Source of the DNA: a virus
Reading direction: 5' to 3' (one strand)
Virus record (IMG/VR): IMGVR_UViG_3300036799_000056
Coordinates: 1-30,658 of that record
DNA length: 30,658 bases
This document shows, one piece after another, positions 1 through 30,658 of the stretch. Below the pieces are notes generated by a model, which saw only the letters and a program-made list of their open reading frames with translations, ran no database searches and had not been told where the DNA came from. How positions within the stretch are numbered: the stretch's first letter is position 1; every line of letters starts with the position of its first letter. The translations under genes and the position numbers were made by a program.

Positions 1-1
1 C

Positions 2-802
2 GAAAACAAGTTCTCAGGCGCTGGCCTCGAACTGACGCGCGCACAGCTCGAAGATACCGACGGCGGAGGCATGGATCTCGCCGCGCAGTGGTCGGGAGAT
101 ATCGGCGCGTACATGAGTTATTGGCCGCAAAAGCAAGTGGTCGACGTGCTCAAAAATGGGCACCTAAGCACGAGCTACACCGGCTATGACAAACTCGCGT
201 TCTTCGCGACCAACCATCCGGTCAATCCGTTTCGGACGAGCGCGGGCACGTACGCGAATCTGCTGACCGGAGGCGCATCGGGATCGTATCCGGGTGCGTT
301 GCCGATCGACGACACGCAAACGGTCGACGTCGCGTTGCAAAACCTGTCGAAGCTGTTTTCGTACATCGCAACGATCAAGATGCCAAACGGCGAGGATCCT
401 CGGTTCCTTCGGCCGATGGGCTTGCTGCTTTCGCCGCGTATGTATCCGCGTGCGGTGCAGCTCACGTCGGCAAAGTTCATCGCGCAAGCGGCGGGCTCTG
501 CAGCTGGTAGCGGCGACGTCGAAGGCTTGATCAAGGCGCTCGGATTCGCGACGCCGATCATGGCCGATGAGCTCGCGGGCTTCGAGAGTGACACAACCTA
601 TTTCGTGATCTGCGAACAGGTGTCGAGCTCGCAGCTCGGCGCGGTCATCTACACCGAACGCGAACCGTACCGGATCAATTATTTCGGTCCGGTCGATCAG
701 GTCGAGCTGTCGCGCAAACAGAAACTCGAGTGGCACTGCATCGGGCGCAACGTGGTCTCGGTCGGTCACCCGTACTTGCTGATCAAGGTCAAAGCGACCT
801 GA
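2..802 (+). CDS. Mu gpT-like major head (capsid) protein, 5'-truncated
   Basis: The reading frame is open from the first bases of the window, so the N-terminus lies outside; the ATG at 71 is internal. About 266 residues are visible against roughly 300 for Mu gpT, so only a short N-terminal part is missing. The visible part has gpT-family character: an LxRAQLED segment near the start, FFATNHPVN about 57 codons into the visible frame, a central region with LLLSPRMYPRA, and a C-terminal VELSRKQKLEWHCIGR block leading to the end. It should form the icosahedral shell. The next genes are Mu-like neck and tail genes, which fits. The family assignment is from memory of the motif pattern, not a search. 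Confidence 0.85.
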   Translation, partial: ENKFSGAGLELTRAQLEDTDGGGMDLAAQWSGDIGAYMSYWPQKQVVDVLKNGHLSTSYTGYDKLAFFATNHPVNPFRTSAGTYANLLTGGASGSYPGALPIDDTQTVDVALQNLSKLFSYIATIKMPNGEDPRFLRPMGLLLSPRMYPRAVQLTSAKFIAQAAGSAAGSGDVEGLIKALGFATPIMADELAGFESDTTYFVICEQVSSSQLGAVIYTEREPYRINYFGPVDQVELSRKQKLEWHCIGRNVVSVGHPYLLIKVKAT

Positions 803-823
803 AAAAACTCATCCGCTCCTTGC

Positions 824-901
824 GGACCGAGCAGCGTCAACGGTGCGACCTCACTGCCCGGATCGATTCGATCCCTTTCGGGCGGGTGCGCTGCTCGGTC
901 C
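824..901. repeat. Perfect 13-bp inverted repeat between head and gp36-like genes
   Basis: GGACCGAGCAGCG (824-836) is exactly complementary to CGCTGCTCGGTCC (889-901), with a 52-nt loop. The loop contains a second small palindrome, GATCGA-T-TCGATC, and a CCCG/CGGG pair. No T-tract follows on either strand, so it is not a typical intrinsic terminator. It fills nearly all of the only sizeable gap (803-922) in the first part of the late operon. It may be an mRNA structure that protects or separates the abundant capsid message; this role is inference. Confidence 0.7.
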
Positions 902-922
902 ATTCCCTAACGACGACAAAGC

Positions 923-1420
923 ATGTCCAGCTATCTCACGGTCAGTGACTTTCGACTGCTCTCGCTCATGCCGGGCGAGTTTGTCGACACGCTCGAAACT
1001 CGTTACCCGGGTTTTGTCGCGGGGCAGATCACGATCGTTTCGGACTGGATCGATTCACGCTTGCGCAAGCGTTACGTCGCGCCGTTTGGCGCGCCCGTGC
1101 CCGATGTCATTCGCGGATGGTGCGCGCGTCTCGTGACGCCGCGCGTCTGGCATCGACGCGGTGTTGACCCGACTGACGCGCAGTGGACGCTTGTAAAAGA
1201 AGATGCGGACGCGGCATCCGCTGAAGTGTTGGAAGCTGCCAACTCGGAAACGGGTCTGTTCGATCTTCCGCTCCGCAGTGACACAACGCCCGGTGTTGAC
1301 GCGATCACTCAAGGCGGTCCGTTCGCATACAGCGAGCAATCGCCATATTCGTGGACCGATCTGCAAGGACTCGCAGGCCGACAAGAGGATCAAAACCGCA
1401 CGGGGGGATCGAGCCGATGA
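923..1420 (+). CDS. Mu gp36-like protein (DUF1320 family)
   Basis: This 165-residue protein has the DUF1320 pattern: an N-terminal YLTVSDF segment, an early acidic helix, then GQITIVSDWIDSRLRKRYVAPF (residues about 34-55), a typical arrangement of this head-tail connector-type family. In Mu-like phages the gp36 gene follows the major head gene, as here. It probably acts in the neck or head-completion complex in the host cytoplasm during virion assembly. The start at 923 is the first ATG after the inverted repeat; its ribosome-binding site is weak. The stop codon overlaps the next start (ATGA). Confidence 0.75.
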   Translation: MSSYLTVSDFRLLSLMPGEFVDTLETRYPGFVAGQITIVSDWIDSRLRKRYVAPFGAPVPDVIRGWCARLVTPRVWHRRGVDPTDAQWTLVKEDADAASAEVLEAANSETGLFDLPLRSDTTPGVDAITQGGPFAYSEQSPYSWTDLQGLAGRQEDQNRTGGSSR

Positions 1421-1809
1421 GCGGCGATTCCGAGCTCGATGCGATCCTCGCAAAGATCGCGAGCATTCCGAATCTCGGCGTTGCAGCTGCGCCCGATGTC
1501 GCAATCGCGTGCGAGCGCGTGACACGCAACTCGATCGCCGCGGGAACCGATCCCGATGGCAGGCCGTGGGCGCCTCGGAAAAAGGATGGCGCCAAACCAC
1601 TGACGCACGCCGACAAGGCGTTGACGGTCGGGAGCACGGGCGCGCTCGTGATCTTGACGCTGCGCGGTCCGGAAGCGCTGCACCACCTCGGTCGCGCAAA
1701 AGGCGGAACGAAGCGCGCAATCATTCCGACCGATGACATTCCGCAGCCCATGGCGGCGGCGATCGAAGATGCGTTGACTCGCGCGTTCGCTGAGGCGATG
1801 TCGAAATGA
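1417..1809 (+). CDS. Phage virion morphogenesis / tail completion protein
   Basis: The 130-residue protein has the DPDGRPWAPRKK segment typical of the phage virion morphogenesis family (Mu gpG and P2 gpS relatives), followed by a basic region with LTVGSTGALVI. Such proteins join tails to heads or complete the tail tip. A longer reading frame reaches back to 1351, but the ATG at 1417 overlaps the preceding stop (ATGA) and has a purine-rich GGGGGGA 8-10 nt upstream, so I chose it. It is followed by another ATGA-coupled gene. Confidence 0.7.
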   Translation: MSGDSELDAILAKIASIPNLGVAAAPDVAIACERVTRNSIAAGTDPDGRPWAPRKKDGAKPLTHADKALTVGSTGALVILTLRGPEALHHLGRAKGGTKRAIIPTDDIPQPMAAAIEDALTRAFAEAMSK

Positions 1810-2384
1810 CCGACACCCTCGCGCTTGAGAATCTTTATAACCTCGTAACGGCGCGCTTCGTTGCTGAGGGAACGGCTGCGGATCAGGCGTTCGGTTGGCG
1901 CGAGAAAAACCTCGCAGTCACGTCGAGCGCTCGAATCGTTTGGATTCCGGGCGATGCTTCCGGAAGCGTCGGGCGCATGGATCCCGCGCGCAACCCTGGC
2001 AACAATCCACGCTCGCTGATGACGCTGCGCGAGCTGTTCACCGTTGTGATCAGCGCAGAGGATCCCGGCAACCCCGAAAACGAACTGGCGCAATACAAGG
2101 CAACGCGCTTGCTCGCTGATGCGTGGTTTCGCGCTGTCTATCTCGCTGCACGCGGTACCTATGCGTTTGATCGCCTTGATTGGCTCGTGACGCAAAAGGA
2201 GCGCCGTTACGGCACTGCGCTGCAAGTCGTCGGCGCCATCCAAGCCATGGTCCCCGATGTCGCGTTGGTTGGCATGCCACTCGACACGAGCGCGGTGATC
2301 GCGATGACCGAGCTCGATCGAACCGAAACACAAACCGAAGTCGCCGCCGACGATCCGAGCGCGGCAAGTGAGGATCCGCAATGA
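1806..2384 (+). CDS. Tail terminator-like / Mu gp37-region protein
   Basis: This 192-residue protein starts with LALENLYNLVTARFVAEG, the N-terminal helix layout of tail-terminator proteins, and has a conserved-looking strand ARIVWIPGD at residues 42-50. Position between the tail completion protein and the sheath is where contractile phages encode the tail terminator that caps the tube and sheath. The C-terminus (DRTETQTEVAADDPS) is acidic and probably disordered. ATGA overlaps link both ends. Function is inferred mainly from position and the N-terminal pattern. Confidence 0.55.
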   Translation: MTDTLALENLYNLVTARFVAEGTAADQAFGWREKNLAVTSSARIVWIPGDASGSVGRMDPARNPGNNPRSLMTLRELFTVVISAEDPGNPENELAQYKATRLLADAWFRAVYLAARGTYAFDRLDWLVTQKERRYGTALQVVGAIQAMVPDVALVGMPLDTSAVIAMTELDRTETQTEVAADDPSAASEDPQ

Positions 2385-3847
2385 CGCTACCCGCAGTCAA
2401 TATTACAGAGCTGGACGGTTCGTTAGGCGTATTGCCGACGAGCTCGGGTCGACTGTTCGCGTTGGTCGGCGCGGCGACCGCTGGGCCGCTCAACACGCCA
2501 GCCACGTTTGCGCGTGTCAAAGACATCGTCTCGAACTTCACAAGCGGGCCGCTCGTCGAAGCCGCGTGCGAGTACGTCGCAAAATATTCGAAGCCCGTGG
2601 TGCTCGTTCGCACCGGCAACAGCACAGCGGGGACGGTCAGCTCGATCACTTCGACCGCGGCTGGCGGATCGACCGCAGTGGTCACGGTGCAAGCATCGCC
2701 CGCGCCGCTCGATGACTACGAGCTCGCCGTCAAGATCATCACTGGCGGCACGCGCGGCGTTGCCGGCATTACGTATCAGTACAGCGTTGATGGCGGTCGC
2801 ACGTGGTCGGCGACGCAAACGCTTGGCACGGCGTTGGCGTTCACCTTTCCCGCAGCGTTCGGCACGATCGTGTTTTCGATCGCTGCTGGCACGCTGACCG
2901 CGGGCGATCTGTTCACGGCGCGAACGACTGCGCCGCAGTGGTCGAACACCGAGCTCACCACTGCATTGACCGCTTTGCAAAACAGCGCGGTCAACTGGGA
3001 GATCTTGCATCCGGTCGGCCCGCTCGATGCGACGAGCGCGGGCCTCGTCGACGCGGCGATCCAATCGATGTTTTCCGCGGGCAAATATCACAGCTGGGTA
3101 GGCAACACTCGCGTGCCCAACCTTGCCGAAACCGAGGCGTCCTACCTCACTGCGATGGGCACGATCGCGTCGACGTACACCACGATCTACGGATCGTTGT
3201 ATGCAGGCGGCATCAAGCTGACATCGAGCGTGAGCGGTCGCAAATACAAGCGCCCGGTCGCGTTCATGACCGCAGCGCGCGAAGCGTCGGTCAGCGAAGA
3301 AATCAACATCGCCGATCCGAATCAAGCGCCGTTCACTGGCGTTTCGATCCGCGACTCGAACGGCAATCCAGACGAGCACGATGAAGCGGTCAATCCAGGT
3401 CTCGACGATCTTGGATTCGGCACGTTGCGCACGTGGGACGGGATCGGCGTGTACGTCACGCGCCCGCGAATCTTGTCGCCCGCGGGCAGTGATTTTCAGC
3501 TGCAGCCACATCGGCGCGTGCTCAATCTCGCGCACGGTGCATTGCGCGCCTACTTCCGAAACCGTTTGAATAAGCCCGTGCTTGTTTCAAGCGCTACGGG
3601 CTTCATTTTGGAATCGGAAGCACTCGAGATCGAGGCGGGCGCACTCGCCGCGATGCGCTCGGTGTTGACGGCGAAACCAAAAGCGTCGGGCGTGCAGTTC
3701 TCGCTTTCGCGTACTGACAACTTGCTGTCAACGAAAACGATGAACGGATCGGCGCGCGTCATCCCGCTCGCATACCCAGAGTTCATCACTCTCGACGTCG
3801 GTTTCTATAACCCCGCGCTGCAGCTGCTGGCTGCGGCGGCGGCGTGA
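2381..3847 (+). CDS. Contractile tail sheath protein (DUF2586-like)
   Basis: A 488-residue protein in the sheath position, immediately before the tube gene. It begins with a short beta-rich N-terminus (PAVNITELDG), has a Ser/Thr/Ala/Gly-rich insertion domain at roughly residues 85-180, and a C-terminal domain with RTWDGIGVYVTRPR (about 349-362) and a long helical region, ending in AYPEFITLDVGFYNP. This is the DUF2586 sheath arrangement as I remember it. It would polymerise around the tube and contract on infection. It is ATGA-coupled to the preceding gene. The exact family needs a profile search, but the sheath role is well supported by order. Confidence 0.75.
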   Translation: MTLPAVNITELDGSLGVLPTSSGRLFALVGAATAGPLNTPATFARVKDIVSNFTSGPLVEAACEYVAKYSKPVVLVRTGNSTAGTVSSITSTAAGGSTAVVTVQASPAPLDDYELAVKIITGGTRGVAGITYQYSVDGGRTWSATQTLGTALAFTFPAAFGTIVFSIAAGTLTAGDLFTARTTAPQWSNTELTTALTALQNSAVNWEILHPVGPLDATSAGLVDAAIQSMFSAGKYHSWVGNTRVPNLAETEASYLTAMGTIASTYTTIYGSLYAGGIKLTSSVSGRKYKRPVAFMTAAREASVSEEINIADPNQAPFTGVSIRDSNGNPDEHDEAVNPGLDDLGFGTLRTWDGIGVYVTRPRILSPAGSDFQLQPHRRVLNLAHGALRAYFRNRLNKPVLVSSATGFILESEALEIEAGALAAMRSVLTAKPKASGVQFSLSRTDNLLSTKTMNGSARVIPLAYPEFITLDVGFYNPALQLLAAAAA

Positions 3848-3857
3848 AGGGAGCGCC

Positions 3858-4352
3858 ATGGCTGACTTGATTCGCGTCAACGGCAATCAGTTCTCATACG
3901 GCTCGATCATTCTCAAGCTCGATGGTGATCGCTATTTCGGTTTCACCGGAGTCACGTTCGCCGACAAGCGCGAGCGGGTGAAGGCTTACGGAATGGGTCG
4001 ACACCAAGCGCCGATCGGACGGTCGCGCGGCAAGTACAGTGTCGACCCGGTCAAGGTCGTCGGATGGAAAGGCGCCATCCAACGCTTTCGACTCGCGCTC
4101 GCTCTCAAGAGTTCCGATCAAAAGAGTTACGGCGACGTCGAGTTCCAGGCGATCGTTCAGTACGTCGAATCAAGCGACTCGAGTGAGATCGCGATCAACA
4201 TCGAGCTCGACCGTTGCGTGTGGTCCGGCAACAGCGCGAGCGACGAAGAAAGCGCCGATCCCCTCAAGGAGGAGATCGAGCTCGACTGCATGTTGATTCG
4301 TCGCAATGGCCTCGTGCTGTTCGATAACACGCAGACCGGCAACCAACTCTGA
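3858..4352 (+). CDS. Tail tube protein
   Basis: A 164-residue, beta-rich protein directly after the sheath, the usual place for the tube (Mu gpM equivalent). Visible features are VNGNQFSYGSIILKLDG at the start, a GFTGVTFADKRER segment and an acidic C-terminal half (SGNSASDEESADPLKEEIEL) ending with FDNTQTGNQL. It should form the rigid inner tail tube through which DNA passes. A clear GGGAG ribosome-binding site lies 6-10 nt upstream of the ATG. No other role fits as well. Confidence 0.75.
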   Translation: MADLIRVNGNQFSYGSIILKLDGDRYFGFTGVTFADKRERVKAYGMGRHQAPIGRSRGKYSVDPVKVVGWKGAIQRFRLALALKSSDQKSYGDVEFQAIVQYVESSDSSEIAINIELDRCVWSGNSASDEESADPLKEEIELDCMLIRRNGLVLFDNTQTGNQL

Positions 4353-4396
4353 TCTCGCGCGCCTAACCGATCAACGAAACGAAGGGATCGAAACAC

Positions 4397-4864
4397 ATGA
4401 CAACTGCCAACGGTGAAGCGGTGGAAGCGAGCGGCGGTGCCGATTCGCAGCTTGAACAGGTGCGCGCCAAGCGCCGAGCGATCGAACGCGCGCGCGCCGA
4501 CAAAACCGCTCGCGAAGCGGCGGCATCTGCACTCGAGGAAGAAACGCGAGCGCTCGAAGATGAGCAAGCGATCCTCGACGCGGAAACGGAACACGGAGCG
4601 GACCGAAAGAAGATCTATGTCTGTCGAACGGCGGCGGGCCTGGTGATCGTGAAGCGACCGCACCCGCTCCTGTTTCGCAAGTACATGGACGGCGACGAAA
4701 AGGGATCGCAAGAAAACGAGCAACTGATCCGCTCGTGTCTTGTGTATCCGAGCGTCGAAAAATTCGATCGCATGCTCGACGATCAGCCCGCGCTGTTGAT
4801 CGAGCTCGCGAATAAAGTGGTGTGGCTTGCCGGCTTTCGAGCCAAGGAGGTTTCGGCAAAATAG
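4397..4864 (+). CDS. Tail assembly chaperone, short (G-like) product
   Basis: A 155-residue protein with a strongly charged Ala/Glu/Arg coiled-coil N-terminal half (residues about 15-75) and a compact C-terminal half (KKIYVCRTAAGLVIVKRP, then LLFRKYMDG). It sits between tube and tape-measure genes, where tailed phages keep the chaperone that coats the tape measure during tail assembly. A GAAGGGA ribosome-binding site precedes the ATG. The gene ends in AAA-TAG inside a slippery context with an upstream Shine-Dalgarno-like element, and an open -1 frame continues to 5055, the classic G/GT arrangement. The chaperone is not incorporated into the finished virion. Confidence 0.7.
   Translation: MTTANGEAVEASGGADSQLEQVRAKRRAIERARADKTAREAAASALEEETRALEDEQAILDAETEHGADRKKIYVCRTAAGLVIVKRPHPLLFRKYMDGDEKGSQENEQLIRSCLVYPSVEKFDRMLDDQPALLIELANKVVWLAGFRAKEVSAK
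4844..4864 (+). promoter_or_regulatory. Probable -1 ribosomal frameshift signal (SD stimulator, AAAA slip site, stop)
   Basis: A perfect Shine-Dalgarno-like AAGGAGG (4844-4850) lies inside the end of the chaperone gene, 7 nt before an AAAA run (4858-4861) that is followed at once by the zero-frame TAG (4862-4864). No ATG, GTG or TTG is found at a suitable distance downstream, so the element does not look like an initiation site. A tRNA-Lys on AAA could slip back one base and continue as AAA-ATA-GTC in the -1 frame. An SD upstream of an A-rich slip site is the known stimulator design of dnaX. The heptamer itself is not a full X-XXY-YYZ motif. Confidence 0.6.
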
Positions 4865-5055
4865 TCGAGCTACGAAAACGATCGCGCGACGATCTGGCTC
4901 TCAGGATTTCGTGCGTGCTCGTAGCTCTAGGGACTGGCGACGTTCGGGAGACTGCCGCCGAAACCGAACGCGCATGGGTGGGAGCTTGGATTTTGCTCGA
5001 TGCTGTCGACGAGCTGACTCGGATCCGAAAGTCACTGACGGCGCCCGCAAAGTGA
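4861..5055 (+). CDS. Tail assembly chaperone -1 frame extension (T-like part)
   Basis: The -1 frame after the slip site stays open for 64 codons (IVELRKRSRDD ... LTRIRKSLTAPAK) up to a TGA at 5053-5055, seven bases before the tape-measure start. Fused to the upstream gene it gives a protein of about 219 residues, a GT-like product. No start codon with a ribosome-binding site suits separate translation; the ATG at 4822 in this frame is buried in the first gene. Expression as a fusion is inference from gene order, the slip site and the open frame. Confidence 0.55.
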   Translation: MVELRKRSRDDLALRISCVLVALGTGDVRETAAETERAWVGAWILLDAVDELTRIRKSLTAPAK

Positions 5056-5061
5056 TCGCAC

Positions 5062-6993
5062 ATGGCAAGCGCAAACCAAACAGCTCGATTCGGGATCGCG
5101 CTCGACGCGGATGAAACCGTTGACGCAGCCGCTGAGGCAAAAGCGGCGCTCGAAGAATTGCGCGCGTCGATCAAGGGCGACACAGACGAGATCGGCCAGA
5201 TGCAACGCGCCCTCAAAAACTTGAAGGGCGCGACAGTCGTCAACGTCGATCAGGTGAAGCGCTTGACCGATGCGCTCACCACGAAAAAGGCGGCGGTCGC
5301 AGACGCTCAATCCAAGTTCATCGCGCTCGGCGGATCGTTTCGCACGGCCGCAAAGAACGCGGGATCGGGCGAAAGTGCATTCAGCAAAATGCAATCGCGG
5401 ATCGGCGAGCTCGAAGGCAAGCTGAAAGGCGGTGCCGACGCCGCGAAGAAAAACGCGGAAAGCTTCGATGAGTTTGCGAAGGTCGCGACGAAGTTGCCCG
5501 GTCCGCTCGGCAACGTGGTCGGTAAGCTCGGTGAGCTCAAGAGTTTGATCACGAGCTCGGGCTTTGCGCGGTTCGCGATCATCGCGGGCATGTTTGCGCT
5601 GATCGCTGCGTCAGTTGCAGCGGGCGCGGCGCTCACGAAATACGCGATCGGGCAAGCCGATGCTCGTCGCTCTGAGCTGTTGCGCATCGAAGGTCTGACG
5701 AAGCTTCGCAACTGGTACGGGATCGCGGCCGGCAACGCCAAGGAGATGCAAGCGGCGATCGACAAAGTCGCGGCGAGCACGCCGACCTCGCGAGAGAAGA
5801 TCACCCAGTATAGTGACGAGCTCTACAAAATGCATCTTCGCGGCGACGCGTTGACTGAGACGCTCGAAGCGATGTCGATCAAAGCGAGCGTGCAGGGCGA
5901 TGCTGCTGCCCATGCGTTCGCAGGCTGGGCGGCTGGCGCAAACCTAACAGGTCAGTCGGTCAAGCGTCTGAGCGACAACGTGAAAGCGCGCTTGGGCGGC
6001 ATTGCTGCGAAGCAAATGGAATCGCTCACGGTGCAAGCCGAGAAGCAGCAGGAGGCGTTTGACGCGCTGTTCAATCGCGTCAACGTCGATCCGTACGTCA
6101 AAGCAAAAAAAGGTGTGAGCGATCTACTTTCGCAAACGACCAACAGCGGCAAGGCGCTGCAGACGATGGTCACGCACATCACGCAGCCGTTCGTGGACAT
6201 GGCGACGCGCGCGCAGCCCTACATCAAACGCTTTTTCCAAGGGATGATCATCGCGGCGCTACAGCTCGATATCGTCTACCAAAGGCTGCGAATCAAGTTC
6301 AAAGAAACGTTTGGCTCGGGTGTCAAGACGAACGGGATCGACAAGATGCGCGTAGCGGTAATGGCTGGATACACCGCTGTCTCGTTGCTGATCGGCGTGC
6401 TCGCGATCGCCGCGGGCGAGATGGCGATCTTCGCCGCGCCGGTGCTGCTCGCAGCTGCGGCGATTTGGGGTCTGTTTGAGATCGTCGATCAGCTCTATGC
6501 GCTGTGGAAGGAGATCGATTGGAGCGAGCTCGGCTCTGCGATCGGCGACGGCATCGTCAACGGGCTCAAGGATGACGCGACGTTGATCAAGAAAGCCGTG
6601 GGCGGCTTGGCCGATGATGCGCTGAGCGGATTCAAGAGCGCGCTCGGCATTCACTCGCCGTCGACCGTGTTTGCCAAGCTCGGCGTTGCGATCCCGGAAG
6701 GCGTCGGCGTTGGCGTCGAAGCTGGCGCACCCAAGGCGCAGGCGGCTGTTGACAACATGATTGGCATGCCGCGCATTTCAAGCGGCGCGGCTGACAGTGG
6801 CGGCGCACCCTCGGGTAACCCGAGCGCGCCCCGTGGCGGGCCAACCACGGTCAACGTGAACGTGGGCGACATCAACATCGCCGCGGGCGGCAGCAAGCAA
6901 TCTGACATCACGCAATCGCTGCGCGACGAAGTCGCGTCGATCTTCGAAGGCGTTGCGATTCAGCTGGGCGCGATGCTGCCGGGGGGTGCGTGA
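5062..6993 (+). CDS. Tail tape measure protein
   Basis: At 643 residues this is among the longest genes here, and it sits after the chaperone. Residues 20-140 are Ala/Lys/Glu-rich coiled coil; a hydrophobic helix follows at about 168-192 (FAIIAGMFALIAASVAAG), and two more hydrophobic stretches lie at 431-475. The HSPSTVFAKLG segment at 531-541 is the typical C-terminal hallmark of tape-measure proteins, followed by VGVGVEAG and a Gly/Pro-rich linker. It fixes tail length and probably helps DNA cross the membrane. The predicted protein is short, so the tail would be of modest length. The start ATG lacks a strong ribosome-binding site. Confidence 0.85.
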   Translation: MASANQTARFGIALDADETVDAAAEAKAALEELRASIKGDTDEIGQMQRALKNLKGATVVNVDQVKRLTDALTTKKAAVADAQSKFIALGGSFRTAAKNAGSGESAFSKMQSRIGELEGKLKGGADAAKKNAESFDEFAKVATKLPGPLGNVVGKLGELKSLITSSGFARFAIIAGMFALIAASVAAGAALTKYAIGQADARRSELLRIEGLTKLRNWYGIAAGNAKEMQAAIDKVAASTPTSREKITQYSDELYKMHLRGDALTETLEAMSIKASVQGDAAAHAFAGWAAGANLTGQSVKRLSDNVKARLGGIAAKQMESLTVQAEKQQEAFDALFNRVNVDPYVKAKKGVSDLLSQTTNSGKALQTMVTHITQPFVDMATRAQPYIKRFFQGMIIAALQLDIVYQRLRIKFKETFGSGVKTNGIDKMRVAVMAGYTAVSLLIGVLAIAAGEMAIFAAPVLLAAAAIWGLFEIVDQLYALWKEIDWSELGSAIGDGIVNGLKDDATLIKKAVGGLADDALSGFKSALGIHSPSTVFAKLGVAIPEGVGVGVEAGAPKAQAAVDNMIGMPRISSGAADSGGAPSGNPSAPRGGPTTVNVNVGDINIAAGGSKQSDITQSLRDEVASIFEGVAIQLGAMLPGGA

Positions 6994-7535
6994 TGGCTGC
7001 GCCATCGGCAAAAAATTGGAACCCAATTTCACAGCCGGTGAATCGGTTTCTGCTCATGCAGAAAGCCTCGCCCGGAATCTGCGAGATCTCCGGCGCTGAC
7101 TCGCCACGCAAATGGGATGAGCTCGATGGTTACGGATTGAGCGGCGCGCGACTTCGCTACCGGGGGCTCGGCGTCTGTCACTTCAGCGCGATGCTGTCGC
7201 TGTATACCGAGCAAGACTGGTCCGACTGGGAGGCGTTCGAGCCGCTCGTCAAGCGCGCGCCACTCGGCAAGTTTGCGCGTGCGATGGACATCTATCACCC
7301 GCTGTTACAGCGGCTCGATATCAAATCTGTGGTTGTCGAAAACGAAGTCGGCGCCGTGCAGTCCGACGACGGCGTGTGGACCATCGAGATCAAGTTTATT
7401 GAGTTTCGAAAGCCGAAGCTTGCGCTTGCAACTCCGGACGGTGCCGCCGCAACGCCAGCCGATCCGTACGATGTGCTGATCGGCCAGCTGAATGATCAGG
7501 CGAATGACCTCGCTGCAAAGGCGGATGCGCTGTGA
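6993..7535 (+). CDS. Tail/baseplate protein of unknown family
   Basis: A 180-residue protein between the tape measure and the hub/spike. I chose ATG 6993, which overlaps the tape-measure stop (TGATG); a GTG at 6990 would add one residue. It contains PGICEISGADSPRKWDELDGYG and VENEVGAVQSDDGVWTIEIKFIEFRKP, a beta-rich middle part typical of small hub-adaptor proteins, and a C-terminal segment DVLIGQLNDQANDLAAKA that looks helical. Position suggests it links the tape measure or tube to the baseplate hub. I do not recognise a named family. Confidence 0.5.
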   Translation: MAAPSAKNWNPISQPVNRFLLMQKASPGICEISGADSPRKWDELDGYGLSGARLRYRGLGVCHFSAMLSLYTEQDWSDWEAFEPLVKRAPLGKFARAMDIYHPLLQRLDIKSVVVENEVGAVQSDDGVWTIEIKFIEFRKPKLALATPDGAAATPADPYDVLIGQLNDQANDLAAKADAL

Positions 7536-8725
7536 GCGACGACGCTGCATTCGCAACAGTGAACGGCAGCCGCGCGACGCGCGTGCACCTGTTCGTCGGC
7601 AACAAAGGCCCGTGGTACGCCGACGTCGATTTCGAAGACGCGCCTGACTTGTCAGGCCATGTCACGATCAAGCTTGGTGAGCTGTCGCTACAGGGCACGA
7701 TAGTTCCCGCGCAAGACGGAACCTTCGGAGGCTCGCGTCGCTCGCGCATCGTTGCGGGTGGTGGTGGATGGGGGGACGAGCTCGCTGCGAAGGGTTATCA
7801 CAACGACGCTGGCATCAAAGCCGAGCTCGTTGCTCAAGACGCTGCGCGTGAAGCGGGCGAAGTGATCGGCGGTTTTGTTCCGTTCGCTGAGCGCATCGGC
7901 ATCGACTATGCGCGTCAGGCCGGCACTGCTTCGAAAGCGCTCGAAGACGCGATCGGCGATGTTCCGTGGTGGGTTGATTACAACGGCATTACGCAGGTCG
8001 GAGCGCGCCCGGCTGTCACGCTCGCATCGGCTGACTATCAGCTCGTCGCATACGATCCGCGCGCGCGCATCGCGACGCTATCAATCGACGACCCGAGCAT
8101 TATCGTCCCGGGCGTGGTGCTGAGTGATCGGCTCGACATCCCGCAAACGATTCGAGAGTTTGAGCTCGTTGTCGGCGGCGAAGGCGATGGCCTACGCGTC
8201 ACGGCGTGGATGGGCGGCGACGTATCGGAGGAGGGTCGACTCGCGCAGCTTATGCGTTCGATCATCTTGCGCGCGACCGACGGCTGCGTGCACGGCGTGT
8301 TCCGCTATCGCGTGATCCGCATGGCAGCCGACGGGCGCGTCGAGCTGCAAGCGATTCGCAAAGTGGTCGGATTGCCGGATCTGTTGCCGGTGTCGCAGTG
8401 GCCGGGCGTGGCGGGTGTGCATGCGGAGTTGACGCCCGGCGCAACGGTGCTCGTGCAGTTCGTTGACGGGGACCGCACGCAACCGATCATCACGGGTTAC
8501 GAAGGCAAAAACGGCGCGGGCTTCGTGCCGGTGTCGCTGTTCGTCGGCGGCTCAACGGGGGAGCCCGCCGCTCGGAGCGGCGACGCGGTCGAAGTGTTGT
8601 TGCCCCCCGCGGTGTTCAGCGGCTCGATCGGCGGTGCACCGGCGAGCGGCGTGCTGACGTTTCCGATCGGCAAGACGAGCGGCACGATCACTGCGGGTTC
8701 ATCGAAAGTGAAGGTCGCGACATGA
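7532..8725 (+). CDS. Baseplate hub fused to gp45/gpV-like spike domain
   Basis: Residues 1 to about 225 resemble Mu gp44/P2 gpD-type hubs: AGGGGWGDELAAKGYHNDAG (75-94), then a helical stretch and GDVPWWVDYNGITQVG. Residues about 285-335 form the OB-fold pattern of spike proteins (PGATVLVQFVDGDRTQPIIT, then GYEG). The C-terminus (about 340-397) is a Gly/Ser/Thr-rich beta region. A single 397-residue chain would thus provide hub and membrane-piercing spike base, which Mu splits in two genes. The GTG start overlaps the previous stop (GTGA). ATGA links it to the next gene. Confidence 0.7.
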   Translation: MSDDAAFATVNGSRATRVHLFVGNKGPWYADVDFEDAPDLSGHVTIKLGELSLQGTIVPAQDGTFGGSRRSRIVAGGGGWGDELAAKGYHNDAGIKAELVAQDAAREAGEVIGGFVPFAERIGIDYARQAGTASKALEDAIGDVPWWVDYNGITQVGARPAVTLASADYQLVAYDPRARIATLSIDDPSIIVPGVVLSDRLDIPQTIREFELVVGGEGDGLRVTAWMGGDVSEEGRLAQLMRSIILRATDGCVHGVFRYRVIRMAADGRVELQAIRKVVGLPDLLPVSQWPGVAGVHAELTPGATVLVQFVDGDRTQPIITGYEGKNGAGFVPVSLFVGGSTGEPAARSGDAVEVLLPPAVFSGSIGGAPASGVLTFPIGKTSGTITAGSSKVKVAT

Positions 8726-9255
8726 CCGCGACCTATATCGGATCGCTGTCGCTCGGCGTTGCGGTACCTGGGGCCGAAGCTGCGGCGGTCGCTGGCATCG
8801 CGGGAATCAACGGCGCGCTACCAGACATCGAAGCGCGCATCGCTGCGCTCGAAGCGTTTGCCCCGTTGCCCGTCGACTTCGGCGCGCAACTGTTGCTCGC
8901 GCAGCAGACCGTGATCTCGATCCAGTCCGCACTGACGCTCGGGCTGCCAGTGCCGAGCATCGACGACCAGATCGCATTGGTCGCGGCGCAGCTCGCTGCT
9001 CTGCTTGCGACCGCAAACGCTGTGCACGCGCAGCTGTCAATCGTTACGGGGATCAAGTCGCTGCTTGAAGCGTCCGGCGCGTTTGCATATTCCGTGACTA
9101 ACACTGTGGGCGGCGTTGGTAGTGATCTGTCGAGCGTGCTTGCGGGCGGCGTGCCGGGCGGGAGCCCGGGCGACGCGTGTCACGCGCTCTTGCTGTTAGC
9201 CGTTTCGCCAGCCACGTGGGACGCGATGTCGTCGCTGTTCAAGGTGACGCCATGA
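8722..9255 (+). CDS. Alanine-rich baseplate-associated protein
   Basis: A 177-residue protein with a short beta-like N-terminus (YIGSLSLGVAVPGA), then mostly Ala/Leu-rich helices (DIEARIAALEAF; IALVAAQLAALLATANAVHAQ) and a C-terminal domain with GGSPGDACHALLLLA and a TWDAM-x3-FKVTP end. I have seen this layout between spike and wedge genes in contractile phage clusters, but no function is assigned to it. ATGA overlaps on both sides show tight translational coupling with baseplate genes, so a structural or assembly role in the baseplate is likely. Confidence 0.5.
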   Translation: MTATYIGSLSLGVAVPGAEAAAVAGIAGINGALPDIEARIAALEAFAPLPVDFGAQLLLAQQTVISIQSALTLGLPVPSIDDQIALVAAQLAALLATANAVHAQLSIVTGIKSLLEASGAFAYSVTNTVGGVGSDLSSVLAGGVPGGSPGDACHALLLLAVSPATWDAMSSLFKVTP

Positions 9256-9731
9256 GCAGCACACTCGATCTGATCAATGCGGATATTGCGACGCTGACAA
9301 CGCTCGTTGTTCCGCCCGCGACAGATGCGCAACTCGGATGGGGCGTCGACTTGAGTTGCGTCAGCGACTGCGCCGACAGCTTTGCCGAGATAGATCCTAA
9401 CTCGCCGATCGGCATTGCCGAAGCTGCGATCCGTCGACTCACAACGCCGCGCGGAGCTATGCAGGATGATCCGGATTACGGGCTCTACCTATCGGGCTAC
9501 TGCAACAACGGCGTAAGCGTTCAGCAGCTGCAAGATCTAAACGGCATGATCGTCAACGAGCTTCGTAAAGACGATCGCATTGACGATGTTGGCGTGACAG
9601 TCGCGCAGTCCGACGACTTCAAAGAGCTGTCAGTCACCCTGACGATCACGCCCGCCGATCCAACTCAAGCGCAATTCACGCTCGTGCTGTCAGTCACGAG
9701 TGGCGACGTGTTGCTCGTCACCATCACCTGA
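9252..9731 (+). CDS. Baseplate wedge protein, gp25/W-like (Mu gp46 position)
   Basis: The 159-residue protein carries the wedge signature: LGWGVDLSC at 28-36, then AEAAIRRLTTPRGAMQDDPDYG (56-77), and a C-terminal beta-strand region (KELSVTLTITPA). The LTTPRG...DPDYG motif is characteristic of the gp25/W family that initiates sheath polymerisation at the baseplate. The gene directly precedes baseplate J, as in Mu and P2. The ATG at 9252 overlaps the previous stop; an alternative in-frame upstream start would intrude deep into that gene. Confidence 0.75.
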   Translation: MSSTLDLINADIATLTTLVVPPATDAQLGWGVDLSCVSDCADSFAEIDPNSPIGIAEAAIRRLTTPRGAMQDDPDYGLYLSGYCNNGVSVQQLQDLNGMIVNELRKDDRIDDVGVTVAQSDDFKELSVTLTITPADPTQAQFTLVLSVTSGDVLLVTIT

Positions 9732-9736
9732 TCGCT

Positions 9737-10921
9737 ATGGCCATTTTCTCAATCGACGACTTGATCACGCCCGTCTCAAAAGAAGACGTGCAGACGTCGA
9801 TCTACAAAGTGTTGGCAAAGGTCGGCGTCAACACAACGAACTGGAAAAGCGGCGCCGTCGTTCGCACGATGATCGTTAGCAACTCGATCATCCTAGCGGC
9901 GCTGTCGCAGCTGCAAGCCAACATCGCACGCAGCGGCTTTCTCGAGTTCAGTAGCAAAGACTGGCTGACCATCGTCGCGGGATACGTCTACGGACTCGAT
10001 CGCATTCTCGCAACGTACGCATCGGGCAGCGTCACGCTGGTCAACTCGGGCGGCGGAGTTTACACGCTCGCGCCGGGCGATCTGATTCTCGTCGACATCA
10101 ACGGCAAGAGTTACCAAAACACCGCGTCGATCACGATCGGTTCGATGGCAACGGTGACCGGCGCTCCATTTCAGGCGGTCGATCCCGGCGCGCTGATCGC
10201 AAACGTAGGTGACATCAACGCGCTGTCGACGAGCTTGATCGGCGTGACCTGCACGAACACGACAACGTTCATCGGCACCGATGACGAAGAAGACGGTCAG
10301 CTTCGCATTCGCTGTTACGAACAGCTCGGCGCGCTCAGTCCCATGGGACCATGGGACGCATATGGCGCCGCGGTCCGTAACGCGAAGCTCCCAGACGGAA
10401 CACCGATCGGCGTGACCCGCACGCGCATCACGAAGGATGGAAGTGGCAACGTCAACGTGTACCTCGCAGACGGGGGCGGCGGTCTCGCTGGAACGATCGG
10501 CAATCCGTCGACGCCGCTCGGAGCGGCAGACGAAGCGATCCAGCAGTTCGCGGCCCCGCTCGCCGTGACAGCGAACACGCACGCGGCGACGGACGTCACC
10601 ACGGCCGTGACCTATGAACTTTGGACGTACAACACGAGCGGCTATACGACCGATCAGATCACGAGCCTGATCAGCAAAAGCATCGTGGCTTTCTTCGGCG
10701 CGCAACCGATCGGCGGCAACATCATCACGGCGCCGCCCGGCGCGATGTTCGTTGACGCGCTGCGCTCGGCGATCGCGAACACGTTGCCGCAAATCTTTCA
10801 CGTCGTCGTAACCGCGCCGTCGGGAGACGTGTCGCTCGCAACGAGTGAAGTTGCGGTCGCGGGAACGATCACGCCGACTGCGATCCATCAAGTCACGCCG
10901 CCCGAGGGATTCAGCACATGA
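9737..10921 (+). CDS. Baseplate J-like protein (Mu gp47)
   Basis: A 394-residue protein with the standard J layout. The N-terminus is helical (NWKSGAVVRTMIVSN), then comes an LxxxxxxGFLEFSSKDWLTIVAG segment and a central beta domain with TLAPGDLILVDINGKSY. Next is the TDDEEDGQLRIRCYEQLGAL block, followed by VTRTRITKDGSGNVNVYLAD, and a C-terminal GGNIITAPPGAMFVDALRSAI region. These match the baseplate J / gp47 family. With gp25/W and the following gene it forms the wedge of the contractile baseplate. Five bases separate it from the preceding stop, and it is ATGA-coupled to the next gene. Confidence 0.85.
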   Translation: MAIFSIDDLITPVSKEDVQTSIYKVLAKVGVNTTNWKSGAVVRTMIVSNSIILAALSQLQANIARSGFLEFSSKDWLTIVAGYVYGLDRILATYASGSVTLVNSGGGVYTLAPGDLILVDINGKSYQNTASITIGSMATVTGAPFQAVDPGALIANVGDINALSTSLIGVTCTNTTTFIGTDDEEDGQLRIRCYEQLGALSPMGPWDAYGAAVRNAKLPDGTPIGVTRTRITKDGSGNVNVYLADGGGGLAGTIGNPSTPLGAADEAIQQFAAPLAVTANTHAATDVTTAVTYELWTYNTSGYTTDQITSLISKSIVAFFGAQPIGGNIITAPPGAMFVDALRSAIANTLPQIFHVVVTAPSGDVSLATSEVAVAGTITPTAIHQVTPPEGFST

Positions 10922-11610
10922 GCCTTGGGACCATCATTCGAACGTATCGCGACGCGATTCGCGACATCTCGCCGCCATGGTTGCGCAAGGGCAACGCGGA
11001 GAAGTTGGGCTACTCGCTCGGCGTGGTGGTCGATGACTTTGCTGAAGCGCTGAACGCTTCGATCCGGATTCGATTCCCGGGCGTGTACAGCACCGAGTCA
11101 CTTCCACTGATCGGGCGTGAGCGTCGCATTCGTCGCGGTCGCACGGAAACTGATGCGGTGTACGCGTCGCGGTTGACTCGATGGCTGACCGACCATCGCC
11201 GCCGTGGCGGGCCCTACGCGATGCTTGCTCAGGTGTTCGCGCACTACGCGCCCAACAACTTCAATATCGAGCTGATCTATCGGTCGGGTCGTCAGTTCGC
11301 GATGGACACGGCCGGCGCAGTGGTGCGGAGCGATATCAGTTGGTCACCCGATTCGACGCCGAGCCTTTGGGCGCATTGGTGGCTGATCTATCACTGGCCT
11401 GATCCGGTCGCGGCGTCAGGCACTTGGGACGATGAACCCACGACCGTTTGGGATGACACCGCTACGGTGTGGGATTCGGACTTGTCGCCTCAAGACGTTG
11501 AAGACATCCGTCTTGTCCCGAAGGAATGGAACGCGGCCCACTGCATCGGAACGATTCGCCTGATCGATTCGAGCTCGAATCAAATCCAGTTCCAGATCGG
11601 AAACGACTAA
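10918..11610 (+). CDS. Tail protein I / Mu gp48-like baseplate protein
   Basis: A 230-residue protein directly after baseplate J, where P2 has gpI and Mu has gp48. Residues 50-95 (LIGRERRIRRGRTETDAVYA followed by RLTRWLTDHRRRGG) are a pattern frequent in this family in environmental phages. The region 155-195 is Trp/Asp-rich with a repeated W-D-D/W-D-S motif (GTWDDEPTTVWDDTATVWDS), probably a carbohydrate- or fibre-contacting surface. It likely links baseplate wedges to tail fibres. Family assignment rests on position and this segment. Confidence 0.65.
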   Translation: MSLGTIIRTYRDAIRDISPPWLRKGNAEKLGYSLGVVVDDFAEALNASIRIRFPGVYSTESLPLIGRERRIRRGRTETDAVYASRLTRWLTDHRRRGGPYAMLAQVFAHYAPNNFNIELIYRSGRQFAMDTAGAVVRSDISWSPDSTPSLWAHWWLIYHWPDPVAASGTWDDEPTTVWDDTATVWDSDLSPQDVEDIRLVPKEWNAAHCIGTIRLIDSSSNQIQFQIGND

Positions 11611-11612
11611 CA

Positions 11613-12653
11613 ATGAAAACGCTGACCGAAGTCGACAACTACGACGCAAGTGTCACCGTTCCCGAGGGCGGCGATCCGCGATCGAACGCAGCCGAAGCGG
11701 TAGAAGCTATCGCGCAGGTGTTCGCCGATCGAACGCTCAATCTGAAAAACCGAGCAGACGGCGCAGCGTATCTCGCTGTCGCAAACGTGTTCACGGGCGT
11801 GCCGCAATACGTGGACTCCGCCGACTGTGAGATCGCGCAGCGGGAGATCGTTCGCTCGTCGCTCGATGAACCGACCAACAGCAGCAACGCATGGAAGTTG
11901 ATCGACAACCTGGCGAGCGATCACTCCGCGCGCCGCGTACGCATCTACGCGGGCGGCAACAACGCAACCGGCATGTTCGCGATCACAGTGAATGCGTTTT
12001 GGCACAAGTCCGATCAGCACTGGCGCCACGATGTCAGTAGCAATGACTCTTTAGCGCTGATGATCAAAGGCGAGCAGATGGTGCTGACGCGCCAGCTGTC
12101 TAGCGTGGGCGCGTGGACCGCATGGCCCACCGATAAAGGCGACACGGTTATCGGCGGCGACTATCTCTATGCCGCGCAAAAGCCACGTACGACGCTGATC
12201 AACATCGCGAACGTGACGGGTCCGGTCATTCGCAACAGCGATGGCAGTTACACGCTCGACTCGTCGTTTACCGGACCGATTGCGTTTCCGGTATGGCTGC
12301 CGGCCGGCGCAATCATTCTCAAAGTGAACGTGCTTGCGCTGCAGCATGACGCCGCGCAAGCGCCGCTGTTCAAGTTCGTGGCGCGGCCACAGGCAAACTG
12401 GCCGCCGTCTTCCGCAACGGCGACGCTGCAGTTTGCGCGTGACAGTCAGAGCGGACCGGCTGCGACCGGCATGCAATTCACGGTGCTCGATCCGAGCGCT
12501 GGCGGCGGCGGGTATGGCGTCGATCCTACGCTCGAAGAATACGCGGTCACCTACGAGCTGCAGCCGAGTGGCACGAGCATGACCGCGCCGCTCGACGCGG
12601 TGCACGGAATCCAAGTTGTGTGGACCGCAGCGGGACCGGGAGACGCGGTATGA
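11613..12653 (+). CDS. Putative tail fibre / distal tail protein
   Basis: I chose ATG 11613 (346 residues), just after the previous stop with a GGAAA element about 9 nt upstream; an upstream in-frame start at 11526 lies inside the previous gene. The protein is rich in beta structure and low in Cys. It has an N-terminal segment DNYDASVTVPEGGDPRSNAA, a middle part with AGGNNATGMFAITVNAFWH and a C-terminal domain with PVWLPAGAIILKVNVLALQH. This suggests a fibre with an attachment domain and one or more beta domains. The receptor is unknown. Confidence 0.5.
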   Translation: MKTLTEVDNYDASVTVPEGGDPRSNAAEAVEAIAQVFADRTLNLKNRADGAAYLAVANVFTGVPQYVDSADCEIAQREIVRSSLDEPTNSSNAWKLIDNLASDHSARRVRIYAGGNNATGMFAITVNAFWHKSDQHWRHDVSSNDSLALMIKGEQMVLTRQLSSVGAWTAWPTDKGDTVIGGDYLYAAQKPRTTLINIANVTGPVIRNSDGSYTLDSSFTGPIAFPVWLPAGAIILKVNVLALQHDAAQAPLFKFVARPQANWPPSSATATLQFARDSQSGPAATGMQFTVLDPSAGGGGYGVDPTLEEYAVTYELQPSGTSMTAPLDAVHGIQVVWTAAGPGDAV

Positions 12654-13675
12654 GTTTCCTCGACGCACTGTTTCGCGCTCAGCCAGCCACGGCGCTCGTT
12701 ACTACGGGCGGGCTCGTCGATGTCAGCGCAAGCGATCCGCCCGCCGCTGGCTATACGCTGCAAGCCGTCGACGATCAGCATGCGATCTGGGTGCCCTCCA
12801 CGGGCGTCGACGCGACGGCTCGTGCGTCGGCCGCCGCAGCACTAGCCGCTGCGACTGCGGCCGCATCGAACAGCATCGATCCGGCGACGCTGCTTCCGTT
12901 GCATCGCTGGCGAGCTAGCGTCAACTCGCAAACCGGCGGGCTTGTTGACAGCCTCACTGACTCGGGCAGCTTGCCGAAAAATCTCACGGCAGCGGGCGCG
13001 AATCGGTGCGGTGTGCTCACGGATGGCGCCGGGAAAACGTATCTCAATCTGGCCGGTGCGAGCGACTACGTTGCAGGCGTGGCATCCGATTGGAGCTTTC
13101 TGTCTGACGGGACTCCATTCACGATCTTCGCGGTCTTGACGAAGCCTTCGTTTGCGTCGGGCAACATGAACGCGCTGCTTGCCACGATGAACTATTCATC
13201 GGGTGGGCACGGGATCCGCATCGGCGCAGGAAGCATTAGCAACGCAGCGAGCTCGCCAACACCACTCAGCGGGTGGGAGCTTGCCGTCTACAACGGAAGC
13301 ACTTTGTACGCGATGACGCATTGGCGCTTTGTACCCGTTACTGCGATCAGCGTGATGGCTTGGCAGTACGTCGGTTATGCGAAGAGCGGCTTCAATGGCG
13401 AGTTTTCTGGCACCAATCCAGTGACGACGTCGATGGCTGAGATGCAGTTTTGGCAGAACGGCCAAGTCATCGCGCGCGTCAACGATGGGCTGACCGGCAA
13501 CACTTTCGCGACCACGCCCGATGCGCCGTTGAATGTCGGGTCGTTTCCCGGCGGATCGGGCACGAAGTTCACGGGCAAGCTGTATGAGCTGGCGATCTAC
13601 AACCGGACCTTTTCCGACCTGACAATGCAGCAACTCGCAAACTATGCCGCGTCAACCTACGGGGCCGTGATCTAG
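12650..13675 (+). CDS. LamG/ConA-like tail fibre or receptor-binding protein
   Basis: A 341-residue protein. Residues about 55-75 form an Ala-rich helix, then a concanavalin-A-like jelly roll starts at the LLPLHRWRASVNSQTGGLVDSL region. It ends with KLYELAIYNRTFSDLTMQQL and NYAASTYG, the standard end of LamG_3-type domains. Such domains bind glycans, so a role in adsorption is likely. The ATG at 12650 overlaps the previous stop; the upstream in-frame start at 12620 is less likely. A second LamG-like protein is encoded at 14404-15171. Confidence 0.6.
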   Translation: MSFLDALFRAQPATALVTTGGLVDVSASDPPAAGYTLQAVDDQHAIWVPSTGVDATARASAAAALAAATAAASNSIDPATLLPLHRWRASVNSQTGGLVDSLTDSGSLPKNLTAAGANRCGVLTDGAGKTYLNLAGASDYVAGVASDWSFLSDGTPFTIFAVLTKPSFASGNMNALLATMNYSSGGHGIRIGAGSISNAASSPTPLSGWELAVYNGSTLYAMTHWRFVPVTAISVMAWQYVGYAKSGFNGEFSGTNPVTTSMAEMQFWQNGQVIARVNDGLTGNTFATTPDAPLNVGSFPGGSGTKFTGKLYELAIYNRTFSDLTMQQLANYAASTYGAVI

Positions 13676-13695
13676 CAACGCATACGAGGTGACAC

Positions 13696-14400
13696 ATGGA
13701 CTTGATCACTCGACTGACTTCAGATCCGAAGACGCTGCTCGACGTCGACGTCGCCGGCAACGCCACGCAAACCTCGAAGGTGTTCGTCAACGCACGCGGC
13801 ATGCTGAGCATGTCACTCGAGTTGACCATCACACCCGCGGTCAATCCGGTGAACATGACGATGCGCGTGCTCGGTGAGGACTCGGTGCCCGCGACCGACA
13901 CCACGCGCCTGATCCCATTCACTTCGATTCCGCTGCCGGACTTGAGCGCGTTGTCGGCGCCCTACACCGCGATCGTCGACATCCCGGTGCAGACGGGATT
14001 CTTTCAAGTCGAGTTCCAATGCAACACGTCGAACGGCGCGCACGTGAAGTGCGTCGCGTGGGGAAGCGAGTCCGCATACACGCCGGGCAATGCAGCGCAG
14101 TCGGTCACGCTGAGCAAGGCGGTTGACGTAGCAGTCTATTCGCCGTGCACGTACGCGAAGGTTGCCGCGGACACGTCGATGCATGCGGTCGACAAGACAC
14201 AAGCGGTCAAGACACCCATCTTCATCAAGGTCGAACAAACGATGGTCGGCACCGTCACGATCTCCGACGGCACGAACGCGGGCGCAGTGCTGGCGAAAGG
14301 CGACACGATGCCGTTCTACGGAACGAACCTGAACCAGATCTATTATCAGTTCAGCCAGAACGCGACGACCGAGCGCTTCTCGATGAGCGCGGGGATCTGA
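13696..14400 (+). CDS. Hypothetical virion-associated protein
   Basis: A 234-residue protein between two LamG-like genes. It is predicted to be mostly beta structure: strands such as LSMSLELTITPAVNPVNMTM, GFFQVEFQCN and VTISDGTNAGAVLAKGD recur, and the C-terminus YYQFSQNATTERFSMSAGI resembles the ends of head-fibre or decoration domains. The GAGGTG ribosome-binding site 7-8 nt before the ATG is good. I do not recognise a family; its place in the tail-fibre segment suggests a structural or host-recognition component. Confidence 0.5.
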   Translation: MDLITRLTSDPKTLLDVDVAGNATQTSKVFVNARGMLSMSLELTITPAVNPVNMTMRVLGEDSVPATDTTRLIPFTSIPLPDLSALSAPYTAIVDIPVQTGFFQVEFQCNTSNGAHVKCVAWGSESAYTPGNAAQSVTLSKAVDVAVYSPCTYAKVAADTSMHAVDKTQAVKTPIFIKVEQTMVGTVTISDGTNAGAVLAKGDTMPFYGTNLNQIYYQFSQNATTERFSMSAGI

Positions 14401-14403
14401 CCG

Positions 14404-15171
14404 ATGCGCTCCGACAATGCTGCGCTGCAATGCGCGACCATCTACGCGCCTCCAACGCAAGACACACCTGCGATCATTCTCGGAGCAAAGCGCATTCTTG
14501 AGCTCGATTCTGACGTCGGGCCGGTTATCGGTTCTGGCTCTCGAGTCACGAATTGGGTGGATCAAAGCGCATTAGGCAACTCGCCCTCGCAGCCGACCGC
14601 GGGTAAACAGCCGTTGCAAGTTGCTGGCGTGCTCGATGGTCATGCGGCAATCCGGACAGACGGCTCGGATGATTCGCTTCGCCTTGCAGGCACGTTCAGC
14701 GGGCTCGCGATCGGAGATCGGCCGTACATCTATTGCGTGAGCAAGCCGCGCGCAGGTTCGGTGCCGTACAACGATACGCTCATCTGTCTGGACACCGATG
14801 GCGCCGCAAGTGCGACCTCCCATCTGACGCTGTTGTTTCACACCGTCTCAAACATCAGGGCGCAGAGTAACTCGCCGTTTGTGAGCGTTGGCGAGACCAG
14901 CCTATCGGCAAGATTGCTCACGGCTAGGTTTGAAGCGAGCACCCTCGAGCTCGATCTCAACAACGTGACATTGGGAACCGTAGCCATGAGCGGGATGGCG
15001 GCGCTAACCCCGATCTGGCTGACGTTGGGAGATCGCGTGCAAGGCGTCTCTGTACCGGGAGCGACCGACTACTTTCGGATCGTGTTCGCGAACCCAGCGC
15101 CGAGCGCTTCGCAGCACGCGCGAATGCTTGCTTACCTTCGTGCCAAGTACCCCTCGTGCGGAATCGCCTAA
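14404..15171 (+). CDS. Second LamG-like tail-associated protein
   Basis: A 255-residue protein beginning 3 bases after the previous stop. The early segment VTNWVDQSALGNSPSQPTAG followed by KQPLQVAGVLDGHAAIRTDG is the usual opening of LamG/ConA-like jelly rolls in phage tail proteins, and it ends with FRIVFANPAPSASQHARML and AYLRAKYPSCG, the matching closing helix. It probably binds a surface glycan. It shares fold type but little obvious sequence with the gene at 12650-13675. Confidence 0.6.
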   Translation: MRSDNAALQCATIYAPPTQDTPAIILGAKRILELDSDVGPVIGSGSRVTNWVDQSALGNSPSQPTAGKQPLQVAGVLDGHAAIRTDGSDDSLRLAGTFSGLAIGDRPYIYCVSKPRAGSVPYNDTLICLDTDGAASATSHLTLLFHTVSNIRAQSNSPFVSVGETSLSARLLTARFEASTLELDLNNVTLGTVAMSGMAALTPIWLTLGDRVQGVSVPGATDYFRIVFANPAPSASQHARMLAYLRAKYPSCGIA

Positions 15172-15186
15172 CAACAGGAGCGTCGA

Positions 15187-15573
15187 ATGGACCCACAAAC
15201 CTATGTAGAGCTGTCGACCGATTTGCAGTCAGCGCAGTTTCGCGAATGGGCGGGACGCGAGTTTGCCCGAAGTATACCCGCTGACTATGGAGTGCACGGC
15301 ATCGCCCCCACTACGTGGCCCGGATCAGACAACACCCCGCCGACCGATCCGCCGCTCGACTCATATACGCTTTGGTACTGCGATCCGCACCCCAAGGTCG
15401 GCGGCGGCGCCGTGTACAAACTCGACGACGCAATCGTCGGCTTTGCCACGCAAGCGCAAACCCTGAGCGACGGGCACGAATATTTCTGCGACCTCGCGAC
15501 CTTGGCTGTGACGTTCGAGCAGTTGAGCCCGGAAGGCCAAGCCGCCGCCACGCCAGCTCCGCCGGTGGAGTGA
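15187..15573 (+). CDS. Small hypothetical protein at end of tail-fibre segment
   Basis: A 128-residue protein with a clear AGGAG ribosome-binding site 8 nt before its ATG. It starts with MDPQTYVELSTDLQSAQFREWAG, followed by a Pro/Thr/Asp-rich segment and a Gly-rich patch (KVGGGAVYKLDD), and ends in a Pro/Ala-rich tail (AATPAPPVE). I do not recognise it. It lies between the last LamG-like gene and the lysis cluster, so it may be a minor tail protein or a fibre chaperone; this is a guess from position. Confidence 0.45.
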   Translation: MDPQTYVELSTDLQSAQFREWAGREFARSIPADYGVHGIAPTTWPGSDNTPPTDPPLDSYTLWYCDPHPKVGGGAVYKLDDAIVGFATQAQTLSDGHEYFCDLATLAVTFEQLSPEGQAAATPAPPVE

Positions 15574-15579
15574 GTGATC

Positions 15580-15897
15580 ATGAAGATCGCCCTCGCACTC
15601 GCCGTCGCGCTTTCCCTCACCGGATGCGCGGCGGAGTTGTCGGCTGTGCAATCGGGCATCGACGGTGCAAACCAGATGCTCCGCTCGAAGTGTCCACCCG
15701 GAACCCTAGATGGCAGTGAGCCGTGCACGACCGGACTGCGCGCGTACAATGCCGCTGTGAGCGGTTACAACCTTGCGCTACTCGCTGAAGCGATCGGGGT
15801 CGACAGCACGCTCGCGAAGCAACAAGCGATCGCGGCGCTCAAGGATCTGTTTGCTGCGTTCGTTCCGCCGCCAACAGCTGCGGTGTCGTCGCCATGA
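15580..15897 (+). CDS. Phage-encoded lipoprotein (possible outer-membrane spanin)
   Basis: The 105-residue product starts MKIALALAVALSLTGCA, a clear type II signal peptide with an LTGC lipobox, so the mature protein would begin at Cys16 and be anchored to a membrane. The mature part is mostly helical with a Pro-rich C-terminus (FVPPPTAAVSSP). A GTG six bases upstream (15574) is an alternative start. It opens a run of small membrane proteins ending in an endolysin, so an Rz1/o-spanin-type role in disrupting the outer membrane is plausible, though it is longer than typical Rz1. ATGA links it to the next gene. Confidence 0.55.
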   Translation: MKIALALAVALSLTGCAAELSAVQSGIDGANQMLRSKCPPGTLDGSEPCTTGLRAYNAAVSGYNLALLAEAIGVDSTLAKQQAIAALKDLFAAFVPPPTAAVSSP

Positions 15898-16046
15898 ACT
15901 GGATCTCATCACTGCTCGCGATCGTCAAACAGGTGCTCGGCTTCGTGCCTGCTCCACCCAAGGCGCCCGCACCAGAGAAGACCGAAACCCCCGCCGATCT
16001 GGGATGGGTCGAGCCAGCCAAGGCTGACAAGGACAAACCGTCATGA
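15894..16046 (+). CDS. Small proline-rich protein, 50 aa, in lysis cluster
   Basis: Translation gives MNWISSLLAIVKQVLGF, then PAPPKAPAPEK and a charged tail ending KADKDKPS. The N-terminal 18 residues form an amphipathic or membrane-associating helix; the rest is Pro/Lys-rich and likely extended, suitable for reaching across cell-wall material. It overlaps the preceding and following genes by ATGA on both sides, strong evidence that this short frame is translated. The role is unknown; a small membrane or spanin-like lysis protein is possible. Confidence 0.5.
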   Translation: MNWISSLLAIVKQVLGFVPAPPKAPAPEKTETPADLGWVEPAKADKDKPS

Positions 16047-16171
16047 GAATGACCCCGCTCGCGTACACACTGCTGCTCGGAGCGCTTGCTGCTGTGTACG
16101 CGGGCGCGATCGCTTTCGAGGTCTACCGCTGGCTTTGCAGTTGGCTGGACACGGGACACATTCGCGCATAA
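16043..16171 (+). CDS. Single-TM small membrane protein, 42 aa
   Basis: A 42-residue frame: MRMTPLAYTLLLGALAAVYA at the start gives one membrane helix (about residues 5-27), followed by a short tail with Trp and charged residues (EVYRWLCSWLDTGHIRA). Its ATG overlaps the previous stop (ATGA). Size and placement fit a small pinholin- or antiholin-like protein, but single-span proteins of this size are too generic to name. Confidence 0.45.
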   Translation: MRMTPLAYTLLLGALAAVYAGAIAFEVYRWLCSWLDTGHIRA

Positions 16172-16184
16172 CAACGTCATACCT

Positions 16185-16391
16185 ATGCCGCTGCAGCTCG
16201 ACGAGGACACGCCCGCGATCGGCACCTACGGTGCTCAAAAAGCGTTGCAGCGCGAGATTGCAGAAACCAATCGGCTGATCCGTGAGCTGCGCGACTCGGC
16301 GCATCTCACCATGATCGCTGTGCTCGTTCCGTATGGCCTCGCAGCGATCTATCTGATCAAGCTCGCGCTCAACTCATCCGTACTGTGGTGA
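16185..16391 (+). CDS. Small membrane protein with N-terminal coiled coil, 68 aa
   Basis: The frame from ATG 16185 encodes 68 residues. Residues 17-40 are a charged helix (KALQREIAETNRLIRELRDS) and residues 43-65 a membrane span (MIAVLVPYGLAAIYLIKLAL). The topology (soluble coiled coil, then C-terminal TM) resembles small phage lysis regulators. Longer in-frame extension upstream overlaps the previous gene in another frame, so the start is the first suitable ATG after its stop. Confidence 0.45.
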   Translation: MPLQLDEDTPAIGTYGAQKALQREIAETNRLIRELRDSAHLTMIAVLVPYGLAAIYLIKLALNSSVLW

Positions 16392-16399
16392 GGTGATGG

Positions 16400-16861
16400 G
16401 TGCCAGCCGAGTCCATCCATGTTCCCGCAAGCACCGTGCAGCGGGTGACTGCGATCGTGAAGTGGGTCGCGCCGTGGCTCTTGCTCGGTGTTACGACTGC
16501 GATCGGCTTTGGCTACCATTGGATTCTCGATCGCGCGTCTGACTCGGACGTCGGAGACAAGATCGCCGCCGAGCGCATCGGCGACATTCGAGCGAGCGTG
16601 TTGCACGCATCCACGCTCGCCGACGATCAGCAAAAGGAGCTCGCGAGCGTGTTCGAGCATCTCGTCGACATCGAGGCAGAGTTGATGGTTTACCGCCAAT
16701 ATTCGAAGCTTGCCGCCGACCCAAACCGACGCGGCGATCTGATCAAGCAAGCGCAAGACTTTTACGCGACCGAGTACGCTGCGCAGTTAGAGAAGCACGA
16801 ACCGATCGAAGCGCTGCGACGCACGATGCGCGTGGCGTGGGCACCCAAGATCAAACAGTGA
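16400..16861 (+). CDS. Membrane-anchored periplasmic coiled-coil protein (candidate inner-membrane spanin)
   Basis: GTG start with GAGG 6 nt upstream. The 153-residue protein has one membrane span at about 20-43 (VKWVAPWLLLGVTTAIGFGYHW), then a long charged helix-rich domain (DKIAAERIGDIRASVLHAS, QQKELASVFEHLVDIEAEL) and ends basic. An N-in anchor followed by an extended coiled-coil periplasmic domain is the i-spanin (Rz-like) topology. Together with the lipoprotein at 15580 it could form a spanin pair, although the genes are separate rather than nested. This is inference from topology. Confidence 0.45.
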   Translation: MPAESIHVPASTVQRVTAIVKWVAPWLLLGVTTAIGFGYHWILDRASDSDVGDKIAAERIGDIRASVLHASTLADDQQKELASVFEHLVDIEAELMVYRQYSKLAADPNRRGDLIKQAQDFYATEYAAQLEKHEPIEALRRTMRVAWAPKIKQ

Positions 16862-16871
16862 GACCAGTCCG

Positions 16872-17324
16872 ATGAATCCAAAGCAAGCTGAGATCCTCGT
16901 TCACGTTGCGTGCGTTGCGGTCATCGCGATGTGCGTGACACTCGCGTGCACGGTGCTCGCTCCGTATCCATGGGCGTGGCGCGCGATGGTCGGCTGCGCG
17001 ATCTTCCTCTACGGCAAACTCGGATTTGCGCCGGCCGATCCCGTGCTCGCGCGCATCTTGCAAAACCTCGATCCCGCAAAGGTCGCGTCGCTGTCGCAAC
17101 GCCCGCCCGCACCAATCATCAACGCGCAGGTTGGGCCGATCAGCGTGCCGCGCACATGGGACAGTATTCAGGTCGATCCGAACGATCCGAAAGCGGTCAA
17201 AGAGATGTGGGACGAAGCAAAGAAAAACGCGATCGACTTCCCAGTCAAGCCTAAGAGCCCGATCACGCATCCGCCCGCGGATGACGAAACGCCAGTCAGT
17301 GGACCGGACAAAGGCGCGGCATGA
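16872..17324 (+). CDS. Two-TM holin-like membrane protein
   Basis: The 150-residue protein has two N-terminal membrane spans, about residues 9-30 (LVHVACVAVIAMCVTLACTV) and 35-50 (AWRAMVGCAIFLYGK), then a soluble tail with Pro-rich linkers (PPAPIINAQVGPISVPRTW; KPKSPITHPP). A two-span membrane protein directly upstream of, and ATGA-coupled to, the endolysin is the classic holin position. It is longer than most class II holins because of its C-terminal tail, so another membrane role is possible. Confidence 0.5.
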   Translation: MNPKQAEILVHVACVAVIAMCVTLACTVLAPYPWAWRAMVGCAIFLYGKLGFAPADPVLARILQNLDPAKVASLSQRPPAPIINAQVGPISVPRTWDSIQVDPNDPKAVKEMWDEAKKNAIDFPVKPKSPITHPPADDETPVSGPDKGAA

Positions 17325-17929
17325 TCTCCCCGCCCCCGCTGCCAGCGGTCCCGGTGATCGTCGCTGTCGATGCGCCGCTCGTGATCAAGGAGCGCCCGGC
17401 GCATCGGGCAAACTTCAGCTCACTGCAGCGACCGCGAACGCAGTTCATCACGATCCACTGCACCGGCGGCCACGAAGGCTTTCGGGCCGGTGACCCGGTC
17501 GCAGCGATGTTCGCCGATCCGATGCTTACGCCACACCGATCGGCGCACTACGTGATCGACGCTGGAAGCGCGACGCGATGCGTGCCCGACATGCTAACGG
17601 CGTGGCACGGAGGGCACCACGCAAACCAGCTGTCGATCGGCGTCGAGCTCTGCGGGAGCGCCAGTCAGTCGCGCGCGCAGTGGCTCGACGACGCATCGCT
17701 ACGGACGTTGAACATCGCCGCCCGGGCCGTGGCTGGCCTCTGCGCTGTGCACAAGATCCCTCCGCAAGTTGTCAACGATCGGGGCCTCGTGAACGGCATG
17801 CAGGGGATAACGACGCACTCGTTTGTGTCGCAGGCGTGGCACGAGTCCGATCACTACGATCCCGGATCAGGGTTTCCGCTCGGCGCGTTCGTGATCGCGG
17901 TCGCCAAGGCGATGCTCGTCATTGGTTGA
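17321..17929 (+). CDS. Endolysin, N-acetylmuramoyl-L-alanine amidase (Amidase_2 family)
   Basis: A 202-residue Amidase_2-type enzyme that would cut the bond between N-acetylmuramic acid and the first alanine of the peptide stem in peptidoglycan. Visible motifs are FITIHCTGGHEG (His46 as first zinc ligand), SAHYVID (His76), TAWHGGHHANQLSIGVELCG (91-112) and GITTHSF (His166). The DHYDPG motif near 177-182 (His178) completes the metal/active-site pattern. No signal peptide is seen; the enzyme likely needs the holin-like protein just upstream for release. It closes the lysis cluster. Confidence 0.85.
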   Translation: MISPPPLPAVPVIVAVDAPLVIKERPAHRANFSSLQRPRTQFITIHCTGGHEGFRAGDPVAAMFADPMLTPHRSAHYVIDAGSATRCVPDMLTAWHGGHHANQLSIGVELCGSASQSRAQWLDDASLRTLNIAARAVAGLCAVHKIPPQVVNDRGLVNGMQGITTHSFVSQAWHESDHYDPGSGFPLGAFVIAVAKAMLVIG

Positions 17930-18077
17930 CGTGGACATCACGCTTCGCCCGTTCGCCAATCGCACGCGAGATGCGGGCAACCGTGAGGCAGTCGCGCTCG
18001 GCGATCGCTTTCCCGAGCTCTTTATGGGGCAGTCTGCAGCCCGCGGCGAATCCATGAGCTCGCCGTGTTCATCTAGT
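17930..18077. other. Gap between endolysin and minus-strand cluster, no convincing gene
   Basis: About 150 bases between convergent genes. On the minus strand, in the same frame as the 62-residue gene ending at 18078 and beyond its TAG and a TGA nine bases further on, a coding-looking stretch (KELGKAIAERDCLTVARISR) continues to 17925-17930 but has no ATG, GTG or TTG. On the plus strand a frame from TTG 17922 is also open. I see no clear terminator here. Confidence 0.4.
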
Positions 18078-18266
18078 CTAGCAGTCACTCGGTCCCCTCT
18101 CCGGCTTGAAGCCCATGCGCTCAAGGCAGCGCTCGCACGCGAGACGCGACGACCACGCGCCGTCAAATGTTCCGTAACGCACGCGCCGCCAGCCCACGGG
18201 CACCGTGCCCGGTTGCTCGACGCACGCGCGCATCCAACACCGCGGCGTCTCGCAGATGACAATCAC
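18078..18266 (-). CDS. Small cysteine-rich protein, 62 aa
   Basis: GTG start (18266) overlapping the stop of the preceding 30-codon frame (GTGA). The product has six Cys: C5, C10, C15, C44, C47 and C62; the ACERCLERMGFKP part (CxxC) suggests metal binding. The middle carries VGWRRVRYGTFDGAWSS. It is the last clear gene of the minus-strand cluster that starts at 19934. No family is recognised; a small zinc-binding phage regulator is possible. Confidence 0.5.
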   Translation of the reverse strand: MIVICETPRCWMRACVEQPGTVPVGWRRVRYGTFDGAWSSRLACERCLERMGFKPERGPSDC

Positions 18267-18355
18267 GGTTGTTTGCCTTGGCGCACGAGCGACATGAGCT
18301 GCTCATCGTCAAACGCGTCGGGCTGCGCTTCGCTCGGCGTTTCGTTTTCAGTCAT
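18263..18355 (-). CDS. Very small acidic peptide, 30 aa, translationally coupled
   Basis: Frame MTENETPSEAQPDAFDDEQL followed by ten more residues. It overlaps the upstream gene's end by 8 bases and its stop overlaps the next GTG, so it bridges two genes without a gap. Acidic N-terminus, then a short basic end (VRQGKQP). The double coupling is the main evidence that it is translated; it may serve mainly to pass ribosomes to the downstream gene. Confidence 0.4.
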   Translation of the reverse strand: MTENETPSEAQPDAFDDEQLMSLVRQGKQP

Positions 18356-18908
18356 TTGGCTCCGTTCGAAACGGACCGCCGTCCGCTCTGTAGCGCTCGA
18401 CCATGGCAGCGTGACCAGCCCGTGCTTCGTCGAGCGTCGCATAGCGATCGCACGCGATCACAGATCCCGTGTTGGCATCGACGAACGCCATGGACTCGTA
18501 AATCAACGGGCGCGGCGTGTCACCGCATCCATGATCGATGCCGAGCCACACCGTCGAGATCCACAGCCTCGTCCCTTCGGCGCCTTCGAGCGTCGTCGAC
18601 GCTACGCGCTTGTATGCAGGGTCGCTGAAGCGCTGGCTCCATCGGTAAAGGCTGCGTTCGACATGACCGCGCCGATCGAAAAAGTGCGGTGGCTGCAACA
18701 GCCACTGCAGAAACGTGACTTCGGTGCGCGCGCGATGCACTCGTCCGTGCAGATAGCGCCAGTCACCGGGGCCTCGCCGCGGTCGCTTCCAGCGCCGCGG
18801 TCGACGCCCCGCAACACGTCGTAGATCGTGGTTGTAGATGCGGCGCAGCTGGCGAAGCTTGCGGCGCGTGAACTTCGGAGCGATCTCGATGTGACGAAAC
18901 GATTGCAT
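18348..18908 (-). CDS. Conserved phage hypothetical protein with WISTVWLGIDH domain
   Basis: The 186-residue frame from ATG 18908 has a very basic N-terminal half (RRKLRQLRRIYNHDLRR; RPRRWKRPRRG) and a C-terminal domain with LWISTVWLGIDHGCGDTPRP, then LIYESMAFV, CDRYATLDEARAGHAAMV. I know the C-terminal pattern (W-ST-W/F-LG-DH ... GH--MV) as a widespread uncharacterised phage domain. The basic N-terminal half suggests nucleic-acid contact. It is preceded by an intrinsic terminator (18921-18968), so it is either read through at reduced level or has its own promoter. Confidence 0.6.
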   Translation of the reverse strand: MQSFRHIEIAPKFTRRKLRQLRRIYNHDLRRVAGRRPRRWKRPRRGPGDWRYLHGRVHRARTEVTFLQWLLQPPHFFDRRGHVERSLYRWSQRFSDPAYKRVASTTLEGAEGTRLWISTVWLGIDHGCGDTPRPLIYESMAFVDANTGSVIACDRYATLDEARAGHAAMVERYRADGGPFRTEPND

Positions 18909-18920
18909 GGGAGCACTTCC

Positions 18921-18968
18921 AAAAAAGAAGCCCTTCACATGCAAGGGGGGGTTGAGCATGTGAAGGGC
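18921..18968 (-). terminator. Intrinsic terminator on the minus strand
   Basis: A perfect 13-bp stem, GCCCTTCACATGC (18930-18942) with GCATGTGAAGGGC (18956-18968), 13-nt loop. On the minus strand the stem is followed by CTTCTTTTTT (complement of 18921-18930), the usual U-tract. It lies 10 bases after the stop of the gene at 18979-19599 and 13 bases before the next start (18908), so it separates two DNA-binding-type genes from the three downstream genes. Confidence 0.85.
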
Positions 18969-18978
18969 GAGGGGAAAC

Positions 18979-19599
18979 TTAGCGCTTGATGTTGCGGCGA
19001 ATGGAGTCGAACCGATCCCATTCCTCTTGTGCGGCATCCATCCCAATCTCAAGGATCAGCGCACGAAACAGCGCGCGCTTGTCGTTCGCCGCGGTGCCCG
19101 CTTCGGAAGCGATGGGGGTCGTCACCGCAGAGGAGGATCGCGCTGCGCTGCGCGCGATCTCCTTGGCGATGGGATACTTCGCTGCGAGGCTGCGCTCCTT
19201 GCGCATTTTGTGGCGATACATATGAACTTGCTTGCGCGACAGTCCCACGTGCCCGGCGGCATGCGCCAACGCCAACAACTCCTTGACCGGCATGTCGATC
19301 GGATGTTCCTCGACAAACTGGCGCTTTGGGATGCGCGCACCCAATTTTGTCGAGCGCGACCGCGCGATAGGCGCGCGCTTGCGCTGCTCATGGCGAACGT
19401 TGTGCACGGTGTGGATCGTGATTGGAAATCCCGCAGCCTTTGCGCGCCTAACTACTTCGGCGCTCGGCATGTCATCAGGCAACGTGCGGACAAATGCTGC
19501 ACCCGACTTCGCGGGTGTGGGCGCGTTGGATGGTGATGGCGATGGTGGTGACCGCTGTTCTGACTTCGACATCTCTGCCTCGGAACCATCGGCGGCCAT
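18979..19599 (-). CDS. Protein with two tandem helical (HTH-like) repeats, probable DNA-binding protein
   Basis: From ATG 19599 with a CAGGAG ribosome-binding site 9 nt upstream; 206 residues. Residues 37-75 and 95-135 are two copies of one motif: FV-x-P-x-D-M-P-(S/V)-E-V/L, an A-x-A-A-G core, then a V-H-x-(V/Y)-R-H end (LPDDMPSAEVVRRAKAAGF and PIDMPVKELLALAHAAGHV). Each looks like a helix-turn-helix unit. The N-terminal 35 residues are Ser/Pro-rich and probably disordered; the C-terminus is another helical segment. I associate such tandem repeats with regulators in deltaproteobacterial lineages. It follows the HTH-like gene by 2 bases. Confidence 0.55.
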   Translation of the reverse strand: MAADGSEAEMSKSEQRSPPSPSPSNAPTPAKSGAAFVRTLPDDMPSAEVVRRAKAAGFPITIHTVHNVRHEQRKRAPIARSRSTKLGARIPKRQFVEEHPIDMPVKELLALAHAAGHVGLSRKQVHMYRHKMRKERSLAAKYPIAKEIARSAARSSSAVTTPIASEAGTAANDKRALFRALILEIGMDAAQEEWDRFDSIRRNIKR

Positions 19600-19601
19600 G
19601 G

Positions 19602-19934
19602 TTAGGACTCCTGAAAGTAGGCGCGAATCTTCGCCGCGGTTCTGACCATGAGACGATGACCAAACCCCGCGCACGCGCGGAGCAATGCGATTTCGCTGAT
19701 CTCGAGTTCCTTGGCCACGGGCGCAAGGCCTTCGCTATCGATGCGATTGCGCAGGTGATCGATATCGGCGCGCGTTAGTTGATTTCTGTCATACGGACCG
19801 AGATCGAACAGCGCGGCGAGCTCGTCGAGGTGGTCGGACTTGACCGCCTTGGGCTTGCGCTTGATCACGCGCCCGCCCTCCCGCAAAGGGATGACTCTCG
19901 CCGCGTTGGCACTTCGTGGTCTGTGGGTTGCCAT
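19602..19934 (-). CDS. Small HTH-like DNA-binding protein, first gene of minus-strand operon
   Basis: The 110-residue protein has a basic Arg/Lys-rich N-terminal 35 residues (GGRVIKRKPKAVK) and a helical C-terminal region at 68-105, EGLAPVAKELEISEIALLRA onward, reading as two helices separated by a short turn. Start ATG 19934; AGAGGA lies a little far upstream (about 13 nt), so efficiency may be modest. The gene is the first one downstream of a promoter (19989-20016, minus) whose -10 box overlaps the single operator site, implying repressor control. Confidence 0.55.
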   Translation of the reverse strand: MATHRPRSANAARVIPLREGGRVIKRKPKAVKSDHLDELAALFDLGPYDRNQLTRADIDHLRNRIDSEGLAPVAKELEISEIALLRACAGFGHRLMVRTAAKIRAYFQES

Positions 19935-19988
19935 CGTGTTCGTTCGTTCCTCTCTTGCTTTCTCTGTTGGATGCTGCCGCCCGATGCG

Positions 19989-20016
19989 TCTATACCGTCG
20001 ACGGCATAGTCGGCAA
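19989..20016 (-). promoter_or_regulatory. Minus-strand promoter overlapped by repressor-type operator A (19991-20008)
   Basis: The 18-bp site TATACCGTCGACGGCATA (19991-20008) matches the window-wide operator consensus TATRCYGTYRACRGYATA. On the minus strand a -10 TATAGA (19989-19994) overlaps its end and a -35-like TTGCCG (20011-20016) lies 16 nt upstream. The context GTCGACGGTATA is identical to the plus-strand -10 region at 27024-27035. Transcription would start near 19982 and run into the HTH-like gene at 19934. A neighbouring ATAGT-N6-ACTAT (20006-20021) is a weaker second palindrome. Confidence 0.55.
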
Positions 20017-20059
20017 ACTATCGACCGCACGCAAGGCTGTAGGCAAGGGAACGCAAGCG

Positions 20060-20404
20060 ATGAAAAGTGACGAGATCGAGGTCATCGAATCGGGCGGCGA
20101 CGTTTTCGAAGTGCATCGATTCGAAGGGGACGGCGGAGCGGTCATCGTCGTCGAGAGAAAGCTCGGCGCATGCAGGTTCGGAATCTGCGTGTTCGAGCTT
20201 GGCGAGACAGGCGGCATCAAAGCTCGGGAGGTGGCGAAGGGGATGATCGAGCCAGACGCCCCGCCGCTCGCCAATGGCTCATCGTTCAGCGGAACTGTCA
20301 CCGGGACCGGGGCGATCTCGCGGATGCTGCAGCCATACATCGCAGCGGCCGTCGATCGCTGGGCGCGAATGCAAGCACGGCTAACGGAGGAGGAGGCGAG
20401 TTGA
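20060..20404 (+). CDS. Unknown small phage protein, 114 aa
   Basis: ATG 20060 has AAGGGA 11-12 nt upstream; the frame is open further back but enters the divergent regulatory region. The N-terminal half is beta-rich (EVIESGGDVFEVHRFEGDGG; AVIVVERK), the middle Gly/Ala-rich, the C-terminus a helix QPYIAAAVDRWARMQARLTE. No family is recognised. The C-terminal RWxxMQARL is shared with the protein of the next gene, suggesting a related pair. It sits divergent to the minus-strand DNA-binding operon and opposite to the endolysin side, a typical place for accessory (moron-like) genes. Confidence 0.5.
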   Translation: MKSDEIEVIESGGDVFEVHRFEGDGGAVIVVERKLGACRFGICVFELGETGGIKAREVAKGMIEPDAPPLANGSSFSGTVTGTGAISRMLQPYIAAAVDRWARMQARLTEEEAS

Positions 20405-20406
20405 CC

Positions 20407-20703
20407 ATGTTTTTGATTGATCCCGAGGAATCCGAGGTACACGTGATCGGCGACATGATCGTCGCACTCGAAAAGCGCTTGGGATCGACTTGCTTTGTGA
20501 TCCTGCCCCCCGCGCCCGACGATAATCGATTGCTCGCCAGCGGCGTGATCGAGCCATGCGCCAACGGTCGCGTCGAAGTCTTGTTGCGGTCTCCTGTGAT
20601 CGACCTCCTGCCTCACGAGCTGCGCATCGTGGTCGGAGTGATGCTGTGTCGCTGGCACGCAATGCAGGCTCGCTTGCGAGCTGCAGCAGGGAGCGACAGT
20701 TGA
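20407..20703 (+). CDS. Unknown small phage protein, 98 aa, paired with preceding gene
   Basis: ATG 20407 is preceded by GGAGGAGG with suitable spacing; TTG 20401, overlapping the previous stop, is an alternative. The product has an acidic N-terminus (FLIDPEESEVHVIGDM), a hydrophobic centre (LGSTCFVILPPAPDD), VEVLLRSPVIDLLPHELRIV and a C-terminus with CRWHAMQARLRAAAG. The final helix shares RWxxMQARL with the upstream protein. No enzyme motif is visible. A long perfect hairpin follows at 20720-20753, but its T-tract lies on the minus strand. Confidence 0.5.
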   Translation: MFLIDPEESEVHVIGDMIVALEKRLGSTCFVILPPAPDDNRLLASGVIEPCANGRVEVLLRSPVIDLLPHELRIVVGVMLCRWHAMQARLRAAAGSDS

Positions 20704-20719
20704 CCGCGTCAAAGAAAAA

Positions 20720-20753
20720 CGGGCGCCCTCGGTCCCATTACCGAGGGCGCCCG
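20720..20753 (-). terminator. Strong intrinsic terminator oriented for minus-strand transcripts
   Basis: Perfect 14-bp stem CGGGCGCCCTCGGT (20720-20733) / ACCGAGGGCGCCCG (20740-20753), 6-nt loop CCCATT. On the minus strand it is followed by GTTTTTCTTTG (complement of 20710-20720), a proper U-tract; on the plus strand no T-tract follows. Minus-strand transcription arriving here would come from the recombination operon after crossing the integrase gene on its antisense strand. Confidence 0.8.
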
Positions 20754-21012
20754 CCGTCTAGGCATAGGCAGACCAGCAAGGCGAGTCAGCAGCAACCGAA
20801 CGCGCGAGTTAGCGGTCAGCCTACGCGCAGAGGCCAGCCACGGGCAAGCCAGCGGGCAAAAGCCAGCGCTGCCACGATAGTGTGTTGCACCGTGTGTAAA
20901 GGATCTGAGCGATGGCAGATTGTCCTAGTCATTACCGCCGGTTACGTTGGTAACCTTTGACTACACGATGAAATTGCTCAGCTGGTCATCAGTTGCCGCC
21001 TATGCCCTGGTA

Positions 21013-21096
21013 CGCCCGGCTATCGTCAATGGATCCGGGGTGCTGAGCGCCTTGCCAAGTGGCAATAGCTATCAGTTACCCCGGCATAGCCGGGCG
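21013..21096. repeat. Three-tier nested inverted repeat upstream of integrase
   Basis: Outer arms CGCCCGGCTAT (21013-21023) / ATAGCCGGGCG (21086-21096); middle arms CCGGGGT (21035-21041) / ACCCCGG (21078-21084); inner arms TTGCCA (21052-21057) / TGGCAA (21060-21065). All three are perfect and share an approximate axis. CTATGCC at 21000-21006 can alternatively pair with GGCATAG at 21083-21089. It lies 43 bases before the integrase ATG. It may be a structured leader, a recombination site or an operator array. Confidence 0.65.
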
Positions 21097-21138
21097 CCGA
21101 AATGTGTGTAATCCGTGTGTTCGGTGCTAGGCTTTGCC

Positions 21139-22425
21139 ATGGATCGAATCGCCCAATCCGCACCTAAGCCTAAGCAGTACAAGCGCAGCCGCGTCCGTCA
21201 CCCCGGTGTTGTGTTGATCAAACCGAGGCCCGAGCGGGGGAAGCGGTTTTGGTCGCTGCGCTGGCGCGACGTCGCCACGCAACGCGGCCATGACGAGACC
21301 CTAGACGGCGTCACCGAGCGCCGAGTCGCCGAGCCCTACGCCGTGCGCAAGTCAGCCGAGCTCGACGCTCAAAAGCGCGCCGTTGCGGTCAGCGGTCAAT
21401 GCGCTGTGCGGTTAATCGCCGATGAAGCCGCGCACTATCTCGACGAGGCGAGCGCAGCGGCAAAGCGCGGCGTCAACGTGGGTAAGCCCCTTTCGCCCGC
21501 CACGGTGCGCGCATACACGGATGCGCTCGATCAGTTTCGAGAGTGGTGCACGGCGCGCGGGCTGCGGACGCTGCAAGATCTCACGCGTAACCAACTTTCC
21601 GAGTGGCGAACGCATCGCCGTCGCACTCCCACTGTGGCTGGCTCTGATCGCAAGTTGTCGAGCGTCAACCACTCGCTGAAACCCGTCCGACAAATGCTGC
21701 TCGAAGCGCGTGCATCCGGTCGGTTCGAGTCGCTCGACTCCGATGCGATCAACGGCGCGCTTGCGCGCTACCCGGAACCCAAGCCCGTGCCGCGCTGCTA
21801 TTCAGTCGCGACCGTGCGCGCGATGCTCGACAGGCTGAATGGGGATCCGATGGTCGGCGCCGCGTTTGCGATCGCGCTGTTCGGAGGTCTACGACGCGGC
21901 GAAGTCTCAGCGCTCACCGTCAAGCAAGTCGATCTGCATGCGCGCAGCGACTACGACGCAGGCCTGACGCACCCGATGCTCCGCGACGTCACTGGCAAGA
22001 CCGGGCGACGCGACGTCGAGCTGCTTCCGTATTCACCGTTGCTCGTCGAGTTGCTCGCCGCGTTGACTGAGGATCGCAAGCCGCACGAGCGCTTGTGCGA
22101 TCCGAGTTACGAGCAGCTTGGCAACGAAGCCGAGCGACTCAAGCGACTCGGCGGCGACTTCGCCGATTTCAATTTCAAGGCGCTGCGCTCGACGTGCGCC
22201 TCGTTTCAAGGCCCGATTCCGGGTGACTTGAAATCGAAAGCGGATCGGCTTGGGCACACACTCGCCGTCGCAGAGGAATACTATCTCGCGCTACCCAGGG
22301 GCACACCGCGTCAAGCGAGCTCGCTCGATGCACTGTTGCGGTGTGAGCCTGAGATGCGCCGGCTGATCGAGGCGATCAAGCAACTTCGCGCCTCAAGAGA
22401 TATTCGATCACGGCGTAGCGCGTGA
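21139..22425 (+). CDS. int: Tyrosine recombinase (phage integrase)
   Basis: From ATG 21139, 428 residues (a GTG at 21115 would add 8). Residues about 90-195 form a SAM-like core-binding domain with SPATVRAYTDALDQFREWCT. The catalytic domain shows Arg252 (FGGLRRGEVSAL), Lys287 (TGKTGRR), Arg350 in FKALRST, His373 in LGHTLAVAEE and nucleophile Tyr382. The box II His usually found three residues before the second Arg is Lys347 here, a tolerated but less common change. It integrates the phage genome at the bacterial attachment site. The 3' end overlaps the convergent excisionase-like gene by 50 bases. Confidence 0.88.
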   Translation: MDRIAQSAPKPKQYKRSRVRHPGVVLIKPRPERGKRFWSLRWRDVATQRGHDETLDGVTERRVAEPYAVRKSAELDAQKRAVAVSGQCAVRLIADEAAHYLDEASAAAKRGVNVGKPLSPATVRAYTDALDQFREWCTARGLRTLQDLTRNQLSEWRTHRRRTPTVAGSDRKLSSVNHSLKPVRQMLLEARASGRFESLDSDAINGALARYPEPKPVPRCYSVATVRAMLDRLNGDPMVGAAFAIALFGGLRRGEVSALTVKQVDLHARSDYDAGLTHPMLRDVTGKTGRRDVELLPYSPLLVELLAALTEDRKPHERLCDPSYEQLGNEAERLKRLGGDFADFNFKALRSTCASFQGPIPGDLKSKADRLGHTLAVAEEYYLALPRGTPRQASSLDALLRCEPEMRRLIEAIKQLRASRDIRSRRSA

Positions 22426-22609
22426 CGATGACGCGTGATGAACCGCGCGGCACGTTGCGACGTGCGCGGATGACCCCATCCGCAATCAACTTTCGCAACG
22501 TCCGCTCGTTCAGCCGCAACACCTCCGCCGCCTCTCGCAGCGTCAGCAGCGGCGGAAGCGACTTCGCGACATCCGCAAGGTCAGGAGGTAACTGCGATTC
22601 GCTCGTCAT
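22376..22609 (-). CDS. Excisionase-like small HTH protein
   Basis: A 77-residue protein with a MerR/HTH_17-type winged helix: LLTLREAAEVLRLNERTLRK (21-40), then LIADGVIRARR and a wing RVIVTRYAVIEYLL. This is the size and fold of phage Xis or helix-turn-helix excisionase/DNA-bending proteins. The gene is tail-to-tail with the integrase and overlaps its last 50 bases. It ends the minus-strand operon running from 25266. It probably binds DNA near attP to control the direction of recombination. AAGG about 10 nt before ATG is a plausible ribosome-binding site. Confidence 0.65.
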   Translation of the reverse strand: MTSESQLPPDLADVAKSLPPLLTLREAAEVLRLNERTLRKLIADGVIRARRNVPRGSSRVIVTRYAVIEYLLRREVA

Positions 22610-22700
22610 CGTGATCGCCTTTCATTCAACAGCTTCCGTTCCAGGCCATTGCGCCCTCCGTGCCTCACCCCTCCTGCGACCCAGGCCTCGCCTGCGAGTT

Positions 22701-23213
22701 TCAAAACGGGATGTCGTCGTCGGTCGGCTTGGCGCTGTTGCCGCTCGGAGCGGCGGCGGCGCCCGTTTTCATTCGATGCGCGATCACGGCTCCGCGCATG
22801 CGTTCGGCAAACGCGGCTTTGTCCCCGGGCGACATCGGGTTGCGAACGCGCAACGCGTCTGCGGCGTTGACCCAACGAACGCGCGCAAACACCTTGCCCA
22901 CGCTCTCGCCTTGCTGCGACACCTCGTGCTCGACGACTAGACGCACTTCGTTTTTCGTGACGCTGGCGAGCTCGGAAAGGTTGTCACTATCCCAGCCGCA
23001 GTGGCGTAGTGACTCGAGTGATCTCTCAAGCGCCTTGTCAGACAGATATCCGTTCCACTGGATTGTCTGACCTTCATCTGGACCTTCGACCAACCGAAAC
23101 AGGATCGAGACGTGCGGCGTGCCCGTGTCCGCGTTCGCAAGGTTTGCTTCGATTGCGCGTGCCTTCCAGTTGCCGGCTTCAATGATCGCCCTACCGTCAT
23201 CTGTCGTTTTCAT
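22701..23213 (-). CDS. SSB-like / DUF669-like single-strand DNA-binding protein
   Basis: A 170-residue protein starting with MKTTDDGRAIIEAGNWKARA and containing VSILFRLVEGPDEGQTIQWN, a beta-rich pattern of phage DUF669-type recombination-associated proteins. It ends DDDIPF, the exact acidic tip used by bacterial SSB proteins to recruit partners. A strong AAGGGAG ribosome-binding site precedes the ATG, which overlaps the stop of the Sak4-like gene (ATGA). It probably coats ssDNA and loads or assists the Sak4-like ATPase. The assignment rests on the tip and gene order. Confidence 0.6.
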   Translation of the reverse strand: MKTTDDGRAIIEAGNWKARAIEANLANADTGTPHVSILFRLVEGPDEGQTIQWNGYLSDKALERSLESLRHCGWDSDNLSELASVTKNEVRLVVEHEVSQQGESVGKVFARVRWVNAADALRVRNPMSPGDKAAFAERMRGAVIAHRMKTGAAAAPSGNSAKPTDDDIPF

Positions 23214-24199
23214 GTCGTCGTCTCCCTTTGTTTGTTGAGTAGCGAAACCTTGGCGGCGAGCCGATCCTCGATGCGCGCGAGCTGCGCGGCATCGGTCGGC
23301 GCGACCTTCGCGAGCGTGTCGCGCACTTGAGCGCGGAGCTCGTCGGTTGCCTCGGGCAACAGTTGATCGATGCGCGCTCGAATCAGCTCGGGCGGATCGG
23401 GATTGGCGAGTCTGACCGCGCGCTCGAATGCCTCCCATTCGAGCGGCAGCGCTGGCGGCAAGTCGTATCGGTTTTTCGCATCGGCTGCCGCCTTGCGTTG
23501 CGTGTAGAGGAATCGCGCGCCCGTGCTGATCCCCTTGGCCCGTCCGTTCACTTCGTGCGTGAGCGTCTCGTAACTCGCGAACAGCACAGCCTTGCACCAT
23601 CCACGGAGGAAGCCCGCCGCCCCTTGCTGCAGCGCCATTTCATAGCGATCGTAATCTTCGCCGTCTGGATTCTTGAACTTGCGGATCTGCGAGTGCGCCA
23701 GCAGCACCACGTTCATACCGCGCGTTTCTTCGAGCAACTCGAGTTCCTTGGCGAACGGGATCCACTTGGTTTCGACGGCCATCGGGAAGCCGCGCCCGTA
23801 TGGCACGTCTTCGATGGAGGTGAGCGGTCGACCCTTTTTGTCGATCATCGTCGAGTAGACCGCGCGCCAAAGCAGCGGCTCGATTGCGTCGACCGTGTCG
23901 ATTACAAGTGTCTTATAATCGTGTTCGCTGGCGGTCAGGTCTTGAACCGCCTCGCGCACTTCGGCAAACGTGTCGGGCCTTGGATAACGCGCGACGTCTA
24001 GTTCACTCGTGCCATCTTCGCCGCAGATGAACACGGGGTTAGGCGCGCCCGCTGCAAACGTGCTCTTACCGATGCCCTCTTGCCCGTAGATGAGCACGCG
24101 GATTGGCGTGCGTTGCTTGCCCCTGATGACATTGGCGATGCTCATTTTGCGCGCAGCTGACTGCAGCGCCGTGGCTGGCGCCCTCGGTGACGGATCCAT
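23210..24199 (-). CDS. Sak4-like RecA-fold ATPase (phage recombinase)
   Basis: A 329-residue RecA-fold protein: Walker A GQEGIGKST at 39-47, Walker B KTLVIDTVD at 96-104, and a sensor-like VVLLAHSQIRKF around 165-176. Length and motif layout match the Sak4 group of phage single-strand annealing ATPases (AAA_24-type). The C-terminal 60 residues are a helical tail. AAAGGG gives a good ribosome-binding site. It sits between exonuclease and SSB-like genes, which is the arrangement expected for homologous recombination or annealing during phage replication. Confidence 0.7.
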   Translation of the reverse strand: MDPSPRAPATALQSAARKMSIANVIRGKQRTPIRVLIYGQEGIGKSTFAAGAPNPVFICGEDGTSELDVARYPRPDTFAEVREAVQDLTASEHDYKTLVIDTVDAIEPLLWRAVYSTMIDKKGRPLTSIEDVPYGRGFPMAVETKWIPFAKELELLEETRGMNVVLLAHSQIRKFKNPDGEDYDRYEMALQQGAAGFLRGWCKAVLFASYETLTHEVNGRAKGISTGARFLYTQRKAAADAKNRYDLPPALPLEWEAFERAVRLANPDPPELIRARIDQLLPEATDELRAQVRDTLAKVAPTDAAQLARIEDRLAAKVSLLNKQRETTT

Positions 24200-24219
24200 G
24201 TGTTGCCCTTTCCGCGTCC

Positions 24220-25266
24220 CTAGATGGTCGCGATCAGTTCTTCGTGAACGTGTTCAAGGCGACGAAAGCGGGTTGTGTCGTCGAGTGACGCAACGCCTGT
24301 GCAGACGTCGAAAAAGTCGCAGGGTCGACCCCACCGAAAACACGCCTCGGGATTGCGTGGGTGGCGTCCAGCGAGTTCGGCCTCTCGGCGTAATCGCGCC
24401 AGCTGCCAAACGTCATACGCTGACTCCAGCTCCTGCGATTTGAGTCGCACGATTTCCTGACGCGCAAAATACTTGTCCGGACCGCCGCGCACGAGCTCAT
24501 CGCCCTCGTAGATGCCCGCAACTTCCTCGGTCAGGCGATCATAGAACGCCTCGGGTGTCTCATCCGCGTCGCGCTGACCTGAGTACAATTTGCCGGACTT
24601 GGTAACCTTCCGCGATTCGATCGGCGTGGCCATCAACGGTGAATGACGCGGCTTGCCGATCACGTCGTAGATACAGCCCGCGAGCTCGTATCCAAGTGCA
24701 CGCGCGCCGACGTGGTACATGCTGACTTGCGCGTCGATGAGCAGTCGACGCCAGTAGACTCCGCCCGGTTCGATCGATTCGCTCGTCGTCTTGTGTTCGA
24801 TCATCCAATAGAGACCCGTGCCCCGATCGCACACGAGCACGTCGAGTTTTCCGCCGAGCAGATACGTGTTGCTCGGATGTCCCGTCTCGGGATTGATCAG
24901 CTGCGCGACAAACTCCAGCTCTACGCCGATGACCTCGTAGCTCGCATGATCAGCGGACCAACGATGGTGGTAGCCGTAGAGAAGTACGTGCGCGCGAGCG
25001 AGCTCGTAGTCATCGATCGCGCGATCGCGGATCGCTTCAAATGCAGCTGGGAGCGGCGGGCGAGAATCGCGCAGCGCAGTCCAATAGGCTTCGAGCCCGA
25101 GATGTAGCAGCGTGCCGAAACGGAGCGCCGCCGCCTCAGTTCCCTCAAGCGGTCGATAGCCAAGCACGTACGCAAGTCGATGCTCCCGCATGCAGCGGCG
25201 AAGCGTTTTGAGCTCGCTGTTCGTGACCAGCTGCAGATGACGACGACGAGTGGCAGGCTGCGACAT
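24220..25266 (-). CDS. PD-(D/E)XK exonuclease, Cas4/RecB-like, with probable Fe-S cluster
   Basis: A 348-residue nuclease. Active-site residues are visible: GGKLDVLV (Asp142), MIEHKTT (Glu157, Lys159) and DAQVSMYHVG (Gln180-x3-Tyr184, the RecB QxxxY motif). The N-terminal RRCMREHRLAYVLGYRP holds Cys25; the C-terminal end has Cys309, Cys316 and Cys322 (EACFRWGRPCDFFDVC). One N-terminal plus three C-terminal Cys is the iron-staple layout of Cas4/AddB-type nucleases. It should trim DNA ends for the Sak4-like protein. The start ATG lies 6 nt downstream of a -10 box with no ribosome-binding site, suggesting a leaderless mRNA. Confidence 0.75.
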   Translation of the reverse strand: MSQPATRRRHLQLVTNSELKTLRRCMREHRLAYVLGYRPLEGTEAAALRFGTLLHLGLEAYWTALRDSRPPLPAAFEAIRDRAIDDYELARAHVLLYGYHHRWSADHASYEVIGVELEFVAQLINPETGHPSNTYLLGGKLDVLVCDRGTGLYWMIEHKTTSESIEPGGVYWRRLLIDAQVSMYHVGARALGYELAGCIYDVIGKPRHSPLMATPIESRKVTKSGKLYSGQRDADETPEAFYDRLTEEVAGIYEGDELVRGGPDKYFARQEIVRLKSQELESAYDVWQLARLRREAELAGRHPRNPEACFRWGRPCDFFDVCTGVASLDDTTRFRRLEHVHEELIATI

Positions 25267-25272
25267 GCAAGC

Positions 25273-25311
25273 GATATACTGTTGACCGCATTATGCTGTC
25301 AACAGTACATA
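25273..25311. promoter_or_regulatory. Divergent promoters with two overlapping operators, B1 and B2
   Basis: B1 TATACTGTTGACCGCATT (25275-25292) and B2 TATGCTGTCAACAGTACA (25292-25309) share one base; their centres are 17 bp apart. On the minus strand, TTGACA (25297-25302) and TATATC (25273-25278) are separated by 18 nt and point at the exonuclease, with only 6 nt to its ATG. On the plus strand, TTGACC (25282-25287) and TACATA (25306-25311) are also 18 nt apart and point at the ImmA/IrrE-like gene, with a leader of about 80 nt. A repressor bound here would cover both promoters. Binding is inferred, the sequence pattern is direct. Confidence 0.75.
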
Positions 25312-25397
25312 TGCGAAATCGAGCGTCGGCGCTCCATTTGATTCTGCTCCCACGATCGTCGCTAGCCGCGCACACGTCGCCAGCTCGGATCACTGAA

Positions 25398-25820
25398 ATG
25401 GATCGACAAAGCAAAAAACACGTGACCATTCGCGCCGTTTCACCGATCGATTCGGTCATGCAATCGCAACGAAACCGATCGATCGCAGTCGACACGTTGC
25501 AAACGCTTGTCAGCATGATCGAGACCGACGCCAATATCACTACGCCTTGCGATCCCTTTGAGCTCGCATGCGCGCTCGGGCTGTTCGTGTGGGCCGAGTC
25601 CGGTCGCGATCACGAGCTGCGCAAGGTGCAAACGGCGTTCTACGACCAACTCGCTGGCGGTCAGTGTTGGTCGATCTACATCGACGCGAACGCGTCCGAC
25701 GACGAGCAAGCCCGCTTCATCGCGCTTGCATGCGCGACCTACTACTTGCGCGAGAGTGGACTCGAGTTGCGAACGGACGTGACAGCAACGGATCTCGCTG
25801 CGGCGCTGTGCGGTCAGTGA
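25398..25820 (+). CDS. Degenerate ImmA/IrrE-like protein lacking the metal-binding motif
   Basis: I start it at ATG 25398 (140 residues), because upstream ATGs at 25293 and 25311 lie inside the predicted promoter. The layout follows the ImmA/IrrE family: CDPFELACALGLFVWAESG, then WSIYIDANASDDEQARFIAL. At the place of the family's RFTLAHELGH (HEXXH) the sequence reads ARFIALACATYYL, so both His and the Glu are absent. ImmA-type metalloproteases inactivate phage repressors; this one cannot do so by the same chemistry. It may act as an inactive competitor or binding partner. The gene is convergent with, and overlaps by 7 bases, the membrane protein gene at 25814. Confidence 0.5.
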   Translation: MDRQSKKHVTIRAVSPIDSVMQSQRNRSIAVDTLQTLVSMIETDANITTPCDPFELACALGLFVWAESGRDHELRKVQTAFYDQLAGGQCWSIYIDANASDDEQARFIALACATYYLRESGLELRTDVTATDLAAALCGQ

Positions 25821-26179
25821 GCTGAGTCGTCGTCGCTCGTGACTTCGAGCCCGATCACTTCCGCTGTCTCGCCGCACTTAGGGCAACGCACCTGCAGCGG
25901 CGGTAGCGTCCACTCGCGCTCATCTTGCCGCCGACGCCGTCGTTCCATCGCACGGACCATGCGTTGCTCGTGACGTCGCTGCGCGTTCACTGCCGCAGCG
26001 GAGCCAACCAAAAGTCCAATCACCACGCAAGCGTATGAGGCGGCGGCGTGGACTAGACCGACAAACATCCATCCGATCAGCGCTCCGAACATGAGCGGCT
26101 GCGCGAGCTCGAACGCGCGGGTCAGGTCGTCGCGCCACGTCTCACGGCCCGGGTCATGCGTGGGCGGCTTCACGATCAC
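25814..26179 (-). CDS. Membrane protein with C-terminal zinc-knuckle
   Basis: GTG start; 121 residues. Two adjacent hydrophobic segments at about 29-46 and 47-65 (PLMFGALIGWMFVGLVHAAA; SYACVVIGLLVGSAAAV) form a membrane hairpin, followed by a strongly basic helix (RRHEQRMVRAMERRRRRQDE) and a CPKCG knuckle (Cys99, Cys102) near the C-terminus. Only one CxxC pair is present, so metal binding would need a partner. The gene follows the repressor in the same direction, so it may be expressed in lysogens, a common site for superinfection-exclusion proteins. That role is inference. Confidence 0.5.
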   Translation of the reverse strand: MIVKPPTHDPGRETWRDDLTRAFELAQPLMFGALIGWMFVGLVHAAASYACVVIGLLVGSAAAVNAQRRHEQRMVRAMERRRRRQDEREWTLPPLQVRCPKCGETAEVIGLEVTSDDDSAH

Positions 26180-26192
26180 GGTACATCCAGGG

Positions 26193-26288
26193 TCAGCACT
26201 TCGCCGCCTGGGTTGCAGCCGAGCGCGTGAGCAAGCGGAGCTGTACCGAGCACGCTTGCCGCATTCGCTCGTCGCGTGTCGTCGTCAT
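26193..26288 (-). CDS. Very small ORF coupled to the repressor gene, uncertain frame
   Basis: ATG 26288 overlaps the repressor stop (ATGA) and gives MTTTRDERMRQACSVQLRLL plus 11 residues. A competing frame, GTG 26253 to TGA 26176, reads LGTAPLAHALGCNPGGEVLT and runs exactly into the next GTG start (GTGA overlap). Both are short; coupling at the two ends favours different frames. At least one is probably translated between the repressor and the membrane protein gene. Confidence 0.25.
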   Translation of the reverse strand: MTTTRDERMRQACSVQLRLLTRSAATQAAKC

Positions 26289-26905
26289 CGTTTTCGCCTG
26301 ACCTTTTCTCGACGTGTGCTTGCGAGGATTTCCTCGCCTCGCGCACGCACTCGGGCCGGAGTGATGGGCCGCACCCCCTTCGACAGCGCGGCGTGCAGCG
26401 TGCGTTGATCGCGTGCGTGGTTAGCCGCAGCCGTGATCGCCTCAACGTGTGGTTGCCCCGCTTCGCGCGCGGTCGCGTATGCGGCCAGCCAGCCAGCCAC
26501 GAATGAGCGTGTGCAGCGTGCATAGCGCCCCGCTGGCGTTGCGCGCCATTCACCGAGCGCGCGCGCTTGCTCGTCTGTTGCGCGCAGCTGATCGAGTAGC
26601 GCGATGATCTCGCCATCGGACATCGAGTGCTCGATCGTGGGGACCTTCCGCTCGTCGAGCCCGTACCACAAATCTTCGACCGTGTAACCGACGAGATCGC
26701 ACGCACGCATGATCGTCGCGATATCGGGTAGCGCGCCACGGTCCCACGCTAAGACCGTTGCGTAGCGCCGGATCCCGAGCGCCGCGGCGAAACTCGCCCG
26801 GGTGTATCCCGCGCGGCGGTACGCCGCCCATAGCCGGCGGCTGAATGTGCTTTCTGCAAGCGGGTTTGTCGCGTCGGGTTCCGAAAGCGTTTTGAGTCCT
26901 GCCAT
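26285..26905 (-). CDS. XRE-type helix-turn-helix protein, probable phage repressor
   Basis: From ATG 26905 with GGAG 6 nt upstream; 206 residues. Residues 22-84 form an XRE/HTH_3 domain: SRRLWAAYRRAGYTRASFAA, then ALGIRRYATVLAWDRG and LPDIATIMRACDLVGYTVED. The remaining 120 residues are mostly helical and basic (for example RSFVAGWLAAYATAREAG), without the Ser-Lys dyad of LexA/CI peptidase domains that I could recognise. It is divergent from a Cro-like gene with two operators between them, the normal immunity-region layout. It is the best candidate for the protein that binds the five operator sites, but specificity is not proven. Confidence 0.65.
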   Translation of the reverse strand: MAGLKTLSEPDATNPLAESTFSRRLWAAYRRAGYTRASFAAALGIRRYATVLAWDRGALPDIATIMRACDLVGYTVEDLWYGLDERKVPTIEHSMSDGEIIALLDQLRATDEQARALGEWRATPAGRYARCTRSFVAGWLAAYATAREAGQPHVEAITAAANHARDQRTLHAALSKGVRPITPARVRARGEEILASTRREKVRRKR

Positions 26906-26949
26906 ACATCTCCGCACTGCTGACCTGGGGGCTCTCCTAACTTCGCTCA

Positions 26950-26958
26950 AATATACCA
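26950..26958 (-). promoter_or_regulatory. Possible extended -10 promoter for the repressor gene
   Basis: On the minus strand TGGTATATT (26950-26958) fits an extended -10 (TGnTATAAT). It would start RNA near 26943, giving a leader of about 38 nt with a good ribosome-binding site. No -35 box is clear. It lies about 43 bases from operator C1, so the repressor gene could stay on while the early promoter is shut. Confidence 0.35.
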
Positions 26959-27000
26959 TCGGCGCAATGCTTGGGCGCTCGACCGATGACGCCACGGGGC

Positions 27001-27037
27001 TAGACTGTTGACAGTATTATGCTGTCGACGGTATATA
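27001..27037 (+). promoter_or_regulatory. Early promoter with two overlapping operators, C1 and C2
   Basis: C1 TAGACTGTTGACAGTATT (27001-27018) and C2 TATGCTGTCGACGGTATA (27018-27035) have the same one-base overlap and 17-bp centre spacing as B1/B2. The plus-strand promoter has a consensus -35 TTGACA (27008-27013), 18 nt, then TATATA (27032-27037). Only 8 nt separate the -10 from ATG 27046, so the message is probably leaderless or has a leader of 1-2 nt. It drives the Cro-like gene and the replication operon. The opposite-direction boxes (TCGACA and TCTAGC, N18) are weak. Confidence 0.75.
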
Positions 27038-27045
27038 CGGGCGCC

Positions 27046-27345
27046 ATGACTCTCGACGAATGGTGCACGCTGCATGGACATGGATCGGTTGCGCAGCTCG
27101 CTCGCGAAACCGGCATCGGCGAGCCGACGATGTACCGCTACCGAAACGGTAGACAGGCGGCGCGCGCGAGCAACAACGCCGAGCTGATCGCCGCGGAGAC
27201 GTACGCTTGCCGGTGCAAGATTTGCCGACGCTATCGCTCGCACAAGGCGCGTTTGACCGGCGCTGTCAGCGTCGAATCGCTCCGTAACCCGACGCCCGTC
27301 GAGCGCTCAAAAAAGCGCAGTCGGCGCGATCGGGTGGCGGCATGA
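27046..27345 (+). CDS. Cro-like small HTH protein with CxCxxC cluster
   Basis: From ATG 27046, 99 residues. An HTH (residues 13-52) reads GSVAQLARETGIGEPTMYRY followed by RNGRQAARASNNAEL, close to YdaS/Cro-type proteins. It continues with YACRCKICRRY (Cys55, Cys57, Cys60), which may bind metal, and a basic tail (KKRSRRDR). It is the first gene of the rightward early operon and is opposed to the repressor. I did not use ATG 27019 because it lies inside operator C2 and upstream of the predicted transcription start. There is no ribosome-binding site, consistent with a leaderless message. Confidence 0.6.
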   Translation: MTLDEWCTLHGHGSVAQLARETGIGEPTMYRYRNGRQAARASNNAELIAAETYACRCKICRRYRSHKARLTGAVSVESLRNPTPVERSKKRSRRDRVAA

Positions 27346-27749
27346 GTCCCGCGCGCCTCGTAGTGATCGAGTCGCCCTTTGCCGGGCTCATCGAGCGCAA
27401 TCTCGTTTACGCGGACATGTGCCTGTTCGATTCGCTGTCGCGCGGCGAAGCGCCGATGATGGGGCACTTGCTTTATCCGCGCGTGCTCGACGACCTGAAC
27501 GCCGACCATCGCGAGCGCGGCATCGCAGCTCATTGCGCTTGGATTGGCGCCGCTTCGCTCGTCGCTGTGTACGCTGACAACGGTGAGAGCGTCGGCATGG
27601 TGCACGCGGTGCAGTACGCGCGCGATCGCGGCATCCCGGTCGAGCGGCGCGAGCTCGGTCCGGATTGGATGGAGCGATCGACGCGCTTGCGTAGCACGCC
27701 CGGCTTTCCCGTCGTTCGACTTCACAACTTGAAAGGCACCACCCCATGA
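27342..27749 (+). CDS. DUF7768-like (nucleoside 2-deoxyribosyltransferase fold) protein
   Basis: A 135-residue protein with VVIESPFAGLIERNLVYADM at the start, DSLSRGEAPMMGHLLYPRVL, and a Rossmann-like end VAVYADNGESVGMVHAVQYA followed by RDRGIPVERREL. This is the pattern of the small DUF4406/DUF7768 group related to nucleoside 2-deoxyribosyltransferases. Such proteins are common in phages and are suspected to act on nucleotides, but no activity is established for this type as far as I know. It is ATGA-coupled to both neighbours. Confidence 0.6.
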   Translation: MSPARLVVIESPFAGLIERNLVYADMCLFDSLSRGEAPMMGHLLYPRVLDDLNADHRERGIAAHCAWIGAASLVAVYADNGESVGMVHAVQYARDRGIPVERRELGPDWMERSTRLRSTPGFPVVRLHNLKGTTP

Positions 27750-28156
27750 CCGCGCCGAATGCTGCGACCACTGTTGATCGCCGTCTCATGTGCAGGCTGA
27801 CCGATGACGAGATTCGCGAACGTGGCGTCGAGATGTCCCGAGAGGAGCTGCGGATCGAAGTGTTGAAAGGGGAGCGCAAGGCCCTGAACAGTCGAATCGC
27901 CGACCACATCAAGCAACGCAACATGCTCGCGCACACGATCGACATCAAGGTCGAGCTTCGCGAAGTCCCGTGCAAGTGGAGCAAGGACGTCCAGGAAAAG
28001 CGCTGGCTGCTGCGCCGCTTCGACACGAACGAGGTCGTCGAGACGCAGCCGCTCTCAGCTGCGGACCGTCAACTCGATGTCGAGCATGATCTTGGCGTCG
28101 AGCCCGAGCCGATCGGCAAGCGTCCCAAGCGCAAGCACCTGCACCCCGTCGCTTGA
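27746..28156 (+). CDS. Small charged coiled-coil phage protein
   Basis: A 136-residue protein: MCRLTDDEIRERGVEMSREE and a long charged helix (VLKGERKALNSRIADHIKQR), then REVPCKWSKDVQEKRWLLRR and a segment FDTNEVVETQPLSAADRQ. I know this outline (a coiled coil plus a short beta C-terminal part with VRLDTGEVVE-like end) from early regions of many phages, where it has no assigned function. ATGA coupling links it to the preceding gene. Confidence 0.5.
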   Translation: MTAPNAATTVDRRLMCRLTDDEIRERGVEMSREELRIEVLKGERKALNSRIADHIKQRNMLAHTIDIKVELREVPCKWSKDVQEKRWLLRRFDTNEVVETQPLSAADRQLDVEHDLGVEPEPIGKRPKRKHLHPVA

Positions 28157-28190
28157 TCGCGTGTGTTTTCTTTCACTGATGGAGGCCCGC

Positions 28191-28424
28191 ATGTCGGAGC
28201 CCGATAGGTCACGTGCGCCCGCATTGGTAGAGTTAGAGGCTCGCCTCACCGAGGCGACTCGGTCGTTCGTCGGCGAGCGCAACACCGAGCGCAATCGCCT
28301 CCGCGCTGAGACGCTGCTCAACACGATGCTGCTCGCGATGGGCGATGTCATCCCACTACGAGCTCGCGTGACCTACGAGGGCACCGTGCTCGTAGTGACG
28401 CTCGAAAAGATCGAGCGTTCATGA
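28191..28424 (+). CDS. Small hypothetical protein, 77 aa
   Basis: ATG 28191 with GGAGG at ideal spacing; an ATG at 28179 in the same frame is a less likely start. Residues 10-45 form a charged helix (ALVELEARLTEATRSFVGER), then TLLNTMLLAMGDVIPLRARV and a short beta end (VTYEGTVLVVTLEKIERS). No family is recognised. It lies between the coiled-coil protein and the primase-helicase and is ATGA-coupled to the latter, so a replication-associated role is possible. Confidence 0.45.
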   Translation: MSEPDRSRAPALVELEARLTEATRSFVGERNTERNRLRAETLLNTMLLAMGDVIPLRARVTYEGTVLVVTLEKIERS

Positions 28425-30457
28425 GCGGCGGCGTCGCGATGCTGCAGGCCGCGCTCGACTTGGCGGAGCAAGGCTATCGCATCCTGCCGCTACATCATCC
28501 GCTGTTCGACGGATCGGGGCGGTGCAGTTGCAACGATGCCGACTGTGCCAGCGTCGGCAAGCATCCGCGGCTTCGCGAATGGCAGGTGCGTGCGACGTGC
28601 GACGCGACGCTGATCGATGATTGGTGGGCAGGCGATCCGTGGGCGAACATCGGTGTTGCAACCGGATCGGCATCGGGCTTGGTGGTGCTCGACGTCGACA
28701 GCCAAGCCGCGCTCGACGCGCTGATCGACCAGGTCGGCAACGCGCTGCTCGCGACCGCGCCAGCTGTCCGCACGGGGCGCGGCTGGCACTACTACTTTCG
28801 CTATCCGAGCGATGGCATCGTCATCAAAAACACGGTGCGTCTGCTCGGCATTGATGGTGTCGACCTGCGGGGCGAAGGTGGCTACGTCGTCGCGCCGCCG
28901 AGCGTGCACGCGACGGGCGCGCTGTATGAGTGGATCGGGCGCGAGCTCGAACCGCCCGACGTTCCAACGTGGATGATGATGCCAGCGACGACCTCGACAG
29001 CAGTCGAGGCTCGCGCGGCTAACGGCGCCGCAGCTGATGGCGGCGGAACTGATCGCGCTGAGCGCTACTTGCGATCGGCGATCGACGCCGAGTGCGCGAA
29101 GCTGCTCGCGATCGGAGTCGGCGGGCGTAATAAGCAACTCAATGCCTCGGTGTTCAAGATCTCGCGCTACGTGTGGGGCGGTCAACAGCGCTTCGAAGGG
29201 CTGGTCAAGACCACCTTTTTGAACGTGGCGCGGCAAGCTGGCCTCAGCGAGCTTGAAACTCGTAGGACGATAAAAAGTGGCTACGATGCCGCGGCGAAGT
29301 GGCCTCGCGCGATTCCCGAGCCATCGGCAAGCGGCGCGTATGCGGACGATGATGATGGGGCAGTGCCGCCACCTCCGAGCGACGAGTCAGCGCCACACCC
29401 GGCCGATAGCAATGCAGCTGGGAGCGGCGGGCGCATCACTTGGGTAGAGAGCGACAAGATTTTTGCAGAGCTATTTGCGCAGCGCTGGGGCGTTCAGGGG
29501 CTGCAGATCGGACCGGGGCGACCGACGCTGATCGCTGGGTATGGCGCGTCGGCAAAGACGCTCAGCGCGCAGTCACTGGCGCTCGCCAAAGCCTCGGGCC
29601 GACTCGTGTGGAATCGCTACGAGTGCGATCCGGGCGTCGTATTACATATCGACTACGAACAGGGTCACTACGGTACTGCCAAGCGATATCAGCGCCTCGC
29701 AAAGGGACACGGCATTTCGCTCGATGAGCTCGGCAACCGATTGCGCTATGCGGCGTTGCCATCGGTCATGCTGGATGGAACGGCGGCGCTCGACGCGTTG
29801 CTACGCGCGTGTGATGGCGTCGAGCTCGTCATCGTCGACTCGCTGAAAGCATCGAGCCCGGGTCTCGATGAAAACGACGCCAAGATCCGGACCGTGCTCG
29901 ATCGGATGAATTACGTCAGCGATCGCACGGGCGCGGCGTTCGTGCTGCTGCATCACGCGGGCAAGCCGCGCGAAGGGCACTCGACAGACTCGCGAACGTT
30001 GGCCCGTGGTCACAGCGCGATCTTCGATGCTGCGGGATGCGTTTACAACCTAGTCGCGGGCGCGACCGGCGGCGATCCCAAGAGCGTCACACAGGCAAAA
30101 ATGCCGGCGGAAGCGGAGGGCGCTCCGATCGAGCCGTTTGAGCTCGTCGTCGAAGACGTGGTGATCGGCGACGCGCCGAGTGGCGGCGTGCGTGTGGTGT
30201 GGCGTCAAGGCGCGTCGAGCCATCCGGATGCACGCGCTTCGGCAACCTTCGAGCGCGACATGAAGCGAATGCTTGAGGCCGTGCGGCGCGCGGGGCCGCA
30301 CAAATCTCAGCTCGAAATCATCGAGTCATCCGGCCTGCGAAAGGCCCGCGCGCACAGCCTGCTCAAAGTGCTGTGCGAGCGGGGGGCAATCGTTGCCATT
30401 GCAGGAATCGGCCGATCGGTGAATTACCAGGAATCAACCACCAAAGGTAACCAATGA
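28421..30457 (+). CDS. Bifunctional primase-polymerase / RepA-type helicase
   Basis: A 678-residue replication protein. Residues 10-185 form a prim-pol domain: GRCSCNDADC (Cys35, 37, 42), GKHPRLREWQ, NIGVATGSASGLVVLDVD (Asp91, Asp93) and GRGWHYYFRYP (His123). After a Pro/Ala/Asp-rich linker (about 300-335) comes a RecA/AAA_25-like ATPase: PTLIAGYGASAKTLSAQSLA (Walker A at 373-380, its second Gly replaced by Ala), VELVIVDSLKA (Walker B, 467-477) and VLLHHAGKPREGHSTD. The C-terminus (about 600-670) looks like a winged helix. It should prime and unwind phage DNA at the origin; an iteron-like array follows immediately. Confidence 0.8.
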   Translation: MSGGVAMLQAALDLAEQGYRILPLHHPLFDGSGRCSCNDADCASVGKHPRLREWQVRATCDATLIDDWWAGDPWANIGVATGSASGLVVLDVDSQAALDALIDQVGNALLATAPAVRTGRGWHYYFRYPSDGIVIKNTVRLLGIDGVDLRGEGGYVVAPPSVHATGALYEWIGRELEPPDVPTWMMMPATTSTAVEARAANGAAADGGGTDRAERYLRSAIDAECAKLLAIGVGGRNKQLNASVFKISRYVWGGQQRFEGLVKTTFLNVARQAGLSELETRRTIKSGYDAAAKWPRAIPEPSASGAYADDDDGAVPPPPSDESAPHPADSNAAGSGGRITWVESDKIFAELFAQRWGVQGLQIGPGRPTLIAGYGASAKTLSAQSLALAKASGRLVWNRYECDPGVVLHIDYEQGHYGTAKRYQRLAKGHGISLDELGNRLRYAALPSVMLDGTAALDALLRACDGVELVIVDSLKASSPGLDENDAKIRTVLDRMNYVSDRTGAAFVLLHHAGKPREGHSTDSRTLARGHSAIFDAAGCVYNLVAGATGGDPKSVTQAKMPAEAEGAPIEPFELVVEDVVIGDAPSGGVRVVWRQGASSHPDARASATFERDMKRMLEAVRRAGPHKSQLEIIESSGLRKARAHSLLKVLCERGAIVAIAGIGRSVNYQESTTKGNQ

Positions 30458-30648
30458 GCCTACTGGTTCCCTATTGGTTCCCAACTGGTTCCCGGAACCA
30501 CCCCCATACTGGTTCCCCCAAACAACACCCTCTTAAGGGGTGTGTTTGGGAACCAATGGGCTGGGGCCGTGGGGACCGGGATCGGGACCGGGAACTAGTA
30601 AACGAGAGATTCGAACGCGGCGAGCTCGGCAGGGGGGTGACTGTATGA
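30454..30648 (+). CDS. Small ORF spanning the iteron array, 64 codons
   Basis: The frame begins with an ATGA overlap to the primase-helicase and ends with an ATGA overlap to the next gene, which argues for translation. The product is low-complexity: WFPTGSRNHPHTGSPKQHP, then a Gly/Arg/Asp-rich part with GRGDRDRDREL. The DNA repeats are read in different frames, so selection seems to act on DNA. It may be a spacer ORF that lets ribosomes cross the origin region. Confidence 0.35.
   Translation: MSLLVPYWFPTGSRNHPHTGSPKQHPLKGCVWEPMGWGRGDRDRDRELVNERFERGELGRGVTV
30464..30555. repeat. Iteron-like TGGTTCC array, candidate replication origin
   Basis: Four direct copies of TGGTTCCC (30464-30471, 30475-30482, 30486-30493, 30510-30517) and two inverted ones (GGAACCA 30494-30500, GGGAACCA 30548-30555). 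The first three are spaced exactly 11 bp, about one helical turn. TGGTTCCCGGAACCA (30486-30500) is a perfect 15-bp palindrome. The position right behind the primase-helicase is typical of phage origins. No clear AT-rich unwinding element is visible apart from short patches. Confidence 0.65.
30510..30555. repeat. Large stem-loop within the iteron region
   Basis: TGGTTCCC-CC-AAACA-A-CACCC, a TCTTAAG loop, then GGGTG-TGTTT-GGGAACCA: a near-continuous stem of 18 bp with a CC bulge and a single A bulge. Its outer arms are two of the iterons. No T-tract follows, so a terminator is unlikely; an origin hairpin is the preferred reading. Confidence 0.6.
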
Positions 30649-30658
30649 CAGCCATCGC
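30645..30658 (+). CDS. Start of next early gene, cut by window end
   Basis: ATG 30645 overlaps the preceding stop (ATGA) and has a strong AGGGGGG 7-13 nt upstream. Only MTAI and two bases of the next codon are visible, so nothing can be said about function. Confidence 0.4.

Follow-up and report, generated by a model that had tools for sequence, protein, structure and literature searches.

Introduction

The origin of phage lambda has its iterons within gene O. RSF1010 uses three separate proteins, RepA, RepB' and RepC, of which RepC binds the iterons. In other elements the origin follows the gene for the initiator. The PICI origin lies 3' of pri-rep, and its function was tested by plasmid maintenance; its layout of two iteron sets was called unique to PICIs (PMC6092414). 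In SCCmec, the C-terminal domain of Cch2 binds iterons 3' of its gene, and the preferred primase start sequence resembles these iterons (PMC7581432). The plasmid pRN1 has a stem-loop origin 3' of its PrimPol-helicase-winged-helix gene, and the encoded protein showed no binding to its downstream region in gel shifts (PMC4234260). PrimPol-PV1 and PrimQH are primase-helicase-winged helix fusions of mobile elements, with a winged helix predicted to recognise the origin (PMC5862659). For initiators that fuse PrimPol, helicase and winged helix, reference has been made to "not yet identified sequence motifs" (PMC4234260).

Here we describe a repeat array at the right end of a virus record from IMG/VR (IMGVR_UViG_3300036799_000056, positions 1 to 30,658; the whole 30,658-nucleotide stretch is referred to as the window). 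The likeness to PICIs and SaPIs lies in an initiator primase/helicase gene with short iterons behind it. In those elements two iteron sets enclose an AT-rich centre, a layout that our wider PrimPol sample fits better than the window does; the words differ between element types. In contrast to PICIs and SaPIs, the primase here is that of a tailed phage, with PrimPol and RepA/SF4 helicase domains, and the array is contained in a coupled reading frame. Unlike a PICI/SaPI satellite island, which has no virion genes of its own, the window also contains genes for tail sheath and tape-measure-like proteins. As with Cch2 of SCCmec, the iterons are directly downstream of a helicase gene, but SCCmec has an MCM-like helicase, a separate polymerase/primase pair, and only three short AAGTG iterons. 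pRN1 shares the PrimPol-helicase-winged helix protein and a large stem-loop closely following the 3' end of the gene, but it has an SF3 helicase, no iterons, a non-coding region, and no specific binding detected; the window has a stem-loop, but its iterons are prominent and its helicase is of the RepA type. Lambda O and DnaD-like phage replisome organizers (the latter in L013, L015, L020, L025, L030) also have iterons in coding DNA of the early operon. Theirs are inside the initiator gene, whereas here they occupy the unconserved front of the next gene. RSF1010 oriV resembles this locus in its RepA-type helicase, PrimPol-type primase and iteron origin (partly PMC4234260), with the difference that there are three proteins there and one polypeptide in a phage here. 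In contrast to the array described here, no iterons or binding sites were reported for PrimPol-PV1 and PrimQH (PMC5862659).

Iteron origins 3' of an initiator are already known; here the two-set layout is seen behind many PrimPol-helicases. The literature searched, with most subscription journals outside it, held no earlier description of TGGTTCC iterons, of translational coupling across origins, or of an array in the unconserved front of an initiator-coupled gene.

Results

The primase-helicase gene and its surroundings

The gene adjoining the array encodes a replication initiator/helicase (Table 1), with Pfam matches to PF09250 (E 1.6e-39) and PF13481 (E 5.9e-24). Its nearest solved homologue by sequence is RSF1010 RepA (1g8y, E 2.4e-5), which is also among the best fold matches (Foldseek E 1.5e-7). 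The gene belongs to a rightward operon with HTH regulators upstream, and HTH genes are found close by at 26285-26995 (-) and 27019-27345 (+). An AlphaFold2 model covers 29441-30454, the last 338 residues of the protein. At its C-terminal end, helices (264-284, 290-297 and 301-313) are followed by strands (318-320 and 326-328). This helix-helix-helix-strand-strand succession is the order of a winged helix, a predicted domain in which we have fair confidence for the helices and poor confidence for the wing: mean pLDDT is 61, with values of ~70-83 over most of the helices and 39-54 in the wing. Matches to HTH_IclR/MarR_2 in this part are weak, under Pfam cut-offs.

Table 1. Features at the right end of the window, in order of position.
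Feature	Positions	Strand	Description	Basis
Primase-helicase	28421..30457	+	678 aa; PrimPol, RecA/RepA-type hexameric helicase (AAA_25) and C-terminal winged helix; proposed initiator	
C-terminal winged helix (predicted)	30230..30424	+	proposed iteron-binding domain	AlphaFold2 model
One-mismatch copy of the unit	30446..30455	+	GGTAACCAAT; overlaps the helicase stop codon	
64-codon ORF over the array	30454..30648	+	AAAGG upstream; same position as the 237- and 203-aa ORFs of the relatives	
Left iteron set	30462..30493	+	ACTGGTTCCC, ATTGGTTCCC, ACTGGTTCCC at 30462, 30473, 30484; 11-bp phase	
Large stem-loop	30504..30559	+	direct and inverted iteron at its bounds; tip around CTCTTAAGGGG	
Fourth direct iteron	30508..30517	+	at the stem-loop base	
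Inverted iteron	30548..30557	-	GGGAACCAAT on the + strand	
Inverted iteron	30590..30599	-	GGGAACTAGT on the + strand; slightly degenerate; overlooked in the initial annotation	
Start of next gene	30645..30658	+	ATG ACA GCC ATC G; AGGGGGG before it	

The repeat array

As the initial annotation had described, six copies of TGGTTCC lie within 30464-30555 (30464+, 30475+, 30486+, 30494-, 30510+ and 30549-), the first three spaced at exactly 11 bp. The remainder of the 30.6 kb has a single further copy (19582-). This account of the content stands, but the unit and the extent had to be revised: the true unit is 10 bp long (AYTGGTTCCC / GGGAACNANT), and the array extends to 30599. Exact AYTGGTTCCC occurs only six times in the 30,658-bp record (direct at 30462, 30473, 30484 and 30508; inverted at 30548 and 30590), always in 30462-30599. 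The array begins 7 bp past the stop codon of the primase-helicase. A perfect 15-bp palindrome, also recorded initially, is present at 30486-30500 as a 7-bp inverted repeat about one central base (TGGTTCC-C-GGAACCA); the 30494- copy in this pair matches the 7-mer only. Among 253 overlapping 360-bp tiles of the window, no tile but that of the array shows any heptamer more than four times in a 110-bp span. As in an iteron origin, the array consists of several short, helically phased repeats, far above chance.

The bulged stem-loop reported earlier is real: the DNA fold of 30455-30565 has an energy of -26.2 kcal/mol (z -3.4), equalled by no shuffle. Three direct iterons are placed to the left of this hairpin and inverted ones to the right, and the centre is a strong hairpin that is not markedly AT-rich. 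A run of hexamers at 30571-30596 (GGGACC-GGGATC-GGGACC-GGGAAC) precedes the last inverted iteron and may represent decayed iterons. Cumulative GC skew, suggested initially as a check, is uninformative on the origin because the record ends at the array.

The mini-ORF over the array

The initial annotation placed the array in a mini-ORF with ATGA overlaps at both ends, and these were found at 30454 (helicase stop) and 30645 (next ATG). The record end at 30658 leaves the next gene just four codons long. It is the DNA that is repeated and not the protein, as had been argued, because the six heptamers fall in frames 1, 0, 2, 1, 2 and 2 of the mini-ORF. The further claim that the array is kept translatable does not follow from the window, where 11-21% of shuffles also leave the 64-codon frame open (P 0.11-0.21), a result that is not significant alone; it draws support from the coupled array-spanning genes of the relatives and from open sense frames in 40 arrays (see below). 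Because the relatives have longer coupled array-spanning genes, the mini-ORF probably corresponds to an abbreviated version of the unconserved front of a real gene, and not to a special ORF confined to the array.

Arrays in related phages

Relatives were reached via the tail sheath, which led to 64 relatives in IMG/VR, and the primase was then sought in 50 of those records. Two of the 50 had full-length primase-helicase homologues, 47% and 45% identical (L675/L678 and L676/L679). A direct search of IMG/VR for primase homologues and a search with a divergent alignment found none. In both true relatives an array is present directly 3' of the primase-helicase, the place at which the initial annotation had suggested looking. 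One array has five copies of AGAACCA (= TGGTTCT) from stop+168 to +248, with very stable hairpins, and the other has nine copies of AGTACCG (= CGGTACT) from stop+60 to +215. Position and architecture are kept and the word drifts, from TGGTTCC to TGGTTCT to CGGTACT. An alignment of the three primase-helicases shows the winged-helix part to be visibly less conserved than the helicase part.

Both relatives also have an ORF that runs from the primase stop through the whole array (237 and 203 codons), with GGAG at a plausible distance. In L678 it is coupled by GTGA at the primase stop and by GTGA with the next ORF (4-nt overlap). In L679 the primase stop TAG is directly followed by ATG, and a 4-nt ATGA overlap joins the next ORF. 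The window (ATGA/ATGA), L678 and L679 share a doubly coupled ORF over the array. The C-terminal ~125 aa are common to the relatives' array ORFs (39% identity, E 7e-19). The match between these ORFs is confined to that part, and the array-coding front parts are unrelated; the array peptide is not conserved as protein. A protein kept over scrambled repeats, named initially as the pattern that would speak against the proposal, was sought in the relatives, and the opposite was seen: the array persists, the peptide is unrelated and the word drifts. L678 has no in-frame ATG or GTG between the array and the conserved domain, the only later candidate starts being TTG codons within the domain; the array is therefore translated in this phage, barring the use of a rare start codon.

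The relatives are 61% identical in the gene that follows the array ORF (L678 rc 7243-7986; L679 rc 5694-6359). This gene encodes a LAVDTA..SGWAIS motif reminiscent of RuvC-like resolvases and has no Pfam match. A MRILAIDPGN protein is found at the corresponding position in L018. In L014 and L033, the array and hairpin differ by two or three bases and the flanking genes differ throughout; a strong AGGAG-preceded ATG is located after the array. In L004 and L018 the array core is conserved while the coding DNA around it varies, and indels in the spacer that leads to the next gene alter frame joining. Both pairs point to conservation of DNA and not of protein.

Arrays behind PrimPol-helicase genes in general

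Whole genomes supplied a sample of PrimPol (PF09250) genes, chosen irrespective of repeats; their 3' flanks were taken and near-duplicates were removed. An array was scored when at least five copies of one heptamer occurred within 110 bp between stop-60 and stop+300, with windows from the same loci as controls. In the first sample, arrays were identified at 15 of 93 full-length PrimPol-helicase genes versus 2 of 1,105 control windows, and in a separate later sample at 11 of 40 versus 1 of 378. In the pooled set, to which some genomes contribute several PrimPol genes so that the loci are not all independent, at least five copies lie just 3' of the stop in 26/133 genes versus 3/1,483 control windows, and at least six copies in 16/133 versus 0/1,483. 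Dinucleotide shuffles of the first 69 flanks gave no array (0/1,380). Approximately 80% of the sampled PrimPol-helicase genes have no exact-heptamer array by this strict test, which would miss degenerate iterons; in these the iterons may be degenerate or the origin elsewhere. A variable-gap repeat scan was swamped by coding repeats of period 3n.

The word depends on the lineage (AGTTACC, CGGACCA, CCGGACA, GGAACGA, CGGGGAC, CCCTCGC and others), and the commonest iteron spacings are 9-12 bp. Twenty-four arrays are made up of two iteron sets, 26-58 bp apart, and the DNA between the sets has a GC content lower than the gene's by a mean of 15 points. Arrays composed solely of direct repeats are found at the equivalent location behind other PrimPol-helicases. 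One proteobacterial genome (G743, L513-L516) has six PrimPol genes; arrays of 5-6 copies lie behind at least four of these, and their words are not all the same.

TGGTTCC and control words at other loci

The triple TGGTTCC-N4-TGGTTCC-N4-TGGTTCC was found at 33 viral loci. Where a replication gene is recognisable, the triple lies behind SF4 helicases with PrimPol, Toprim or DnaB parts, or inside DnaD-like genes, which were called as replisome organizers by eye, with DnaB_2 identified by Pfam in two. The arrays in DnaD-like replisome-organizer genes are also phased at 11 bp (L013, L015, L017, L020, L025, L030, L273, L291, L309, L318, L324). Apparently they occupy a linker past an N-terminal winged-helix-like region, in phages or prophages of Firmicutes type. 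Triples also occur directly behind genes for Schlafen/AlbA_2 + HATPase_c_4 proteins (L292, 6517-7900, and L293) and directly behind the gene for another protein ending in a winged helix (L319). These loci, archaeal MAGs included, perhaps represent the same recognition in a non-replication setting.

The reversed-heptamer control, CCTTGGT, gave 11-bp triples at 15 viral loci and is not a clean null, because several of these resemble replisome-organizer genes by eye. With the control word as ACCAAGG, arrays phased at 11 bp are seen inside ORFs that resemble replisome-organizer genes (L334, L343, L344, L345). Phased heptamers, in many different sequences, may mark phage origins in general. TGGTTCC as a single universal word was rejected, since the word differs per lineage. 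We also rejected the notion that every TGGTTCC triple is an origin, given that several in bacterial genomes are perfect tandem 11-mers at a distance from replication genes. Perfect head-to-tail 11-mer TGGTTCC arrays in bacterial genomes (L282, L298, L315, L328) look like minisatellites.

Open reading frames over the arrays

Frame openness was evaluated for 27 arrays, comprising 7 viral TGGTTCC loci (window included) and 20 genome loci, with the expectation obtained by spacer shuffling. An array-spanning ORF from the helicase stop is present in 20 of the 27 (11.2 ± 2.2 expected), and the coupled frame, which begins 4 nt ahead of the stop-codon end, is open in 18 (9.2 ± 2.3 expected). Open sense frames number 42 against 27.0 ± 3.5 expected, and antisense frames 24 against 24.5 ± 3.5. 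A replicate of 13 arrays gave 16 sense frames (10.1 expected), 17 antisense (12.1; p 0.03) and 7 coupled (3.4). For the pooled 40 arrays the counts are 58 sense versus 37.1, 41 antisense versus 36.6, and 25 coupled versus 12.6. Sense frames are open more often than antisense frames in this pooled set (58/120 versus 41/120, Fisher p 0.036), a contrast that rests on the first sample and the pooled set because the antisense frames of the replicate are also slightly more open. Overall, there is moderate support for a general tendency to keep array frames open, with the two relatives as a strong case.

Discussion

The best explanation of the array, judged from sequence, is that it is likely to be the initiator-binding part of the phage replication origin. 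On the comparative side, the origin reading of the initial annotation is well supported, by both relatives and by the excess of arrays behind PrimPol-helicase genes over control windows. We predict that the C-terminal winged helix of the PrimPol-helicase would bind the 10-bp iterons, three of which share a helical face. Bound copies would assemble the RepA-type hexamer and open the duplex at a less stable centre, or at the stem-loop, between direct and inverted iterons. The helicase would then unwind, and the PrimPol domain would prime at the opened site. This mechanism is modelled on cases that are proven, in full or in part: PICIs (PMC6092414), SCCmec Cch2 (PMC7581432) and pRN1 (PMC4234260).

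The array lies inside the early operon in readable DNA, probably because a gene that starts on the initiator stop carries the iterons in its protein-unconstrained leading segment. Ribosomes could cross the origin to the downstream genes without a translational gap. The simplest reason for keeping the frame would be the coupling of downstream early genes and the avoidance of such a gap, the latter drawing on general knowledge of polarity.

Alternatively, the array could be an operator or autoregulation site by which the primase-helicase or a phage HTH regulator controls early transcription, without serving as an origin. Operators, too, typically contain phased repeats and palindromes, and HTH genes are nearby, but no sigma-70-like promoter was found in 26800-30658, and the divergent regulator region is without an exact 10-mer. 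The array is also in mid-operon behind the initiator gene, and its position tracks the helicase across unrelated hosts. We regard an operator as improbable. The structure could also work in RNA between the primase and the gene after it, as a terminator, attenuator or riboregulator, a role that we consider very improbable. The stem-loop is strong in RNA (z -3.4), but no T-run follows the large stem and the Rfam matches are sub-threshold only. A weak terminator-like match at 30456-30469 falls in a region having fewer such matches than its shuffles, and promoter and terminator scans gave nothing above shuffles. Furthermore, the iterons occur in both orientations with a phase of about one helical turn, as in double-stranded DNA binding, and the arrays of direct repeats only behind other PrimPol-helicases also speak against a function in RNA.

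The array might also be an origin in an essentially untranslated spacer, in which case the open frame would be a by-product of stop-poor iterons and GC-rich DNA. TGGTTCC and GGAACCA are indeed stop-free in every frame, the frame of the window stays open in the proportion of shuffles given above, and L014 and L033 have their strong start past the array. However, the coupled array-spanning ORFs of both closest relatives lead in frame into a conserved domain, which in L678 has no later ATG or GTG before it, and in the pooled arrays an excess of open frames is seen in sense but not in antisense. An untranslated spacer is thus somewhat unlikely.

Returning to an origin within a translated frame, we tentatively propose a common design for PrimPol-helicase phages and prophages of several bacterial phyla. 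The winged helix would read a lineage-specific heptamer array in the protein-unconstrained front of a coupled gene, translation would pass through the origin, and the word and the winged helix would drift together. If this is true, co-drift would yield a natural series of specificity variants (TGGTTCC, TGGTTCT, CGGTACT and others). The arrays, present in two relatives and at ~20% of the sampled PrimPol-helicase genes, provide concrete candidate sites and matched protein/word pairs. On this evidence, the iteron layout described as peculiar to PICIs may be widespread, and coding DNA may conceal an origin and so leave the early operon uninterrupted.
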